This document shows positions 1 to 64,000 of a stretch of 64,000 nt of DNA, piece by piece (position 1 is the stretch's first letter; each line of letters starts with the position of its first letter). This stretch comes from Clostridiales bacterium (GTDB lineage: Bacteria > Actinomycetota > Coriobacteriia > Anaerosomatales > SLCP01). The position numbers were made by a program, and so were the translations under genes. The stretch is taken from contig JAGXSG010000003.1 of the NCBI GenBank assembly GCA_018333995.1, positions 1-64,000 of the forward strand, in the 5' to 3' direction. The notes beneath the pieces are model-generated. The model worked only from the letters and a program-made list of their open reading frames with translations. It searched no databases and was not told the DNA's origin.

Positions 1-107
1 TCGTCCTGTGGATTCTGGGGATAGTGTGGACAAGCCGCCCTGCTCAGACCGCACAAACGCTGCGATCGACCGCTTGTCACATCGGTGCGCGGATCTCACG
101 ATTTCCG

Positions 108-135
108 TTGCTTCTCGCCCGGGATGGCGCATAAT
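108..135 (+). promoter_or_regulatory. candidate sigma70-type promoter
   Basis: TTGCTT (108-113) and CATAAT (130-135) are separated by 16 bp, a reasonable match to a housekeeping promoter. No convincing gene follows: the first ATG (165) opens only a 23-codon frame ending at 236 and has no clear ribosome site. The rest of 1-296 shows no gene I can support. It may be the regulatory remnant of a gene lost from this decaying island. Confidence 0.28.
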
Positions 136-296
136 CCTACTTGCGAGGTCGTTGAAGAACTCAGATGGGCCGAAGCCGCAAGGTGGACGGTTCGTTCGAG
201 GAAAGCAGCGGCCTCGCGCTTTTTGCGCTCATGTGACCCCCGCAAGGGCGCACCGCAATCTCAAGATGAGTATATCCACGCCAGGGACGACATTGC

Positions 297-463
297 CTAA
301 CACCTCACGGGGAAGTCGCGTACGACAATCTCGACACCGGACGTGACCGCTTCCTCCACGATGCGCTCGACCTCCCTGAGGACGATCGTGGTCCGGTCCC
401 GTCGACGGTGACGGTTGTCGTCCCCATAACGGTCGGGCCGGCCGCACACACAGCGCACTTCAT
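297..463 (-). pseudogene. decayed YgiT/MqsA-type zinc-finger antitoxin-like gene
   Basis: A GGAGG ribosome site (469-473) precedes an ATG at 463. The first 22 codons begin MKCAVCAAGPTVMGTTTVTV, the typical start of YgiT/MqsA-type zinc-finger proteins with the first CxxC. The reading then shifts frame near position 400 and continues as DRTTIVLREV followed by ERIVEEAVTSGVEIVVRDF, which resembles the end of the same family. The second CxxC block (usually VCxxCGE) is missing. The total length of 167 nt is not a multiple of three. I therefore see one frameshift and an internal deletion. Such proteins are usually antitoxins beside a DUF4258-type toxin, but I see no intact partner here. Confidence 0.5.
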
Positions 464-624
464 CGCCGCCTCCTGAAGCCCTCGTGCCAGCGCCGGGCAC
501 TCGGTCGGTACACAGTCACTACGGTTATCGCATTGCTCGGCCGAGAAGACGGCTCCTCAACTCCCGTCGCTCACTCCCCACCCGAGGCCCATAGGCTGAG
601 CGCATTCTTGCGCCTTCGCGCAGC

Positions 625-647
625 AAGTACTAATCCGAGTGGTACTT
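625..647. promoter_or_regulatory. inverted repeat upstream of higB
   Basis: AAGTAC (625-630) and GTACTT (642-647) form a perfect inverted repeat with an 11 bp spacer, about 95 bp before the higB start. It differs in sequence from the two TTTACC/GGTAAA repeats closer to the gene. It could be another regulator's site or chance. Confidence 0.25.
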
Positions 648-679
648 ATTCCACGAGGCAGCAAGTTTCGGGATTGTCC

Positions 680-723
680 TTTACCAATCCGGTAAACTCT
701 TGTACCTTTACCATATCGGTAAA
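680..723. promoter_or_regulatory. paired operator-like inverted repeats of higBA
   Basis: Two near-identical palindromes, TTTACC-N5-GGTAAA, lie at 680-696 and 707-723, centre to centre 27 bp apart and ending 18 bp before the higB start. Antitoxins of the HigA family usually repress their own operon by binding such repeats over the promoter. The sequence shows the repeats directly; binding by the HigA at 1067 is inference. Confidence 0.6.
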
Positions 724-741
724 GTCCGGGGACGAGGTCTC

Positions 742-1077
742 ATGGAGGTCGACTACGCCACGAAGAAGCTCGCTGACACCCTCACCCAGCACAAACGGAG
801 GGTGCGAGAGTATGGCGCCCTCGCCGAGAAGATCCACCGCCGCATACTGGAGCTGATAGCGGCTGACACCCTCGAGGTTATGCGCTTCGCTCCGGGCAGA
901 TGTCACGAACTGAAAGGTGACAGGGCTGGTCAACTCGCGGTCAGCATCACCGGCAACGTCCGTCTCGTCTTTCGGCCGCACGATGACCCTCCCCCTACGA
1001 AAGACGATGGCGGCCTCGACTGGACAGCTGTCACGGCGATCACCATCTTGGAGGTAACGGACTACCATGGCGACTAA
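742..1077 (+). CDS. higB: HigB-like RelE-superfamily toxin
   Basis: This 111-residue protein resembles RelE/HigB toxins, ribosome-dependent mRNA interferases. The C-terminal half carries the family pattern of a basic strand followed by GRCHELKGDRAGQLAVSI and NVRLVFRP, the small beta-sheet core. The start at ATG 742 was preferred over one at 700 because GAGG lies just upstream and because it leaves the palindromic operators outside the coding region. The stop overlaps the start of the downstream antitoxin by 11 bp, so the two are translationally coupled, toxin first as in classic higBA. At 111 residues it is slightly longer than a typical HigB (about 92-100). Confidence 0.75.
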   Translation: MEVDYATKKLADTLTQHKRRVREYGALAEKIHRRILELIAADTLEVMRFAPGRCHELKGDRAGQLAVSITGNVRLVFRPHDDPPPTKDDGGLDWTAVTAITILEVTDYHGD

Positions 1078-2158
1078 GTACACCTACGACCCTAGAACCG
1101 ACCTGCCTGTCGCTCCAGGAGAGACCATCCGGGAGATTCTCGAAGAGCGGGGAATCCTGCAGGCCGACTTCGCCGTGCGCCTAGGCAAGACCGAGAAGTT
1201 CGTGAGCCAGCTCGTCAACGGCAGGGCCTCGCTCACGCATGACACTGCTATCGAGCTGGAGAGGGTTCTTGGAGTCCCGTCATCATTCTGGAACAAGCTC
1301 GAGTCTATCTACCGCGATGCACTTGCACATCAGCGCCAGAAGACCGATGCGGCGGCACAGGCCGAGTGGGCGAAGTCGTTTCCACTCAAAGTAATGGAAT
1401 CGCACGGCTGGATCGCGCGCGAAACCGGTTCAGCCGAGCAGGCCGAGGAGCTCCTCCGCTACTTCGGTGTCGCCACGATCGATGCCTACCAAGACTACTG
1501 GGGCGCGGATAAGCGGCTCGCCGCACGAATGAGCACGGCCTACACCGCCGAGACGCCCGCCATCACCGCATGGCTGCGCGCGGGAGAGCGCCAGGCGGAA
1601 GGGATTCGCACCGAACCGTTCAACGAGGCGGCGTTCCGCGAAGTTCTTGGTGAACTGCGCTCAGCGACCAGTATGCACCCGGAGGAGTGGCAGCCCATCA
1701 TAGTGAAACGCTGCGCCGCCGCCGGTGTCGCCGTCGTGTTCGTGCCCGATCTACCCAGGACCCGCTGTCACGCGGTCAGCTGGTGGGCTAACCGGTCACG
1801 TGCGGTGATTCAGCTTGGTCTCAGATACAAAACCGATGACCAGTTGTGGTTCAGCTTCTTCCACGAGGCGGGACACGTGCTCCTGGACGAACGGCGCAGC
1901 GGTCGCATCTCTGACCTCAACGGCGACCCGCTAGCCGAGGAACGAGCGAACGCATTCGCCGCCGACTTCCTGATCCCGCCCGAGAACTACGAAGCGTTCA
2001 GGTCGCAACCCGGTCGCCTGAGCAAGACCAGCGTGAAGGCATTCGCCGAGGAGATCGGAATCGCACCGAGCATCTTAGTCGGACGACTGCAGCGCGAGGG
2101 GGTCATTCCGTTCAGCCACATGAACGCCCTCAAGACGAAGCTGGATTGGACCGGCTAG
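1067..2158 (+). CDS. higA: HigA-type antitoxin fused to ImmA/IrrE metallopeptidase
   Basis: The protein has 363 residues. Residues about 15-75 form an XRE/HigA helix-turn-helix (ETIREILEERGI, then FVSQLVNGRASLT). Residues about 200-330 form an M78 ImmA/IrrE zinc peptidase domain with HEAGH at 266-270 and the downstream EERANAFAADFLIP helix. Plain HigA antitoxins stop after about 100 residues, so the peptidase is an added module; related fused proteins are known. It overlaps the toxin gene by 11 bp, with GGAGG at 1050-1054. The likely role is toxin neutralisation and autorepression. The peptidase might cleave a regulator or the antitoxin itself; this is inference. Confidence 0.8.
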   Translation: MATKYTYDPRTDLPVAPGETIREILEERGILQADFAVRLGKTEKFVSQLVNGRASLTHDTAIELERVLGVPSSFWNKLESIYRDALAHQRQKTDAAAQAEWAKSFPLKVMESHGWIARETGSAEQAEELLRYFGVATIDAYQDYWGADKRLAARMSTAYTAETPAITAWLRAGERQAEGIRTEPFNEAAFREVLGELRSATSMHPEEWQPIIVKRCAAAGVAVVFVPDLPRTRCHAVSWWANRSRAVIQLGLRYKTDDQLWFSFFHEAGHVLLDERRSGRISDLNGDPLAEERANAFAADFLIPPENYEAFRSQPGRLSKTSVKAFAEEIGIAPSILVGRLQREGVIPFSHMNALKTKLDWTG

Positions 2159-2167
2159 CTCTTGCGG

Positions 2168-2617
2168 TTATGAGGACTTCCACCCCGCACCCTCCTCGGC
2201 GGCCATCTGTGGCTGCTCGGCCTGGGCCGCCTCGGCGAGGAAGTCGTCCTCTTCGTGCTTGCCTTCGCTTCGGCTCTTCTCGACGCGCACCATCACGGGG
2301 ATGCGGGTGAAGAGTCCGGAGAGCAGCGCCTCTCCAGTGTTGAGATTGGGCAGCGTCATCGCCTCGTCCTCGCCCATCGTCTCGACCACGTCGCGGATGT
2401 AGCGCTGGTCGTTGGGGTTGACGATGCGCAGGACGAGGAAGCTGTTGGCCTGCGAGAGCACGGTCGCGTCGATGCGGCTCGGGCGCTGCGAGATGAAGAC
2501 GAGGCCCATGCCGTACTTGCGGCCCTCGGTGGCGATCTGCTTGATGATGGGGAGCGAGGGTGCGCCGGAGCCATCGATGCGGTTGGGGACGTGGCGTGGT
2601 AGTGAGCGTATCCCCAA
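2168..2617 (-). pseudogene. HerA-type ATPase, C-terminal fragment
   Basis: The encoded 149 residues match only the end of a HerA/DUF87 hexameric translocase ATPase: PSLPIIKQIATEGRKYGMGL, then FISQRPSRIDATVLSQANSF, NPNDQRYIRDVV and the ETMGEDEAMTLPNLNTGEAL block with the arginine-finger region. The barrel domain, Walker A and Walker B motifs that should precede it are absent. The first about 13 residues (from the ATG at 2617) do not look like HerA, so the homology begins near 2578. This is a truncated remnant of a roughly 500-600 residue gene. HerA is often part of HerA-nuclease or HerA-SIR2 defence systems; no partner survives here. Confidence 0.7.
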
Positions 2618-2714
2618 GCGTCATCATGTCCGAGCTCGACGAGAAAGTAGCCGACGTCCTCCAGAGCGGCAGCCTCCTACGATCGAAAGAACGGTCTGAT
2701 TCAATCGTCTTCGA

Positions 2715-4175
2715 CTAGCGATCATCGAGTACGACCTGCCCGTCGAAATTGACGTAGACCGGCGTGATCGATCCTCGTTTCTCACCTACGCCCACGCGAT
2801 ACATGACCACAAACTGCGACCGCAGCATCGCCCCGAACGAGTTCTGGCTGTCCACATAGCCGGATACACGAACCTCTCCGGATTCCTTCTCGAACCCCCA
2901 TCCGTCGAGGGGGCTCAGGAAGCTGCCCGGAAACTTCGCAGTGCTGGGAGACTTCAAGATTGCCTTGATCAGGATTTCCGTGCGGGCTTTAATCTCCGTG
3001 GGACCGCCTACATCGTCCCAGTACACGTAGTCAATGTTCCGCTTACCGCCCGAGTACAGCTTATCGAGATTCTCGTCCATCACTTCCGAGACCTCGTCTC
3101 CACGAAACATCACACCGTAACGCACGCCGACCATCGAGTCCCGCGATTCGACCAGGAACGTATCACCCTCGTCGGTGGCATCTCGCCCGACAACCTCGCC
3201 GATGTACTTGATGCCAGCGACGTGTGCAACGTCGATGAACGCTCGCGCCTGGACGTCAGACATCCCGCCTGACGTCAACCGCTGATACTCTTCCGTCCCC
3301 CGAACTGCCTCGAGAGCCGCCTGTCGCTCGGCCTCATCTTGTGCTGCCCGTTCCTCTTCGGCCCGCCTCTTCTCCTGCGCGAGCTCAGCCTCTCGCTCAG
3401 CCGATTCCTTCTGAACTGTCGCGACTCGCTCCGCCTCGAGCCTCTCCTGCTCTGCAATGCTCTCAGCCTCCAGTCGCTCTTGATCTGCGAGCCGTTGCTG
3501 TTCCTCTCTCTCGAGACGGGCGGCCCGCTCCCGTTCCTGCTCCTGCTGCTGCGCAAGCCGTTGCGCTTCAGCCTCTGCCTTATACGACGGCGAGTGCAGC
3601 GAGTCAGCAACAGCAAAGCTCACGAAGAACAGAATCAAACACGTAGCGAACCCGATGGCATTAGCAAGCACGTTCCTTCGCTTGAAGAGAGGAAGTCTTT
3701 CCCTGTAGCCGAAATCCGACAGCGCGAGCGCGGGAGTTATCAGCAAGAGGGAGAGCATCACGCCCTTGAGCACCTGAAGGAAGATGTCTCGAGCATCGGC
3801 TGAGGGCGATGCGGATGGCAAAACCGCGAAGAGCGTGAAGAGCAGCCAGAACACGTAGTATGCCAATGCAAGCACCATCTTGACCGGACTCCGCGACCTG
3901 AAGCCAAGGAGTCTGCCGCTGCGACAATCTGGAATCTCTGCACTCGCGTTTTCGTCCACCCGAAGAGAAATCGCCCATACGCGCATGTCTTCCGAGAGCC
4001 ACGCAATCTGATCGAACGCGTCGTACTCAAGCACCTGTTCGAGCGTTACTGAAGTCCCGCCGATGGCGAATGCCCCGCTGAGGTGGTCGTACGTCAACTC
4101 CCGGCCATCAACGTACGTGCCGATCTGCTGCATCCCACTCCCTTGTCCAGCGCTTGTGTTCTCGTACAAGTCCAT
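2715..4175 (-). CDS. membrane protein with coiled coil and C-terminal globular domain, function unknown
   Basis: The protein has 486 residues. The ATG at 4175 was chosen because AGGGGG lies 7 bp upstream and because earlier in-frame starts run into the preceding HNH gene. An N-terminal soluble part (residues 1-95) is followed by three hydrophobic segments: MVLALAYYVFWLLFTLFAVL, a segment around LKGVMLSLLLITPALAL, and NAIGFATCLILFFVSFAVA. Next comes a charged coiled coil of about 100 residues rich in E, R, Q and A, then a globular C-terminal domain of about 170 residues with many aromatic and beta-like stretches. I do not recognise the C-terminal domain. It lies 73 bp downstream of the HNH nuclease on the same strand, so co-expression and a defence or sensor role are possible but unproven. 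Confidence 0.65.
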   Translation of the reverse strand: MDLYENTSAGQGSGMQQIGTYVDGRELTYDHLSGAFAIGGTSVTLEQVLEYDAFDQIAWLSEDMRVWAISLRVDENASAEIPDCRSGRLLGFRSRSPVKMVLALAYYVFWLLFTLFAVLPSASPSADARDIFLQVLKGVMLSLLLITPALALSDFGYRERLPLFKRRNVLANAIGFATCLILFFVSFAVADSLHSPSYKAEAEAQRLAQQQEQERERAARLEREEQQRLADQERLEAESIAEQERLEAERVATVQKESAEREAELAQEKRRAEEERAAQDEAERQAALEAVRGTEEYQRLTSGGMSDVQARAFIDVAHVAGIKYIGEVVGRDATDEGDTFLVESRDSMVGVRYGVMFRGDEVSEVMDENLDKLYSGGKRNIDYVYWDDVGGPTEIKARTEILIKAILKSPSTAKFPGSFLSPLDGWGFEKESGEVRVSGYVDSQNSFGAMLRSQFVVMYRVGVGEKRGSITPVYVNFDGQVVLDDR

Positions 4176-4248
4176 CCGACATCCCCCTGTGTCGACGAAA
4201 CGCAGATTGCGCTCCAGCCGAAACGCGGCTCCCGCCCCGCTCGTGACC

Positions 4249-5184
4249 CTACCCCCGCCATACTTCCTCCACATGCCACGCGAGCAGTTCACGGTCCGGC
4301 TGCAACTCCTGTGCGGCTGGCACGTAGAGCTGCCGGCCAGCCTCAGCATAGTAGGTACGCCCGTTGTGGAAGTCGTCATACAATGCATCGCTGATAGCGA
4401 AGCGGTACTCCGACGTGACGGTCACATAACCGAGGTCAAACAACTTGTGGATGTCGCTGCGCAGGAGTAAACCGTTGCACACGTCATGCGTGCCGCCCGC
4501 CGAGTAGGGCTTGATGTGTGCGGCTTCGAGCACGGGCAGCGAATGCTCCCCGGTCACCGCGCACGCGCGATCATAGGCGTCAAGGACAGACACGCGAAAG
4601 ATGCCCTGGCCGAGCCTCGGTGCAACGAGCGCGGGTTCGCCGTAGCGGTCGGCGGGGACTTCGGCAATGCCTAGCTGTCCGCCCAGCCCGGCGGAGCGCT
4701 CGAGGCATGCGGTGAAGATCCGCAGTCCCTCGCCTGTAGTGAGATCCTCGCCTCGACCGCTCACGATATTGGGAGCCCAGTCATCCGGTTCACGAATCCA
4801 GAGGGCCTCAGGGAAGAAGATCGGACTCGCGACCATGATGCAACCGATGTGGTAGTCGCCGGGGCGCTCGGGCGGGACACTCTTGTTGCGCCTACGGTAG
4901 CACTCGATGCGGGCACGCATCTCGTCGAAGTCACGAGCGCCGTTTGTGATCCCGAAGCTCTCCCACGCAAGCCACGCAGGCAGCACACTGAACCGGGCGA
5001 AGTAGCCGAAGCCGGCAATGGCGTTGTGCGGTGCCTTCAGGCGGAAGAAGAACGGTTCACCGGGCCGGATCGCCTTGAAACCTCGGCCGCCTGACGGCTG
5101 CCAGAAGTTGACCTCGTCGAGCGAGGGCTGGCTGCCGAGGAACCGGTACCACTCGTAGTCGGTGTTGCCGATGTAGCCCCGCAT
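4249..5184 (-). CDS. HNH endonuclease (HNH_2 type)
   Basis: The protein has 311 residues. The C-terminal third holds an HNH_2-like site: LEAAHIKPYSAGGTHDVCNG followed by LLLRSDIHKLFDLGYV, giving the AH-IKP, N and H residues typical of putative restriction endonucleases. The N-terminal about 200 residues (MRGYIGNTDYEWYRFLGSQP) are a separate domain, perhaps for DNA recognition; I do not assign it. GGAGG sits 5 bp before the ATG. It is divergent from the helicase at 5332 and upstream of the membrane coiled-coil gene, so it may head a two-gene unit in the accessory island. Confidence 0.75.
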   Translation of the reverse strand: MRGYIGNTDYEWYRFLGSQPSLDEVNFWQPSGGRGFKAIRPGEPFFFRLKAPHNAIAGFGYFARFSVLPAWLAWESFGITNGARDFDEMRARIECYRRRNKSVPPERPGDYHIGCIMVASPIFFPEALWIREPDDWAPNIVSGRGEDLTTGEGLRIFTACLERSAGLGGQLGIAEVPADRYGEPALVAPRLGQGIFRVSVLDAYDRACAVTGEHSLPVLEAAHIKPYSAGGTHDVCNGLLLRSDIHKLFDLGYVTVTSEYRFAISDALYDDFHNGRTYYAEAGRQLYVPAAQELQPDRELLAWHVEEVWRG

Positions 5185-5331
5185 GGAGGCCTCCCCGCGC
5201 CTCGTCCGCTACACACCTCTGCGGAGGAGGATAGCATGAGTGCGCCGACCAACTGCCCGCTCCACCTGAGGCTCGCTCGCCCATTCTGCTACCCTGAGCG
5301 CACCCACAACCCGTCCCCTCGGGAGCCGCCG

Positions 5332-7299
5332 ATGCTCGTCTACCAGGCCACCAAGCAGGAGTTCATGGATGATGTGGACCGCGACGCCATCGTCGACCAC
5401 ATCACGGCAGCATTCGAGCGCAAGGTTCATCGCGCCAACCCCCGTGAGGTGGAGTCTTGGCGCAACTCGATGCAGTACATGTATCGCGTACTCAACACTG
5501 ACGCCCTTCCCGGTGGCTGCGGCGTGGCCATCGAGTTCGGCGTGCCATACACGAGCAGCCGCATCGACTTCCTATTCACTGGAAGACACGACGACGAGCG
5601 TGACTCGGCGGTCATCGTCGAACTCAAGCAGTGGAGCGAACTTGAAGCGGTCCCGGAGAAAGACGCGATCATCCGAACCTTCGTCGGCGGCGCGCACCGC
5701 GAGGTCTCTCACCCCTCGTATCAGGCGTGGTCGTACGCGCGGATGATCGAGGACTACAACGAGGCGGTCCGTGACGCACAGATCGAACTCATTCCCTGCG
5801 CATACCTGCACAACTATCGCGCCGCCGAGGGCTACGACCCCCTCCTCGACCCCGCGTACCTCGAATACCTCGAGCGCGCGCCTGCGTTCTGCCACGGTGA
5901 TGCGCTCGCGCTACGGGACTTCATCTGCCGTCACATCACCCACGCCGACGACGGCCAGGTGCTCTACCACATCGAGAGCGGTCGGCTGCGCCCGTCGAAG
6001 TCACTGCAAGATGCGCTCTCCAGCATGCTCGACGGCAACCAGGAGTTCGTGATGATCGACGACCAGAAGGTCGTCTTCGAGCAAGCCGTCTCTCTCGCGC
6101 ACGAGGCGCAGCGCACCGGCGAGAAGCACGTACTCATCATCCGAGGCGGCCCGGGCACGGGTAAGTCCGTAGTAGCCGTAAACCTACTCGTGCGCCTTAC
6201 TGCGGCGAACATGGTCGTGCAGTACGTCTCCAAGAACGCCGCACCGCGCAATGCCTACTCCGCGCTGCTTCGCGCACGCAAGCGCACCAAAGCCTACATC
6301 GACAATCTGTTCCGTGGCTCGGGCGCGTTCCACGAGCTGACTGCAGAAGCCTTCGACGCGCTGGTGGTTGACGAAGCCCACCGCCTGAACGAGAAGTCGG
6401 GCATGTACGGCAACCTCGGCGAGAACCAGATCAAGGAACTCATCTCGGCGGCGCGGTTCACGGTCTTCTTCATCGATGAGAGTCAGCGCGTGACCCTGCG
6501 CGATGCCGGGACCGTCTCCGACATCCACGCGCACGCCCTCGCACTCAGCGCGCACGTCCACGAGACCGACCTGTTCTCGCAGTTCCGCTGCAACGGCTCG
6601 GAGGGCTACCTCACGTGGCTCGACGACGTCCTGGGAATCCGTCCTGCCGAGGAGCAGATCACGAACCTCGACTACGACTTCCGCGTCTTCGACGACCCAA
6701 ACGAGATGCACGCCGAGATCGAGCGACTGAACGAGACCGCCAACAAGTCGCGTGTCGTGGCCGGCTACTGCTGGGACTGGGACGGCTCGAAGCGCTCCGA
6801 CCCCGGCCACCACGACATCGACATGCCGCAGCACGGCTACAAGCGGTCGTGGAACCTCGGCTCGACGCCCACGTGGGCGATCGACGAGGGCTCGGTCGAT
6901 CAGGTGGGCTGCATCCACACCTGCCAGGGGCTTGAGTTCGACTACGTGGGCGTGATCGTCGGCGACGACATGCGATCCGAGGACGGCCGGATCGTCACCG
7001 ACGCCGCCGCGCGCTCGAAGATGGACTCCTCGCTCAAAGGTATCAAGAAGCTCGCGAGGGACGATTCCGAACGCGCCGCTCGCATCGCAGACGAGCTGAT
7101 TCGCAACACCTACCGCGTGCTCATGACGCGTGGCATGAAGGGGTGCTTCGTGTTCTGCACGGATGCAGCGTTGGCGGAGTGGATGCGGAAGCAGGTGCCA
7201 GACGGGGTAGGTGTTGGTTACGTGCCCGTCTCCACCGCGCCACCCATAGCCGCTGAAGGCTTGGCCGCCGCCACTACCCAAGACCCGCTGGAGGGCTGA
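5332..7299 (+). CDS. nuclease-helicase protein, DUF2075 (Schlafen group 3-like) family
   Basis: The protein has 655 residues. The N-terminus carries a PD-(D/E)xK-like pattern: D79 in SRIDFLF and VIVELKQW with E97 and K99. A superfamily 1-like helicase of the DUF2075 type follows: Walker A RGGPGTGKSVV near 272-279, Walker B/DEAH-like VVDEAHRL near 347, FIDESQRVTLRDAG, and the late TCQGLEFDYVGVIVGDD and NTYRVLMTRGMKG motifs. The start at ATG 5332 was chosen over 5236 because MLVYQATKQEF fits as a family N-terminus and GGGAG lies 8 bp upstream. It ends 5 bp before a MazG-like gene, indicating an operon. Its role is unknown; the domain mix suggests nucleic-acid processing or phage defence. Confidence 0.8.
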   Translation: MLVYQATKQEFMDDVDRDAIVDHITAAFERKVHRANPREVESWRNSMQYMYRVLNTDALPGGCGVAIEFGVPYTSSRIDFLFTGRHDDERDSAVIVELKQWSELEAVPEKDAIIRTFVGGAHREVSHPSYQAWSYARMIEDYNEAVRDAQIELIPCAYLHNYRAAEGYDPLLDPAYLEYLERAPAFCHGDALALRDFICRHITHADDGQVLYHIESGRLRPSKSLQDALSSMLDGNQEFVMIDDQKVVFEQAVSLAHEAQRTGEKHVLIIRGGPGTGKSVVAVNLLVRLTAANMVVQYVSKNAAPRNAYSALLRARKRTKAYIDNLFRGSGAFHELTAEAFDALVVDEAHRLNEKSGMYGNLGENQIKELISAARFTVFFIDESQRVTLRDAGTVSDIHAHALALSAHVHETDLFSQFRCNGSEGYLTWLDDVLGIRPAEEQITNLDYDFRVFDDPNEMHAEIERLNETANKSRVVAGYCWDWDGSKRSDPGHHDIDMPQHGYKRSWNLGSTPTWAIDEGSVDQVGCIHTCQGLEFDYVGVIVGDDMRSEDGRIVTDAAARSKMDSSLKGIKKLARDDSERAARIADELIRNTYRVLMTRGMKGCFVFCTDAALAEWMRKQVPDGVGVGYVPVSTAPPIAAEGLAAATTQDPLEG

Positions 7300-7304
7300 T
7301 ACCT

Positions 7305-7646
7305 ATGCTCAACGACCTCACTCGCCGCATCGTCGAATTCCGTGACGAACGCGACTGGAAGCAGTACCACTCACCGCGCAACCTCGCAGCCTCGATCACG
7401 ATTGAAGCCGCGGAGCTGCTTGAGTGCTTCCAGTGGAGCAGTGACGAGACCATCACCGAAGATGTCGCCCGCCGCCGTGACCAGATCGAGGCCGAGATTG
7501 CCGACGTGCTCATCTACGCGCTCCTGCTCGCACACGACACCGGCATCGACCCGGTTGCCGCTATCGAACGCAAGCTCGCAGCGAATGATGCGAAGTACCC
7601 GGCGGATAAGGCACGCGGGAAGCGGAACAAGTACACGGAGCTGTAG
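7305..7646 (+). CDS. MazG-like nucleotide pyrophosphohydrolase
   Basis: This 113-residue all-alpha NTP-PPase is of the short MazG-like/dCTPase type. The metal-binding helices are visible as ITIEAAELLECFQWS (ExxE) and EIEAEIADVLIYALLLA (ExxD). It should hydrolyse (d)NTPs to monophosphate and pyrophosphate. Its ribosome site GGAGGG lies within the end of the helicase gene, and the two are separated by 5 bp, so they are co-translated. This pairing suggests that nucleotide clean-up or depletion goes with the nuclease-helicase, but this is inference. Confidence 0.8.
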   Translation: MLNDLTRRIVEFRDERDWKQYHSPRNLAASITIEAAELLECFQWSSDETITEDVARRRDQIEAEIADVLIYALLLAHDTGIDPVAAIERKLAANDAKYPADKARGKRNKYTEL

Positions 7647-7801
7647 TCCCCATCACGCCACCGTGCGTGCCCGTGCCCAGGCGGCCGACCGCAAGCAGGA
7701 CACTCTGGTGCCTGTCGCGACACTCCGCAGGAAGCGCATCGCGGCCAACCAGGATCAACCGGAGCGTCACATTCGGCACAGTACTCTTCGTGATATGACA
7801 T
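7514..7801 (-). CDS. small zinc-ribbon ORF, possibly truncated
   Basis: From ATG 7801, preceded by AGGGGG, the frame encodes MSYHEEYCAECDAPVDPGW, then PRCASCG and ECPACGRP. That gives three CxxC knuckles in about 35 residues, the pattern of zinc-ribbon proteins. After about residue 50 the frame runs antisense through the end of the MazG gene and loses any recognisable character. The real protein is therefore either very short and truncated or a remnant whose 3' end was lost at the junction with the MazG gene. The three CxxC pairs and the good ribosome site argue against pure chance. Confidence 0.3.
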   Translation of the reverse strand: MSYHEEYCAECDAPVDPGWPRCASCGVSRQAPECPACGRPPGHGHARWRDGDYSSVYLFRFPRALSAGYFASFAASLRSIAATGSMPVSCASRSA

Positions 7802-7871
7802 CAGACCCCCTGAGTCGAGCCAACAACGTGGCGATTCAGTTGAAGCGCTTCCCTCTAATACAGCGCCATCA

Positions 7872-9023
7872 TCACACCCCCTCTGATAGCAGGTCGAGGT
7901 AGCTCGAGTAAGCGTACACCCGATTGCGCTTCTTGCCGGTAAGCTCCCGCACGATTCCCAGTTCACCGAGCTTGTCCATAGCAGATGCCGCGGCGGGGTA
8001 CGAAAGCCCAGTCCACTGTACGACTTCGGGAAGAGCAGCCACCGGCCGGGCCTTCAGCGCCTCGTGAACGCGATGCACCGAGCCTGCCTGTCTCCCGAGT
8101 TCACGAATGCGTCCCGCGTCCGCCTCAAACGCCCCTACAAGACTGCGGGCGGTCCGGACGGCGTCATCTGCTGTGGCCTCAACACCTTCAAGAAAGAAAG
8201 TGATCCACGTCTCCCAATCACCCTGTTCGCGACATGACATGAGCAGCCGATAGTACTCCTCACGGTGTTGCTTCAGATACAGGCTCAGGTAGAGAAGGGG
8301 CTCTCGAAGGAGTCCTGTTGCGCACAGGAAGAGTGTGACCAACAGCCGCCCGACGCGGCCATTGCCGTCCAGAAACGGATGGATCGACTCAAACTGCACG
8401 TGAGCAAGCGCTACCTTGATGAGCACCGGTACGCCATCGTCCTCAGCGTGAAGAAACTGCTCCAGTGCCCCCATAGATGCGCCGACCTCATCATGCGGCG
8501 GTGGCACGTACAGAGCATTGCCTGGACGCGTGCCTCCGATCCAGTTCTGGCTGCGTCGGAACTCCCCCGGATCCTGCTCGCTTCCCCGGCCCCGGGAAAG
8601 GAGAGTCCGGTGAATCTCACGGAGCAGCCGAGAGCTAATCGGGAATCCGTCGTTCAGGCGCCTCATCCCATGCTCCAGGGCGGCAACGTAGTTGCTCACC
8701 TCAACGACATCATCGATCGGGACACCGGGTGCCTCCTCCAGTTCGAACAGCAGAAGGTCCGACAGGGATGATTGCGTGCCCTCGATCTGAGACGAAAGTA
8801 CGGCCTCCTTGCGCACATAGGTGTAGAGAAACAGTCCTGTGTCGGGCAGGAGGGTCGACACGCTGTCGAGCCTGCCGACAGCGAGCGATGCGCGCTCGAG
8901 TGGCATCTGCAGTACAGCAAGATCAAGCGGCGGATCGGGCGGCAACGCGGCGGGGACGAAGGCTCGAACCTCCTCGCCACCGTAGACTGTCTTCTCGAAC
9001 CTTCCGGTTGGACCCCTGCGCAC
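7872..9023 (-). CDS. Fic-family AMP-transferase with C-terminal winged helix
   Basis: The protein has 383 residues. The Fic active site HPFLDGNGRVGRLL is complete (catalytic His, phosphate-binding GNGR). An N-terminal class II inhibitory helix SSQIEGTQSS carries the Glu that blocks ATP placement. The C-terminal about 80 residues look like a winged helix (ALPEVVQWTGLSYPAAASAM, then LGELGIVRELTGKKRNRVY). This layout is typical of self-inhibited Fic proteins that AMPylate a target. I chose GTG 9023, with GGAG 6 bp upstream; a TTG at 9035 is possible. An inverted repeat at 9045-9071 lies just upstream and may be its operator. Confidence 0.85.
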   Translation of the reverse strand: MRRGPTGRFEKTVYGGEEVRAFVPAALPPDPPLDLAVLQMPLERASLAVGRLDSVSTLLPDTGLFLYTYVRKEAVLSSQIEGTQSSLSDLLLFELEEAPGVPIDDVVEVSNYVAALEHGMRRLNDGFPISSRLLREIHRTLLSRGRGSEQDPGEFRRSQNWIGGTRPGNALYVPPPHDEVGASMGALEQFLHAEDDGVPVLIKVALAHVQFESIHPFLDGNGRVGRLLVTLFLCATGLLREPLLYLSLYLKQHREEYYRLLMSCREQGDWETWITFFLEGVEATADDAVRTARSLVGAFEADAGRIRELGRQAGSVHRVHEALKARPVAALPEVVQWTGLSYPAAASAMDKLGELGIVRELTGKKRNRVYAYSSYLDLLSEGV

Positions 9024-9044
9024 CACTCGCTCCAATGAATGAGA

Positions 9045-9071
9045 GTTTACTAACGCTCAACACTATTAAAC
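9045..9071. promoter_or_regulatory. operator-like inverted repeat upstream of fic
   Basis: GTTTACTA (9045-9052) and TATTAAAC (9064-9071) are 8-base arms with one mismatch and an 11 bp spacer, in an AT-rich patch 22 bp before the Fic start. The winged helix at the end of the Fic protein makes autoregulation an obvious guess. Confidence 0.35.
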
Positions 9072-9102
9072 CTTAGTCTGCTAATCTTGAATAGTGAGTG
9101 CG

Positions 9103-9292
9103 TCAGCCGCGGGGAATCGCATCCTGGTCGAGGAACAGGTGATCGAGCGACCAGCGCCCCCCCCTGTCCGGCACCGGCGGTTCCCGCGCCACGAACAACC
9201 CCGTCCGGATAGTCGGCCAGCAGACTCTACAGCACGTCCTCCGAGTCGTAGCCCGACTGCAGAAGCAGCGTCAGGTTCCCGTCTCTCCTCAT
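9103..9292 (-). pseudogene. decayed 5' end of a nuclease-like hypothetical gene
   Basis: Read on the minus strand from ATG 9292, the frame gives MRRDGNLTLLLQSGYDSEDV, then a TAG (9227-9229), then SLLADYPD in the same frame. After a frame change near 9195 it gives LFVAREPPVPDRGGRWSLDH and LFLDQDAIP before a TGA at 9103. From memory, an intact family of hypothetical proteins has an N-terminus reading 'YDSEDVLQxLLADHPEL ... RWSLDHLFLDQDGVPTLVEVKRS', with the last part a PD-(D/E)xK-like core. Here the gene has an in-frame stop, a frameshift and loss of everything after DQD. It is upstream of and co-directional with fic. Confidence 0.5.
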
Positions 9293-9384
9293 CCTCTGCG
9301 ATGTCCAGCTGACACGCAGTCTGCGTAAGCACGGCGCACCGACGGCTGGGGCCGGGGAGGTCTCAGGCGAGTTCCGCAGCAAGA

Positions 9385-9407
9385 AGGGCCGCCCACCGGG
9401 CGGCCCT
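9385..9407 (-). terminator. hairpin terminator after the glutamate synthase operon
   Basis: AGGGCCGCCC, an ACC loop and GGGCGGCCCT form a perfect 10 bp GC-rich stem, about 50 bp past the stop of the last gene of the minus-strand glutamate synthase operon. On that strand it is followed by a short T-containing run (TTCTT) rather than a full U tract. Confidence 0.55.
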
Positions 9408-9460
9408 ACGCAGCGAGGACTGTCTGAGCCTGAGAACTCCCCGGGCCCCTGACCCCCCAC

Positions 9461-10282
9461 CTACACGTACGTATACAGCTTCCCATACGGCCGATGGCTG
9501 ACCGGCACCACCTTCGTGAACGGTACCGACAGCACCTCCTCGGCAGCCATCCCAAACCACTCGCAGTACTCCTCGACCACCGGCCGCAGCGCAGCCATAT
9601 CGGCCTCACCCGCCGCAAACGTCCCCACCTCTTTCCCGCACTGCCACGGCTCGACCTCGCCGCGCACGTAGATCACACCGCCGTGCATGCCCGTGCCCAG
9701 ATAGCCGCCCACCGGCGGGCCCTCGATGCGCGAGTCCATGCCCAGTAACACGAGCATTCCGCCGGCCATGTACTCGCCAAAGAAGTCGCGCGCCTTGCCG
9801 CCGCAGACCATCACGGGCACGTTGCCCTCGTAGGACTTCATGTGGATGCCCACGCGGTAGCCCACATCCCCACGCACGAACACTCGCCCGCCGCGCATGC
9901 CGTAGCCCAGCACGTCGCCTGCGTCCCCGTGAACGATCACCTTACCGGCGTTCATCGTGTTACCCACGCCGTCCTGCGCGTTGCCAAAGACCTCGACCAC
10001 GGGCCCGTCCATGAACATCGCGAGGTCCTGGCCCGCCGTGCCGTGCACCTCGATGTGCACGTCTTTCGCACTCAATCCCGTGCCGATGTAGCGCTGCCCG
10101 TTCACGCCGAGCAGCCGCACCGTCTTCGCGCCCGCGTCGATCGCGGTGCGCACGGCAGCGTTTACCTGCTTGTAGTACACCCGCTTCGCGTCGATCGTCG
10201 CCGTGTCACCATCGAACGTGACCTCCGGCTCAACCTGCACGTAGCCCTGGATGGGCCCGGCTGCTTCTTTGACCGCTGCCAT
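9461..10282 (-). CDS. glutamate synthase, GXGXG domain subunit
   Basis: The protein has 273 residues and corresponds to the C-terminal right-handed beta-helix (GXGXG) domain of glutamate synthase large subunits. The repeats are clear: GLSAKDVHIEVHGTAGQDL, NAQDGVGNTMNAGKVIVHGD, LGYGMRGGRVFVRGDVG and EYMAGGMLVLLG. In bacteria this domain is normally fused in GltB. Here it is a free protein, as in archaeal-type split glutamate synthases. It follows the FMN subunit by 15 bp and is last in the operon. The domain is structural and probably shapes the ammonia tunnel between subunits. Confidence 0.85.
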   Translation of the reverse strand: MAAVKEAAGPIQGYVQVEPEVTFDGDTATIDAKRVYYKQVNAAVRTAIDAGAKTVRLLGVNGQRYIGTGLSAKDVHIEVHGTAGQDLAMFMDGPVVEVFGNAQDGVGNTMNAGKVIVHGDAGDVLGYGMRGGRVFVRGDVGYRVGIHMKSYEGNVPVMVCGGKARDFFGEYMAGGMLVLLGMDSRIEGPPVGGYLGTGMHGGVIYVRGEVEPWQCGKEVGTFAAGEADMAALRPVVEEYCEWFGMAAEEVLSVPFTKVVPVSHRPYGKLYTYV

Positions 10283-10297
10283 CTGCCAACGCCTCCT

Positions 10298-11809
10298 CTA
10301 AAGTCCCGCGGGCTTGACGCCCAGGATGTTGCACGTCTGCTCGTCGAGTCCGATCGAGCGCAAGCGTTCGCGGCTTCCGCGCAACGACTCGACCGCGTTC
10401 ACGCCGAGCGCGCCGAGTATCTCCTGCAGCTCGTGGCTCCATGCGCTGACGAGGTTCACGAGACGCTCGGCACCCCACTCGGGGTCGACGCGCCGCGTGA
10501 GCTCGGGCTTTTGCGTGGTGAGCCCCCACGAGCACGAGCCGGTGTGGCACCCCTGGCACATGTGGCACCCCAGCGCCATCAGCGCCGCCGAGCCGATCGC
10601 CACCACATCGGCCCCCAGCGCGATGGCCTTGGCCATGTCCGCCGAGGAGCGGATCGAGCCGGCCACCACGATAGATGCCTGGTTGCGGATGCCCTCGTCA
10701 CGCAACCGCTGATCCACGACCGCGATCGCGATCTCCACCGGTATGCCGATGTGGTCGCGGATGATCTGTGGCGCCGCTCCCGTGCCGCCGCGAAAACCGT
10801 CGAGGTAGACGTAGTCTGCCCCGGCGCGCACAATGCCGCTCGCGATCGCGGCGACGTTGTGCACGGCGGCGATCTTCACACCAACCGGCTTGTAGTCGGT
10901 CGCCTCCTTGATCGAGTAGATGAGCTGGCGCAGGTCCTCGATCGAGTAGATGTCGTGGTGCGGCGCGGGGCTAATCGCGTCCGAGCCCTGCGGGATCATC
11001 CGCGTGGCCGAGACCTCGCGGTCGATCTTCTCGCCCGGCAGGTGCCCGCCGATACCCGGCTTTGCCCCCTGCCCCACCTTGATCTCGATGGCGGCCGCGC
11101 GGTTCAGGTACTCCGGGCTCACACCGAAGCGTCCCGAGGCCACCTGCACGATGACGTTATCCGCGTACGGGTAGAGGTCGGCGTGCAGCCCGCCCTCGCC
11201 GGTGTTCATGAGGATACCGAGCCGCTCGGCAGCCATCGCAAGCGAGCGGTGCACGGGCAGCGAGACCGAGCCGTAGCTCATCGGCGAGAAGACGATGGGC
11301 GTGGCAAGCTCGATGTTCTTGGCGATCTGGTCGCTTTCTGAAAGGCGGAAGCCGCCGTTGCCGTCAGAGACCACTTCTACCGAGTCCGGCTTGCGGCCCA
11401 GGTACGTCCGCAACTCCATCGGCTCTCGGAGCGGGTCGATGGAGGGGTTGGTGACCTGGCACGCGTCGAGCACAAGGTGGTCGAATATCTTCTGGTAGGG
11501 CTTGTCGTTGCCCATGCCGGTGAGCATAACGCCACCCGTCTCGGCTTGGCGCCAGATGGCGGTGCGCAGACCCGGTGACCAGTTGGCGTTCTCGCGCATC
11601 GCAAGATCGTTCTTCTTGATGGTGATGCAGTGCGCCGGGCAGTACGTCACGCAGCGGTGGCACGCGCGGCACTTGGCGTCGTCCGGGATGGGACGCTCGG
11701 AGAACGAGTAGACGTTCCACCCGCACTGCTGCACGCACCGGCCGCACTTGTGGCACTTGTCGTAGTCGATGTGGACCTTGAACTCGGGTTGTATCAGAGT
11801 CTGCGGCAT
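10298..11809 (-). CDS. glutamate synthase, FMN/central domain subunit with ferredoxin domain
   Basis: The protein has 503 residues. The N-terminus has two 4Fe-4S clusters in a ferredoxin fold (CHKCGRCVQQC and CRACHRCVTYC). The rest is the FMN-binding TIM barrel of glutamate synthase, with GEGGLHADLYPYADN, QGAKPGIGGHLPGEKI, the FRGGTGAAPQ phosphate-binding stretch, and CHMCQGCHTGSC for the 3Fe-4S cluster. It reduces 2-iminoglutarate made from 2-oxoglutarate and ammonia. The ATG at 11809 lies 2 bp from the upstream stop. The ferredoxin module suggests electrons arrive through iron-sulfur clusters; no NADPH-binding GltD-type subunit is present in the operon. Confidence 0.88.
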   Translation of the reverse strand: MPQTLIQPEFKVHIDYDKCHKCGRCVQQCGWNVYSFSERPIPDDAKCRACHRCVTYCPAHCITIKKNDLAMRENANWSPGLRTAIWRQAETGGVMLTGMGNDKPYQKIFDHLVLDACQVTNPSIDPLREPMELRTYLGRKPDSVEVVSDGNGGFRLSESDQIAKNIELATPIVFSPMSYGSVSLPVHRSLAMAAERLGILMNTGEGGLHADLYPYADNVIVQVASGRFGVSPEYLNRAAAIEIKVGQGAKPGIGGHLPGEKIDREVSATRMIPQGSDAISPAPHHDIYSIEDLRQLIYSIKEATDYKPVGVKIAAVHNVAAIASGIVRAGADYVYLDGFRGGTGAAPQIIRDHIGIPVEIAIAVVDQRLRDEGIRNQASIVVAGSIRSSADMAKAIALGADVVAIGSAALMALGCHMCQGCHTGSCSWGLTTQKPELTRRVDPEWGAERLVNLVSAWSHELQEILGALGVNAVESLRGSRERLRSIGLDEQTCNILGVKPAGL

Positions 11810-11811
11810 GA

Positions 11812-13008
11812 TTAGCTCACTCCTACGGTCTCGCGGACCTCGACGCGAGCGATAACCGGCTCGCCGGCCTTGGGCGCCCAGACGCGGTCCGGCGCGTCGA
11901 GCACCTCGCGAATAGCGCTCTCTTCCGAGGCGACCATGAGCACCGAGCCCTGGCGGGCGGCAACCAGCGGGCGGAGTTTGATGCGGTCGTTGAGCGCCAC
12001 CATGCCGCCGTTGAAGCCGAGCACGATCGCGAACGGACCGTTGAGCATGCCCGGGCCATAGACGGCGCGCAACGCGCGCATGACGGCGCGCTCCTGTGGC
12101 GGCATGCGGTCGATCTCGGACCACAGCGGGCTCGCGAGCGCCTTGCACGCGAGCTCGATGGGCAACTTGTGGCGCCGCAGCATCAGATCGAAGAGATACG
12201 CGGCGACCTCGGTGTCGGTCCCGAGCGAACACGTGTAGCCAAACGCCTCGAGGTAGCGCGAGTTGATGCCGTAGCTCGAGATCTCACCGTTGTGCACGAT
12301 CGACCAGTCGAGCAGCGTGAAGGGGTGCGCGCCGCCCCACCAGCCCGGCGTGTTGGTGGGAAACCGGTTGTGCCCCACCCACGTGTGGCCCTGGTACTCG
12401 TCGAGCCGGTAGTAGTGGCCGATCTCCTCGGGAAAGCCCACTCCCTTAAACGCGCCCATGTTCTTGCCACTGCTCGCGACAAACGCGCCATCGACCGAGG
12501 AGTTGACGCGCATGACCACGTGCACAACGAAGTCCTCAGGCGTCATCTCGGCCTCTTCGAGCTTGCGCGCGTTGGGCACGAGGAAGTAGCGCCACAGCAG
12601 CGGCGCGTCGCTGATACCTTTCACGCGGCGCGTGGGCATCGGCTCGGCGAGATCGACCTGGAAATTGGCGCGCAGAACCGTCTCTGCGTCATTTCTCGCC
12701 CGCTCGTCGTGGTACATCATGTGGAAGCAGAAGTGGTCCGGGAACTCGGGGTAGATGCCATAACCCGCGAATCCGCCGCCAAGCCCGTTGCCGCGGTCGC
12801 GCTGCACGGCCATCGCGCGAATTGCGACCTTGCCACTCATAAGTCCGCCGGACTCGTCACAGATGCCCATGAGTCCGCACCCGCCGTGGATCTTGTAAGG
12901 CGCCTCGGCACCGTACGCGGGACGCGTGCTAGCACACGTGCCTTCGCGGTCCGTGAACGCCGGCATCCTGGTGGTGGGCATCCGCTCGAGTAGCGGTTCG
13001 AAAGCCAT
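11812..13008 (-). CDS. glutamate synthase, glutaminase (class II amidotransferase) subunit
   Basis: The protein has 398 residues and matches the glutamine amidotransferase domain of glutamate synthase: HGGCGLMGIC, GYTCSLGTDTEVAAYLFDLM, NGEISSYGINSRY and HTWVGHNRFPTNTPG. Class II enzymes use an N-terminal Cys as nucleophile. Here the likely nucleophile is Cys44 in HGGCGLMG, so either about 43 residues are removed or the subunit is unusual; I see no better start nearer to that Cys. It follows the HdrBC-like gene by 2 bp, so the two are co-translated. It would supply ammonia to the FMN subunit. Confidence 0.85.
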   Translation of the reverse strand: MAFEPLLERMPTTRMPAFTDREGTCASTRPAYGAEAPYKIHGGCGLMGICDESGGLMSGKVAIRAMAVQRDRGNGLGGGFAGYGIYPEFPDHFCFHMMYHDERARNDAETVLRANFQVDLAEPMPTRRVKGISDAPLLWRYFLVPNARKLEEAEMTPEDFVVHVVMRVNSSVDGAFVASSGKNMGAFKGVGFPEEIGHYYRLDEYQGHTWVGHNRFPTNTPGWWGGAHPFTLLDWSIVHNGEISSYGINSRYLEAFGYTCSLGTDTEVAAYLFDLMLRRHKLPIELACKALASPLWSEIDRMPPQERAVMRALRAVYGPGMLNGPFAIVLGFNGGMVALNDRIKLRPLVAARQGSVLMVASEESAIREVLDAPDRVWAPKAGEPVIARVEVRETVGVS

Positions 13009-13010
13009 CT

Positions 13011-14348
13011 CTACTCTCCCTCGTTCTCGAAGTGGCGGCCGATCAGCCGCGCTACGGCGTCACCGCCGGTGGCGGGCAGTGGTGCGAGTCCGAGCTTCTT
13101 GCGCGCAGACTCTTTGGGCTTGCCGAGCGTTCCGGTCTTAAGGAACGTCTCGTACGCCGAGGTAACCGACTCCGGCCCGCTACCCGCCGCTATCGCGAGC
13201 TCCTTGAGCTGCCTGAACGTCTCGGCCATGCCGATGCCGGAATGACACAGCTCCTGACAGGTGTAGCACTCGAGGCACTTCCAGAGCTGGCCGTCGGACA
13301 CGACCTCGTCGAGATGTCCGCGCACGAGATCGCCGATGATCTCTGTCGGCGCGAACGAGGTGTCGACCTTGCAGACCGGGCAATCATCCTTGCACGCCTG
13401 GCACGAGTAGCACGTGCCGAGAAGAGCGACGTCGAAGTGCTCCGCGAGGCGGATCCTATCGACCGTGCGAGAACCCCAGCGCGCGAGGAACGGCTCGACG
13501 GAGACGCGGTGCATGGAAAGACCGAACTCCTCGGGCTCGTGACCGTAAGTCAGGGCGAGAAGCTCGGCGAGGTAGAGGACGGGCACGTGGATATCCTCGT
13601 TACCGCGCTGCAGCGCTGCCTGGTTGAGGTCGAACTGCTGGAAACAGCTCGGGCACACCACCACGAGTGCGTCGACCTCCTCGCGCTGCACGTCGGCGAG
13701 CTTGCGCCGCGCGAACGCGAGCGAGGTCTCCCGCTCGCCTACGCGGTCGAGCGCGCCGCCGCAGCACTGCATCTTGGTGGGGTAGTCGACCACACGCGCG
13801 CCGAGCGCGGTGATGAGCGCCTCGACCTTGGTGGGGTGCAGCGGGTCGTCCCAACGCACGGCCGGCTGCGGACGCAGCAGATGGCAGCCGTAGTGGACGG
13901 CGATGCGCATCCCCCACAGCGGCTTGACGACCTTCGATGCCACAAGCCCCGTGCCGATCTCGTCGACGAGCCACTCGGCGAAGTGCACGACCTTGTTCGA
14001 GCCGCTGTAGTGGAGCTCTTCTGTGGCGAGGCGCTCGTTGATCTCCTCGCGCTCGCGCCACCCGGTGCGCAGATGGCTCTGCGCCTCCTTGAACGTCGAG
14101 TAGCAGCCGTTGCACGGGGTCACAACGTCGAGCTCGGCCTGCTCGGTGATGGCGAGGTTGCGAGCGGCTGCGGTAAAAAACGCGCGCTCATCGCTCGCCT
14201 TGACGAGGACGCCCTCCGGACAGCACGTGTGGCCTGCAAGCTCGTGCACGGTGGCGCCGAGGTCGTCGAAGACCACACGCGTCGCCTTCTCGATGAACGG
14301 GAAGCGCGCCGGGATCGTGCATCCCCAGAACGCTGCGAACTCTCTCAT
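13011..14348 (-). CDS. HdrB-HdrC fusion, heterodisulfide reductase-like iron-sulfur protein
   Basis: The protein has 445 residues. Residues 1-290 are HdrB-like with two complete CCG motifs: GCTIPARF, HTCCPEG and CNGC, then YGCHLLRP, QCCGG and CPSC, which bind non-cubane 4Fe-4S clusters. The C-terminal about 130 residues are HdrC-like with two ferredoxin clusters (CYSCQACKDDCPVC and CLECYTCQELCHS). Methanogens use separate HdrB and HdrC for CoM-S-S-CoB reduction; in other bacteria such pairs act in electron transfer to other oxidoreductases. The gene leads the split glutamate synthase operon, so it may feed electrons to glutamate synthesis. The start at ATG 14348 gives the proper N-terminus MREFAAFWGCTIP. 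Confidence 0.82.
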   Translation of the reverse strand: MREFAAFWGCTIPARFPFIEKATRVVFDDLGATVHELAGHTCCPEGVLVKASDERAFFTAAARNLAITEQAELDVVTPCNGCYSTFKEAQSHLRTGWREREEINERLATEELHYSGSNKVVHFAEWLVDEIGTGLVASKVVKPLWGMRIAVHYGCHLLRPQPAVRWDDPLHPTKVEALITALGARVVDYPTKMQCCGGALDRVGERETSLAFARRKLADVQREEVDALVVVCPSCFQQFDLNQAALQRGNEDIHVPVLYLAELLALTYGHEPEEFGLSMHRVSVEPFLARWGSRTVDRIRLAEHFDVALLGTCYSCQACKDDCPVCKVDTSFAPTEIIGDLVRGHLDEVVSDGQLWKCLECYTCQELCHSGIGMAETFRQLKELAIAAGSGPESVTSAYETFLKTGTLGKPKESARKKLGLAPLPATGGDAVARLIGRHFENEGE

Positions 14349-14396
14349 GTCGCGCACCCTCTCTCCAGCCGAGACACCCGGGCGGCCCCGGAAATA

Positions 14397-14430
14397 CAAA
14401 AAGCCCGCCACAGCCCTTGGTGGGCCGGGC
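14397..14430 (-). terminator. intrinsic terminator or attenuator before the hdrBC-glutamate synthase operon
   Basis: On the minus strand GCCCG-GC-CCAC, a loop, and GTGG-CGGGC form a stem directly followed by TTTTTG. It ends about 50 bp before the hdrBC start and about 160 bp after the mgtE stop. It could end mgtE transcription, or act as an attenuator in the leader of the following operon. The short distance to the start codon makes both possible; I cannot see a competing antiterminator with certainty. Confidence 0.5.
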
Positions 14431-14591
14431 GAGCTTCATCGCTCGTCACAATGTGAAGTCGACACGCCGTTGTGCCGTCTGCGGACAGTGTAGCACGCAG
14501 CGTGCCGCCAAGGAAGCGCAGGTGCCCTGCACGAGCGCCCTGCACAGGTGCCCCGCGCTCGCCCTACTCGAACTCCCCCGCTCCCTACCAG

Positions 14592-15950
14592 CTACAGCGA
14601 GAGCAGCCGGGAGGCGACGAAAAAGTAGATGAGCAGTCCGGTCACATCGACTATCGACGTGATCATCGGACTCGACGCAACCGCGGGATCCCAGCCAATC
14701 CTTGTAAAGAAGAATGGCAGAGACATGCCAAACAGGTTCGCCACGAGTACGATGCCCGCCATCGAGATCGCCACCACCACGCCGATCATGACGTTGCCGT
14801 GGAACATTCCGAGGAAGAAAGCTCCGCCAGCGAGCGTGATTCCGAGGGCGAGGCCGACCCCTATCTCCTTGAGAAACGTCGTGAACCACTGGTCAAGGGC
14901 GACATCGTCGGTCACCAGCGCGCGTACCATCAGCATCGCCGATTGCGACCCGGTGTTGCCCCCGGAGGCGATGAGCATCGGGATGAAGAAGGCAAGCGCG
15001 ATCACTTCCGTAAGCATCGTCTCGTACGCCGCAACGATAGACGACGAAAAGAGGTTCACGAACAACAAGATCGCAAGCCAGCCGATCCGCTTGCCGTACA
15101 GGTCCCGAATGCTCAAACGACGGTAGCTCTGGCGCAGCGGGGCGACTGACGCGGTGCGATGGATGTCCTCGGTGACCTCTTCTTCGAGGACGTCGAACAC
15201 GTCATCGGCGGTCACGATGCCGATGAGCACGCCCGCCGAGTCCACGACCGGAAGCGCGATCGTGTCGTGGCGCCGCATCTCGCGCACCGCTTCTTCCTGG
15301 TCATCGAACGCCGAGACACTCGCGTGCACCGGTTCCATGACATCAACCACGCGTTGCTCGGGCTCGGCGAGGATGAGCCGCCGCAACTCGCACACGCCCT
15401 CGAGACGCCAGCCGCTGCCGATCACGTAGAGCACGTCGATCGTCTCGGAATCGCGTCCCCGCTCCCGCACGTGCGAAAGCGCGTGAGCGACGGTCCACTC
15501 GGGACGGATGGCAACGTAGTCGGTCGTCGCGAGGCGGCCAACGCTCTCCGATGGATAACCGAGCAACTGGCGCACCTCAGCGAGGTCTTCCGCGCCGAGA
15601 AGGTTCAGGAGCTTTTGCGTGATCTCGCCTGGAAGCTCCTCGAAGAGCTCCGTGCGGTCGTCCGGAGCCATCGCGGCGAGCAGGCGGCGTGTCTCCCGAT
15701 CGGTAAGTCCGCCGAGAATGACGTCCTGGTCGTGGCCGTCAAGGTAGGAAAAGACTTCATCCGACAGATCGCGCGGGAGCAGCCGGAAGACGAGCAGGCG
15801 CTCGGGCATCTCCACGCCGAGCAGGAGGTCCGCGACCTCGGGTACTGAGAGCTCGGCGAGCAGGCGGCGTACCGCGAGCCAGTCATGAACGTCTACGAGG
15901 GCGCGTACCTCGTCACGCACCTCCTCGATGCTGCTCGTCTCGGTGTGCAT
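14592..15950 (-). CDS. mgtE: magnesium transporter MgtE
   Basis: The protein has 452 residues with the standard MgtE order: an N-terminal superhelical domain (residues 10-135, with repeats such as RLLLLRLLPRDLSDE-type helices), paired CBS domains (about 135-260, VMEPVHASVSAFDDQEEAVR and VVDSAGVLIGIVTADDVF), a linker helix, and five transmembrane helices. The channel signature SGGNTGSQSAMLMVRAL is intact. The protein should form a Mg2+-gated dimeric channel in the inner membrane. It lies 63 bp downstream of the PdtaR-like regulator, transcribed in the same direction. Confidence 0.92.
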   Translation of the reverse strand: MHTETSSIEEVRDEVRALVDVHDWLAVRRLLAELSVPEVADLLLGVEMPERLLVFRLLPRDLSDEVFSYLDGHDQDVILGGLTDRETRRLLAAMAPDDRTELFEELPGEITQKLLNLLGAEDLAEVRQLLGYPSESVGRLATTDYVAIRPEWTVAHALSHVRERGRDSETIDVLYVIGSGWRLEGVCELRRLILAEPEQRVVDVMEPVHASVSAFDDQEEAVREMRRHDTIALPVVDSAGVLIGIVTADDVFDVLEEEVTEDIHRTASVAPLRQSYRRLSIRDLYGKRIGWLAILLFVNLFSSSIVAAYETMLTEVIALAFFIPMLIASGGNTGSQSAMLMVRALVTDDVALDQWFTTFLKEIGVGLALGITLAGGAFFLGMFHGNVMIGVVVAISMAGIVLVANLFGMSLPFFFTRIGWDPAVASSPMITSIVDVTGLLIYFFVASRLLSL

Positions 15951-16013
15951 GCGCCACCCTCCTCTCGCTCTCGACCGCTTACCTCACCCCGCATCACCCT
16001 CCAGCACTCAAGG

Positions 16014-16595
16014 TTACCCCTCTTGCGCTTCCTCCGCGAGAAGAATCGCGTCAGCAACCTGCTTCAGTGTGATCCGCCGGTCCATCGCGAGCCGCTGTAG
16101 GCGGGCAAACGCCTCAGGCTCGGTCATCCCGCGCGCCATCAGCACTCCCTTTGCACGGTCAAGCAACGTTCGCGTCGCGAGCCGCTCGGTAAGGTCAGAA
16201 ACCTCCTCGGCGAGTTGACTCGCCTCCTTGAAACGCGCGGTCGCGACGTGCATCGCGCAAATGACGTCGGCCTTGGAAAACGGCTTGACGAGGTAGCCCA
16301 TCGCCCCCGCACGGCACGCCTCCTCGACCTGGGCTGATCCCGAGAACGCCGTCACCATGACGACCGGCGCTATGCGCTCATCCCCGATCACGGCCGCCGC
16401 CGCAAGCCCGCTCATCACGGGCATCTCGATGTCCATGAACACGACGTCCGGGGCGAGCGAGCGCGCCATCTCGATGGCGGCGCGTCCGTCCGCGGCCTCG
16501 CCCACGACCTCGTGACCGTCCTCTTCTACCATCTCACGCAGGTCCATCCTGATGATGGCCTCGTCTTCGACTATCAGCACGCGCACGGACCTCAC
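16014..16595 (-). CDS. ANTAR-domain response regulator (PdtaR-like)
   Basis: The protein has 193 residues. The receiver domain (residues 1-120) has the acidic pair VEDEA, phosphoacceptor D55 in VVFMDIEMP, the T/S site MVTAFSG and the conserved Lys in VKPFS. The last about 60 residues are an ANTAR RNA-binding domain (LATRTLLDRAKGVLMARGMT, then EAFARLQRLAMDRR). ANTAR regulators bind two-hexaloop RNA hairpins and prevent transcription termination. It overlaps the upstream kinase gene by 4 bp, giving a PdtaS/PdtaR-type pair. Confidence 0.9.
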   Translation of the reverse strand: MRSVRVLIVEDEAIIRMDLREMVEEDGHEVVGEAADGRAAIEMARSLAPDVVFMDIEMPVMSGLAAAAVIGDERIAPVVMVTAFSGSAQVEEACRAGAMGYLVKPFSKADVICAMHVATARFKEASQLAEEVSDLTERLATRTLLDRAKGVLMARGMTEPEAFARLQRLAMDRRITLKQVADAILLAEEAQEG

Positions 16596-18031
16596 TCCTC
16601 CTTGGCGGCATCAGCCGCCGTGCCGCCGGACGCACGCAGGGGGACGCATACCGTCACCTTTGTGCCGCGATCCGAGCTAAACGTCAGGGTCCCGCCGAGA
16701 TCATCACGCACGATCGTGCGAACGATAGCCAACCCCAGATTGCCCGTCGCACCCTCGTCGAATCCAGGCGGCAATCCGCGGCCTTCATCGCGGACAGCGA
16801 CGATGAGCGTTGCGGGCGATCGCCGCAGTGAAACCGTCACCGCACCGGTGGCGCCGTCGCCCATCCCGTGCTCGATAGCGTTGTGGACGAGTTCGGCGAC
16901 GACGAGCGCGAGCGAGGTCGCAACGCGGTCTGCAACGGTGCCGGCCTCACCTTCAACCTCTACAATCACGGCTGAGTGTGGGCCGAGCAGTCCGCGTGCC
17001 ACCATGTCCACCACGATATGAGCAGCTGCGGTGAAGTCGACTTCGTCTCCCGCCGAGATCGCAAGCATGTCGTGGACCACCGCCATAGACGCGATGCGCT
17101 CGACCGCCTCGGCGAGCGAACGGCGTGCCTCCTCGCTCTCGGTTCGGCGGGCCTGGATGCGCAGCAGGCTCGCGATCGTCTGCAGGTTGTTCTTCACGCG
17201 GTGGTGGATCTCGCGTATGGTCGCTTCCTTAACCGCGAGCTCGCGCTGGCGAGCGTGAGCCTCGGTAAGGTCCTCGACGAGCACGAGCGCTCCGTGGTCG
17301 AGGCGCATCGCCCGGTAGTCGAGGACGCGGGCGCCGACCTCGACCTGAGTGTGCGCCGCCCGGCCGGCACGATCGAGCAGGACAGGCGCGAGCGCGACCA
17401 AGCCGCCTGGCAAACGTGTGGCCGGCATGCCGGTCACTCTCCCCTCCACCCCCGCGAGCCGCATGATGTTGACAGCGTTGGGACTCGCGTATCCCACCGT
17501 GCCGCCCGCGTCGATTCTCAGCACGCCGTCACCCGCCCGGCGGCCCGTCGCAAACGTCTCGCCGTGAGTCGTCGTGAACGGCATCCGCGCAAGGATTCCG
17601 AGTACCTCTTCAACCGCGTCCATGAACCGGCGCTCCATCGTGCCTGGCGCCTCGAGCACCTGTAGCGAGATATCGCGAATCACCACAGCAAACACTTCGC
17701 CCGACGGGGCGTGGACGGGGTAACTCTTAGTCACGTACGAGATGCCGCCTGTCGTGCGGCGGCGCGTCCCTTCCACCGGTACGCCAACTTGCAGCGCCTC
17801 GTACGCCTCCTGTTCGCGCTCAGGCGGGAGCGCGAGTCCTTCCCGAGTCGCGCGGGAGGTAGTCGGCGCCGTCATCGGACGCGCGTCTGCAACTACCGTA
17901 AGAACACCCCCCGGTCCGGCAAGCGCAAGAGTCGCGTCAGCGTAGCCGAGATCGGCGATGAGCTGCAGGTTCGCTTCGATCGCCTCGGCGTGTCTGGCGG
18001 TTGAGACGGCATTTTCGACGGTGTCTGACAT
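16592..18031 (-). CDS. PdtaS-like sensor histidine kinase
   Basis: The protein has 479 residues and no transmembrane segment. Order: an N-terminal GAF-like histidine_kinase_N domain (about 1-150), a PAS-like domain (about 170-260), a HisKA_2 dimerisation helix with the H-box REIHHRVKNNLQTIASLL, then an HATPase domain with ELVHNAIEHG (N box), DEGRGLPPGF (G1) and GLAIVRTIV (G2). This is the layout of PdtaS, a cytosolic kinase that phosphorylates an ANTAR regulator; its partner is directly downstream with a 4 bp overlap. ATG 18031 was chosen because the upstream 22 codons would reach toward the divergent gene; no strong ribosome site is visible. Confidence 0.87.
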   Translation of the reverse strand: MSDTVENAVSTARHAEAIEANLQLIADLGYADATLALAGPGGVLTVVADARPMTAPTTSRATREGLALPPEREQEAYEALQVGVPVEGTRRRTTGGISYVTKSYPVHAPSGEVFAVVIRDISLQVLEAPGTMERRFMDAVEEVLGILARMPFTTTHGETFATGRRAGDGVLRIDAGGTVGYASPNAVNIMRLAGVEGRVTGMPATRLPGGLVALAPVLLDRAGRAAHTQVEVGARVLDYRAMRLDHGALVLVEDLTEAHARQRELAVKEATIREIHHRVKNNLQTIASLLRIQARRTESEEARRSLAEAVERIASMAVVHDMLAISAGDEVDFTAAAHIVVDMVARGLLGPHSAVIVEVEGEAGTVADRVATSLALVVAELVHNAIEHGMGDGATGAVTVSLRRSPATLIVAVRDEGRGLPPGFDEGATGNLGLAIVRTIVRDDLGGTLTFSSDRGTKVTVCVPLRASGGTAADAAKEE

Positions 18032-18140
18032 GCGCCGAGTATATCGCGCATCGACAACTAGCCGTTCGTCCGGATGTGGTGACCTTTCGTCATCCACTCA
18101 CCGATACACCCAGTATGGTCGGCCGATGAGGAGGACGCCC

Positions 18141-19502
18141 GTGCGCACAGACGGATTCAACGGCACGCTCCAGCGCGAACGTCACTTGAACGCGCTCTCC
18201 TACGTGGTCATCGTCGCGCTTATCGCCATCAGTGGTGTCTTGCTGTTCATGTTGCTTACCAGCACGCCCGTCCCTGACGCGTGGCTATTTACGGATCACG
18301 TATTCCGAACCGTGTTCACCGGCCTGCTGCTCGCCATAATCTTGTACATGATCGATCAGCGCCGCCGCTTGCGAGGTGAACTCCTGGCGGCCCACCGGCG
18401 ACTCGAAGATGCGAACCGTGAGATCACCTCCGCCCTCGGCCGCCTCAGCTACGCCCAACACGTAGCCGAGGTCATGACATCGCTTACTCAGACCGACGCG
18501 CTCGAGCGCGTTCTCCGAGAGTCAGCCCAGCATTTTGGTGCTGAAGCCGCCGCCGTCGTGGGTGAGGAGGTGACGCTTTTTGCTGACGAGTCGCTTGAGT
18601 ACTCCGCCGCGCACACCGTTGCGCTCCAGGTCGCTCTCGACGCGGTGCGCGCCGGAAAGCCGATTGAGATCTCGAACACGCAGACCGGTTCAGAAGCGCT
18701 CGCCGTGCCACTGCGCATCCGAGGCGAGCTGGCTTCGGTATTGTGCCTCTGGAAATCCGGCGAACCGTTTGACCCGGACCACCTCGAAGGACTCGGCCTC
18801 GTCGCCCGGATCATCGAACTCGCCAAGGAAAACCAGCTCCTTCTCGCCGAAGCGCGTACCCAGCTCGCTGGCACACTTCGCACGCTGGCGACCCTCATCG
18901 ACAGCCGGGTTCCGGAGTACCGGCGCCGTAGCGCGCTGATCGCTGAGCACGTCGTGTCGGTGGGCGGGCGGCTCGGCCTCGAGGAGCGGACGCTCAGCGA
19001 TTTGCGGATCGCCGCGATGCTCGCTGATGTCGGAATGCTCGAGGTGTCCGACTCGATCATCTTGGCAGAGCGTCCCCTCACACCCGAGGAGACCGCCCAG
19101 ATCCGGCTCCATCCCGCAAAAGGCGCGTACGTCGCCCGCAACGCCGCGTTCTCGCCCACCGTGCAAGAGGCGATCCGCGACCACCACGAACGCCTCGACG
19201 GGTCCGGGTATCCGCGGCGGCTAGTCGGGGACCAGATCGCGATTGGAGCGCGCATCCTTGCGGTTGCCGACTCGTTCAGCTCGATGACGAGTCCGCGGCC
19301 GTATCGGCCCGCAATGAGCATTGATCACGCGGTCTCGGAACTCATCCGCGGGGCGGACGTTGTGTACGATCGCAGAGTCGTGCAAGCGTTCATCGAAGTA
19401 ATCGGCTATAGATCACCTGACCGCGTCACCGCTCAGAGCGCCGATCCGATCGCCGAGCAAGGCCGCGGCCGTACACGCAAGGAGCGTGTCGGGATCAACT
19501 AG
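18141..19502 (+). CDS. membrane HD-GYP-like protein with degraded HD motif
   Basis: The protein has 453 residues. I chose GTG 18141 because AGGAGG (18129-18134) lies 6 bp upstream; an ATG at 18126 overlaps that site. Two transmembrane helices near the N-terminus are followed by a coiled coil, a GAF-like segment (residues about 110-230) and an HD-GYP domain (about 245-420). The GYP half is intact (DHHERLDGSGYP, RPYRPAMS), but the catalytic HD is changed: AAMLADVGML stands where AALLHDIGK is expected, losing His and Lys. It may therefore not hydrolyse c-di-GMP and could act as a sensor or scaffold. It is divergent from the pdtaS-like kinase. Confidence 0.8.
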   Translation: MRTDGFNGTLQRERHLNALSYVVIVALIAISGVLLFMLLTSTPVPDAWLFTDHVFRTVFTGLLLAIILYMIDQRRRLRGELLAAHRRLEDANREITSALGRLSYAQHVAEVMTSLTQTDALERVLRESAQHFGAEAAAVVGEEVTLFADESLEYSAAHTVALQVALDAVRAGKPIEISNTQTGSEALAVPLRIRGELASVLCLWKSGEPFDPDHLEGLGLVARIIELAKENQLLLAEARTQLAGTLRTLATLIDSRVPEYRRRSALIAEHVVSVGGRLGLEERTLSDLRIAAMLADVGMLEVSDSIILAERPLTPEETAQIRLHPAKGAYVARNAAFSPTVQEAIRDHHERLDGSGYPRRLVGDQIAIGARILAVADSFSSMTSPRPYRPAMSIDHAVSELIRGADVVYDRRVVQAFIEVIGYRSPDRVTAQSADPIAEQGRGRTRKERVGIN

Positions 19503-19555
19503 GCGCATCCGTGCCGCTTCGGTACAATCGGCGAGCGGCACACGTGCCGCACCGT

Positions 19556-19642
19556 GCCCGGGTGGCGGAACAGGCAGACGCGCCGGTCTCAAAAACCGGT
19601 TCCTGAAAGGGAGTGCGGGTTCGATTCCCGCCCCGGGCACCA
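19556..19642 (+). tRNA. tRNA-Leu (CAA)
   Basis: GCCCGGG (19556-19562) pairs with CCCGGGC before an encoded CCA end (19640-19642). The anticodon stem CCGGT/ACCGG encloses the loop CTCAAAA, anticodon CAA. A long class II variable arm (around TCCTGAAAGGGA) and the T arm GCGGG-TTCGATT-CCCGC follow. At 87 nt it fits tRNA-Leu. Confidence 0.95.
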
Positions 19643-19665
19643 TGTACGAGCAGTGCGCACAGCGC

Positions 19666-20460
19666 TCAGCCCGCCGAAGGCTCGGACGCTGCCCCGCCGG
19701 TGTTGCCGTTACAGCTCCGGGGATGGTCGCGGATATAGTCGACCGCCTCGTCAACCGAGTCGGTCATAAATATCCGGTCGATGTCGCTCGCGTCGATCGT
19801 CCCCTCAGCCACGAGCCGCGCTTGAAAGAAATCGATCATCGGCTCCCAGAAGTCGCAGCCCAGCGCCACGAGCGGGAACCCGTCGATCTTGCCGGTCTGC
19901 ATCAGCGTGAGCGTCTCAAAGAGCTCGTCGAGCGTGCCATACCCGCCGGGCAGGATGACGAACGCGCATGAGTACTTCACGAGCATCACTTTGCGCACAA
20001 AGAAGTGCTCGAACTCGATGAGGCGATCGACGTACGGGTTGGCGTGCTGCTCGAACGGAAGATGGATGTTCGCGCCGATCGAGAGTCCGCCGGCCTCTCT
20101 CGCACCGCGGTTCGCCGCCTCCATCACGCCGGGTCCCGCCCCCGTCATTACCGCATATCCGCGCGTGGCAAGCGCCGCGCCGAGGCTGCGCGCAAGTGTG
20201 TAGTACCGGTGGCCCTCCTCGAAGCGTGCCGAGCCAAACACGGTAACTGTCGGTTCCTCAATCGAGAGAAACTCAAATCCTCGCAAGAACTCCAGGAAGT
20301 AGCGCACGGCGCTTTCGACGTTGTCCGAGTGCTTGCGCTTGCCACGCAGAAACTCGGCCTCGGTGCCTTTGACCTGCTCGAGCAAGGACGGCTTCTGGAG
20401 CGCCCTGCTAAGCGGCAGGTCACGTCGGGACGCCTCGTACGATCCGCTGTCCGCGTTCAC
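19666..20460 (-). CDS. LOG-family protein (lysine decarboxylase-like nucleoside 5'-monophosphate phosphoribohydrolase)
   Basis: The protein has 264 residues. The LOG signature PGGYGTLDE and the upstream GAGPGVMEAANRGA loop are intact within a Rossmann fold (VTVFGSARFEEGHRYYTLAR). Family members hydrolyse cytokinin riboside or other nucleoside monophosphates to a base and ribose 5-phosphate; many were misnamed lysine decarboxylases. An N-terminal extension of about 55 residues precedes the fold, as in the larger TIGR00730-related group. GTG 20460 has GGAGG 4 bp upstream. It sits alone between the tRNA and the aldolase. Confidence 0.85.
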   Translation of the reverse strand: MNADSGSYEASRRDLPLSRALQKPSLLEQVKGTEAEFLRGKRKHSDNVESAVRYFLEFLRGFEFLSIEEPTVTVFGSARFEEGHRYYTLARSLGAALATRGYAVMTGAGPGVMEAANRGAREAGGLSIGANIHLPFEQHANPYVDRLIEFEHFFVRKVMLVKYSCAFVILPGGYGTLDELFETLTLMQTGKIDGFPLVALGCDFWEPMIDFFQARLVAEGTIDASDIDRIFMTDSVDEAVDYIRDHPRSCNGNTGGAASEPSAG

Positions 20461-20499
20461 CGCGCCTCCTCACTGTGATAGATCCGGTCTGCGATTTAT

Positions 20500-20515
20500 C
20501 ACCGGCTGACCGGTG
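20500..20515 (-). terminator. small hairpin after the class II aldolase gene
   Basis: CACCGG-CTGA-CCGGTG is a perfect 6 bp stem 15 bp after the aldolase stop, followed on the minus strand by ATAAATC. The stem is short and the U tract poor, so this is a weak terminator call. Confidence 0.3.
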
Positions 20516-20529
20516 AGCCATTACGCGAG

Positions 20530-21102
20530 CTACTCCAACAGGTCAAGGACGCGGCACGCCGCTTCGAGGCACGTGACGTGATAGAGCGCCTCCTCGAGCG
20601 TTGCGCCGATCGCAAACACTCCGTGTGTCGCGAGCACTGCGATGGGATGCCCAGCGAGCGCCTCGGCAAGTAACGAAGCCGCTTCAGCCGAGCCGATCGT
20701 CTCAGCGGCGCGCACCACCGGGACGGCCCCACCGAGCACGTAGAGCGCCTCTGAGTCGACAGGCGTGATCACGTCATAGCGTATCGAGCGCGCAATCGTG
20801 TGAACGGGGTGCGCGTGCACGACCGCACGCGTAGCTGTCTCCTCGTAGAGCGCGCGGTGCACGACGAGCTCGCGTGAGCACTCGGCATCGCGATCGCACG
20901 CGGACGTCCGCGTCCACACGACGTCCAGGTCGCCCAGACGCCCGAGCATCGCGCCACGTCTCGTGATGAAGATGCGACCGCCGTGGCGCTCCGAGAGGTT
21001 GCCGCCATGACTCGAGATCGCTCCAGTCAAAAAGAGGTCACGCCCTACCGCAGAAAACCGCTCACGAACATCCGCGTCGATGATGGGGTCGAGCCGTTCC
21101 AC
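20530..21102 (-). CDS. class II aldolase/adducin-family protein
   Basis: The protein has 190 residues. Family marks are GAISSHGGNLSERHGGRIFITRRG (substrate phosphate site, SHGGNLS in place of SGNxS), the zinc ligands in VVHAHPVHT, the SEAL segment, and ATHGVFAIGATLEEAL carrying the last His ligand. Relatives include L-fuculose-phosphate and related aldolases; the exact substrate is not readable. I chose GTG 21102 because GGAGG precedes it and because the alternative start at 21162 adds a glycine-rich stretch unlike the family. It lies downstream of the PfkA-family gene, suggesting sugar-phosphate metabolism. Confidence 0.8.
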   Translation of the reverse strand: MERLDPIIDADVRERFSAVGRDLFLTGAISSHGGNLSERHGGRIFITRRGAMLGRLGDLDVVWTRTSACDRDAECSRELVVHRALYEETATRAVVHAHPVHTIARSIRYDVITPVDSEALYVLGGAVPVVRAAETIGSAEAASLLAEALAGHPIAVLATHGVFAIGATLEEALYHVTCLEAACRVLDLLE

Positions 21103-21155
21103 GCATCCTCCTTCAGGGGCGCCTCTGCCTCCGCCTCCACCAAAGTCGTCGGCCC

Positions 21156-22394
21156 TTAGCACTCCACGGTGTCGTGGCCGGATTGCTGGTATTCGAGCGC
21201 ACGCGCGAGCCGGTAAAAATCACTCCCCCGCTCGATCATCCGGACGCGCGTCTTGAGCGTTGCCGGATCGATCAGGTCGCTAAAGGGCACGTAGGTAAGC
21301 TCGAGCTGCTTCTCGACGCTCACCATGTGACCGCTCAAGCCTTCCTCGGCCAGCGCACGGAACGCCCCGAACCCGAGCTGTGTGCCCAAGAGCACGTCGA
21401 ACGCGCTCGGCTCTGCGCAGCGCGTCTCATACCCGATCTGCTTGTGGCGGACCTTGATTGGCTCCCCGGTGATCGTCTCGTACGCGTTTTCGATCTCGCC
21501 CGAAAGCAACCGGCCTACCTGCGCCGCGCCGAGAGTGACGTTGCCGTGCTCATCAACGCTTTGAGGACGCTGGTCGTCGGGCAGGCGATCGGCGAGACCC
21601 TCGGCCACGCAGATAATGCCGTACTCGCGACCGTCCGCTTTACGCGCCACGATGAGCTCGGCTAGATCCCGCGCGACCGACCGCGCATCGAAGTCGCCGT
21701 CGAAGTCCTCCACGGAAAGCATCCGCGTCGCCTCGCCCGCGATGCCAGAGGCGTACGTGAGCCAGCCCGCCTTGCGGCCCATGAGCTCGAGGACGTACCA
21801 GACCTTTGTCGAGCGCGCGTCAGCCCCGAGGTTTCTTATCTCGCCCGCCGCGTAGTGCGCCGCCGAGAAGAACCCGAACGTCCAATCGATCCCGAAGTAA
21901 TCGTTGTCTATCGTCTTGGGCAGATGGATGATTCGCACGCGCCTGAGCTCAGGCATGAGTCCTTGCATCGTGTAGAGGTAGTTCGCTGTCTTTAACGTGT
22001 CATCTCCGCCGATGGACACGAGCGCGTCGATCTCGTGCGCGTCAAACGCGTCGAATACCGCTCTTAGCCTCGCGTTTTTCTCCATGTCTACGAGGTCAGC
22101 TGAGGACTCTATCCGCTTGCCGGGGTTCGCGCGCGAGGTGCAAAGCACGATGTCCTTGCGGTTGCGAATCTGCGAGACGTCGTCACGCTTCAGGCACCGG
22201 TAGTGCGTGCCTTCCACGAGAGGCGTGGTGGCCGAGTGCCGCTCGAGGTTCTCGTAACCGTCGAGAAAGCCAATGACGCACACGCCTGCGTTTAAGAAGC
22301 TCAGTGCCGCGGCAGAGATGACCGCGTTGGCCGCTGGGGCCGGACCGCCAGAGAACAAGATGCCGACGCGCTTGATATCGTGCGAATGACTCAC
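21156..22394 (-). CDS. 6-phosphofructokinase family, probably pyrophosphate-dependent
   Basis: The protein has 412 residues. Group PfkA motifs are SGGPAPAANAVI (nucleotide/PPi loop), SIGGDDTLKTA, PKTIDNDYFGIDWTFGF and ELMGRKAGWLT. ATP-dependent enzymes carry GGDGS and a Gly at the second site. This one has GGDD and PKTID, the Asp/Lys combination associated with PPi as phosphoryl donor. It would convert fructose 6-phosphate to fructose 1,6-bisphosphate reversibly. GTG 22394 has GGAGG 8 bp upstream. PPi specificity is predicted from these two residues only. The first loop reads GGPAP rather than the usual GGDxxG, a family variant. Confidence 0.82.
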   Translation of the reverse strand: MSHSHDIKRVGILFSGGPAPAANAVISAAALSFLNAGVCVIGFLDGYENLERHSATTPLVEGTHYRCLKRDDVSQIRNRKDIVLCTSRANPGKRIESSADLVDMEKNARLRAVFDAFDAHEIDALVSIGGDDTLKTANYLYTMQGLMPELRRVRIIHLPKTIDNDYFGIDWTFGFFSAAHYAAGEIRNLGADARSTKVWYVLELMGRKAGWLTYASGIAGEATRMLSVEDFDGDFDARSVARDLAELIVARKADGREYGIICVAEGLADRLPDDQRPQSVDEHGNVTLGAAQVGRLLSGEIENAYETITGEPIKVRHKQIGYETRCAEPSAFDVLLGTQLGFGAFRALAEEGLSGHMVSVEKQLELTYVPFSDLIDPATLKTRVRMIERGSDFYRLARALEYQQSGHDTVEC

Positions 22395-22437
22395 AGAACA
22401 CACCTCCACACGAGCAGTTCAGGTCGTCGGATGGTAC

Positions 22438-23406
22438 TTACCCGGCGCCTTCCTCGATGACTCCGACCCGGCGCACTCGCTCGTGGCGTGCGGCGACGAG
22501 CGCCTCCGCGTCGAGCGGCAAGAGATCCCTGAGTGCGGCTACGACGCGCTCTTTGACCGCACCCATCACGCCAGCCGGATCGCGATGCGCGCCGCCAAGA
22601 GGCTCGGCGACGATCTCATCGGCGATACCGAGGCCGACGAGGCGGTCCGCCGTCAGCGAGAGACACGAAGCGACCTCGGCGGCCTTGCTCGCGTCCTTGT
22701 GGAGGATCGAGGCGCACGCTTCGGGGCTGATGACCGAGTAATACGAGTTCTCAAGCATGATGAGCCGGTTGCCAAAGCCGATCGCGAGCGCGCCGCCCGA
22801 ACCGCCCTCGCCGATACCTACGCAGACAACCGGGACGCGCACTCCCGCGAGCACGCTGAGCGCCTCCGCGATCGCCCACGCCTGACCGCGCTCCTCAGCC
22901 TCGATACCGGGGTACGCACCCGGCGTGTCTATAAACGTGACGATCGGCAACCCGAAGCGGTCGGCGAGGCGCATGGCGCGGATAGCCTTTCGAAAGCCCT
23001 CAGGGTGCGCCATGCCAAAGTTGCGCGCGAGGTTCTCGCGCGTGTTCTTACCCTTACGGTGTCCGAGAACTACCGTTCGCACGCCGCTGATCGTCGCAAG
23101 CGCGGCGATAATCGCTTCGTCGTTCCCAAAGAGCCGGTCACCATGGAGCTCTACGACGTCGGTGAAGAGCGTGTCGAGGTACTCCTGCGTCTTGGGCCGG
23201 TCCGGATGACGGCTGATCTGGACGCGCTCCCACGGCGCTAGGTCCCGGTACGTCCGTTCGCGGAGCTCTTCTATCTGCTTCGCGAGAGCTTCCACCTCGC
23301 CCGAGAGTTCCGGGTTGGCGGTCACATCGATACGGCGCAAACCTTCGAGCTTGGCCTCCAGCTCCGCGAGTGGGCGCTCGAACTCCATCGTGAAGCGGCG
23401 GGTCAT
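22438..23406 (-). CDS. accA: acetyl-CoA carboxylase carboxyltransferase subunit alpha
   Basis: The protein has 322 residues, the normal AccA length. It begins with the alpha-subunit helical region (FERPLAELEAKLEGLRRID) and contains the crotonase-like core with HPEGFRKAIRAMRLADRFGLP, TPGAYPGIEAEERGQA and GEGGSGGALAIGFGN. With AccD it moves carboxyl from biotin to acetyl-CoA, giving malonyl-CoA for fatty acid synthesis. The start overlaps the accD stop by 4 bp, so the two are coupled. Confidence 0.95.
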   Translation of the reverse strand: MTRRFTMEFERPLAELEAKLEGLRRIDVTANPELSGEVEALAKQIEELRERTYRDLAPWERVQISRHPDRPKTQEYLDTLFTDVVELHGDRLFGNDEAIIAALATISGVRTVVLGHRKGKNTRENLARNFGMAHPEGFRKAIRAMRLADRFGLPIVTFIDTPGAYPGIEAEERGQAWAIAEALSVLAGVRVPVVCVGIGEGGSGGALAIGFGNRLIMLENSYYSVISPEACASILHKDASKAAEVASCLSLTADRLVGLGIADEIVAEPLGGAHRDPAGVMGAVKERVVAALRDLLPLDAEALVAARHERVRRVGVIEEGAG

Positions 23407-24290
23407 CGCGCACCACCGCCGTTGGCTCCGGCAAGGTAGTCGAGCACGAGTCCGAGCCGCGCGGGAAGTTGTCCGCGCGGAACAACGTCGTCGACCATGC
23501 CATGCGCAAGCAGGTACTCGGCGGACTGGAAGCCCTTGGGCACGCTCTGGCGGATCGTCTGCTCGATGACGCGCGGCCCGGCAAAGCCAATAAGCGCGCC
23601 CGGCTCGGCAAAAATGATGTCAGCAAGCACCGCGAAGCTCGCGGTCACGCCGCCCATCGTGGGATCGGTAAGCACCGAGACGTACGGCAGCCGGGCCTCT
23701 GAGAGCCTGCGCGCCGCGTCGGCGGTCTTGGCCATCTGCATGAGCGAGAGCATGCCCTCTTGCATGCGCGCTCCGCCCGACGCGATGACAAACACGACGC
23801 CGCGCCGCTCCGCGACGGCAAGCTCGAAAGCGCGAGTGACCTTCTCGCCCACCGCTGAGCCCATCGACGCCCCGATGAAGCGGAAATCCATCGCGCCGAG
23901 GACCACCTGGTGGCCCGCCACCGTCGCCCTGCCCGTCACGAGCGCCTCGGCGAGCCCGGACTTCTCACGCGCGCCCGCGAGGCTCGCGGCGTAGGGCTTG
24001 GCGGCGGTGAAGCCGAGCGGGTCGGTCGAGGTGAGGGCCGCGTCGATCTCCGCGAAGGAGCCGGGGTCGGCGATAAAAGCGATCCGCTCGGCGGAGGTCA
24101 TCGCAAAGTGGTGCCCGCAGTGAGGGCACACGCGGGCGTTCTCGATGAGCTGGCCCTCGTAGACGATGCGCTTGCAGCCGACGCACTTTACCCACACGCC
24201 TTCGGGCACGTCCGCTCGCGACGCCTCTGAGGCACGCGGCGTCGTGTAGCGACTTGATTCGCGTGCCTTGAACCAATCTGAGATGGACAA
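23403..24290 (-). CDS. accD: acetyl-CoA carboxylase carboxyltransferase subunit beta
   Basis: The protein has 295 residues. The N-terminal zinc ribbon CVGCKRIVYEGQL...CPHCGHH that marks bacterial AccD is intact, followed by the crotonase fold (AMDFRFIGASMGSAVGEK, IASGGARMQEGMLSLMQMAK, PTMGGVTASFA). It pairs with AccA immediately downstream. The start appears to be TTG 24290 (MSISDWFKA), with GGGG as a weak ribosome site. Confidence 0.95.
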   Translation of the reverse strand: MSISDWFKARESSRYTTPRASEASRADVPEGVWVKCVGCKRIVYEGQLIENARVCPHCGHHFAMTSAERIAFIADPGSFAEIDAALTSTDPLGFTAAKPYAASLAGAREKSGLAEALVTGRATVAGHQVVLGAMDFRFIGASMGSAVGEKVTRAFELAVAERRGVVFVIASGGARMQEGMLSLMQMAKTADAARRLSEARLPYVSVLTDPTMGGVTASFAVLADIIFAEPGALIGFAGPRVIEQTIRQSVPKGFQSAEYLLAHGMVDDVVPRGQLPARLGLVLDYLAGANGGGAR

Positions 24291-24331
24291 GTCCGTCCCC
24301 TGTGTCGCATCGGTGCCCGCGCGCGGTTGCG

Positions 24332-25273
24332 CTACGAGATGGTGAAGTCCGCCCGTCCCTCGAAGACTTCGAGCGCCTCATCAGCGGACGCGTCGGCGAG
24401 CGTGATCGCGCTGATCGCCTTGGTGAGACGCACCGCCTCGCCGAGCGGGCGCTGGTGGATGTTGCGGCCGGTGGCGTTCCCGGTCGCGTCGCCCACGTGG
24501 ATCTGCTCCCAGAGCTGGGTGAGGAACGTCTTGGCATCGACGGTCGATCCACCGGCGCACACAAGACCTGTGCGGCCTGAAGCGAGCGAGGCCTCTTTCA
24601 GGAGCTCGGCTGAGGAGAAGGCGCTGTTGCCCTTAGGCGGATTGACCTTCACAAAATCAGCGCCGAGGCTCACGGCGACACCGGCGGCGCCGGCGATCAA
24701 GTGCGCGTCCTTCTCGTCAGCCACAGCCTTGCCGCGAGGGTACATCCACAGCACGACGAGCATGCCGACACTGTGCGCGTCGGCGATGAGCTGGCCGGCC
24801 TCCGCCATCATCTGTGCCTCGTACTCCGAGCCGATGTAGATCGTGTAGCCGAGCCCCACGACGTTGACGCCGTTGTCGCGAAGGTCGATGGCGGTCTGGA
24901 TGTCGTAGAGCTGCGGCGAGTACGGGTCTTCCTGGCTCGTCTTGACGAGGTGCGTCTTGCTGTTGATCTTGACGAGGTAGTTGATGTCCGGGTAGTCGGC
25001 GGCGTACTGGGCGATGAGGCCGCGCTGTCCAGCGAGGATGCCGATCGTGCCCTGCGACCCGATGCGGAACAGGTGCTCGGGATCGGCGTCCTCCGCCGAG
25101 ATGCCCTCGCCGTAGAAGTCGTCGTTTAGGTGCTCGATCTTCTGGTCGCAGGCGAAGAGCATAAGGCGGCCAGTGCCGCGGGTGGCGGCCATGTAGTTGT
25201 CGATGTAGGTCTCGCGTGCCTCGGCAGGCACATCGGCCGGAACACGTACCTGGTCACGGGTAATACTCGGCAT
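24332..25273 (-). CDS. class I fructose-bisphosphate aldolase, archaeal/DhnA type
   Basis: The protein has 313 residues and belongs to the DeoC/LacD-like class I aldolases. Visible marks are MLFACDQKIEH near the N-terminus, the barrel strands VVGLGYTIYIGSE and LVVLWMYPRG, the Schiff-base Lys in GADFVKVNPP, and the phosphate-binding CAGGSTVDAKTF. It would cleave or form fructose 1,6-bisphosphate, fitting with the PfkA-type enzyme 2 kb away. AGGAGGGG stands 6 bp before the ATG. Other members act on different ketose phosphates, so substrate is inferred. Confidence 0.82.
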   Translation of the reverse strand: MPSITRDQVRVPADVPAEARETYIDNYMAATRGTGRLMLFACDQKIEHLNDDFYGEGISAEDADPEHLFRIGSQGTIGILAGQRGLIAQYAADYPDINYLVKINSKTHLVKTSQEDPYSPQLYDIQTAIDLRDNGVNVVGLGYTIYIGSEYEAQMMAEAGQLIADAHSVGMLVVLWMYPRGKAVADEKDAHLIAGAAGVAVSLGADFVKVNPPKGNSAFSSAELLKEASLASGRTGLVCAGGSTVDAKTFLTQLWEQIHVGDATGNATGRNIHQRPLGEAVRLTKAISAITLADASADEALEVFEGRADFTIS

Positions 25274-25312
25274 GGAAAACCCCTCCTGGTCTATGGTCAG
25301 GCTCCGGGATAC

Positions 25313-25338
25313 AGCGCGCCCGCAGGGGCAGGCGCGCT
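25313..25338 (-). other. GC-rich hairpin upstream of the aldolase
   Basis: AGCGCGCC (25313-25320) and GGCGCGCT (25331-25338) form an 8 bp stem with a 10-base loop, 40 bp before the aldolase start and about 77 bp after the nadE stop. No U tract follows on either strand, so it is not a standard terminator. It may affect the 5' leader of the aldolase mRNA. Confidence 0.3.
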
Positions 25339-25414
25339 CCTATTCAATGTAGTCGAACGGGGCGGGGTTTTCTAGACGCGACGCGACGGCGCCAACGTAA
25401 CGCCCACGCCGCCC

Positions 25415-26998
25415 CTACCCCTCGTAGCGGTTGGTGATCGGCATCCGGCGGTCCTTGCCAAACGCCTTTGGGGTCACCCGTATGCCAACAGGCCCTTGGC
25501 GCCTCTTGTACTCAGCGCCATCGACCATGCGGCACACCTGCTCGACCACCTCACGGTCGTGACCGGCGGCGATGATGCGTTCGCGAGAGAAATCGCGCTC
25601 GACATAATCGGCAAGGACCGCGTCGAGCACGTCGTAGTGAGGCAGCGTGTCGTAGTCGGTCTGACCGGCGGCGAGCTCGGCGCTCGGTACCTTCTCGATC
25701 GTCGAGCGCGGAATGACCTCGCCGGCGCGGTTGCGCCAGCGTGCGAGCTCCCACACGCGCGTCTTGAAGATGTCTTTGATCGGCGCGAACCCGCCAACCA
25801 TGTCACCGTAGAGCGTCGAGTAGCCCACCGCGAGTTCGCTCTTGTTGCCGGTCGCGAGCACGAGCCAGCCAAACTTGTTCGACAGCGCCATGAGAAACAT
25901 CCCGCGCACGCGGGCCTGGAGGTTCTCCTCGGTCACGTCAGGATCGTAGCCCGCGAAGTGGGGCTCGAGTGCGTCGAGCATCGCGGCGAAGGGTCTTTCG
26001 ATCGGAAGCTCGCGGCACTCGAACCCGAGGTTGGCGGCGAGCGCGTGCGAGTCCTCCACGCTGCCTGAAGACGAGTAGCGCGACGGCATCGTCACGCCGT
26101 GCACGCGCTTTGCGCCGATCGCGTCAACAGCGACCGTCGCCGTGAGCGCCGAATCAATCCCTCCGGACAACCCGACAACGACCTCGCGAAAACCGTTCTT
26201 CTCGACGTAGTCGCGCAGGCCGAGGGTGAGCGCCGCGTAGACCTCCTCGTCGCGGTCTGGGAGTTGCGCGATCGGGCCGCCGCCGGGGATGTCGGCGATC
26301 AGCAGGTCCTCCGCGAACGCCGCCGCTCGCGCGACCACGGTACCCGACGGGTCGATGAGCACGGAGCGGCCATCGAAAACGAGCTCGTCCTGACCGCCCA
26401 CGAGGTTGCAAAACGCGAGCCACACGCCGTTTTCGGCGGCTCGTGCGGCCAGCATCGCCTCACGGTCGGTACCCTTTCCTGTGTGGAACGGCGAAGCCGA
26501 GAGGTTCACGAGAACGCGTGCGTCTCGGGCGGCCTCAGCGGCCACCCCGGGGATCCAGACATCCTCACACACCGTCACCGAGACGGTCTCGCCTGCGACC
26601 GCGACATGCGACACGGAAGCGCCGGGCTCAAAGTAGCGCTCCTCGTCGAAGACCCCGTAGTTGGGAAGCATCCGCTTGCGGTAGACGTGCTCAACGGCCC
26701 CGTCACGGATCAGCGCGGCAGCGTTGTAGAGCACTCCCGCATCGGCGTCGACGAACCCGGCAAGCGTCGCGCCGCCCGCGCACTGCGCCGCCACTCCCTT
26801 GAGCGCCTCAAGGTTGTCGTGGACGAAGTGTGCTCGCGCAAGCAGATCCTCCGGGGGATATCCGGTCAGCACGAGCTCGGGAAAGACGGTGAGGTCCGCT
26901 CCGGCCCCGTGGGCGCGGTGCATCGCCCGGACAACACGGACGGCGTTTCCCTCGATGTCCCCGACGACTGCGTTCACCTGCGCGAGCGCGATACGCAC
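25415..26998 (-). CDS. nadE: glutamine-dependent NAD+ synthetase
   Basis: The protein has 527 residues. The N-terminal nitrilase-like glutaminase has the Glu-Lys-Cys set in TVFPELVLTGYPPEDLL, YRKRMLPNYGVFDEERYF and TVCEDVWIPG. The C-terminal synthetase has the P-loop VVGLSGGIDSALTATVA and the late LATGNKSELAVGYSTLYGD motif. It amidates nicotinic acid adenine dinucleotide using ATP and glutamine. The GTG start at 26998 is preceded by GAGAGGGG. It is monocistronic, with about 140 bp to the aldolase. Confidence 0.93.
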   Translation of the reverse strand: MRIALAQVNAVVGDIEGNAVRVVRAMHRAHGAGADLTVFPELVLTGYPPEDLLARAHFVHDNLEALKGVAAQCAGGATLAGFVDADAGVLYNAAALIRDGAVEHVYRKRMLPNYGVFDEERYFEPGASVSHVAVAGETVSVTVCEDVWIPGVAAEAARDARVLVNLSASPFHTGKGTDREAMLAARAAENGVWLAFCNLVGGQDELVFDGRSVLIDPSGTVVARAAAFAEDLLIADIPGGGPIAQLPDRDEEVYAALTLGLRDYVEKNGFREVVVGLSGGIDSALTATVAVDAIGAKRVHGVTMPSRYSSSGSVEDSHALAANLGFECRELPIERPFAAMLDALEPHFAGYDPDVTEENLQARVRGMFLMALSNKFGWLVLATGNKSELAVGYSTLYGDMVGGFAPIKDIFKTRVWELARWRNRAGEVIPRSTIEKVPSAELAAGQTDYDTLPHYDVLDAVLADYVERDFSRERIIAAGHDREVVEQVCRMVDGAEYKRRQGPVGIRVTPKAFGKDRRMPITNRYEG

Positions 26999-27151
26999 GG
27001 TGCCCCTCTCGGCATGTTGGGTGCTGACGTTGAAAGGATAGCACCCCGCAGGCGCGGTCCTTGCTCACGTGGTTCGATGTGGCTCAAACAAGCCCGGCGA
27101 TATGCCGATAAAACGGGCAGATACTACCTGTCCCGACGATGGAGGCGCGGG

Positions 27152-27298
27152 ATGGTGCGTAAGGAGATATGTCCGCGATGCCGCGGCGACAAGTACGTGG
27201 CCGTTAGGACGGACACGGGCGCGTCAAAGCACCTCAAGTGCCCGGAGTGCAACGGTACCGGCTACAAAGTAAGGGTGGTCCACCACTTTGCCCGGTAG
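27152..27298 (+). CDS. small zinc-finger protein with two CxxC knuckles
   Basis: The protein has 48 residues: a basic start (MVRKEICPRCRGDKYVAV), then KHLKCPECNGTGYKVRVV. The CPRCRG and CPECNGTG knuckles resemble the DnaJ/tryptophan-RNA-binding-inhibitor type zinc fold. GGAGG (27141-27145) sits 6 bp before the ATG. An in-frame ATG at 27077 would add 25 residues without a ribosome site. It is the only plus-strand gene between nadE and trpA. I note without proof that anti-TRAP proteins have a similar zinc fold and that this gene neighbours the trp operon; a generic zinc ribbon is equally possible. Confidence 0.6.
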   Translation: MVRKEICPRCRGDKYVAVRTDTGASKHLKCPECNGTGYKVRVVHHFAR

Positions 27299-27307
27299 CG
27301 AAGACGC

Positions 27308-28114
27308 CTACCGGACGGCCGTTTTGAGCGCCGCGGCAAGCTCGCGTACGAACTCTCCCACCGTCTGAGGATCGCGTTGCCGCGCCACGATCGCAGAACC
27401 GATCACGACGCCGTCTGCGACCACACCCACAGCAGCCGCCTGCGCGGGCGTCGAGACACCAAACCCCACCGCCACCGGCAGCGCCGTAGCGGCTTTCACG
27501 CGCACGACGAGTTCCGCAAGCCCAGGGGCTAGCTCGGCGCGCTCTCCCGTGACGCCGGTCGAAGAGACGCAGTAGACAAACCCCTCGGAGGCCGAGCCGA
27601 TCACCGCAAGCCGCTCCTGCGTGGATGTCGGCGCCGCAAGGAACACGGTGTCAAGGCCGTGCGCGACGTCACGCCACGGCAACGCGGCCTCAGGCGGCAT
27701 GTCCGGCACGATGACGCCCGACACGCCCGCCGCCCGCATCGCCTCGGCGGCATTGGCAAGTCCAAAACGCATGAGCGGGTTCAGGTACGTCATAAGCGCT
27801 ACCGGCGGCGCAGGCGCGTCTGGTGTCGATCCGCCGATGAACTCGGCAGCAAGCGAGATCGTCTCGGCGAGGCCAAACCCGTGCTCGCGCGCAATGCCCG
27901 CCGCGCTTGCGATGACAGGACCGTCCGCGACGGGGTCGCCGTAGGGCACTCCGAGCTCGATAACGTCAGCTCCGGCGGCCGCGGCGGCGCGCAATGACGC
28001 GAGCGACGTCGCACGGTCGGGAAAACCGGCCATCAGGTAGGTGATGAGCGCGGTTCGCCCTGCCGTAAAACCGCGGCTGAGGCCAACCACGGCATGCTGG
28101 TTATCCAGAGCCAA
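27308..28114 (-). CDS. trpA: tryptophan synthase alpha subunit
   Basis: The protein has 268 residues. The (beta/alpha)8 barrel has the catalytic Glu in [19 protein letters not shown] (E and D residues), [10 protein letters not shown], the phosphate-binding GVTGERA and the late [11 protein letters not shown] and GSAIV. It splits indole-3-glycerol phosphate to indole and glyceraldehyde 3-phosphate. It overlaps trpB by 14 bp, probably starting at TTG 28114, and is the last gene of the trp operon. Confidence 0.95.
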
Positions 28115-29339
28115 GACCCGCCTCCCGCACGATGTCCATATCTTTGTCGCCCCGGCCAGACACGTTTACCACCACGATCGCCTCAGGACCAAGCTCGGCC
28201 CCGAGTCTGGGCAACATCGCGAGCGCATGACTGCTCTCGATCGCCGGGATGATGCCCTCGGTTTTCGTGAGCAGGGCGAATGCTTCGAGCGCTTCGGCAT
28301 CGGTCACGGCTTCGTAGCGTACGAGGCCTTCATCTTTGAGATAGCTGTGCTCAGGTCCCACACCGGGGTAGTCAAGCCCGGCCGAGATCGAATACGCCTC
28401 AAGCGGATTGCCGGCGTCGTCTTGAAGCAGGTAGCTGTAGAAGCCGTGCAGCACGCCGGGCGAGCCTTTGGTGAGCGCCGCGCCGTGCTTGTGGGTGTCG
28501 ACGCCGAGCCCGGCCGCCTCCGCGCCCACAAGGAGCGGGCGCTTGCTCGCCGACAGGGCGCGCAGGAACGGGTAGAACATGCCGATGGCGTTCGAGCCGC
28601 CCCCGATACACGCGACGACAGCGTCGGGCGTGCGCTCGAGCCGCCCCTCGAGCTGCACGAGCGTCTCCTCGCCGATCACCTTCTGGAACTCGCGCACGAT
28701 CGCCGGGTACGGGTGCGGCCCGACCGCGCTGCCGAGAACGTAGAAGGTGTCGTTGACGCGTTCGACCCAGTGGCGGAGCGCGGCGGTGACAGCGTCGGCG
28801 AGCGTGCCAGTTCCCTCCGCCACGGGAATGACCTGCGCGCCAAGCAGCCGCATCTTGTAGACGTTGAGGGATTGGCGGCGCATGTCCTCAGTACCCATGA
28901 ACACCGCGCATTCCAGGCCGAAAAGGGCCGCCGCGGTCGCGGTCGCCACTCCGTGCTGGCCAGCTCCCGTCTCGGCGATGACCCGGAACTTGCCCATGCG
29001 GCGCGCGAGCAAACACTGGCCCACGGTGTTGTTGATCTTGTGCGCGCCGGTGTGCGTGAGGTCTTCGCGCTTGAGGTAGACGCGGCCGAGCCCGGTCGCC
29101 TCAGCGAGCCGGTCAGCACGGTAGAGCGGTGTGGGACGGCCCACGTAGTCTTGCAGCAACGTGCCAAACTCCCCGGCGAACGCGGGGTCCTCAAGCGCGT
29201 GCGAGAACGCCTCGGCAAGTTCATTGAGCGCGGGCACAACCGTCTCAGGCACGAACGTGCCGCCGTACGGTCCAAAAAATCCCTGCGCGTCGGGACTCGA
29301 GTACGCGGACTCCGCCGAGGGGAGCAACGACTCTTTCAT
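28101..29339 (-). CDS. trpB: tryptophan synthase beta subunit (TrpB1)
   Basis: The protein has 412 residues. PLP Lys in [13 protein letters not shown], the [20 protein letters not shown] core, and the phosphate loop [12 protein letters not shown] are all canonical. It condenses indole with serine and pairs with TrpA. The GGAGGAG ribosome site lies in the end of trpF, and the start overlaps the trpF stop by 4 bp. A second, TrpB2-type gene lies upstream in the same operon. Confidence 0.95.
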
Positions 29340-29980
29340 ACTCTCTCCTCCTCATCGGCCGCTCGAACAGCGGCGACGAACGCATGTAGCGCAAGTTTGT
29401 CTTTGTAGCGGGGACGCTCCTCCACGCCTGAGGCGACGTCGACCGCGAAGGGGCGCAGCGTTCGCACGGCATCGCCGACGTTTGCTGGCGTAAGACCACC
29501 CGCGACCGCCACCGGTATCCAATCGGGCAGCGGAAGCACGCTGTTCCACGCAAACGTGCGTCCGGTACCGCCGTCCTTGCCCTCAACCAAGGTGTCGAGG
29601 AGCAGCGCGGCAACGCTCCCGCGATACGCCTCAAGACTCGCTGGATCAAACGCGGGGCCGACCCGCACCGCCTTGACCACGGGAGCGGGAGCATCGACGC
29701 ACATCTCGGGTGTTTCAGCGCCGTGGAACTGCACGGCCGCCAGGTGAAGCCTCCCGACCGCCTCGGCAACGAAGTGCGCGGGCGCGTCCACAAAGACGCC
29801 AACCCGCGCCACGAACGGCGGCACGACCGCGAACACCGCCTCAGCCTGGGAGATCGTGACCTGCCGGAGCGAATCCGTGAGCACTACGCCAACGGCGTCA
29901 GCCCCGGCGCGCACAGCTCTCGCCGCGTCTTGCGGCGTGGTAAGACCGCAGATCTTGACCCGTGTCCTGACGTTACGCAC
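29336..29980 (-). CDS. trpF: phosphoribosylanthranilate isomerase
   Basis: The protein has 214 residues. It begins [19 protein letters not shown] with the catalytic Cys in KICGLT; the later [19 protein letters not shown] gives the catalytic Asp and phosphate loop, and [13 protein letters not shown] with [11 protein letters not shown] closes the barrel. It performs the Amadori rearrangement in Trp synthesis. The start is GTG 29980. Confidence 0.94.
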
Positions 29981-30004
29981 GTCACTCCCTTCCCGGCACG
30001 ACGC

Positions 30005-31351
30005 TCACGCGCTCTCGCACATTGCGCCGTTGGCAAAATCGTAGTCCTGCAGCTTGTCGCTGTTGTACGCCTCGTATGCCGCCAGATCGAAGTGGCCGTG
30101 GCCCGACAAGCAAAACAGGATCGTGCGGTCTTGGCCCGCCTCACGCGCTGCGAGCGCCTCGTCGATCGCCACGCGGATGGCATGGCTCGATTCCGGCGCG
30201 GGCAAGATGCCCTCGGCTCGCGCGAACCGCACGGCCGCCTCGAAGCACGCGTTTTGGTGAACGGCGACCGCTTCGATCGCACCTTCCTTCGCAAGCATCG
30301 ACACGAGTGGCGAATCGCCATGATAACGCAGTCCGCCTGCGTGGATGCCAGCGGGCACGAAATCGTGGCCGAGGGTGTACATGAGCATCTTGGGCGTCAT
30401 GCCTGCCTCGTCGCCGAGGTCGTAGCGGTACTCGCCCGCGGTGAGCGTGGGGCACGCCTTCGGCTCGACTGCGACAAGGCGCACGTTCGACTTTCCGTCG
30501 AGACGGCGCTTGTAGTATGGGAACGAGATACCGGCGAAGTTGGAACCGCCGCCCACGCACGCCACCACGACGTCGGGCTCAACGCCGGCCATCTCCATCT
30601 GCAAAATGGCTTCCTCGCCGATGATCGTCTGGTGCAGGCAAACGTGGTTGAGCACACTGCCAAGGCAGTAGTGGGTGTCCTCACGCATCGCTGCGTCCTC
30701 GACCGCCTCAGAGATCGCTATGCCGAGCGACCCGAGCGATGAAGGATCGACGTCGAGCACATGGCGGCCCGCGTTCGTGCGGGTGCTGGGCGAGGAGATG
30801 ACCTCGGCGCCGTAGGTCTCCATGAGGATGCGACGGTACGGTTTCTGGTCATACGAGATGCCCACCATGTAAACGGTGCACTCCATGTCGTAGAGCGCGC
30901 ACGCGATCGACATTGCGCTGCCCCACTGACCAGCACCGGTCTCGGTCGAGATGCGCTTGATGCCCTCAAGCTTGTTGTAGAACGCCTGCGGGATAGCGGT
31001 GTTGGGCTTGTGGCTCCCCGCCGGCGAGACGCCCTCGTACTTGTAGTAGATCTTCACCCCCTCGGGAAGGCCGAGGTCGCGCTCGAGCTGGAGCGCGCGG
31101 TTGAGCGGGCTCGGACGGTACGTCTTGTAGACCGCTTGGACCTCCTCGGGAATCTCGATGTAGCGCTCCGGCGACATCTCCTGCTTGATGAGTTCCATCG
31201 CAAAGAGCGGGGCGAGCGCCTCGGGGCCAATCGGCTCGTCGGTCTGCGGGTGGAGCGGCGGTGCGAGCGGGGCGGGCAGGTCAGGGATGATGTTGTACCA
31301 ACTCGTTGGCATGTCCTTCTCGTCGAGCACGAACTTGGTGCGGTCTGACAT
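30005..31351 (-). CDS. TrpB2-type tryptophan synthase beta-like protein
   Basis: The protein has 448 residues. Marks of the TrpB2 class are the long N-terminus (SWYNIIPDLPAPLAPPLHP), GRPSPLNRALQLE-like entry (TYRPSPLNRALQLERDLGLP), PLP Lys in SPAGSHKPNTAIPQAFYN, ETGAGQWGSAMSIAC and the CVGGGSNFAGISFPY loop. TrpB2 enzymes act without TrpA and may salvage indole or use other substrates. ATG 31351 has AAGGAGG 8 bp upstream. It lies between trpC and trpF, so this operon carries both beta-subunit classes. Confidence 0.92.
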   Translation of the reverse strand: MSDRTKFVLDEKDMPTSWYNIIPDLPAPLAPPLHPQTDEPIGPEALAPLFAMELIKQEMSPERYIEIPEEVQAVYKTYRPSPLNRALQLERDLGLPEGVKIYYKYEGVSPAGSHKPNTAIPQAFYNKLEGIKRISTETGAGQWGSAMSIACALYDMECTVYMVGISYDQKPYRRILMETYGAEVISSPSTRTNAGRHVLDVDPSSLGSLGIAISEAVEDAAMREDTHYCLGSVLNHVCLHQTIIGEEAILQMEMAGVEPDVVVACVGGGSNFAGISFPYYKRRLDGKSNVRLVAVEPKACPTLTAGEYRYDLGDEAGMTPKMLMYTLGHDFVPAGIHAGGLRYHGDSPLVSMLAKEGAIEAVAVHQNACFEAAVRFARAEGILPAPESSHAIRVAIDEALAAREAGQDRTILFCLSGHGHFDLAAYEAYNSDKLQDYDFANGAMCESA

Positions 31352-31379
31352 CTCGATCTCCTCCTTCACGCTGTGCCGG

Positions 31380-32207
31380 TCAGGTATGGGCTGGCATATC
31401 TACGCGGGCGGCGCCTCGTGCGACACCCGTCAACTCTTCAAGCACGTCTTCCGGAAACGGCGCGCGCATGAGCGTCTCGCCCACGAGCACCGCGTGGGCG
31501 CCTGCGGCCGCGGCGGCCTCCACGTCTGCTCGCGTGCGCGTGCCGCTGGCCGCGACAACGGTGACGCCGGGTAGCTCCGCTGCCGCCGAGACCACCCGGC
31601 GGGCACGTGCGGGATCGACCGCAAGGGTGCGCAGGTCGCGCGCGTTCACGCCGATGAGCGTCGCGCCACACCTGCGCGCGATGGCGAGCTCGGTCTCGTC
31701 GACGACCTCCACGAGCGCCTCGAGGTGCAGCGTCGCCGCAAGGTCGAGGTAGTCGCAAAGGCGCTCCTCGCCGAGCACGCTCACCATGAGGAGCACGGCG
31801 TCCGCGCCGTGACCGCGGGCGGCGAAGACTTGTGCCGGATCGACCACGAAGTCCTTGGCGAGCACCGGCACCTCAACCGCATCCGCAACGTCCGAGAGGT
31901 CCGCGAACGACCCAGCGAAGACCTCCGGCTCGGTGAGCACGCTGATGGCGGCCGCTCCTCCGTCCGTGTAGTGGAGCGCCTGCTTGGACGCCTCGCACTC
32001 CGGCGCGATTGGCCCGGCGCTCGGAGAGGCCTTCTTGACCTCGGCGATCACGGCGACATCGGAGCGCTCGGTGAGCGCAGCGGCGAACGGACGCGGAGCG
32101 CGCGCGCAACACGCGAGCCGCTCGCGATCGGCTGCAGGCAGCGCGCCGTACTCGGCTGCGATGCGCGCCGTGCGTCGCGCGATCATCTCTGTGAGGAAGT
32201 CGCTCAC
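31380..32207 (-). CDS. trpC: indole-3-glycerol phosphate synthase
   Basis: The protein has 275 residues. Motifs: VIAEVKKASPSAGPI (catalytic Lys and phosphate loop), ISVLTEPEVFAGSFADL, VLAKDFVVDPAQVFAARGHGADAVLL, LIGVNARDLRTL and ASGTRTRADVEAA. It closes the indole ring from CdRP. It overlaps the trpGD stop by 4 bp. Confidence 0.95.
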   Translation of the reverse strand: MSDFLTEMIARRTARIAAEYGALPAADRERLACCARAPRPFAAALTERSDVAVIAEVKKASPSAGPIAPECEASKQALHYTDGGAAAISVLTEPEVFAGSFADLSDVADAVEVPVLAKDFVVDPAQVFAARGHGADAVLLMVSVLGEERLCDYLDLAATLHLEALVEVVDETELAIARRCGATLIGVNARDLRTLAVDPARARRVVSAAAELPGVTVVAASGTRTRADVEAAAAAGAHAVLVGETLMRAPFPEDVLEELTGVARGAARVDMPAHT

Positions 32208-33955
32208 CGTACGCCTCCCGCACCGGAACCGTGCGCCGCCGTGACGGCGAGCCGCCGCGAAACAGCCACGAGCGACTCGAGGGCCGCGAGCGCCCGTCCG
32301 GAGTCGATCGACTCGCGTGCGGCGACCACACCGGCCGCGAGATCGTCTGCCGCGCCGGCGGCAAGCAGCGCCGCTCCGGCGTTCATGAGCACGATGTCGC
32401 GGTGCGGTCCGTGCGCGCCCTCGAGTACGGACCGCAGAATGCCCGCGTTTGCGGCCGCATCACCGCCGGTGATGCCAGAAAGCGTACCTCGTGCGATGCC
32501 GACCTCCTCAGGCGTGACCTCGTAGGTGCGCACCCCGCCTGCGTCCGCGTCATACTCGGCCACGGTGGTCGGGCCGAGCGTCGAGACCTCGTCGAGACCG
32601 GGGTACCCGTGTACGACGAGCACCCGCTCGGCGCCGAGACGCCCGGCGACCTCGGCCATGACCGGCGCGAGACGCGCATCGTAGACGCCGAGGAGCTGAC
32701 GGCGCGCACCGGCCGGATTGGTGAGCGGGCCAAGGACGTTGAAAACGGTGCGGATGCCAATTTCACGCCGCGGACCGGCCGCGTGCCGCATGCTCGCGTG
32801 TAGCGAGGGCGCGAACAGGAAGCCCACGTTGCACTCGTCCACGCACCGAGCCATCTGCACCGGGTCGAGGGATACGTCGACACCGAGAGCTTCAAGGACA
32901 TCAGCCGAGCCCGCCGCGCTCGAGACAGCGCGGTTGCCGTGCTTGGCGACCGCCACGCCCGCGCCAGCAACCACAAACGCGGTCGTCGTCGATATGTTGA
33001 AGGTCGCAAGCCCGTCGCCACCGGTCCCGCACGTGTCGATGTAGCGCTCGACGACGGGCCGTACCGCGGTGGCGCGGTCGCGCATCGCGCGCGCGAAGCC
33101 GACGATCTCATCGGCGGTCTCGCCCTTCATGCGCATCCCCACGATGAGCGCGCTGATCTGCGCGTCCGTCGCGTCGCCGTCCATGATGGCGCCCATGACC
33201 GCGTACGCGTCCTCCTCGGTGAGCGATGCTGCGCAGCTCACCGCCCCGATGGCCGAGGCGATCGCGCGAGCGGTATCGGTCCGCGGGGCGCTTGCGGGGG
33301 GCGCGGGCGCGTCCACGCTCGCGGTCCCAAGCGCGGACTCGGCGGGCTGCGCGGCGGGCGCGGCGGGCTCGGCGGGGGCAAGCTCACCCGCGAGCACGAG
33401 GAAGTTCGCGAGCAGCTTCGCGCCCTCGGGGGTGAGCACGCTTTCAGGGTGGAACTGCACGCCATAAAGCGGCAGCTCGCGGTGGGTGAGCGCCATCACG
33501 ACTCCATCGGACGTGCGCGCGTGCACCTCAAGGGCATCGGGCAGGGACTCGACCTCGACGCAAAGGGAGTGGTAGCGCGTCGCGGTGAACGGGCTCGGGA
33601 TGCCGACGAAAAGTCCGGTGGCGTCGTGGTGCACCTCGTCGGTCTTGCCGTGAACCGGCACCGGCGCTCGGCACACAGTGCCGCCGTAGACATCGGCGAT
33701 GCACTGGTGGCCAAGACACACGCCGAGGAGCGGCACGCCGGCCCCCGCCGCGGCGCGCACGACATCGCGAGAAACACCCGCGTCATCCGGGGTGCCGGGA
33801 CCGGGCGAGATGACAATGCCCACGGGGCCAAGCGCAAGGGCGTCTCTTGCGGAGATCTCATCGTTGCGGCGCACCTCGACCTCAGCGCCGAGCGCCGCGA
33901 GAAGCTGCACGAGGTTGTAGGTGAAGCTGTCGTAGTTGTCGATGACGAGGATCAC
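32204..33955 (-). CDS. trpGD: fused anthranilate synthase glutaminase / anthranilate phosphoribosyltransferase (TrpG-TrpD)
   Basis: The protein has 583 residues. Residues 1-195 are TrpG: VIDNYDSFTYNLVQ, the nucleophile in GVCLGHQCIAD and the His-Glu in VQFHPESVL. An Ala/Pro-rich linker (about 195-240) joins TrpD: YIDTCGTGGDGLATFNIST, VAKHGNRAVSSAAGSADVLE and FNVLGPLTNPA. The start is GTG 33955, 6 bp after GGAGG, overlapping the trpE stop by 4 bp. Such fusions are common (for example in E. coli). One chain thus supplies ammonia to TrpE and adds phosphoribose to anthranilate. Confidence 0.95.
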   Translation of the reverse strand: MILVIDNYDSFTYNLVQLLAALGAEVEVRRNDEISARDALALGPVGIVISPGPGTPDDAGVSRDVVRAAAGAGVPLLGVCLGHQCIADVYGGTVCRAPVPVHGKTDEVHHDATGLFVGIPSPFTATRYHSLCVEVESLPDALEVHARTSDGVVMALTHRELPLYGVQFHPESVLTPEGAKLLANFLVLAGELAPAEPAAPAAQPAESALGTASVDAPAPPASAPRTDTARAIASAIGAVSCAASLTEEDAYAVMGAIMDGDATDAQISALIVGMRMKGETADEIVGFARAMRDRATAVRPVVERYIDTCGTGGDGLATFNISTTTAFVVAGAGVAVAKHGNRAVSSAAGSADVLEALGVDVSLDPVQMARCVDECNVGFLFAPSLHASMRHAAGPRREIGIRTVFNVLGPLTNPAGARRQLLGVYDARLAPVMAEVAGRLGAERVLVVHGYPGLDEVSTLGPTTVAEYDADAGGVRTYEVTPEEVGIARGTLSGITGGDAAANAGILRSVLEGAHGPHRDIVLMNAGAALLAAGAADDLAAGVVAARESIDSGRALAALESLVAVSRRLAVTAAHGSGAGGVR

Positions 33956-35442
33956 GCGGCACCTCCCTCGCTGCGCATCCCGGCGGCCAACTTGAGCGCC
34001 TTGTGGAGCGCACGCGCCTTGTACAGGCACTCGTCGTACTCGCGCTCTGGGACGGAGTCGGCGACGATGCCCGCACCAGACTGCAGGTAGGCGCGCCCGC
34101 CAGCGAGCACGAACGTGCGAATAGTGATGCACATGTCCATCGCCCCGTCGAGCCCAAAATATCCCACCGTGCCGGCGTACGGTCCACGCGCCGCGGGCTC
34201 AAGGTCGGCGATGATCTCCATCGCGCGGACCTTGGGCGCGCCCGAAACCGTCCCCGCCGGGAACGTCGCCTCAAGCGCGTCGACAGCGTCCCTGCCCGGC
34301 GCGAGTTCGCCGGTCACGTTGCTGACAATGTGCATCACGTGGCTGTAGTACTCGACCTCCATGAGCTCGTCCACGGAAACGCTGCCCGGCACGCTCACGC
34401 GCCCGAGATCGTTTCTTCCGAGATCGACAAGCATGACGTGCTCAGCGCGCTCCTTCTCGTCTGCGAGCAGATCGGCGCGCAAGCGGCCATCCTCGGCGAG
34501 ATCGGCGCCGCGTGGGCGCGTGCCCGCGAGCGGGCGCGTGAGTACCGTGTTGCCCTCCACGCGCACGAGCGGCTCGGGGCTCGACCCCACGAGCGTCACG
34601 TCACGCGTGCGCAGGTAGAACATGTACGGGCTCGGGTTCACCGCGCGCAACACGCGATAGAGATCAACGCCATCGCCGTCGTACGGGGCGCTGAAACGCT
34701 GCGAGAGCACGACCTGGAAGATGTCGCCCGCCGCGATGTGCTCCTTGGCGCGCCTGACCTGGCCGAGAAACTCCTCGCGCGACGTGTGCTCGGTGAGCGG
34801 GACCTCGGCGGTAACGCCCACGCTACCAAGCTCCGCGCCGCGCGGCCCCTCGTCAATGCGCCTGAGGTAGCCGTTAATGCGGCCGAGCGCGCGGTCGTAC
34901 GCGGCCTCCGGCGCACCCCCGGGCCTCACCGGCGCAATCACCTGCATGACGCGGCGCGCGTGATCGAACGCCACGACGACGTCGGCCATCATGAAGACGA
35001 GATCGGGCACGCCGAGCTCATCGGTCGCGTGCCGGGGGACCTTCTCGAAGGCGGTGGCGGCCTCGTAGCCAACGTAGCCAACCGCGCCGCCCACAAACAG
35101 CGGCAATCCCGGCACCCGCGCCACGCGTCCCGCGTCGAGTCTCCGGGCGACCACGCGCAGCGGGTCATCCGCCTGCTCGCCGCTCACGCCGCCGTTTTCC
35201 ACGACGACCTCGCTCCCGCGCGCGCTCACGACCTCGCGGTCGCCCACACCCAGGAAGCTGTAGCGGCCGAGCCGCTCTCCCCCGACGACGCTCTCAAGCA
35301 GGAACGCGTGCTCCGCGCCCTCGGCGAGCGCCATGAACGCGCTGATCGGTGTCGCGAGGTCGGCGTAGACCTCGCGCGCCACGGGGACCACGTCGTGGTC
35401 CTCCGCCAACCGCACAAACTCATCTCTGCTCGGCACGATCAT
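33952..35442 (-). CDS. trpE: anthranilate synthase component I
   Basis: The protein has 496 residues. The chorismate-binding fold is complete: LSQRFSAPYDGD, NPSPYMFYLRTRDVTLVGSS, RPLAGTRPRGA, DEKERAEHVMLVDLGRNDLG and ATFPAGTVSGAPKVRAMEII. The N-terminal LLESVVGGERLGRYSFLG contains the region of Trp feedback inhibition (ES in LLES). ATG 35442 follows AAGGAG. It is the first gene of the trp operon and lies behind the T-box leader. Confidence 0.95.
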   Translation of the reverse strand: MIVPSRDEFVRLAEDHDVVPVAREVYADLATPISAFMALAEGAEHAFLLESVVGGERLGRYSFLGVGDREVVSARGSEVVVENGGVSGEQADDPLRVVARRLDAGRVARVPGLPLFVGGAVGYVGYEAATAFEKVPRHATDELGVPDLVFMMADVVVAFDHARRVMQVIAPVRPGGAPEAAYDRALGRINGYLRRIDEGPRGAELGSVGVTAEVPLTEHTSREEFLGQVRRAKEHIAAGDIFQVVLSQRFSAPYDGDGVDLYRVLRAVNPSPYMFYLRTRDVTLVGSSPEPLVRVEGNTVLTRPLAGTRPRGADLAEDGRLRADLLADEKERAEHVMLVDLGRNDLGRVSVPGSVSVDELMEVEYYSHVMHIVSNVTGELAPGRDAVDALEATFPAGTVSGAPKVRAMEIIADLEPAARGPYAGTVGYFGLDGAMDMCITIRTFVLAGGRAYLQSGAGIVADSVPEREYDECLYKARALHKALKLAAGMRSEGGAA

Positions 35443-35504
35443 GCCCCGCACTCCTTCTCGGCACGTTTCACCTGAGAGATGCGGGGCCCCTAACCTGCCG
35501 AGAG

Positions 35505-35770
35505 AACACAAAGACCCCTCATCCCCAAGGGACGAGAGGTCATCTCGCGGTGCCACCCTTGTTGCCCCGCCACCGTGCGGCGGGACCACTTGTCCTGACA
35601 GTACGTGGACGACCGCGCCGCGTTCGCGGTGGCGCTCCGTCCGAATACCCGGTCCCTTGTATCGGTGGGAGTCCGCCGGAACTAGTAGGCGTCGCCGCCG
35701 TTGCTCCGGAGCCTCAGGGGTCCATTCCTGCCGGTCGCCCAGGCCGGGTTTCCACCATCCCCGACTCTCT
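35505..35770 (-). promoter_or_regulatory. T-box riboswitch (tRNA-Trp) in the trp operon leader
   Basis: On the minus strand the leader starts stem I with AGAGAGTCGGGGATGGTGGA and carries the specifier loop GAATGGACC, with TGG (Trp) at 35722-35724 on the complementary strand. The hallmark T-box AGGGTGGCACCGCG occupies 35546-35559. A terminator hairpin follows (35513-35541: GACC-CTC-TCC paired with GGA-GAG-GGTC) with a TTTGTG tail. Uncharged tRNA-Trp should pair at UGG and at the T-box and favour the antiterminator, raising trp expression when Trp is short. This explains the otherwise gene-free stretch before trpE. Confidence 0.93.
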
Positions 35771-35817
35771 ACACTGTGCTGACCGGAGTACTACTCCCCG
35801 TCATCGGCGCGTATCCG

Positions 35818-35823
35818 ATTGTA
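35818..35823 (-). promoter_or_regulatory. possible -10 box of the trp operon
   Basis: TACAAT on the minus strand lies about 45 bp before stem I of the T-box leader, a suitable place for transcription to start. No convincing -35 box is seen at 16-18 bp, so this is tentative. Confidence 0.35.
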
Positions 35824-35923
35824 GGCGCGAGTGTAGCATCGTGACGCAACGGGGTGCAAATCGCTCGCGTACCGAATCAGTATCGGACGTTGCACTCACG
35901 CCCGGTACGCCTCTGCACAGCGA

Positions 35924-36028
35924 TCAGCGAAGCTCCGCCTGAGCGCGCCTAATCTGGTGTACGATCGGGAGCAACTCCTCGTAGGGCATGCGCTCATGGC
36001 GGGTGTCGAGCAGCACCGGGACGCTCAT
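35924..36028 (-). CDS. small ORF at the end of the his operon, 34 residues
   Basis: ATG 36028 is preceded by a full GGAGGAG ribosome site 5-6 bp upstream and starts 20 bp after the hisE stop. It encodes MSVPVLLDTRHERMPYEELL and PIVHQIRRAQAELR before a TGA. The ribosome site and operon position favour a real small gene; the sequence is helical and charged with no motif I recognise. It could also be a chance frame. Confidence 0.4.
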   Translation of the reverse strand: MSVPVLLDTRHERMPYEELLPIVHQIRRAQAELR

Positions 36029-36048
36029 GTATCTCCTCCGCGCGCCCC

Positions 36049-36390
36049 CTACTTCCGCCTGCTCGCGAGCTCGGCCGCAAGCTCGTCGGGCGAAACACCC
36101 TCGCGCACCATCACGACGAGCAGGTGGTAGACGAGATCGCCGATCTCGTAACGCAGCTGCTCGGTGTCGCGGTCGCGGGCGGCGATGATCACCTCGGCGG
36201 CCTCCTCACCGATCTTTTTGAGGAGCTTCTCTTGCGGGCCGGCGAGAAGCGCGCTCGTGTAGGAGCCCTCGGGCATCTCGGCTTTGCGCTGCTCGAGCAC
36301 GGCGAAGAGCTCCTCGAGAACGGGGCCGATGCGCAGGGGCTCGGCCGGGCTCGGCGTGGCAAAAGAGGAGCTGACGGTGTCATCGCTCAT
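36049..36390 (-). CDS. hisE: phosphoribosyl-ATP pyrophosphatase
   Basis: The protein has 113 residues. The all-alpha PPase core is visible in the C-terminal 85 residues: [32 protein letters not shown] (ExxE) and [16 protein letters not shown] (ExxD). It removes PPi from phosphoribosyl-ATP in His synthesis. A 20-residue Ser/Thr-rich N-terminus precedes the domain. It overlaps hisI by 11 bp; the two are fused in many bacteria but separate here. Confidence 0.93.
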
Positions 36391-36736
36391 GGGGAGCGTC
36401 CCCCTCGGCTGCAAGCGGACGGTAGAAACATGTGCGCTCGCCGGTATGGCACGCCACGCCCTGCTGGGAGACGCGCACAAGGAGCGCGTCGGCATCGCAG
36501 TCGGCGAGCACCTCGACGACCTGCTGGGTGTTGCCGGACGTCTCACCCTTGCACCAGTACTCCTGGCGCGAGCGGCTCCAAAACCACGTGCGGCCTGTCT
36601 CGAGCGTGCGGCGGACCGCCTCGTCGTTCATGTAGGCGACCATGAGCACCTCATCGGTGTCGTGCTGCTGCACGACGGCGCAGATGAGGCCCTTGTCGTC
36701 GAACTTCAAGTCCTCGATGCGGACGGACTCACTCAC
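36380..36736 (-). CDS. hisI: phosphoribosyl-AMP cyclohydrolase
   Basis: The protein has 118 residues. Key motifs are [48 protein letters not shown] (Mg/Zn ligands) and [12 protein letters not shown]. It opens the adenine ring of phosphoribosyl-AMP. I chose GTG 36736, which overlaps the hisF stop as GTGA and has AAGGAG 10 bp upstream; a GTG at 36745 is too close to that site. Confidence 0.94.
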
Positions 36737-37542
36737 CTGACCCACACTCCTTCCACGGGTGAACGCGCTTCCTCGGCGACCTCGACCCTGCGTACCGGTA
36801 TGTCGTGGGAAGCAAGGTGGCGCTTGATGTCGGTGATCCTGAACGTGCCAAAATGCAACGTGCTCGCCGCGAGCACCGCGTCGGCGTCCGCCTCGGCGAT
36901 GACCTCGGCGAAGTGATCGAGCTCTCCCGCGCCGCCGCTCGCTATGACGGGGATTGAAAGCGCGCGGGTGATTGCGCGCGTGAGGGGGATGTCGTAACCG
37001 TCGTTGGTGCCGTCACGGTCCATGCTCGTGAGCAGGATCTCCCCGGCACCGAGACGTTCGGCCTCGCGCGCCCACTCGACGGCGTCGAGACCGGTCGCAA
37101 CGCGCCCGCCATTGATGAAGACCTCCCAGCGCTCCCGCCCGCCGGGAACACGCCGCGCGTCGATCGCCACGACGATGCACTGCGACCCGTAGATGCGGCT
37201 CGTCTGGGTGATGAGTCCCGGCTCGCGCACCACAGCGGAGTTGAGCGAGACCTTGTCGGAGCCGGCGAGCAGCATCGCGCGGATGTCGGCCGCCGAGCGC
37301 ATCCCGCCGCCGACGGTGTACGGGATGAAGACCTCCTCGGCAGTTCGCGCAGCGACCTCGAGCATCGCCGGGCGCTCCTCGTGACTTGCGGTGATGTCGA
37401 GAAAGACAAGCTCGTCGGCACCCTCCGCGTCGTAGAACGCGGCGAGTTTAACGGGATCGCCCGCATCGACGAGGTCAACGAAGTTGACACCCTTGACCAC
37501 GCGCCCGTCGTGCACGTCGAGGCAGGGTATGACGCGCTTCAT
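36733..37542 (-). CDS. hisF: imidazole glycerol phosphate synthase, cyclase subunit
   Basis: The protein has 269 residues. It begins [20 protein letters not shown] with catalytic Asp in CLDV; the second catalytic Asp lies in VVAIDARRV, and [14 protein letters not shown] and [11 protein letters not shown] give the phosphate loops. With HisH it makes imidazole glycerol phosphate and AICAR. ATG 37542 is preferred to GTG 37548; neither has a strong ribosome site, so it is probably coupled to hisA, which ends 13 bp upstream. Confidence 0.95.
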
Positions 37543-37555
37543 CAACACGGCAGCG

Positions 37556-38287
37556 TCACGGCTCCACTCCGTAACCCACGGCGATCGCTTCTGGCAGCGT
37601 GAAGCGCCGTTCGTAGAGCGCCACGCCCACGATGACGCCTTCCACCACTGAGCCGAGCGAGGCGAGATCCCGGATGTCGTCGAGTTCTGAGACGCCGCCG
37701 GAAGCGATGAGGGGAATGTCGATTTGGTTTGCCAGAGCGCGGTACGCGCCGTAGTTCACACCCGCCTGCATGCCGTCACGCGAGATATCTGTATAAACGA
37801 CACGCTTTACGCCAAGAAGTTCAAGCTCGCCGATGAGTTCGAGCACGCCGCGCTCGGTGCCCTGACGCCACCCCTCGATCGCGACCTTTCCGTCGCGCGC
37901 GTCTATGCCCGCGACCACCGCCTCCGGGTACGCCGCGCACGCCTCGGCAACGAACTCCGGGCTCGTCACGAGGGTCGTGCCGAGCACACACCGCGTGACG
38001 CCGGCATCCATGAGGGCCGCAAACGTCGCCATCGAACGGATCCCGCCGCCAGTCTGGACCGGTACATCGACCTCGGCGGCGATACGGCGGATGACCTCGA
38101 TGTTGGCGGGCACTCCGTCACGCGCACCGTCGAGGTCGACGACGTGGAGCCACTCAGCACCGCTCTCGGCCCACTCGCGCGCCTGCGCGACGGGATCTTC
38201 GTTGTACACGGTCACCTGATCGTAGCAGCCCTGCCTCAGGCGCACGGCCCTGCCGTCGAGGACGTCGATTGCGGGAAAGATTTGCAT
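37556..38287 (-). CDS. hisA: ProFAR isomerase (HisA)
   Basis: The protein has 243 residues. [17 protein letters not shown] gives the first catalytic Asp; [42 protein letters not shown] (second Asp) and [10 protein letters not shown] complete the barrel. Some actinobacteria use a bifunctional PriA in place of HisA and TrpF, but a separate trpF exists at 29336 here, so ordinary HisA is the simpler call. Confidence 0.94.
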
Positions 38288-38290
38288 GTG

Positions 38291-38926
38291 TCACGCACCC
38301 TCCAAGACGATCCGGCCAAAATTCGCGAGTACGGCGAGCCCCGCCGCGGAGGACTTCTCCGGGTGGAACTGCACCGCATACGTGCCACCGGAACCCACGG
38401 CCGCCGCAAACGGAATTCCGTATACGCTCGCTCCGATAATACAGGAAGTATCTTCCGGAACGACGTGGTATGAGTGCACGAAGTAAAACGCGCTCGCCTC
38501 GGCGATCCCCTCGAACAATCGGCTTTCACGCGGGTAGCTCACCGTGTTCCATCCGATGTGCGGCACCTTCACACCGCCTGGCAACCGTTCGCAGCGTCCC
38601 GGCACGATTCCGAGACCTTCGTGCTCGCCATCTTCGAGGCCCACATCTGCGAGAAGCTGCATCCCCAGGCAGATCCCCAAAAACGGCGTGCCCGCCGCCA
38701 CCCGCTCGGCAATGAGTTCCCACACTCCAGAGGCGCGAAGGTTCGCCGCCGCGTCACGAAACGCGCCCACACCCGGCAACACGATTCCGTGGGCCGAGGA
38801 GACCTCGGCCGGATCGCCGGTGACAAAGACGCCAGCAACTCCAGCGTGCTCGAAGCCCTTTAGCACACTGCGAAGATTTCCCATCGCGTAGTCGATGAGG
38901 GCGATGCGGGGTGCGCCTGCGCTCAC
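38291..38926 (-). CDS. hisH: imidazole glycerol phosphate synthase, glutaminase subunit
   Basis: The protein has 211 residues, a class I amidotransferase: IALIDYAMGNLRSVLKG, oxyanion strand PGVGAF, nucleophile Cys in FLGICLGMQLL and the His-Glu pair in VQFHPEKSS. It supplies ammonia to HisF. The GTG start overlaps the hisB stop by 4 bp. Confidence 0.95.
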   Translation of the reverse strand: MSAGAPRIALIDYAMGNLRSVLKGFEHAGVAGVFVTGDPAEVSSAHGIVLPGVGAFRDAAANLRASGVWELIAERVAAGTPFLGICLGMQLLADVGLEDGEHEGLGIVPGRCERLPGGVKVPHIGWNTVSYPRESRLFEGIAEASAFYFVHSYHVVPEDTSCIIGASVYGIPFAAAVGSGGTYAVQFHPEKSSAAGLAVLANFGRIVLEGA

Positions 38927-39516
38927 AGCGCCCCTTTGGTCGAGGGCACCGTGCCGCCGATGCGCGGATCCACCTCGACGGCATCAGCAAGCGCGCGCGC
39001 GACCGCTTTGAACGCCGCCTCCACGATGTGGTGCGCGTTGTCTCCCGCGAGCTTGTGAACGTGCAGCGTAAGGCCCGCGTTGGCGGCGAACGCGGCCAAG
39101 AACTCGCGAGCGAGCGAGGTCTCAAACGTGCCGATGAACTCGATCGGCAGCTCGACGTCGTAGGTGAGTCCTCCTCTCCCGGAGATGTCAATCGCCGCGA
39201 GCACGAGCGCCTCGTCCATTGGGATGGCCGCCGAGCCGTAGCGCCGGATACCCGCCTTGTCTCCGAGCGCCTTGGCGAGAGCGGCACCAAGACAGATCCC
39301 CACGTCTTCCACGGTGTGATGCGCGTCGACCGCCAGATCTCCTGCCGCCTCGACAGAGAGCGTCATGAGACCGTGGCGCCCAAGCGCGTCGAGCATGTGG
39401 TCGAAGAACGGCACGCCCGTATCGACGCTCGATGCGCCGGGCGTGTCGATGTCGAGCGCGACGGTGACGCCGGTCTCTTTGGTCGTGCGTGTGATCGAGC
39501 CTGTCCTTGGCGTCAT
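38923..39516 (-). CDS. hisB: imidazoleglycerol-phosphate dehydratase
   Basis: The protein has 197 residues, the monofunctional IGPD form without a phosphatase domain. The metal-binding repeats are VPFFDHMLDALGRHG, DAHHTVEDVGICLG, ARFFLAAF-like REFLAAFAANAG and DNAHHIVEAAFKAVARAL. ATG 39516 overlaps the hisC stop by 4 bp. Histidinol phosphatase, absent here, must be elsewhere. Confidence 0.95.
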   Translation of the reverse strand: MTPRTGSITRTTKETGVTVALDIDTPGASSVDTGVPFFDHMLDALGRHGLMTLSVEAAGDLAVDAHHTVEDVGICLGAALAKALGDKAGIRRYGSAAIPMDEALVLAAIDISGRGGLTYDVELPIEFIGTFETSLAREFLAAFAANAGLTLHVHKLAGDNAHHIVEAAFKAVARALADAVEVDPRIGGTVPSTKGAL

Positions 39517-40652
39517 CTTGAGCCCAACTCCCCTACCATTCCGTGGCGCACGTGCGCGCCGCTCCCTAAGATCGCCGAGGCGCGCCTCCCGGCGAGAATC
39601 TCGGCAACCGCCTCTATGAATCGCTCGTTTTCCGTGTCGCTTCCCACCGTCACGCGGAGGCAACCCTCAAGTCCCGGCGTACGCGAGAAGTCGCGGATAA
39701 GCACAGAGTGGTTGTGCAGCAGGTCCCGCCAGACCGCCGAGGCGTGCTCGACCCTGAACAGCACGAAGTTTGCCTCGGAGGGAAAGACCGTGACCTCCTC
39801 GAACGCCGTGAGCCCGTGCATGAGCGTGTCGCGGCCCCGCATCAGGTCGCGGATAGATTGCTGGAAGACGACCCGCTCGCGAAAGACCGTCGCCGCCACC
39901 CACTGGGCGAACGCGTCGACCGAGTACGGCTGGCGCACCTTGGTGAGCTCGCGGATCACGTCCTCGTGCGCGAGCAGGTACCCGACGCGCAGGCCCGCGA
40001 GCGAAAACGCCTTGGAAAACGTACGCAAAATGACGAGGTTGGGGTGACGCTCCATGTGCGGGCGCATCGTGTGACGGCTGAACTCGAAGTACGCCTCGTC
40101 GACGAGCACGAGAGCGTCGGTCGCGTTCAAGATGTCGATGAGCACGGTCTCCGGCGCGATGTTGCCCGTGGGGTTGTTGGGGTGCGCGATCATCACAACG
40201 TCGATGTCACCTGGGGCAAGGCGCGCAAGGATCGTGTCCGCGTCAAGGGCGAACTCCGGCGTGCGCGGGACACGAACAAGGTTCGTACCCGTGACCTGGG
40301 CGTCGATACCGTACATGGTGAAGGTGGGCGGCATATCGAGCAGCGTGCGGCCGGGCCCTCCCCACGCGAGCAGAAGGTCGAAGATGAGCTCGTCTCCACC
40401 GTTGCCCACGAGCACGTTTGCGGGCTCGAGACCGTTGGCCTCGGCGATGAGCTCGCGCAACCTGCTCGCCATCGGATCGGGGTAGCGGTTGAAGGGAAAC
40501 TCTTTGAGGCGCGCCGAGAGCTTCTCGATGATCTCGCCCGGCAGGTTCGACGGATGCTCGTTGGCGGCAAGCGACACGTCGACCTTGATGTCCTTGGCGT
40601 CGTACGGGACCAGGTGCTCAAGCTCCGGCCTGGCCGGTCGGATGCGGTTCAC
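39513..40652 (-). CDS. hisC: histidinol-phosphate aminotransferase
   Basis: The protein has 379 residues, a fold I PLP aminotransferase. Marks: LAANEHPSNLPGEI, GNGGDELIFDLLLAWG, MIAHPNNPTGNI, LVDEAYFEFSRH and the PLP Lys in RTFSKAFSLAGLRVGYLLA. The GTG start follows GGAGGGG. It transfers the amino group from Glu to imidazole acetol phosphate. Confidence 0.94.
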   Translation of the reverse strand: MNRIRPARPELEHLVPYDAKDIKVDVSLAANEHPSNLPGEIIEKLSARLKEFPFNRYPDPMASRLRELIAEANGLEPANVLVGNGGDELIFDLLLAWGGPGRTLLDMPPTFTMYGIDAQVTGTNLVRVPRTPEFALDADTILARLAPGDIDVVMIAHPNNPTGNIAPETVLIDILNATDALVLVDEAYFEFSRHTMRPHMERHPNLVILRTFSKAFSLAGLRVGYLLAHEDVIRELTKVRQPYSVDAFAQWVAATVFRERVVFQQSIRDLMRGRDTLMHGLTAFEEVTVFPSEANFVLFRVEHASAVWRDLLHNHSVLIRDFSRTPGLEGCLRVTVGSDTENERFIEAVAEILAGRRASAILGSGAHVRHGMVGELGSR

Positions 40653-40654
40653 GT

Positions 40655-41962
40655 CTACCCCTCCTCGGCGATCTCGCGCATCGCGGCAAGCCTGAGGCGC
40701 ACCGCGCGAGCGTGGGCGTCGAGGCCCTCGGCGTCGGCGATGAGCGCCGCGGTGGGGCCGTCGAGCGCAAGCGCTTCGTACGAGTACGAAAGCACTGAGG
40801 ATTTCTTGACAAAGTCCTCTACGCCAAGCGGGCTCGAGAAGCGCGCGGTGCCGCCGGTAGGAAGCACGTGACTGGGTCCGGCCACGTAGTCGCCGATCGT
40901 CTCAGGCGTGAAGTGGCCAAGAAAGATCGCGCCGGCGTTTCGCACCGAGCCGAGAAGTTCAAACGCCTCGGCCATCTGGATCTCGAGGTGCTCGGGGGCG
41001 ATCAGGTCGACGGTGTCGAGCGCCGCCACGATGTCGGGGCACACCACGACGAGCCCGTTGTCACGAAGCGCGCGCTCGGTCACCTCCCGACGCGGGGAGT
41101 CGGCGAGCAGCACGGCGAGCGCCTCTTCGACTTGCGCGGGAAGGTCAGGCTCCGTGGTGACGAGGTAGGTCGCCGCACGCGGGTCGTGCTCGGCCTGCGC
41201 CATGAGGTCGATGGCGACAAACGCCGGGAGCGCGGTGTCGTCGGCGAGCACGCAGATCTCGCTAGGACCAGCGAGCATGTCGATTCCCACGTCTCCCATA
41301 ACCAGCTTCTTGGCAGCGGTCACGTAGGCGTTTCCCGGCCCGACGATCTTGTCGACCCGCGGGATCGACTCGGTGCCAAAGGCAAGCGCCGCCACCGCCT
41401 GCGCGCCGCCAACTTTGTAGATCTCGTCCACCCCGGCCTCCGCGGCCGCCGCGAGCGTGTAGGGATTGACGGTGCCGTCCGGTGCCGGCGGCACGACCAT
41501 CACAACCTGGTCCACCCCCGCCACACGAGCAGGGATCGCCGTCATGAGCACGCTCGACGGGTAGCACGCGCGGCCTCCGGGTACGTAGCATCCCACGCGT
41601 CGAAGGGGCGTGACCTTCTGGCCGAGGAAGATGCCGCCCTCCTGTGTGGTGAACCACGAGTGCGGGACCTGGCGCTCGTGATACTCGGCTATCGCGCCCG
41701 CCGCAAACGAGATCGCGTCGAGGAACTCGCGGCCCACCATTGCGACGGCGGCGTCGATCTCCTCAGGTGTCACGAGCAGGGTATCGAGGACGGCGCCGTC
41801 GAACTTCTCGGTGTACTCTCGCACAGCCGCCTCGCCGCGCTCACGGACCGCCTCGACGATCCTGGCCGCCACGCCAAGAACCTCGGCGTCCAGACCCCCG
41901 GAGCGCACGATATCTGACTCCGCAAGGCGCTTTCCGCGTTCAAGGATTATGGTTCGCAACAT
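40655..41962 (-). CDS. hisD: histidinol dehydrogenase
   Basis: The protein has 435 residues. Typical blocks are RVGCYVPGGRACYPSSVLMT, GTESIPRVDKIVGPGNAYVT, DMLAGPSEICVLAD, DLMAQAEHDPRAATYL and APEHLEIQM with ETIGDYVAGPSHVLPTGG. Zn ligands and the catalytic Glu-His pair (AEHDP, PEHL) are present. It oxidises histidinol to His with two NAD+. Confidence 0.95.
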   Translation of the reverse strand: MLRTIILERGKRLAESDIVRSGGLDAEVLGVAARIVEAVRERGEAAVREYTEKFDGAVLDTLLVTPEEIDAAVAMVGREFLDAISFAAGAIAEYHERQVPHSWFTTQEGGIFLGQKVTPLRRVGCYVPGGRACYPSSVLMTAIPARVAGVDQVVMVVPPAPDGTVNPYTLAAAAEAGVDEIYKVGGAQAVAALAFGTESIPRVDKIVGPGNAYVTAAKKLVMGDVGIDMLAGPSEICVLADDTALPAFVAIDLMAQAEHDPRAATYLVTTEPDLPAQVEEALAVLLADSPRREVTERALRDNGLVVVCPDIVAALDTVDLIAPEHLEIQMAEAFELLGSVRNAGAIFLGHFTPETIGDYVAGPSHVLPTGGTARFSSPLGVEDFVKKSSVLSYSYEALALDGPTAALIADAEGLDAHARAVRLRLAAMREIAEEG

Positions 41963-42005
41963 GTCGGGGTGTACCCCTTTCAGGTCGGGGCGGCAGGCGC
42001 CGTCT

Positions 42006-42674
42006 CTATTCTAGCCCCACGGCGGCGAGACGCTCGGCCAGATCGGTGATCCGGGCGGAATCGGTGCGCAGACTCGCGGGGTTGGCGACAAAGCGCGCGG
42101 TCGAAGGAAGCACGTCTTCGACGATACGCAGGTTGTTCTCGCGCAGGGTCGTGCCGGTGGCGGTGATGTCGACGATCTGATCGGCGAGCCCGATCAGCGG
42201 TGCGATCTCGATGTTGCCGTGAAGCTTGACGATCTCTACCTGCACACCCTTCGCGGCGAAGTGCCGCTCGGTGATGCGCGGGTATTTGGTCGCGACTCGG
42301 ATGACGCCGAGGTGACGGTAGTGTCTGGCAACCTCAGCTTCCGAATCGCACGGCTCCGCGACAACGAACCTGCACTCGCCGAAGCCCAGATCGAGCATCT
42401 CGACGAGCGCGAGACCGGCTTCAACGAGCGTGTCCTTGCCAACGATCCCGACGTCGACCCCGCCATAGGCGACGTAGGCCGGGATGTCGGTGGGTTTCGC
42501 GATCACGAACTCGATCTCGCCCGCCGTCACGATGAGCTGGCGGCCCGCTTCGGCAAGCCGCCCGACGTCGACACCCGCAGATCTCAGCACGCGGAGCGAA
42601 TCGTCGAAGAGCGCACCCTTGGGGACGGCGAAGCACATGCGGCCTGAGCGCTGCGCGGCGCTCCTGGCGATCAT
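42006..42674 (-). CDS. hisG: ATP phosphoribosyltransferase, short catalytic subunit
   Basis: The protein has 222 residues, the short HisG form lacking the C-terminal regulatory domain, so it depends on HisZ, whose gene lies directly upstream with a 4 bp overlap. Motifs: AVPKGALFDDSLRVLRSAG, DIPAYVAYGGVDVGIVGKDT, RVATKYPRITERHF and DITATGTTLRENNL. It is the first, feedback-controlled step of His synthesis. Confidence 0.94.
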   Translation of the reverse strand: MIARSAAQRSGRMCFAVPKGALFDDSLRVLRSAGVDVGRLAEAGRQLIVTAGEIEFVIAKPTDIPAYVAYGGVDVGIVGKDTLVEAGLALVEMLDLGFGECRFVVAEPCDSEAEVARHYRHLGVIRVATKYPRITERHFAAKGVQVEIVKLHGNIEIAPLIGLADQIVDITATGTTLRENNLRIVEDVLPSTARFVANPASLRTDSARITDLAERLAAVGLE

Positions 42675-43960
42675 CGCGCACCTCCGCCGGGCGCGGGGGT
42701 GCTAGCCGGTGCGGGCAACACCTCGGCGCACGCGCCGTCGCCATCGGCGTCGGCGTCGGCGTCGGCATCGGCATCGGCGTCGAGGCGCACGATCTCGCCG
42801 CCCTCGGCGAGCACCACCTCGCGCGCGCCGGCCGCGCGCGCGGCGCACACAGCGTCGGGCGCGGACATCCCCGGGGCGATACGCACACGCAATCCCGTAG
42901 CGCGCAGCCGCGCCGCCGCCGCGAAGACCTCGGCGGGAACGGTGCCGCACACGAGCGTGTCGAGTCCGCGCACCGGGATGCTCACTCCCTGCTCGGCAAG
43001 CGCGATGTGGAGCCGCTCGATGCCAAGCGCGAACCCGGCGGCCGGAGCGGGCGTGCCGTAGACCGACAGGACCGCGTCGTAGCGGCCACCCCCGCCTATC
43101 GCGAGCCCGAGCCCGGGCGCCAAGACTTCGAAAACGACGCCGGTGTAGTAGTCAAAGGAGCGCATCACTCCAAAATCAACGGTCACGCGCGCGGCGGCCC
43201 CCGTCGACTCGAGAAGCTCCCACAGAGTGCCAAGTTCGTCGAGCGCCTCGGTGCAGCCGCACTCCCCGGCAACCGCGCGGCACCGCTCGATCGCTTCCAT
43301 GCCACCCCGGATACGCGGCACGGTCCGGATGGCCTCGGCCACAGCGGGTTCGATGCCCCCGCTCACCGCCAGGCGCTCGATCTCCACGAGATTGCGCTCG
43401 TGGGCCGCCGCAAGGACGGCCGAGCGCCACTGCGCATCCCCGCCGGACGCCTCGAGGAGGGCGCGCAAGACCGCGACCGTACCCAGCGCGATCGTGTAGC
43501 GGAGCGCGCCGGTCGCGTCGAGAGACTCGGCGAGCATGGTGAGGACTTCTGCGTCCGCGGCGGGACCAGCCGCTCCCACGAGCTCGACTCCGGCCTGGGT
43601 GAACTGCCGAGCCTGTCCGCGCAGCGAAACGTGCTCGCGAAAGACGTCTGCGACGTAGCTCAGGCGGTGCGGCCCGGGCGTGTCGCGCAGACGGGAGGAG
43701 ACGAGCCGCGCGATCGGCACCGTCATCTCAGGGCGCAGCGACAGAAGAACACCGTCAGTGTCAAAGAGGCGAAACGCTCGTCCTTCCAGGCTCGAGCCGG
43801 TACCCGCCGCGAGCACCTCGTACTCTTCGGCGACCGGTGTTTCGACTCGACCGTAGCTCCATGCGTCGAACACGCCCGAGAGAGTGTCGGCGATGACGGC
43901 GCGTTCCGCCGCCTCCTGCGGGAGCACGTCGCGAAATCCCCGTGGTGTGATTGGCTGCAC
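42671..43960 (-). CDS. hisZ: ATP phosphoribosyltransferase regulatory subunit
   Basis: The protein has 429 residues. It is a HisRS-like fold without anticodon binding: PITPRGFRDVLPQEAAERA, LLSLRPEMTVPIARLVSS (motif 2-like), DVFREHVSLRGQARQFTQAG and GLAIGGGGRYDAVLSVYG. The C-terminus ends in an unusual run of eight DA-type pairs (from the 42742-42783 repeat) followed by an Ala/Pro tail. It starts at GTG 43960 after GGAGGAATC and heads the his operon. Confidence 0.9.
   Translation of the reverse strand: MQPITPRGFRDVLPQEAAERAVIADTLSGVFDAWSYGRVETPVAEEYEVLAAGTGSSLEGRAFRLFDTDGVLLSLRPEMTVPIARLVSSRLRDTPGPHRLSYVADVFREHVSLRGQARQFTQAGVELVGAAGPAADAEVLTMLAESLDATGALRYTIALGTVAVLRALLEASGGDAQWRSAVLAAAHERNLVEIERLAVSGGIEPAVAEAIRTVPRIRGGMEAIERCRAVAGECGCTEALDELGTLWELLESTGAAARVTVDFGVMRSFDYYTGVVFEVLAPGLGLAIGGGGRYDAVLSVYGTPAPAAGFALGIERLHIALAEQGVSIPVRGLDTLVCGTVPAEVFAAAARLRATGLRVRIAPGMSAPDAVCAARAAGAREVVLAEGGEIVRLDADADADADADADGDGACAEVLPAPASTPAPGGGAR
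42742..42783. repeat. hexanucleotide tandem repeat inside hisZ
   Basis: Units CGGCGT and CGGCAT repeat about seven times and encode alternating Asp-Ala near the HisZ C-terminus. Being a multiple of three, copy-number change would lengthen or shorten the DA run without shifting frame. Confidence 0.75.
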
Positions 43961-44005
43961 GATTCCTCCTCCCGGCGTCAGTTGCCGTGTGCGGTCTCGG
44001 GCGAC

Positions 44006-44023
44006 ACTCTATCACAGTAGAGT
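44006..44023. promoter_or_regulatory. inverted repeat upstream of the his operon
   Basis: ACTCTA-N6-TAGAGT is a perfect 6 bp inverted repeat 46 bp before the hisZ start, in the 133 bp gap after dnaE. It could be a repressor site for the his operon or a weak stem at the dnaE end. Confidence 0.35.
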
Positions 44024-44093
44024 GCTGTAGTGCTAGAGCGATGTAGCGCCCAGGTGTCCGCGCACAGATACTCGCGCCAGCGCCCTCCTCCCA

Positions 44094-47000
44094 CTACCGC
44101 TCGCTGATCGCCGCCGCCCCAAAGAGTTCGATCAGTTCAGCGTGGAGCCCGGAGGCGCCGGCATCGATCCCGGCGGGCATCTGGAACGTCTTGGTCACGC
44201 CATTGCAGCAGACCTCGAGAAGGAGCGCGTCTCGGCCGGGGTACATCTCCACGATGCGCCGAAGCCGATCCGCGCGCCCGTTTTGCAGCACGTCCTCCGA
44301 GGCCCGCACGACCACCGTGGACGGAGGGGGCGCGAACGCGGCCCCGTCGAAGGGCTGGACCTCGTGCACGATGAGCTTCACACCGCGATCTGAGTTCTCG
44401 ATCTTTGCCTTGAGCCGCAAGACCGCGTCGACCGACGCCACAATCCCCGCCCTCTCAAGGACCTGCGGGAAGAGCACCGCCTCGGTGAACCCTTCGAGGT
44501 CCTCGAAGGTCAGTATCGCCATCATTCCGCCTCGCTTGGTGGGCTTGCGCGCAACTCCAGTCACGATGCCAGCGAACCATCCCGTCGCGCCGTCTGGCGC
44601 CTCGTCGATCTCGCCGAGACTCATCGTGCGCGCATGCGCGATCGCGTCGGCGATCTCGCGCAGCGGGTGGTCCGAGACGTATATGCCGAGCATCTCTTTC
44701 TCGAACGCGAGCAGCAGCTTCTTGTCCCACTCGTCGCCGTTGGGCGGCGGCGCGTGATCGGAGAAGCCCGAGCTCTCCTCGGCGGTGAACATGTCAAACA
44801 TCGAGACCTGTCCGGCCGCCTGATCGCGCTGCCGCCTGAGGGCCGAATCAACGCACGCGTCCATCAGTGAGGTGAGGTGCTTGCGCGTATAACCTGTCGA
44901 GTCAAACGCCCCCGCCTTGATGAGCGCGTCGAGCGCCTTTTTGTTGAGCGCGGTCAGGTCGACACGCGTGCAGAAGTCTGTAAGCGAGGTGAACGCCCCG
45001 CCCTCCTCACGGGCGGCGATGATGCACTCGACGACCCCCGCGCCCACACCGCGGATGCCAGCGAGGCCAAACCGGATGCCCTCCGGCACGGCGGTGAAGT
45101 CGAGGCCCGACGAGTTGACGTCGGGCGGGAGCACGCGCATGCCGGCGCGGTTGCACTCCGCGACGTACTTGACGATCTTGTCGGTCTTGCCGGCGTACGA
45201 GGTGAGCACCGCCGCCATGTACTCGGTAGGATAGTGCGCCTTGAGGTAGGCGGTCTGCATCGTGATGAGGCCGTAGGCGGCCGAGTGGCTCTTGTTAAAC
45301 GCGTACTCGGCGAACTTCTCGATGTCCTCCCACATCCGGGCGGCAAGCTTGGGGTCGTAGCCTTGCGCACGCGCGCCGTCGACCCAGTCGGCTTTGAGCG
45401 CGTCGAGCACCTTCTTGTCCTTCTTGCCCATCGCCTTGCGCAGCTTGTCCGCTTTCGCCGCCGAAAAACCGCTCATCTCCATGGAGATGCGCATGACCTG
45501 CTCTTGGTAGACGACAGTTCCGTACGTCTCCTCGAGAACCGGTTTGAGGCGGTCGTCGTAGTAGGTGACCTCCGCGCGTCCGTGCTTGCGGTTGACGAAG
45601 TCCTTGACCATGCCTGAGCCAAGCGGCCCGGGACGGTACAGCGCCAGCAGCGCGACAATGTCGGCGAATGAGGTGGGCTTCATGTCGCGCAACAGCGCCC
45701 GCATGCCCGGCGACTCGACCTGGAACACGCCCACGGTGTCTCCCTGGCGGAGCATCTCGAAGGTTGGCTCATCGTCGAGCGGTATCTCGTCAGGCTTGAT
45801 CGTGGTGCCATGATTTTCGGCGATGTTTCGCACCGCCTGCGCGATGACGGTGAGGGTACGCAGGCCGAGGAAGTCCATCTTGAGCAGGCCGAGATCCGCG
45901 ATGACGTTGCCGTCGTACTGCGTGACCACCGCGTCGCCTTTGGTGTCGCGCTTGACCGGCGTGTGCCAGAAGAGCGGGTCGCGGCAGATGACGACGCCCG
46001 CGGCGTGCACGCCCTCGCCACGCACGATCCCTTCCAGCGAGCGCGCGGCGTCCACGATGCGCTTGGTGTCGGGGTTAGAGCCGTAATCCTCCCTGAACTC
46101 CGGGTTTTGCGCGAGCGAGGAGTCGATGGTCGCTTTGAGGTCATCTACGATCATCTTCGAGATCCTGTCGGGCACCCCGTAGGGATAGCCGAGCACACGG
46201 CCCGCGTCGCGTACCGCTGCCCGCGCCTTCATCGTGCCAAACGTGATGATCTGCGCGACCTTGTCCTCGCCGTACTTGTCGCGGACGTAGTCGATGACCT
46301 CGCCGCGGCGCTCGTCATCGAAGTCGATGTCGATATCGGGCATCTCGGCACGCTCGGGGTTCAAGAAGCGCTCGAAGAGCAGTCCGTGCTCGATGGGATC
46401 GAGACTCGTGACGCCGAGGGCGTAGGCGATGATCGAACCAGCCGCGCTTCCGCGCCCCGGCCCCACGCCAATCCCGCACTCCTTTGCCCACCGCACAAAG
46501 TCAGCGACGATGAGGAAGTACGCGGCATACCCCTTGCCGTTGATGACCGCAAGCTCGCGCTTAAGGCGCTCCATCGCCTCGGGCGGCACGGGGTCGCCGT
46601 AGCGGCGCACGAGGCCCACGAGGCACTCGGCCTCAAGGAACGACTCTTCCGAGTGCGTGCCAGGAACCTCGAAACGCGGGAAGACGAGCCGGTCAAATTC
46701 GATCTCGACGTCGCATCGATTCGCGATCTCTACCGTGTTGGCTATCGCTTCCGGGTACGCCGCCATGATCTCGGCCATCTCACCGGGCGACTTGAGGTAG
46801 AACTCATCGCACGAGAACTTCATGCGCCCCTTCGCGTCGAGCGTCGAGCCGGTCCCGATGCAAAGCAGCAGGTCTTGAGCCGCAGCGTGCTCTTTGGCGG
46901 TGTAGTGGACGTCGTTGGTGGCGACGAGCGGCAGCCCGAGCTCGGCGGCGAGAGAAGCGGTCTCGCGAGTGATCTGGGCTTGAGTCACGCCGTTGTCGGC

Positions 47001-47534
47001 GGCAAGTCCCTGGTCTTGGATCTCCAGGTAGAAATCCCCATCCGCAAAGACGCGCGCGTAGCGCATCGCCCACTCGCGAGCCTCCTCAGCCATGCCCAGC
47101 TCGAAGGACTTGCTCACGATGCCGCTCATGCACGCGCTTGTCCCGATGAGGCCCTCGGCGTACCGTTCTAGCAACTCAAGGTCTACCTGAGGCTTGTAGT
47201 AGAAGCCGCCAACCGACGCCTCGCTCACGAGCGCCATCAGGTTGCGGTAGCCAGTCGCGTTCTTGGCGAGAAGAAGCAGGTGGTAGAGGTCGGGCTTGCC
47301 TTCGCGGGTGAACCGCGAGCCCTTGGTGAAGTAGATCTCGCAGCCGATGACCGGCTTGACGCCCACCTCCTTCGCGGCGCGGTAGAACTCAACCGCGCCG
47401 TACATCCCGCCGTGGTCGGTGATGGCGAGCGCGGGCATTCCGTACGCCGCAGCGGCCCTTACAAGGTCGTTGACGCGCGCCGCTCCGTCGAGAAGCGAAT
47501 ACTCGGTATGAGTGTGAAGGTGGACAAAGGACAT
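44094..47534 (-). CDS. dnaE: DNA polymerase III alpha subunit
   Basis: The protein has 1146 residues, the usual DnaE1 length. N-terminal PHP domain (VHLHTHTEYSLLDGAARV), catalytic palm Asp residues in ERAEMPDIDIDFDDERRGEV, GVGPGRGSAAGSIIAYALG, the HhH region GIRGVGAGVVECIIAAREEG, and a C-terminal OB-fold (GWFAGIVTGVARKPTKRGG). It is the replicative polymerase catalytic subunit. It follows the TrpR/YerC-like regulator by 10 bp. Confidence 0.96.
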   Translation of the reverse strand: MSFVHLHTHTEYSLLDGAARVNDLVRAAAAYGMPALAITDHGGMYGAVEFYRAAKEVGVKPVIGCEIYFTKGSRFTREGKPDLYHLLLLAKNATGYRNLMALVSEASVGGFYYKPQVDLELLERYAEGLIGTSACMSGIVSKSFELGMAEEAREWAMRYARVFADGDFYLEIQDQGLAADNGVTQAQITRETASLAAELGLPLVATNDVHYTAKEHAAAQDLLLCIGTGSTLDAKGRMKFSCDEFYLKSPGEMAEIMAAYPEAIANTVEIANRCDVEIEFDRLVFPRFEVPGTHSEESFLEAECLVGLVRRYGDPVPPEAMERLKRELAVINGKGYAAYFLIVADFVRWAKECGIGVGPGRGSAAGSIIAYALGVTSLDPIEHGLLFERFLNPERAEMPDIDIDFDDERRGEVIDYVRDKYGEDKVAQIITFGTMKARAAVRDAGRVLGYPYGVPDRISKMIVDDLKATIDSSLAQNPEFREDYGSNPDTKRIVDAARSLEGIVRGEGVHAAGVVICRDPLFWHTPVKRDTKGDAVVTQYDGNVIADLGLLKMDFLGLRTLTVIAQAVRNIAENHGTTIKPDEIPLDDEPTFEMLRQGDTVGVFQVESPGMRALLRDMKPTSFADIVALLALYRPGPLGSGMVKDFVNRKHGRAEVTYYDDRLKPVLEETYGTVVYQEQVMRISMEMSGFSAAKADKLRKAMGKKDKKVLDALKADWVDGARAQGYDPKLAARMWEDIEKFAEYAFNKSHSAAYGLITMQTAYLKAHYPTEYMAAVLTSYAGKTDKIVKYVAECNRAGMRVLPPDVNSSGLDFTAVPEGIRFGLAGIRGVGAGVVECIIAAREEGGAFTSLTDFCTRVDLTALNKKALDALIKAGAFDSTGYTRKHLTSLMDACVDSALRRQRDQAAGQVSMFDMFTAEESSGFSDHAPPPNGDEWDKKLLLAFEKEMLGIYVSDHPLREIADAIAHARTMSLGEIDEAPDGATGWFAGIVTGVARKPTKRGGMMAILTFEDLEGFTEAVLFPQVLERAGIVASVDAVLRLKAKIENSDRGVKLIVHEVQPFDGAAFAPPPSTVVVRASEDVLQNGRADRLRRIVEMYPGRDALLLEVCCNGVTKTFQMPAGIDAGASGLHAELIELFGAAAISER

Positions 47535-47544
47535 AGCGAGGCGG

Positions 47545-47844
47545 TCACCGCTTTTCGGTGTGAAGACGGGCGAGTACGGTCCGGTATCCGTCAGCCCCGT
47601 AGTTCAGCGCCTTGCTCACCCGGCTGATGGTGGTGGCCGAGGCACCCGTCACGTCCCGGATGTGGTTGTAGTGCTCGCCTGAGGCGAGCAACGCGGCCAC
47701 GTGGAAGCGCTGAGCCATGTCCTGGATCTCCTTGATTGTGGCCACATCTTGCAGGAACGCGTATGTTTCCTCCGCGTTTTCGAGCGCGAGGAACGCTTGG
47801 AGCAACTCGTCGACCTCCGGCGTTCTCAAGCGGTCCGCGGGCAT
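47545..47844 (-). CDS. TrpR/YerC-family transcriptional regulator
   Basis: The protein has 99 residues and is all helical. It has the YerC/TrpR fold: RTPEVDELLQAFLALENAEE, AFLQDVATIKEIQDMAQRFH and the helix-turn-helix IRDVTGASATTISRVSKALN followed by YGADGYRT. YerC relatives are Trp-repressor-like and of mostly unknown target; some affect amino-acid operons. ATG 47844 gives the family N-terminus; GGGGGAG lies about 13 bp upstream. It lies directly before dnaE, with the his operon beyond; regulation of nearby biosynthesis is a guess. Confidence 0.85.
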   Translation of the reverse strand: MPADRLRTPEVDELLQAFLALENAEETYAFLQDVATIKEIQDMAQRFHVAALLASGEHYNHIRDVTGASATTISRVSKALNYGADGYRTVLARLHTEKR

Positions 47845-47974
47845 GTCGGTGTGTCGCTCCCCCGTCGATGGTGAACACAAGATGATGTGGTCAGCATAGC
47901 ACGGAGCGCCGACATTTGGGGCCTGTGGATAGCCGAACGGCTGTTCGCGCGAGACGGGCGGCACGGGGTTGCGA

Positions 47975-48730
47975 TCAGCCCAGCACAACCGGGTTGACGA
48001 GACTCCCCACGCCCTCGATGCGCACCTCGACGGTGTCGCCTGAAGCGAGCGGCCCTACGCCCGCGGGCGTGCCGGTCAGGATCACATCGCCGGGCACGAG
48101 CGTCATCACGCCGCTCACAAAGCTCACGATCTCGTGGACGCTAAAGATCATGTCGCTCGTTCGCGACGACTGGCGCCGCTCGCCGTTGACGTACGACTCG
48201 ACAAGCAGGTCGGCTGGATCGGCGTCCGTCTCGATCCACGGGCCGAGCGGGCAAAACCCGTCGAAGCTCTTGGCGCGCGTCCACTGGCCGTCCGTGCGCT
48301 GAAGGTCGCGGGCGGTGACGTCGTTGGCGCACACGTAGCCTAAAATGTTCGCGGCCGCATCCTCGAGTGTGGCGTGGCGCGTGCGCCTGCCGATGACAAC
48401 GCCAAGCTCCGCCTCGTAATCGACGCGCCCCACTCCCGGCGGAATCCGGATAGCGCAGCCGGGACCGCTCACGGCCGTTGGGGGCTTGAGAAACAACACG
48501 GGCTCGTCGGGCACCACGTGGCCGAGCTCCTCGGCGTGCGCCCGGTAGTTCACGCCCACGCACACTACCTTGGTGGGAGCAACCGGCGCGATCAGCTCCG
48601 CGGAGGCAAGCGCGATGCTCGCCTCACGCTCCCACCGGGCAAACGGTTCGTCTGAGATGAGTGTCACCGTGGTGTTGTCGGCAAGCCCCCAGCGGCAGTC
48701 GCCATCCGCAAGCAACCGAACGACCCTCAT
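47975..48730 (-). CDS. fumarylacetoacetate hydrolase-family protein
   Basis: The protein has 251 residues. FAH-fold marks: VVCVGVNYRAHAEELGH, VLFLKPPTAVSGPG, VDYEAELGVVIGRRTRH (metal ligands), NDVTARDLQRTDGQWTRAKS, FDGFCPLGPW and GDVILTGTPAGVGPL. Members hydrate, hydrolyse or decarboxylate acyl-pyruvate-like compounds; the substrate cannot be told. ATG 48730 has GAGG 6 bp upstream. It lies 40 bp downstream of the citramalate synthase gene, possibly in one unit. Confidence 0.87.
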   Translation of the reverse strand: MRVVRLLADGDCRWGLADNTTVTLISDEPFARWEREASIALASAELIAPVAPTKVVCVGVNYRAHAEELGHVVPDEPVLFLKPPTAVSGPGCAIRIPPGVGRVDYEAELGVVIGRRTRHATLEDAAANILGYVCANDVTARDLQRTDGQWTRAKSFDGFCPLGPWIETDADPADLLVESYVNGERRQSSRTSDMIFSVHEIVSFVSGVMTLVPGDVILTGTPAGVGPLASGDTVEVRIEGVGSLVNPVVLG

Positions 48731-48770
48731 GCCACACCTCTTGACCCGCTCGACGGGATCCTCTTGGGAG

Positions 48771-50354
48771 CTAACTTCCATCGAGAACCCGGGTTTCCTG
48801 CCGAGGATGTGCGAGTCCGTGCTCGACCGAGTCGACAAGCGCCTCCCACGACGCCTCGATGATGTTCTCCGAGACCCCCACCGTTCCCCAACTCTTCTCC
48901 CCGTCCGATGTCTCGATGAGGACGCGCGTCACGGCACGGGTGCCCTTCTTCTCGTCGAGCACACGGACCTTGAAGTCGGTGAGCTCGAACTCGTCGAGGC
49001 GCGGGTAGAAGCGGCCTATCGCGATGCGCAGCGCCTTGTCGAGCGCGTTGACGGGGCCGTTACCCTCGGCGGTGGCGATGTAGCGGTGACCGGCGACGTG
49101 CAACTTGATCGTCGCCTCGGTCATGACGCGCCCGTCTTCGCGCTTCTCCATGATGCAGCGAAACGACTCCAGCGTAAACGAGGGCTCGTACGAGCCGATG
49201 CCTTTCTTGAGCATGATCTCAAGACTCGCGTCGGCGGTCTCGAAGGAGTACCCCTTGTGCTCGAGTTCCTTGACGCTGTCGAGCACCGCTCCGGTGACCG
49301 CCGGTTCCCCGGTCAGATCGATGCCGAGTTCTGCCGCCTTCATCGTGAGCGATGCGCGACCGGCGAGCTCGCTCACGACCACGCGAGCGAGGTTGCCCAC
49401 CGCCGCCGGGCCAACGTGTTCGTAGGCTTCCGGCAGCCGCGCGGCCGCGCTCGCGTGCACGCCTCCCTTGTGCGCGAACGCGCTCGCGCCCACGTAGGGC
49501 TGGTGCGGGTCGGGGGCGACGTTGGCGGTCTCGGCGACAAAGTGCGCCACCTCGGTGATAAGCTTGAGTTGATCACGCGAGATGCACGGGCGATCCATCT
49601 TGAGCACGAGCGCGGGGATGATCGCCGTCAGGTCCGCGTTACCCGCACGCTCGCCGTAGCCGTTGATCGTCCCCTGCACGTGCGTACATCCGGCCTCGAT
49701 GGCGAGCAGGGAGTTCGCCACCGCGCATCCACCGTCGTTGTGCGCGTGTATGCCGAGCGGGGCGTCGACCTCAAGGGCCACCACTCCCGTCGCCCGCAAA
49801 ACCTCGTGCGGCAGGGTGCCGCCGTTGGTGTCGCACAGCACGACCGCGTCAGCGCCCGCCGCAGCCGCGGCGCGCACGACCTCGATCGCGTAGTCGGCGT
49901 TGTGCGCGTAGCCGTCGAAGAAGTGCTCGGCGTCGAAGAAGACGGTACGGCCCGCCGCCTTGAGGTAGGCGACCGAGTCGCGCACCATCCGCACGTTTTC
50001 CTCGAGCGTTGTTTGGAGCGTCTCGGTGACGTGGAGGTCCCACGCCTTGCCAAAGACGCAGAGCGCCGAGCATCCGGTTGCGAGCAACGCGGATAGACCC
50101 TCGTCGTCCTCGGGCGCGGTGTACTTGCGGCACGTCGAGCCAAAAGCTGACACGGCCGCTGTCTCCAACTCAAGCTCGCGCGCCCGCTCGAAGAACTCGG
50201 CGTCTTTTGGGTTGGATCCCGGGAAGCCGCCTTCGACATAGTGTATGCCGAGCGTGTCGAGCTTTTGCACGATGCGGAGCTTGTCGTCGACGGAAAGCGA
50301 GAGCCCCTCGCGCTGGGTCCCGTCTCTTAGTGTCGTGTCGTAAAGGGTGACCAC
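48771..50354 (-). CDS. cimA: (R)-citramalate synthase
   Basis: The protein has 527 residues. The HMGL-like barrel begins VTLYDTTLRDGTQREGLSLS and has VEGGFPGSNPKD, LCDTNGGTLPHEV, GIHAHNDGGCAVANSL and the QGTINGYGERAGNADL block, followed by a LeuA-type regulatory domain in the last about 130 residues. The long form with GGFPGSNP and AFAHKGGVHASA fits CimA rather than isopropylmalate synthase. It makes citramalate from pyruvate and acetyl-CoA, giving isoleucine without threonine. GTG 50354 has GGAGGG 8 bp upstream; ilvE lies just upstream. Confidence 0.88.
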   Translation of the reverse strand: MVTLYDTTLRDGTQREGLSLSVDDKLRIVQKLDTLGIHYVEGGFPGSNPKDAEFFERARELELETAAVSAFGSTCRKYTAPEDDEGLSALLATGCSALCVFGKAWDLHVTETLQTTLEENVRMVRDSVAYLKAAGRTVFFDAEHFFDGYAHNADYAIEVVRAAAAAGADAVVLCDTNGGTLPHEVLRATGVVALEVDAPLGIHAHNDGGCAVANSLLAIEAGCTHVQGTINGYGERAGNADLTAIIPALVLKMDRPCISRDQLKLITEVAHFVAETANVAPDPHQPYVGASAFAHKGGVHASAAARLPEAYEHVGPAAVGNLARVVVSELAGRASLTMKAAELGIDLTGEPAVTGAVLDSVKELEHKGYSFETADASLEIMLKKGIGSYEPSFTLESFRCIMEKREDGRVMTEATIKLHVAGHRYIATAEGNGPVNALDKALRIAIGRFYPRLDEFELTDFKVRVLDEKKGTRAVTRVLIETSDGEKSWGTVGVSENIIEASWEALVDSVEHGLAHPRQETRVLDGS

Positions 50355-50374
50355 GATCGCTGCCCTCCCTGGCC

Positions 50375-51289
50375 TCACACGCGGGTGAGCCACGCTTCAT
50401 ACGCCGCGTCCTCGCCCTTGGCCACACGGAAGAAGCTCTCCTGCAGACCGAGGGTGATCGGACCGGGCTTTCCAATCTCACGTCCGTCGACCGAGTGAAC
50501 CGGCACGACCTCCGCGGCCGATCCTGTCATGAACATCTCGTCGCACGTGTAGAGGTCCGTGCGCACGAGCGACGTCTCACGGACCTCGATGCCCTTGTCA
50601 CGCGCGAGCGTCATGATGCTGTCGCGGGTGATGCCCTCAAGGATGCCATCTGAGACGGGCGGCGTGTGGATCACGCCCTTCTTGACGATGAAGAGGTTCT
50701 CGCCCGTACCCTCGCACACTCTGCCCTCTTCGTTAAGCAGGATCGCCTCGGCGTAACCGTGACGGTTCGCCTCCACGCGCGCGAGCGAAGAGTTGATGTA
50801 CTGGCCGGTTGCCTTGACCGCCGGCGGAGTCGAGTTGATCCCGCGCTGACGCCAGCTGGAGACCCCTACCGCAACGCCGTTTGCGAGCGCGTCTTCGCCG
50901 AGGTAGGTGTCCCACGGCCACGCGGCGATTACCACGTTGACCGGAGCGGGCATCGGGTCAAGACCCATGACCCCGTACCCCCGAAACGCGATCGGGCGAA
51001 TATAACAAGAGCTCAGACGGTTGATCCGGATGGTCTCGAGCACGGCTTCGACCGTCTGTTCGACCGAGTAGCCGAGTGTCATGAGCAGCATCCGGGCGCT
51101 GCGCTCGAAGCGCTCCATGTGCTCGGTAAGCCGGAAGACCGCTGGTCCGTCAGGAGTCGCGTAGCACCGGATACCCTCAAAGACGCCGGAACCGTAGTGG
51201 AGCGCGTGAGTGAGGACGTGCACCTGCGCCGCGTCCCAATCGACGAGCGTGCCATCCATCCAAATCTTGTCGACTTTGGGCAGTGTCAT
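50375..51289 (-). CDS. ilvE: branched-chain amino acid aminotransferase
   Basis: The protein has 304 residues, a fold IV PLP enzyme. Marks: WMDGTLVDWDAAQVHVLTHA, HYGSGVFEGIRCY, PLP Lys in TPPAVKATGQYINS, ILLNEEGRVCEGTGENLFIV and the MTGSAAEVVPVHSVDGR tail. It makes Val, Leu and Ile from their oxo acids. ATG 51289 is preceded by GAGAGGGG. It is followed 20 bp later by cimA, a coherent isoleucine pair. Confidence 0.94.
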   Translation of the reverse strand: MTLPKVDKIWMDGTLVDWDAAQVHVLTHALHYGSGVFEGIRCYATPDGPAVFRLTEHMERFERSARMLLMTLGYSVEQTVEAVLETIRINRLSSCYIRPIAFRGYGVMGLDPMPAPVNVVIAAWPWDTYLGEDALANGVAVGVSSWRQRGINSTPPAVKATGQYINSSLARVEANRHGYAEAILLNEEGRVCEGTGENLFIVKKGVIHTPPVSDGILEGITRDSIMTLARDKGIEVRETSLVRTDLYTCDEMFMTGSAAEVVPVHSVDGREIGKPGPITLGLQESFFRVAKGEDAAYEAWLTRV

Positions 51290-51494
51290 CTGCGCACCCC
51301 TCTCCGCGTCAACGAGTGTGCGTATCAGTGTACGCGAGCGGGGGCGCTCGATGTAAGGGGCCTTCCGACGGCTCCCGACGGCTGTCTCCCGCCAGCTGCC
51401 AGAGAACGGCGGGCGGTTTGATATACTTTTCATCAACTGCGAAGCGAACCCATCATGCCCGCCTCTGTGACCCTTGGATGTGATATCACTCACC

Positions 51495-52223
51495 ATGCAG
51501 CCAGATTCGGAGCGCCCCACAGAGGCGGGGCACGTCCCCGGACCGCAGCACGAGCCGCAGCCCGCGAAGTCCGAGCGTCAGCTCGCGCTCGAGCGCGAGG
51601 ACAAACGGCGCCGCACCCTGATCGCGCTCAGCACGCTCGCGGTCCTTGCGTTCCTGCTCTTCTTGGTGTCATTCGCATTCGAGGACTCACGCATCGCCGC
51701 GGAGTCCGGCACCCGTCCGGTCGCCAACCTGCCAGCGGACACGGCCCGTGTCGAGCCACCTGAAGAGCCGCTCTTCACGCTGCTCCCCGTTTCGCTGACC
51801 GGCTACGCCACCAGGGCATACCAAGACACGCCGTACGGCGGCGGCCTTCAGGCGGAAGCCGTCTACGAGCCAGAAGACATGCACCTGCAACTCGCCTCGC
51901 CCCTCAACGTGTACGCTCTCCTCACCTTGTGGGACTCTGAAGAAAACGCCCGGCTTCATGTGGAGCGAACCGCAGCCGGTTTCCCGCTTGAAGCCGTCGT
52001 CACGGTTGTAGGAGAGAGCGCCGCGCTCGCGTACATGGGCTACGACTCAAACCGCGCCCGCTACTTTGTGGGCCACCAGAAGGGGACGCTCTCCCTCATC
52101 ACCTACGCGACGTACTCGCGCGGCGGCGTACCGGTCGACCACCGCGACCAGCTGAGGGTCCACGGTCAAGCGCTCTCAACGAAAGTCATCGATCATCTCC
52201 ACCAGGGATCCGCCGGTGAGTAG
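51495..52223 (+). CDS. single-pass membrane protein preceding the multiheme cytochromes
   Basis: The protein has 242 residues. A 45-residue polar N-terminus rich in E, P and Q is followed by one transmembrane helix (TLIALSTLAVLAFLLFLVSF) and an extracytoplasmic domain of about 175 residues, which I do not recognise. No Cys or heme site is present. It overlaps the next cytochrome gene by 8 bp, so it belongs to the same unit and may be an accessory or docking subunit. A possible -10 TATACT lies at 51422. No strong ribosome site precedes ATG 51495; a TTG at 51474 is an alternative. Confidence 0.65.
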   Translation: MQPDSERPTEAGHVPGPQHEPQPAKSERQLALEREDKRRRTLIALSTLAVLAFLLFLVSFAFEDSRIAAESGTRPVANLPADTARVEPPEEPLFTLLPVSLTGYATRAYQDTPYGGGLQAEAVYEPEDMHLQLASPLNVYALLTLWDSEENARLHVERTAAGFPLEAVVTVVGESAALAYMGYDSNRARYFVGHQKGTLSLITYATYSRGGVPVDHRDQLRVHGQALSTKVIDHLHQGSAGE

Positions 52224-53220
52224 CTTAGACGAGCGCGCACGAGAGCGTAGACGCAAGCGCCACGCGCTCGAGGACCGCGCTGTCTTCGTGGTGAAAGCGG
52301 CCGTGCTGGCCGCGGTCATCTATGGGTTCACCACCATGAGCGCGGCACCCCTGACCATCACGTGCCGAGGATGCCACTCAGACACGCGCGCGTCACATCA
52401 AGCGGCCGCTCACTCTGATCTCTCGTGCAACGCGTGTCACAGCGGGACCACGCTGGCAGACCGGCTCGATTTCCGAGTCCGGTACGCGCGCATGGTCACC
52501 TCCCAGATACTTTTCAGGCCCAGCGGGGGCACCGTGGTCACCAACGCCACCTGCGCCGGTTGTCACACGATGGAGATCGCCTCCACGTTCTCAGCCCCCA
52601 CCGGAGTCCGCATCAGCCACCAGCAAAAGATCGCTGGCGGGTATCAGTGCACCGACTGCCACTCGACAACCGGTCACGCGCTTTCAGGTGCCGCGGAACG
52701 CCGCCCGGACATGTTCGTGTGCCTCTCGTGCCACAACACGCTTGAAAACGCCCGTTGCGAGAGCTGCCATACGGAAGAACGGGAGGCCCGTCCGCACTAC
52801 GTGAGCGAGTGGCGGCTCACGCACGGCGCCAACTGGCGCTCGCTACACGGCATGGGCGAGCTCGCCACGTGCAACATCTGCCACGTCCCCTCGTACTGTG
52901 CGAGGTGTCACGGCGTCGAACTGCCGCATCCTTCCGGCTATCTCGCCCGCCACGGTAACGCCGTACTCGCGCCGGAAGCCCGGCAGGTGTGCTTCGATTG
53001 TCACGACAACGAGCAGTTCTGCTTTGCGTGCCACCAAGTCGAGATGCCCCATCCGGAAGGATTTTTGCGCGGCCACCTAGAGACGTCACCCGGCACGGAG
53101 GAGCGGTGTCTTCGGTGTCACCAAGACACCACGTGCACCGCGTGCCACACCCAGCACGTGCATCCTGGCATCCCGCCAGACATCCTCTCCACTCTGAGAG
53201 ATCGGCTGGGACTTGAATAG
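52216..53220 (+). CDS. membrane-anchored dodecaheme c-type cytochrome
   Basis: The protein has 334 residues, with one N-terminal transmembrane helix (VVKAAVLAAVIYGFTTM) and twelve CxxCH motifs: CRGCH, CNACH, CAGCH, CTDCH, CLSCH, CESCH, CNICH, CARCH, CFDCH, CFACH, CLRCH and CTACH. Repeated HPxGY/FL-type segments (ELPHPSGYLARHG, EMPHPEGFLRGH) suggest internal duplication. The number of hemes points to long-range electron transfer outside the membrane. The GTG start lies in GTGAGTAG, overlapping the upstream stop. No catalytic-domain signature is obvious; a NapC/NrfH-like quinol role is possible but the heme count is much higher. Confidence 0.87.
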   Translation: MSSLDERARERRRKRHALEDRAVFVVKAAVLAAVIYGFTTMSAAPLTITCRGCHSDTRASHQAAAHSDLSCNACHSGTTLADRLDFRVRYARMVTSQILFRPSGGTVVTNATCAGCHTMEIASTFSAPTGVRISHQQKIAGGYQCTDCHSTTGHALSGAAERRPDMFVCLSCHNTLENARCESCHTEEREARPHYVSEWRLTHGANWRSLHGMGELATCNICHVPSYCARCHGVELPHPSGYLARHGNAVLAPEARQVCFDCHDNEQFCFACHQVEMPHPEGFLRGHLETSPGTEERCLRCHQDTTCTACHTQHVHPGIPPDILSTLRDRLGLE

Positions 53221-53233
53221 GCAGCTCAGCGAC

Positions 53234-54460
53234 ATGACCTGGCGTGACGCCCTCGACATCCTGCTGCTCGATTTGCAGCAGGCGGTCGTGTCGCCCGCCG
53301 CCAATCCGACGGTGACGCTGCTCGTACTGCTTATCCTGCTCGTGTTCCTCGCGTTCCTGGCGGCGCTCGGTTTTTCCATCTACATGCTCGTCAGCCGCAA
53401 ACGCAACAAGGTCACATGGATACGCGTCGCCGCCACGCGCAGAGAGCGCTGGATCAGCCGGTTCGTGCTGCTGGTCTTCTTTGTCACGCTGATGATTCCC
53501 ATCACGTACTACACGGAGGCCGAGACCAACTGCCTCAACTGCCACTCAGAGGGCAGGGAGCGCCGGGCGCTCGATGAGACCGCGCACCAGACGGTCAGGT
53601 GCGTGAAGTGCCACATGGAGCCGGGACTGAGCGGGTACGTGAGCCAGAAGATCGATTTCTCGCGCTGGGTGCGCGAGTACCTCGAGGTCCAAGAGCCTCC
53701 TCGCAACGAGCTGATGGACGGACGCGTAGTCGACGCGTCGTGTCTGAGGTGCCACCGCGCCGTGACAGACGGCACGATCACGGTGGGCTACATCCGTGTG
53801 AACCACGCGCAGATCGCCACGGGTGACTCCCGCTGTGTCGACTGCCACAACCAGGTCGGACATCCTGGCGTGGTGACGCCCGCGCGCGAACCGCAGATGT
53901 CGATTTGCATGCACTGCCATGACGGCGTGCAGGCCAGAGCGGAGTGCGCGGTCTGCCACACGAGGGACGTGGGCGACGGCGCTCGCCCCGCCGAGAGGAC
54001 CTTCCCCGCGCAGCATGCGATCGACATCGCGTGGAATTACTGCTACGGCTGCCATGACGAGAGCAGAGAGTGCCTGCCATGCCACGGAGTGACCATGCCC
54101 CATCCCCCCGACTGGATAGCGGATCGCCAGGTGGTAAGCCACGGCAGGGCGGCGGCGTTCACCAACAAGCAGGTGTGCTGGCGTTGCCACTACTCAGCGG
54201 CGGGCCCGTTCACCCAGGGTGACGAGTTTTGCGGACGGTGCCATCGAATCCAAGTCCACGGCCGCGACGAAGACGTGTACTGGTCTCATCGCCGCTTTGA
54301 GGCCGCAAGCTGCGTCGGTTTCTGTCATACCGCGAGAAAGTGCACATCGGCATGTCACGAGTACCGGTCGGCCACAACCGCTCCTCCCGCCGTGATGCAG
54401 CGGCCGTTCATCGTCCCCGATTACCGGGACCCAGACCTGTTTCCCGTACCGCAACAGTAA
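53234..54460 (+). CDS. membrane-anchored multiheme cytochrome with two CX3CH sites
   Basis: The protein has 408 residues. Two transmembrane helices (TVTLLVLLILLVFLAFLAAL and RFVLLVFFVTLMIPITYYT) precede ten CxxCH motifs: CLNCH, CVKCH, CLRCH, CVDCH, CMHCH, CAVCH, CYGCH, CLPCH, CWRCH and CGRCH. Two further C-terminal sites have one extra residue: CVGFCH and CTSACH. If these bind heme the total is twelve. HPPDWI and PAQHAID segments echo the upstream cytochrome. ATG 53234 was preferred to TTG 53213; neither has a strong ribosome site. The 54461-54531 gap holds only a 21-codon frame. Confidence 0.85.
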   Translation: MTWRDALDILLLDLQQAVVSPAANPTVTLLVLLILLVFLAFLAALGFSIYMLVSRKRNKVTWIRVAATRRERWISRFVLLVFFVTLMIPITYYTEAETNCLNCHSEGRERRALDETAHQTVRCVKCHMEPGLSGYVSQKIDFSRWVREYLEVQEPPRNELMDGRVVDASCLRCHRAVTDGTITVGYIRVNHAQIATGDSRCVDCHNQVGHPGVVTPAREPQMSICMHCHDGVQARAECAVCHTRDVGDGARPAERTFPAQHAIDIAWNYCYGCHDESRECLPCHGVTMPHPPDWIADRQVVSHGRAAAFTNKQVCWRCHYSAAGPFTQGDEFCGRCHRIQVHGRDEDVYWSHRRFEAASCVGFCHTARKCTSACHEYRSATTAPPAVMQRPFIVPDYRDPDLFPVPQQ

Positions 54461-54531
54461 CGATGGAGCGTGTCCAGACGTTCGAGATCACCAGACAGAC
54501 CGGCCAGAAACCAGCAGAAGAGGAGTAAACA

Positions 54532-55329
54532 ATGGAACACCTGATGAACGGTGACGCGCACTTCGAAGAAGGCGCGTTTGGCGCGGCGATCGAGGAGTAC
54601 ACGAAAGCGGTGATTCTGGATCCCGCGAACCCGCACGCATATTTCAAGCGAGGACTCGCCTACGCGGAGCTTGAGCAGTTCGACAAAGCGGCCGAGGATT
54701 ACTCGAAGGCTCTCGAATTCGATCCCGGTAACGCTGCTACCTACTACAAGCGCGGCGTCGCGTTTCACAACACCGGCATGTTGGCTGAGGCAGCAGAGGA
54801 CTACTCGAGGGCGATAGACCTCGATCCGGACAACGGTCTGGCCTACAACAACCGGGGGATACTCCGTCACCGGGACGGTGATGTGGAAGGAGCAATCGCG
54901 GACTATACGCGAGCGATCGAAATCAACCCCGGTGACAGCGCAGCGTACACCAACCGGGGGTTCGCTCTGCAGGAGAAAGGTGACCTCGAACTTGCCATCG
55001 CTGACTGCGGCAAGGCAATCGAGCTCGACCCCGCTTCCGCAGTGGCCTACAACAACCGGGGCCAGATCCTGCGAGCCCGGATAGGCCAAGCTCGCACGGA
55101 AGCGCTCGCTGATTTCTCAAAAGCGATCGAACTCGATGAATCGTATGCCACCGCTTACGCCAACCGGGCGGCAATGTACCTGGAGGCTGGCCGCGATTAC
55201 GACGCGTCGCTGGATTTCCGGGCGGCGGCAGAACTCGATCAGAGATACGCCTACGGCCCTGGATTCGCGACCCCACAGCAAGACGAACCGGACTCACCGC
55301 CAGCGCAGACCACGCACACCGGGCCTTAA
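54532..55329 (+). CDS. tetratricopeptide-repeat protein
   Basis: The protein has 265 residues with no signal peptide, so cytoplasmic. About six TPR units of 34 residues fill it, for example AIEEYTKAVILDPANPHAYF, AAEDYSKALEFDPGNAATYY, AAEDYSRAIDLDPDNGLAYN and AIADYTRAIEINPGDSAAYT. Repeats with NxxxxNNRG (AYNNRGILRHR, AYTNRGFALQ) are of the classic sort. AGGAG lies about 7 bp before the ATG. It is the last gene of the plus-strand cytochrome unit and may be a scaffold for its assembly. Confidence 0.85.
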   Translation: MEHLMNGDAHFEEGAFGAAIEEYTKAVILDPANPHAYFKRGLAYAELEQFDKAAEDYSKALEFDPGNAATYYKRGVAFHNTGMLAEAAEDYSRAIDLDPDNGLAYNNRGILRHRDGDVEGAIADYTRAIEINPGDSAAYTNRGFALQEKGDLELAIADCGKAIELDPASAVAYNNRGQILRARIGQARTEALADFSKAIELDESYATAYANRAAMYLEAGRDYDASLDFRAAAELDQRYAYGPGFATPQQDEPDSPPAQTTHTGP

Positions 55330-55335
55330 AACCCC

Positions 55336-57837
55336 CTACTGCGCGGCGAGGCGAAGTTCTGTGGCCACAACTTCAGGAACCGGCCCCGTCCCACCGAGCA
55401 CGTTGAGTTGGTTGATCGTGGAAAAACGCGACCCGAGAAACCCGGTGACCACCGAGGGAACTGGGATGGTGTCTGGCACGAGGACGAGCGGGTGCCTGGC
55501 CGCCGCGATGACGGCACCGGCAGCAAGAGCGTCAGGATAGTTGCGCCCTGTCGCGATGTATACCGCACTCGTTGTGAAACCAGCGCTCGCAAGCGCGTGC
55601 TCCACTACAGCAATACCAGTCGCATATCTGTTGATTCCGGCAATCCTGACGGGCGACGTCAGAAGAGCCTCGACCTCCTCCGTGATGACCCCGGTTCCGC
55701 CAAGCACGATCGTCTCTGTCACTCCGAGCGTCGAAAGAGCCCCGCTAGTCTGTGCGGGAAGCGTATCGCGGCGGGTCAAGAGAACGGGCACGCCCCTCGC
55801 CGCCGCTACCCCGCCCGCTGCGAGCGCATCGGGGAAGTTCTCTCCGGTGGCAACATAGGCGGTCGCAAACCCGCTCACTCCCCGTACGCGGGCAAGCTCG
55901 AGCGCGATCCGGGCGGCGGTGTCGTAGCGGTTTTCACCGGCGATCCTCGTGACAGTGATGCCCGCGTTGGAAAGCTGGCCTGCCACCCCGGCAGACACTA
56001 CTCCCGTGCCGCCCACGATCACCGCACGTGTGGCACCCAGCCGGGTGATCTCAGCCATAAGGTGGGCGGGAAGTGAGGTCGTGGCTGGCACGAGGAGAAT
56101 CGGTGCCCCCAGCGCGCGTGCGAGCGGCGCGGCGGCAAGCGCGTCAGGGAAGTTCTGTGAAGTCGCAAGCACGACGGTTGGCGCTGTGGTAAACCCGCTC
56201 TTCGATATCTCGATGGCGGTCCTGACCCTGTCTGTGCCTGCGATGCGCACGACACGCACTCCAGTGGTAAAGCTCATGGTGTGTGCGGCGGCAAACACGT
56301 TGCCTGACATGTCGTTCACCGCGCCTTGCGGGAGATTGAGCGTGTAGCTGGTGCGAGGGTCTAGCTGTGCGCGGGGCAAAACGACTACCCTGCCTTCGCT
56401 ATGGAGGTCGACGCGGCAATCGATCCGATCGCCCTGCGCCGTTGACAAAGTGATAACGTTAAAGTTCGCCCCCTGCACGATCATCTCGTTAAAGGAAAGT
56501 ATTACCGGCGTGTCGGGACGAACAGCGTTCGCGCCGTTCGCCGGTGTGGAGGAAACCACGAGTGGGGCGAGAGTGTCGGGCGTGTGGTAATCGAAAAGAG
56601 TGCCAAAGTGGCGCAGACCGAACGTGTCGGTAATCGAGCCAACGGGTACCGAGAGGGTATATATCTCATCTGTTAGAAGCGGACGGACCGGATCCACCGT
56701 CAGGGTGTCACCGGCGAGCGACACCGTGATCGAAACAGGCACGCCAGAGCGGTTTCTCAAGACCACGTCCGTGAAACGCGGCCCGCTGTGAATGTGTGAG
56801 CTGAACGTGAGTGAGAAAACCGTGTCGAGCGGCACGTTGCGAGTCAGGGTCGGCGGATCTGCGGACACGAGCCCAAACGCCTGCGCCGAGCTGTTATCAC
56901 CCCACCCCACACGCGTTGCGTCGCTCCTCAACGCCAGTGAGTGCATCGCACCAGCGGCTACCGCGTTAACCGGACCGAGCGCAGCAGGCACGATCGCTGC
57001 CGGGTCGGTCTGCGTGACACCCGTGTGAGGGTTCCGCCAGCGACCTCCCCAGGCGAAAACCGTGCCAGACTCAGTGAGCGCGAGCGAGTAGCGGGCCCCG
57101 CCATCGATGGCGACCACTCCGCTCAGAGTTGATGGCACGCTTGTCTGCCCGTTTTCCGACAAACCCCACGCTATGACCGTTCCATTTGATCTCAGAGCGA
57201 GCGAGTGGCTGTGTCCGCACGCGACCGAGACTATGCCGACCAGATTGCTTGGGACGCTTGACTGTCCATGTCTGTTGTCGCCCCACGCGACAACGGTGCC
57301 GTTTGACCTGAGGGCCAGAGAGTGTTTGTCTCCAGCCGCTACCGCCACAACACCGCTAAGACCCGCTGGAACACTCGACTGACGTGAATCGTTTGCACCC
57401 CACGCGACTACCGTGCCGTTTGATCTCAACGCGAGTGAGTGCTCACCGCCAGCCGCCACGGCGATCACGCCGCTAAGGCCCGGAGGGACCGTTGCCTGCG
57501 CCGAATCGTTCGCGCCCCACACTACGACGGTGCCCGCGGACGTGAGCGCGAGCGAGTGCGAACCGCCAGCCGCCACGGCGATCACACCACTCAATCCGGA
57601 TGGAACCACCGCCTGCCCTGAATCGTTCGAGCCCCACGCGACAACCGTGCCCGCAGACGTGACAGCAAGTGAGTGCGCGTACCCCGCCGATATCTTCGCG
57701 GCTGCCTGCGTTGCCTGAGGCACGGTGAGAGCATGAGCGGTCGCGGGAAGGTACGTGAGCGGAATAAACCAGCTTGCGACAAGCGCTGCAAGCACGCCCA
57801 CGCGAACGAGCACCGTGCTAAACGTTATTCGCGACAC
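55336..57837 (-). CDS. surface protein with RCC1 repeats, Big_5 domains and CWB2 repeats
   Basis: The protein has 833 residues. A Sec signal (VRVGVLAALVASWFIPLTYL) is followed by about seven RCC1-type repeats (residues 45-330), with units such as VAAGGSHSLALTSAGTVVVW and WGANDSRQSSVPAGLSGVVA. Next are two Big_5 Ig-like domains (about 330-535), and three CWB2 repeats (about 545-833) with RIAGTDRVRTAIEISKSGF, NFPDALAAAPLARALGAPIL and GGTGVVSAGVAGQL. CWB2 repeats anchor proteins to secondary wall polymers. I chose GTG 57837, 4 bp after AGGAG; a GTG at 57849 is possible. RCC1 repeats in a bacterial surface protein suggest a beta-propeller for binding; the ligand is unknown. Confidence 0.88.
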   Translation of the reverse strand: MSRITFSTVLVRVGVLAALVASWFIPLTYLPATAHALTVPQATQAAAKISAGYAHSLAVTSAGTVVAWGSNDSGQAVVPSGLSGVIAVAAGGSHSLALTSAGTVVVWGANDSAQATVPPGLSGVIAVAAGGEHSLALRSNGTVVAWGANDSRQSSVPAGLSGVVAVAAGDKHSLALRSNGTVVAWGDNRHGQSSVPSNLVGIVSVACGHSHSLALRSNGTVIAWGLSENGQTSVPSTLSGVVAIDGGARYSLALTESGTVFAWGGRWRNPHTGVTQTDPAAIVPAALGPVNAVAAGAMHSLALRSDATRVGWGDNSSAQAFGLVSADPPTLTRNVPLDTVFSLTFSSHIHSGPRFTDVVLRNRSGVPVSITVSLAGDTLTVDPVRPLLTDEIYTLSVPVGSITDTFGLRHFGTLFDYHTPDTLAPLVVSSTPANGANAVRPDTPVILSFNEMIVQGANFNVITLSTAQGDRIDCRVDLHSEGRVVVLPRAQLDPRTSYTLNLPQGAVNDMSGNVFAAAHTMSFTTGVRVVRIAGTDRVRTAIEISKSGFTTAPTVVLATSQNFPDALAAAPLARALGAPILLVPATTSLPAHLMAEITRLGATRAVIVGGTGVVSAGVAGQLSNAGITVTRIAGENRYDTAARIALELARVRGVSGFATAYVATGENFPDALAAGGVAAARGVPVLLTRRDTLPAQTSGALSTLGVTETIVLGGTGVITEEVEALLTSPVRIAGINRYATGIAVVEHALASAGFTTSAVYIATGRNYPDALAAGAVIAAARHPLVLVPDTIPVPSVVTGFLGSRFSTINQLNVLGGTGPVPEVVATELRLAAQ

Positions 57838-57849
57838 GGCGCTCCTCAC

Positions 57850-58287
57850 TCACTGACCAGCTTCGAGACCTGGACACGCCGATGAGTCCTGCTCCCAGTC
57901 ATGGGGGGGGCGCACCTGTCCGCTTCCCGCTGACCCGGAAGGTGGAGTATCCGCAGCGCCGCCGTCCGGGACATCAGAGCCCGCAGCGTTACCGGCTGCC
58001 GGAGCGCCGCTCTCAGCGTCTTGCATATCACCGGCCGCGTCCGATCGATTCGCTGGCGTAATCGTATTCGTACTCTCTATAGCGACCGGCTCCCCGCTAC
58101 AGGGATCCGTCGCGACAACGCTCGCATCGTTGCCCGGCACGGCGCTTGCGCCATCTGCCAAACTTGAGGAGTAGGAACGCTCACGGCTGCTTTGCCACGA
58201 CTCCTCAGCCGTGGCCGCCGCAACACCTGCGACGAACAGTAGCGCAGCGGCAAGCATCAACTTCCTCTTGCTGAAAACCCGTCTCAC
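57850..58287 (-). CDS. small secreted low-complexity protein, function unknown
   Basis: The protein has 145 residues: a basic n-region (RRVFSKRKL), a hydrophobic core (MLAAALLFVAGVAAATA) and a likely cleavage after AAA or ATA, then about 110 residues of low complexity rich in Ser, Ala, Gly, Asp and Pro. Two Cys residues occur (TDPCSGEP and ACPGLEAG). There is no recognised domain. GTG 58287 (11 bp after AAGGA) and GTG 58296 are both possible starts. It lies 12 bp upstream of the CWB2 protein on the same strand and may be an accessory secreted partner. Confidence 0.6.
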   Translation of the reverse strand: MRRVFSKRKLMLAAALLFVAGVAAATAEESWQSSRERSYSSSLADGASAVPGNDASVVATDPCSGEPVAIESTNTITPANRSDAAGDMQDAESGAPAAGNAAGSDVPDGGAADTPPSGSAGSGQVRPPHDWEQDSSACPGLEAGQ

Positions 58288-58462
58288 CAATGTCACATCC
58301 TTGGTCGCCGCCTGCTCTCAGCGGCCCTGAAGTCCCACGTACTGTAAGCGGCGGATACCGCTCCGGGTCAACGGAGCGGTATCCGGCTTGACTCACATGC
58401 GCCTTCTCACACATTCAACTCCCGTGCGAACACACATGTTTCCGCTCGTGTGCACGCCGATA

Positions 58463-59428
58463 CTACCGGTGACACACCGTACAATCTTCCTTGGGCATAA
58501 CGTTAGCACCGACGTCGAGAGCGTCATGGCAGGCACCACACGCGACTCTGCGCGTGCTGAACGCCCTGGTGGGGGTAGCTGTTCCGTGTTTGAGGTTGTT
58601 GATCTGCTGGAGGGTACGGACCACGTTATCCGCCACTAGGCGTCCGCAAAGCTCTGAGCGAAGCAGGTCAGGAGTGAGACCGGTGCCAAGCTGCGCGAGG
58701 TACCCGTTTGCCGGGTTGCGATACTGCTCGACGATGTTGTGGCACTGCAGGCTCCGCGGCGTGAAGCCGGTCACCGATTGCCTCCGCACGCTTCCTCCAA
58801 CTGCAACCTTCGCTGTGTGGTTCAAGAACCAACCAGCGTTACCGACATCCACAAACGGGTGCGGGTCTTCGCAGAAGTGCGCGAATATCTCGTCTATCCT
58901 CGCATTCGTCAAACCGCGCGTGGTGGCTATCTCGGTCACGACGGCGCAACTAATAGCTATACCGCATGTCGCACCCCAGCCAGCCATACCGGCCGCGCCG
59001 AACGCTGTCGGGGTCAAGGTCACGGCCATGCCAGGAGTGGCGCGGCTGTACGCGCCGTGCATGTACTCCCAGGGACTACGCACGCCACTACCGGTTAGAT
59101 AGGTGGTCTCAAGCACTACTGCATCGATTATCACTGAAACCAGTGCATGGTAGGCTGCGTTCGCTCAACCACCGCCCGCGACGAACTGGTTGAAGCCACG
59201 CACGGCGGCCAACTGGCATGCAGCTTCAAACGTCGCAGGAGTACTCCACGCGACCGGCCAGTGCAGGTTCTGCGCGGTGAAGGGGCCGATGGCCGCATCC
59301 GCGTACGCCTTGTCAGTGCCTACCGCAAGCTGGCCTACGCCGTAACCGGCTGCCAGGATTCCCGCGCCTATCAGCATCTCCCTACGAGAGATTCCGTTGG
59401 CTTCAGGAGTCATGATATCTCTATCCAC
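58463..59428 (-). CDS. split-Soret-like diheme cytochrome c with in-frame UGA (candidate selenoprotein)
   Basis: One frame from GTG 59428 to 58463 (321 residues) is interrupted by a single TGA at 59165-59167. GGAGGG lies 7 bp before the GTG. An N-terminal Tat signal (SRREMLIGAGILAAGYGVGQ) fits a split-Soret cytochrome. Before the TGA the frame reads FNQFVAGGG; after it ANAAYHALVSVIIDAV and then AAGMAGWGATCGIAIS, the C_GCAxxG-type core, ending with the CGACH and CTVCH heme sites. From memory the family has GGC(x)YG-like sequence at the TGA, so a Cys is replaced by UGA: either selenocysteine or a TGC/TGT-to-TGA nonsense change. A hairpin with a GGU loop lies 23 nt beyond the UGA. The stop in the middle does not otherwise shift the frame. 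Confidence 0.72.
59132..59145 (-). other. candidate bacterial SECIS hairpin
   Basis: In the mRNA, CACU and AGUG enclose the loop GGUUUC (G and C in the loop may close a fifth pair). GGU begins 23 nt after the UGA at 59165-59167, within the usual 16-37 nt of bacterial SECIS elements, whose apical loop needs GGU or a similar GU. The stem is only 4-5 bp and does not extend without bulges, so it is weak but well placed. Confidence 0.45.
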
Positions 59429-59460
59429 TTAAGAACCCTCCTTTCAAGTTGGGTCGCTAG

Positions 59461-60954
59461 TTAGTGGTTGACGCCAACACCGGTGTGGCACCTGAGACAC
59501 ACCGCATCGAGGTTGCCAGCGCTGAGAGTACCGACTTGGGACGGTGTCGCCCAACCTGTTGCGTCCATCGAAGAGGTCCAGCGACCGAGCATCTTGAAGT
59601 CGTTCGCGGGACCGGCGTGCGGGAAGTCGTACAGAGCCCAGTTGCCAGCGTTCTCAGCCGCGGTACGCATCGTCGCGTAACCGACGGTTCCCAAGTGGCA
59701 CTGGTTGCAGGTGGCATCGGGGCCGCCGACTGAGTTTGCCGGAGTGAGCGGCATGTCAGCACGGTGGCAGCTGTAGCACTGAGCCGGGCCACCGCTCGAC
59801 GTACCCGTGTAGGGAACGGGGTGTGTACGGTCGCCGTGCATCTCGCCACCGAACTGCGAGGGCACTGCGGAACTCGAGCCGATGTTGAGGTTGTGGCAAT
59901 CAGCGCACCACACCGAAAGCGCCCGGCTCGTCACCTGTGCGGGATCAAGCTGGGGATCGACAGCTACGAACACACCGTTGTGATACCGGCCGGCTTGGCG
60001 CCAGTCGGTCCAGACAGTGTCGGGAAGACCGGTGTTGGCCGCCGTGAGGTCGGTCGTTGGAACGTCGATAATCTCCGCTGTGGTGACCGTGCCGCCAGCA
60101 CGGCCTACCATCATGGCCTGGTCATTTACCGAACCTGACGGCGAACTGCGGAGCAGCTTGTAGCCAGCCGGAGCGTCGGCCGTCCTCCACACAAGTTCTT
60201 GCGCGTTATGGACCTGATGGCAGCTCATGCAGGTAAGCGCGTTGGGACCGACCCTCGCCCAGTCACCGAAGCCACCATGACCAAAGTTGCCGTGATCCCG
60301 CGTGAAGCGGAACATGGCGTTGCGACGCTCTTCGTAGCGGCGCACCTGGATGGTCGTCGATGTGGTGTTCATCGAGGCGTCGACCGTTGAGATGGTGGTG
60401 TCAGTAAGCCACTGGCGCACCGAGCTATCAGGGATGATCGAGCTCGCGCCGATCGTGTGACCGTTGGTCGTGTAGATTCCCTGGGCACCGCTGCTGTCGT
60501 ATACGATCTTGCGGGAGCGAGCCGAGTTGCCGATATGACAGTAGTTGCACGCGTCGTCCTGGCTGTTGGCCCTCAACAGGTAGTAGGCGCCCTCCGCGCG
60601 GTGGACGGCATGACAGACTTTACACTTGTTCGAAGTCGAGTCGTAGCCGCCGTGCGGGTTGGTGCCGTAGATGTCAAAGCCCGCGCCCGAAGGATGGGTA
60701 GCGGTTGCCGTAGCGTCGAAGGCCCGGTACCCGCCCTCAGTCTTGCGCGCGGGATCCCTGAGATCCTGATACCACCAACGGCTCGCGCCATCGGCGCCGA
60801 TGACCGTAGTGGCCTCCTGGCCCTCGGTATCAGGCGATGCGAACGCTACCGCCACGCCTGACACGAGCATCAGGCATCCAAGAGCGAGAGTCAGAAACAA
60901 TCTAACACGCATGGAACCTCCCTCCGTAGATGAGACAGATGTAAGTTTGTGCAT
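59461..60954 (-). CDS. secreted heptaheme c-type cytochrome
   Basis: The protein has 497 residues. Seven CxxCH motifs: CKVCH, CNYCH, CMSCH, CADCH, CYSCH, CNQCH and CLRCH. The signal peptide is MRVRLFLTLALGCLMLVSGV. ATG 60954 has a full consensus AAGGAGGT site 6 bp upstream, while a second in-frame ATG at 60912 follows GGAGGGAGG and matches the usual signal start; either may be used. The hemes are spread over a long polypeptide with large intervening domains, like the OmcI-type extracellular cytochromes. It is 32 bp upstream of the split-Soret-like gene and may pass electrons to or from it. Confidence 0.82.
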   Translation of the reverse strand: MHKLTSVSSTEGGSMRVRLFLTLALGCLMLVSGVAVAFASPDTEGQEATTVIGADGASRWWYQDLRDPARKTEGGYRAFDATATATHPSGAGFDIYGTNPHGGYDSTSNKCKVCHAVHRAEGAYYLLRANSQDDACNYCHIGNSARSRKIVYDSSGAQGIYTTNGHTIGASSIIPDSSVRQWLTDTTISTVDASMNTTSTTIQVRRYEERRNAMFRFTRDHGNFGHGGFGDWARVGPNALTCMSCHQVHNAQELVWRTADAPAGYKLLRSSPSGSVNDQAMMVGRAGGTVTTAEIIDVPTTDLTAANTGLPDTVWTDWRQAGRYHNGVFVAVDPQLDPAQVTSRALSVWCADCHNLNIGSSSAVPSQFGGEMHGDRTHPVPYTGTSSGGPAQCYSCHRADMPLTPANSVGGPDATCNQCHLGTVGYATMRTAAENAGNWALYDFPHAGPANDFKMLGRWTSSMDATGWATPSQVGTLSAGNLDAVCLRCHTGVGVNH

Positions 60955-60977
60955 GAATTCACCTCCTTCCACAGGCA

Positions 60978-61006
60978 AGCGTACCGTGGTCAGATGTGTC
61001 GTACAA
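60978..61006 (-). promoter_or_regulatory. possible promoter of the heptaheme cytochrome
   Basis: On the minus strand TTGTAC (61001-61006) and TACGCT (60978-60983) are 17 bp apart, about 24 bp before the ATG at 60954. The -10 fits the loose TANNNT pattern of high-GC bacteria. A TTGTGAATTAACGCACGAA stretch just upstream is partly CRP/FNR-like (TGTGA-N6-GCACG), but too weak to call. Confidence 0.35.
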
Positions 61007-61152
61007 GGGATTTCGTGCGTTAATTCACAACTTAAGAAGTCTTAGTATTCTGACTACTTATACGATGCGGTGGGAGGGGTCACGAGCGGCATTGAACACC
61101 CCCGGAAAGCGTATACCCCCAGGGTATCGCACGCGGGGACAGCGTCGCGCGC

Positions 61153-61719
61153 TTACTCTTTCGCGGTGATATCGAGCGGTTCGCGGGGCAATCTCACGCT
61201 CCCCCAGAACTCCTCGATCCGCCTTCCGTCGACCTCCCCTGAACTCTTGCCGTCGACGGTGATTAGCACTGATGTGATCTCTGGGAACTGCCGCAGCGTC
61301 TCGAGCACCGCGCCAAACGCAACGACTCTCGCCTGCTCGTCTTCCACCGGGAAGTCGAGGACCTCGGCGGAGAAGTCGATGGTGCCGACACCGGTTCCCT
61401 GATCGACCGTGACAGAGTTGACCGTCGCTTGCGGAAGCACGATCGCGATTTGCTCCTTTTCGGGGCTGACCGCGAACAGGCGCTGCATGGCGACCTCAGG
61501 CAGGTTATCGCTTACCGGGACCACCTGCCGCTCCTCGATGATGATCTCGCCATCTGGGTAGTACACAGAGATCGCGGTGGTCTCACCGGCGATCTTCGAC
61601 TCGGTGGGCGAAGGCACGGACGGTGAACACCCGGCTGTTGCGAGCACCACGAACATCGCAAACGCTCCCGCGCCGAGAGCCGCCCAAACTATGGCCTTGA
61701 CCGATCCGGCGGAGCGCAT
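61153..61719 (-). CDS. GerMN-domain lipoprotein
   Basis: The protein has 188 residues. The signal peptide ends in a lipobox (ATAGC), so Cys is lipidated and the protein is exposed outside the membrane. The mature part is a GerMN domain: TTAISVYYPDGEIIIEERQV, SDNLPEVAMQRLFAV, VNSVTVDQGTGVGTIDFSAE and ITSVLITVDGKSSGEVDGR. GerMN domains occur in spore germination and in division- or wall-associated lipoproteins. ATG 61719 overlaps the upstream stop as TGATG, with GGAG 5 bp before it. Confidence 0.85.
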   Translation of the reverse strand: MRSAGSVKAIVWAALGAGAFAMFVVLATAGCSPSVPSPTESKIAGETTAISVYYPDGEIIIEERQVVPVSDNLPEVAMQRLFAVSPEKEQIAIVLPQATVNSVTVDQGTGVGTIDFSAEVLDFPVEDEQARVVAFGAVLETLRQFPEITSVLITVDGKSSGEVDGRRIEEFWGSVRLPREPLDITAKE

Positions 61720-63209
61720 CACTTCTCCACCTCGCTCTTCTCGGCGGGCGTGCTTTCCGCCAGGTCCGCACGCTCGATCAGCTCGTCGAGGCGAACCGCA
61801 ACGAGCTCGAGCTCTTGAGCTGTCTCCCTCACAGGCTCCGATTCGCTCAGCAGCACCGTCTTGCCCCTGATTTGGTACGCGAGCGTCAGCGCCTCGAGCT
61901 CCGGGCCCTCGATGAGGAAGCGCCCGGCAAACTCCTCCATGCGCTCGGGATCAGGCTCAACGCTCACGAGTGCGGGCTTTTCGAAGCGTCCGCCAAACAC
62001 CTCAAAGACAGCCGGCGTCACGTGGAGCTTTTTGACATGGCGGGCGATCTCGTCAACGTACTCACGATCAATCACCTCGGTGATGAAGTCAGGTGCGGCG
62101 ACGTACTTGGTGCGGCGCCTGAGCAACAGCCAGAGCGCAATCGCGGCAAGCGGCAGCAGCGCGAGCGGTAGCCACCTCGCCGCCATCGGCGCAACCTGCG
62201 GTGCGGGCACCTGAAACACCTGAACGCGATCGTTGAACTTGTCGGCGACGGCGATGTAGCCGCCGACCCCGTACGCTATCCCGTCGGGGAAGTAGAAGCG
62301 GCCATCCGCGTGTCCTACCTCACCGAGCGTCTTGAGAAGCGACCCCTCTTCAGACAAGACGACGATCTCGCTGTTGGTGCCGTCGACAACATAGATGTTG
62401 CCCATCTCATCGAGGGTGATACTGGCCGGGAGTCCAAACAGGCGCCCCTCGCCGCGGTACTTGATCGCCTCGTCAGGGGGTATCGGCGCGCCATACGCCC
62501 AGAGGGCCTCGCCTGTTTCCGCGTCGAGCGCTTGCACGCGATAGTTCAGCGTGTCAGCCACGTAGAGTATCGCGCCGTCAGCGGAGGGCACGACGGCTCC
62601 CGGCAAATCGAGCTGGCCTTCTTCTCTACCACGTGTGCCGACCTGCGTCACGTACGTGCCGTCAAGGGTCCCCTTCATGATGGTTCCGTCGGTAACCACG
62701 TAAAGCGTCTCCCCGCGCACCGTCACGAATGTTGGGATGATGTCGGGGAACTCGACCTGATGGACCGGTTGAAAGTCGCGATCGAAGATGACGAGCTTGC
62801 GGTCGCCTTTCGAAAGCGCGTAGATGCGGCCGTCCGGAGCGACCGCCACTGAGACGGGGTGCTCGAATGAGAACTCGCCCAGATCCGTCCCGCTGATGCG
62901 GGCGACAAACGCGCCCCTGCTGTCGAACACGAGTATGCGGTGCTTGAGCGTGTCGGCCACGTATATGTTGCCATCAGGGCCGAACGCCACTCCTGTAGGC
63001 CTGCTCAGCAGGTCTCCCTCGAACCCGTAGATCGAGAAGAGGTACCGGAACTCCTCAGTGTCGGGGGGTCCCTCATCCCCGACAAGCTGAGCGGGGCGAG
63101 TCATCACGTAGTAGGCGAACAGCAGTGCGAGCAGCGCGAGCAGCAGCACGAGGAGCGCGAGCAGATTGCGGCGAATCCGAGTGTCCCTAAACATGACTCC
63201 GCTAGCCAC
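61719..63209 (-). CDS. NHL-repeat membrane protein
   Basis: The protein has 496 residues. It has an N-terminal transmembrane helix (LLALLVLLLALLALLFAYYV), an NHL beta-propeller of about six blades (residues 60-335) with PTGVAFGPDGNIYVADTLKH, PVSVAVAPDGRIYALS and PDGIAYGVGGYIAVADKFND, a second membrane helix (WLPLALLPLAAIALWLLL) and a C-terminal cytoplasmic region of about 130 residues that is not recognised. GTG 63209 has GGAGG 6 bp upstream. NHL propellers bind proteins or ligands. It is coupled to the GerMN lipoprotein (TGATG) and lies 78 bp downstream of the TPR gene. Confidence 0.82.
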   Translation of the reverse strand: MASGVMFRDTRIRRNLLALLVLLLALLALLFAYYVMTRPAQLVGDEGPPDTEEFRYLFSIYGFEGDLLSRPTGVAFGPDGNIYVADTLKHRILVFDSRGAFVARISGTDLGEFSFEHPVSVAVAPDGRIYALSKGDRKLVIFDRDFQPVHQVEFPDIIPTFVTVRGETLYVVTDGTIMKGTLDGTYVTQVGTRGREEGQLDLPGAVVPSADGAILYVADTLNYRVQALDAETGEALWAYGAPIPPDEAIKYRGEGRLFGLPASITLDEMGNIYVVDGTNSEIVVLSEEGSLLKTLGEVGHADGRFYFPDGIAYGVGGYIAVADKFNDRVQVFQVPAPQVAPMAARWLPLALLPLAAIALWLLLRRRTKYVAAPDFITEVIDREYVDEIARHVKKLHVTPAVFEVFGGRFEKPALVSVEPDPERMEEFAGRFLIEGPELEALTLAYQIRGKTVLLSESEPVRETAQELELVAVRLDELIERADLAESTPAEKSEVEK

Positions 63210-63287
63210 TGATTACCTCCGAGTCTCGCAACGCGTTCACGCCCGCATGGGGCATCGTCAGCCGTTTCACACGCATGTGGTCTCTGG

Positions 63288-63995
63288 TCACTCGGAACCC
63301 TGAGGCGCCGGACTCGCCTCGAGAGACGGACTCGCCTCGATTGAGGCGCTGACCCGCGCGATCGCCTCCGTCGCGGCCTCGTCATCGGGGATGAACGTGA
63401 GCACTGTCTGGAAATCTTGGAGCGCAAACTCTAAGTCACCCATCTGCTCGGCGATACGGCCCCGCTCGTAGTAGATGTTTGCCGCCTCGGGGAATGACGC
63501 GAGCGCCTCGGTGAGCGCATCACGCGCGCTCTCCAGGTCGTCGAGACCCTTGTACGCCTCGGCGAGCTCCATCTGCAAGAGGAAGCGCCAATCCGCGGTC
63601 TCGTTCTCGCCAAGGCCCAGCGCCTGCTGCAAGCTCGCGACCGCCTGCTCGTAGCGCCCGAGCGCCCGCTCCACCATACCCTTGACCAGGTAGCCGTTCC
63701 CGAGCTCGGGATCGAGACGGATCGCGTACTCGGCTTCGCGCAGGGCGTCAGCGTTGCGTCCTACCGAGAGGTACGCCGCGGCGAGACGTGAGCGTGCCTC
63801 TGGGTCATCGGGGGCGGCCTGCACCGCCCGTTCTGAGACGAGGATCGTGCGCTCACCCTCTGTCGTGGGCGTCCCCGCGTTTCGCGGGTTCATGACCGTG
63901 TCGAGCACGAGCCCCGCCACGACGACAACCGCGACTACGAGCGAGGCGATGGACACCCTCGTGATGGTCAGGAGCGTACTCGATTTCAACGCCAC
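63288..63995 (-). CDS. membrane-anchored TPR protein, possibly with its start at the window edge
   Basis: The protein has 235 residues in the window. An N-terminal helix (ITRVSIASLVVAVVVVAGLV) is followed by about four TPR units (ALREAEYAIRLDPELGNGYL, QAVASLQQALGLGENETADW, SARDALTEALASFPEAANIY and ALQDFQTVLTFIPDDEAATE) and a short low-complexity tail. Such proteins often act in cytochrome or envelope assembly. The GTG at 63995 is close to GAGG, and the frame is open toward the window end, so a longer N-terminus cannot be excluded. Confidence 0.8.
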   Translation of the reverse strand: MALKSSTLLTITRVSIASLVVAVVVVAGLVLDTVMNPRNAGTPTTEGERTILVSERAVQAAPDDPEARSRLAAAYLSVGRNADALREAEYAIRLDPELGNGYLVKGMVERALGRYEQAVASLQQALGLGENETADWRFLLQMELAEAYKGLDDLESARDALTEALASFPEAANIYYERGRIAEQMGDLEFALQDFQTVLTFIPDDEAATEAIARVSASIEASPSLEASPAPQGSE

Positions 63996-64000
63996 ACCTC

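Follow-up and report, generated by a model that had tools for sequence, protein, structure and literature searches.

The window (the whole 64,000-nucleotide stretch of DNA that was analysed) carries on its minus strand a gene, 59428..58463, that is best explained as encoding a Tat-exported, split-Soret-type diheme cytochrome c with selenocysteine (Sec) at the first Cys position of the C_GCAxxG_C_C motif, a reading to which we give a probability of roughly 0.93. Decoding of its in-frame UGA as Sec is very likely, given a conserved TGA on a Cys column, the presence of the selenocysteine machinery, and a compensatory base pair together with codon conservation downstream of the UGA; actual insertion is inferred, with no protein or expression data.

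The gene begins with a GTG start at 59428 and ends with a TAG stop at 58465-58463, encoding 321 residues with the UGA read through. A strong Shine-Dalgarno sequence, AAAGGAGG (59444-59437, minus strand), lies 8 nt ahead of the GTG start, and the spacing from GGAGG to the start is equal in the window gene and in its relative from genome G003 (G-numbers denote genomes of the same order, G000 being that of the window). The preliminary description of this DNA had placed an interrupted frame at 58463-59428, and these coordinates hold, though its claim lacked the strand, which is minus. The plus-strand reading of the same interval was rejected: it is not open and contains several stops. As also described, the lone interruption is the TGA at 59165-59167, a single TGA among 321 codons and located at codon 88, and the two halves share one frame without an indel. 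This frame has the best codon-usage score of the six, with a modest absolute score.

The Tat signal, C_GCAxxG-like core and two CxxCH sites previously proposed are all found, on the minus strand throughout. A Tat-type twin-arginine motif, SRREM (residues 14-18, 59375..59389), is evident from the sequence and is followed by a hydrophobic segment; the PF10518 and TIGR01409 models match other members. The UGA (59167-59165) occupies the first Cys column of the C_GCAxxG_C_C motif. The GCAxxG-like segment GMAGWGATCGIAIS (58949..58990), whose core reads GMAGWGATCG, contains the invariant Cys155, while the invariant Cys229-His230 pair (58739..58744) supplies the third Cys of the motif and the invariant Cys261 (58646..58648) the fourth, as assigned from the relatives' alignment and a profile alignment with the solved structure 1h21. 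His230 is a candidate axial heme ligand, a role that is inferred. The two heme c sites, CGACH (residues 297-301, 58526..58540) and CTVCH (residues 316-320, 58469..58483), are supported by sequence and by the 1h21 profile alignment. CxxCH at the first heme site is common to the window gene and 1h21; several relatives (L011, L021, L022 and others) have CxxxxCH there.

Assignment to the split-Soret family, suggested in the preliminary description, was borne out. A profile built from 11 relatives found one convincing solved structure, the split-Soret cytochrome c 1h21 (E=4.5e-28), matched over the whole domain with all four C_GCAxxG_C_C Cys positions and both heme sites in register. In this alignment the UGA column pairs with the Cys of GFGCGFGAF in 1h21, and the CH pair of the window protein is likewise aligned. 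A Foldseek search of predicted structures also returned 1h21 first (probability 1.00, TM 0.49/0.55, E=3.3e-3), the other matches being noise; this fold test rests on a medium-confidence model (pLDDT 67.5), obtained when a larger alignment raised the pLDDT of 52 of the first AlphaFold model. Four conserved Cys with a GCAxxG-like core are seen across the relatives' alignment, and the PF09719 (C_GCAxxG_C_C) model matches 5 of the 11 members at E<=0.01. The window protein itself misses the Pfam gathering score for PF09719 (16.3 vs 27 bits), and the single window sequence misses the equivalog cutoff of NF047622, the Desulfovibrio type (39.8 vs 400 bits). A convincing profile match to 1h21 combined with an NF047622 score far under cutoff indicates a distant split-Soret relative within the same superfamily and not a Desulfovibrio equivalog; membership of the split-Soret fold is a conclusion we hold with high confidence.

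The interruption might be a TGC/TGT-to-TGA nonsense mutation that has left a pseudogene, or a sequencing error in one genome, since one base separates TGA from the Cys codons and the assembly is a draft of 34 contigs. What contradicts this is the recurrence of TGA at one identical column in nine genomes of the order, window genome included. In the G003 relative, from the same family but another genus (44-46% identity), the corresponding codon is also TGA (RGFNQFNIGGG-U-GNASYFGLVSVL), and the flanks common to the two proteins read RGFNQFxxGGGUxNAxYxxLVSV. Seven more TGA-interrupted homologues within the order (G045, G049, G053, G055, G056, G061 and G063) were found by an NF047622 search followed by an alignment search. 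The carriers form two deep groups with about 22% identity between them: the window gene with its G003 relative, and the seven others (hereafter group 2). Because TGA recurs in eight other genomes, a one-off mutation or error cannot account for it. The downstream half, moreover, keeps every Cys and heme residue, which speaks against a pseudogene, and the coding frame is maintained on both sides of the UGA, with codons conserved past it. Mutation or error is on this evidence highly improbable.

Homologues without the TGA have Cys at the UGA column in every case: 1h21 has it, and so do all 12 of the other homologues that were examined, of which four belong to the order, one comes from a named Actinomycetota MAG and seven come from other parts of the phylum. 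The three remaining motif Cys and the heme residues downstream of the UGA are conserved throughout the homologues. The conserved GGC that the preliminary description expected at this position was close; the actual motif at the first C_GCAxxG_C_C Cys is (A/G/S)G-[U/C]. In a tree of the family, the window gene and its G003 relative sit on a long branch, and the seven group-2 Sec genes fall next to the G037 Cys gene. This sequence-based tree gives no support for a single, unchanging Sec clade; one gain with losses and repeated gains would both fit. Five group-2 proteins (L020, L021, L023, L035, L058) have adjacent Sec and Cys (GUCEG); others have UG or US at this point, and the Cys relative in G037 has CC. 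The two split-Soret genes of G049, L016 and L035, make up a natural Sec/Cys pair within one genome.

No internal stop was found among 44 matches to canonical PF09719 proteins of the order, and no relatives were found in plasmid and viral collections. A contig scan used a DNA pattern unable to match TGA and so recovered Cys homologues only. No further TGA-joined coding frames were detected in the window at the threshold used, a scan that is uninformative because the present gene itself would fail that threshold.

The machinery needed to insert Sec is encoded in the window's genome, where selB, selA and selD lie in one cluster (C2:5415-9790; L089) and a tRNA-Sec is found at C19:548-640 (74 bits). 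The SelD gene has its own in-frame TGA (KAGUAAKWG) in the known U-x-x-K motif, so a standard Sec gene is already present in this organism. PF05889 is absent from the genome, which is uninformative since this model describes the archaeal/eukaryotic SepSecS. Across the order, selA is present in 54 of 69 genomes, and most TGA carriers have both tRNA-Sec and selA. Neither was found in the draft assemblies of G053 and G055, which both carry the TGA gene, and the draft assembly of G003 gave no match for tRNA-Sec, though selA is present. As sel genes tend to cluster and these assemblies are drafts, a missing contig is the likelier explanation for the absent genes, but true or recent loss of the machinery in G053 and G055 is not excluded. 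Selenocysteine had been put forward together with outcomes that would refute it, and the findings on each (sel genes in the genome, Cys at the TGA column of homologues, a TGA shared column for column with eight other genomes) all favour the proposal.

Genome-wide reassignment of TGA to Trp, Gly or Cys would likewise keep the frame open, but this alternative is scarcely credible in light of how TGA is used in the same DNA. TGA ends 19 of the 46 long ORFs in the window and terminates conserved genes, among them what we take from their sequences to be the housekeeping genes hisS, hisC and hisF; TGA is an ordinary stop elsewhere in this genome. Reassignment is further opposed by the relatives, in which the UGA column is Cys and not Trp or Gly, and by the complete Sec machinery.

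The cis-acting evidence for Sec decoding is uneven between genomes. A CACU/AGUG hairpin had been described as starting 23 nt after the UGA; the hairpin exists (CACUG-GUUU-CAGUG, or CACTG-GTTT-CAGTG in DNA letters; 59145-59132, minus strand) and is proposed as the SECIS apical hairpin from folding and comparison with G003, but its stem begins 19 nt past the UGA, and it is the apical loop that lies at 24 nt (23 nt if the loop is taken as GGUUUC). The bacterial SECIS model calls for a G in the first two loop positions, a loop 16-37 nt after the UGA and an MFE of at most -7.5 kcal/mol (PMC13188914). With G first in its GUUU loop and the loop at 24 nt, the window hairpin falls within this model for loop and spacing, in keeping with the earlier view that its position is normal for bacteria. 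As evidence of a SECIS, however, the hairpin had been overstated where the window gene is taken by itself: the structure is short, has a free energy of -4.4 kcal/mol and does not differ clearly from synonymous recodings (P=0.33), and the 53-nt stretch reaches its MFE (-10.4) in a different fold.

The case becomes convincing only with the G003 sequence, in which the corresponding hairpin, GGACUG-GUUU-CAGUCC, reaches -8.0 kcal/mol (P=0.004 vs synonymous recoding). The two hairpins have identical loops and inner stems and differ by one compensatory pair, C-G to G-C. Over the 13 codons after the UGA, residues identical between the two proteins keep the same codon in 7 of 8 cases, compared with 52 of 122 (43%) elsewhere (p=0.016), and the kept codons include the rare GTT and TCA (9% and 7%, respectively, of their residues' codons). 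The group-2 element differs, with a lower stem GCGAG/CUCGC, an upper stem CUGGCC/GGCCAG and a loop CGUGAUU. Its stem is paired in 91% of cells, compared with 53% in Cys homologues, but the protein sequence largely fixes the upper stem (P about 0.4-0.5 vs synonymous recoding), and we treat it as supporting and not independent evidence. No compensatory change was found in the group-2 hairpin pairs, which hardly vary.

UGA readthrough is known in bacteria, and the UGA could instead act as a regulated or programmed stop, yielding a short peptide with occasional readthrough or near-cognate insertion of Cys. Such a reading would be compatible with the weak hairpin of the window gene and with the two carriers lacking detectable selA and tRNA-Sec. 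Yet the truncated product of 87 residues would be without any heme, the three remaining Cys and the heme residues are conserved beyond the UGA, and most carriers do possess the Sec genes. We regard termination as very unlikely and return to Sec insertion, by which the SelA/SelB/SelD/tRNA-Sec system would decode the UGA at 59167-59165, with SelB bringing the Sec-tRNA and the short SECIS hairpin just 3' of the UGA presumably aiding decoding.

The genes surrounding the Sec gene also point toward exported electron transfer. Adjacent upstream is an exported heptaheme cytochrome with seven CxxCH sites (59461..60978, minus strand), a gene that also precedes the G003 relative. Downstream lies an RCC1-repeat/CWB2 cell-wall-binding surface protein (55336..57849, minus strand; 837 aa, with RCC1 repeats, Big_5 domains and CWB2 wall-binding repeats), conserved beside the Sec gene in G003, and two NapC/cytochrome c7-type multiheme membrane cytochromes (52216..54460, plus strand) are near the gene in both genomes. 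The order is the same in each: TPR and NHL-propeller proteins, a Germane-domain protein, the heptaheme cytochrome and the Sec gene, then a small exported-looking protein, the RCC1/CWB2 protein, and a convergent TPR protein with two large multiheme cytochromes. The Sec gene of most group-2 genomes comes after a giant cytochrome with 12-16 CxxCH sites, and next come ResB and CcsA-type genes for cytochrome assembly. The large multiheme cytochromes L078-L082, immediately beside group-2 Sec genes, have 14-16 such sites; the giant cytochrome of G045 carries CWB2 cell-wall-binding repeats. Pfam assignments for these neighbours were made on G045, the others being read by N-terminus similarity. The group-2 loci look like Gram-positive surface electron-transfer loci. 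That all carriers except G055 adjoin a large multiheme cytochrome suggests a role in exported electron transfer.

Taken together, the apoprotein would be exported by Tat, with hemes attached outside (export being inferred), and the product most probably acts within a multiheme electron-transfer chain, either on the cell surface or in the exported space. Its two C-terminal hemes may exchange electrons with the neighbouring multiheme cytochromes, an inferred route. The Sec/3-Cys site may hold a labile iron or iron-sulfur centre, the iron being inferred, or may act as a redox-active selenol. We take the centre of the Desulfovibrio desulfuricans split-Soret cytochrome to be of [2Fe-2S] type, oxygen-labile and bound by Cys of the C_GCAxxG_C_C set. 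The title of the 1h21 entry reports a non-heme iron centre for that protein. Such a centre would most obviously sit at the Sec/Cys/Cys/Cys set, and a role at an iron site is a tentative inference; the more specific proposal, that the Sec88 selenolate and three Cys ligate a non-heme iron or [2Fe-2S]-type centre beside the stacked hemes, is also inferred and, at present, doubtful. As to why Sec is used over Cys, faster selenol chemistry is a reasonable guess, and so is resistance of an exposed centre to oxidation.

C-GCAxxG-C-C proteins were catalogued as selenoproteins in 2022 (PMC9312934), a 2026 catalogue of 119 families lists them as forms 1 and 2 (PMC13188914), and the NCBI name of TIGR01909 is 'C-GCAxxG-C-C family (seleno)protein'. 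A split-Soret cytochrome is absent from both the 2022 and 2026 catalogues (PMC9312934; PMC13188914), consistent with the earlier remark that such a protein was unfamiliar, and our literature search, whose coverage was incomplete, found no published work joining 'split-Soret cytochrome' with 'selenoprotein'. C-GCAxxG-C-C selenoproteins are thus already known and the split-Soret branch is uncatalogued; priority is not certain, as the Sec position in forms 1 and 2 is unchecked.

With the window gene, a structurally characterised cytochrome family whose Cys version is solved (1h21) would join the selenoproteins, making possible a direct comparison of Sec and Cys at a likely iron-binding site beside hemes and linking the use of selenium, in Coriobacteriia that are mostly uncultured, to loci for multiheme electron transfer. 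If Sec88 ligation proves true, the cytochrome would hold a natural Sec-ligated iron site, acquired or retained by two separate groups of Coriobacteriia with multiheme electron transfer. Gene callers that take UGA solely as a stop would truncate or split the gene in all carrier genomes.

Finally, the window protein can be set beside three known systems. Canonical PF09719/TIGR01909 members are, to our knowledge, short and without hemes, and we know of no C_GCAxxG_C_C site in ExtKL (NF040886) or in the tetrathionate-reductase-type octaheme cytochrome (TIGR04315). What the C-GCAxxG-C-C family (PF09719/TIGR01909) shares with the window protein is the four-Cys motif, in a family catalogued as containing selenoproteins (PMC9312934; PMC13188914). 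ExtKL and the TIGR04315 octaheme type are precedents as c-type cytochromes with Sec (PMC13188914), although they belong to other families and carry many hemes. The likeness to 1h21 of D. desulfuricans ATCC 27774 (NCBIfam NF047622) extends over the whole-length profile match, the four-Cys set, the two C-terminal CxxCH sites and the best Foldseek match; the two proteins differ in that 1h21, at an identity of only about 18-20%, has Cys where the window protein has UGA.
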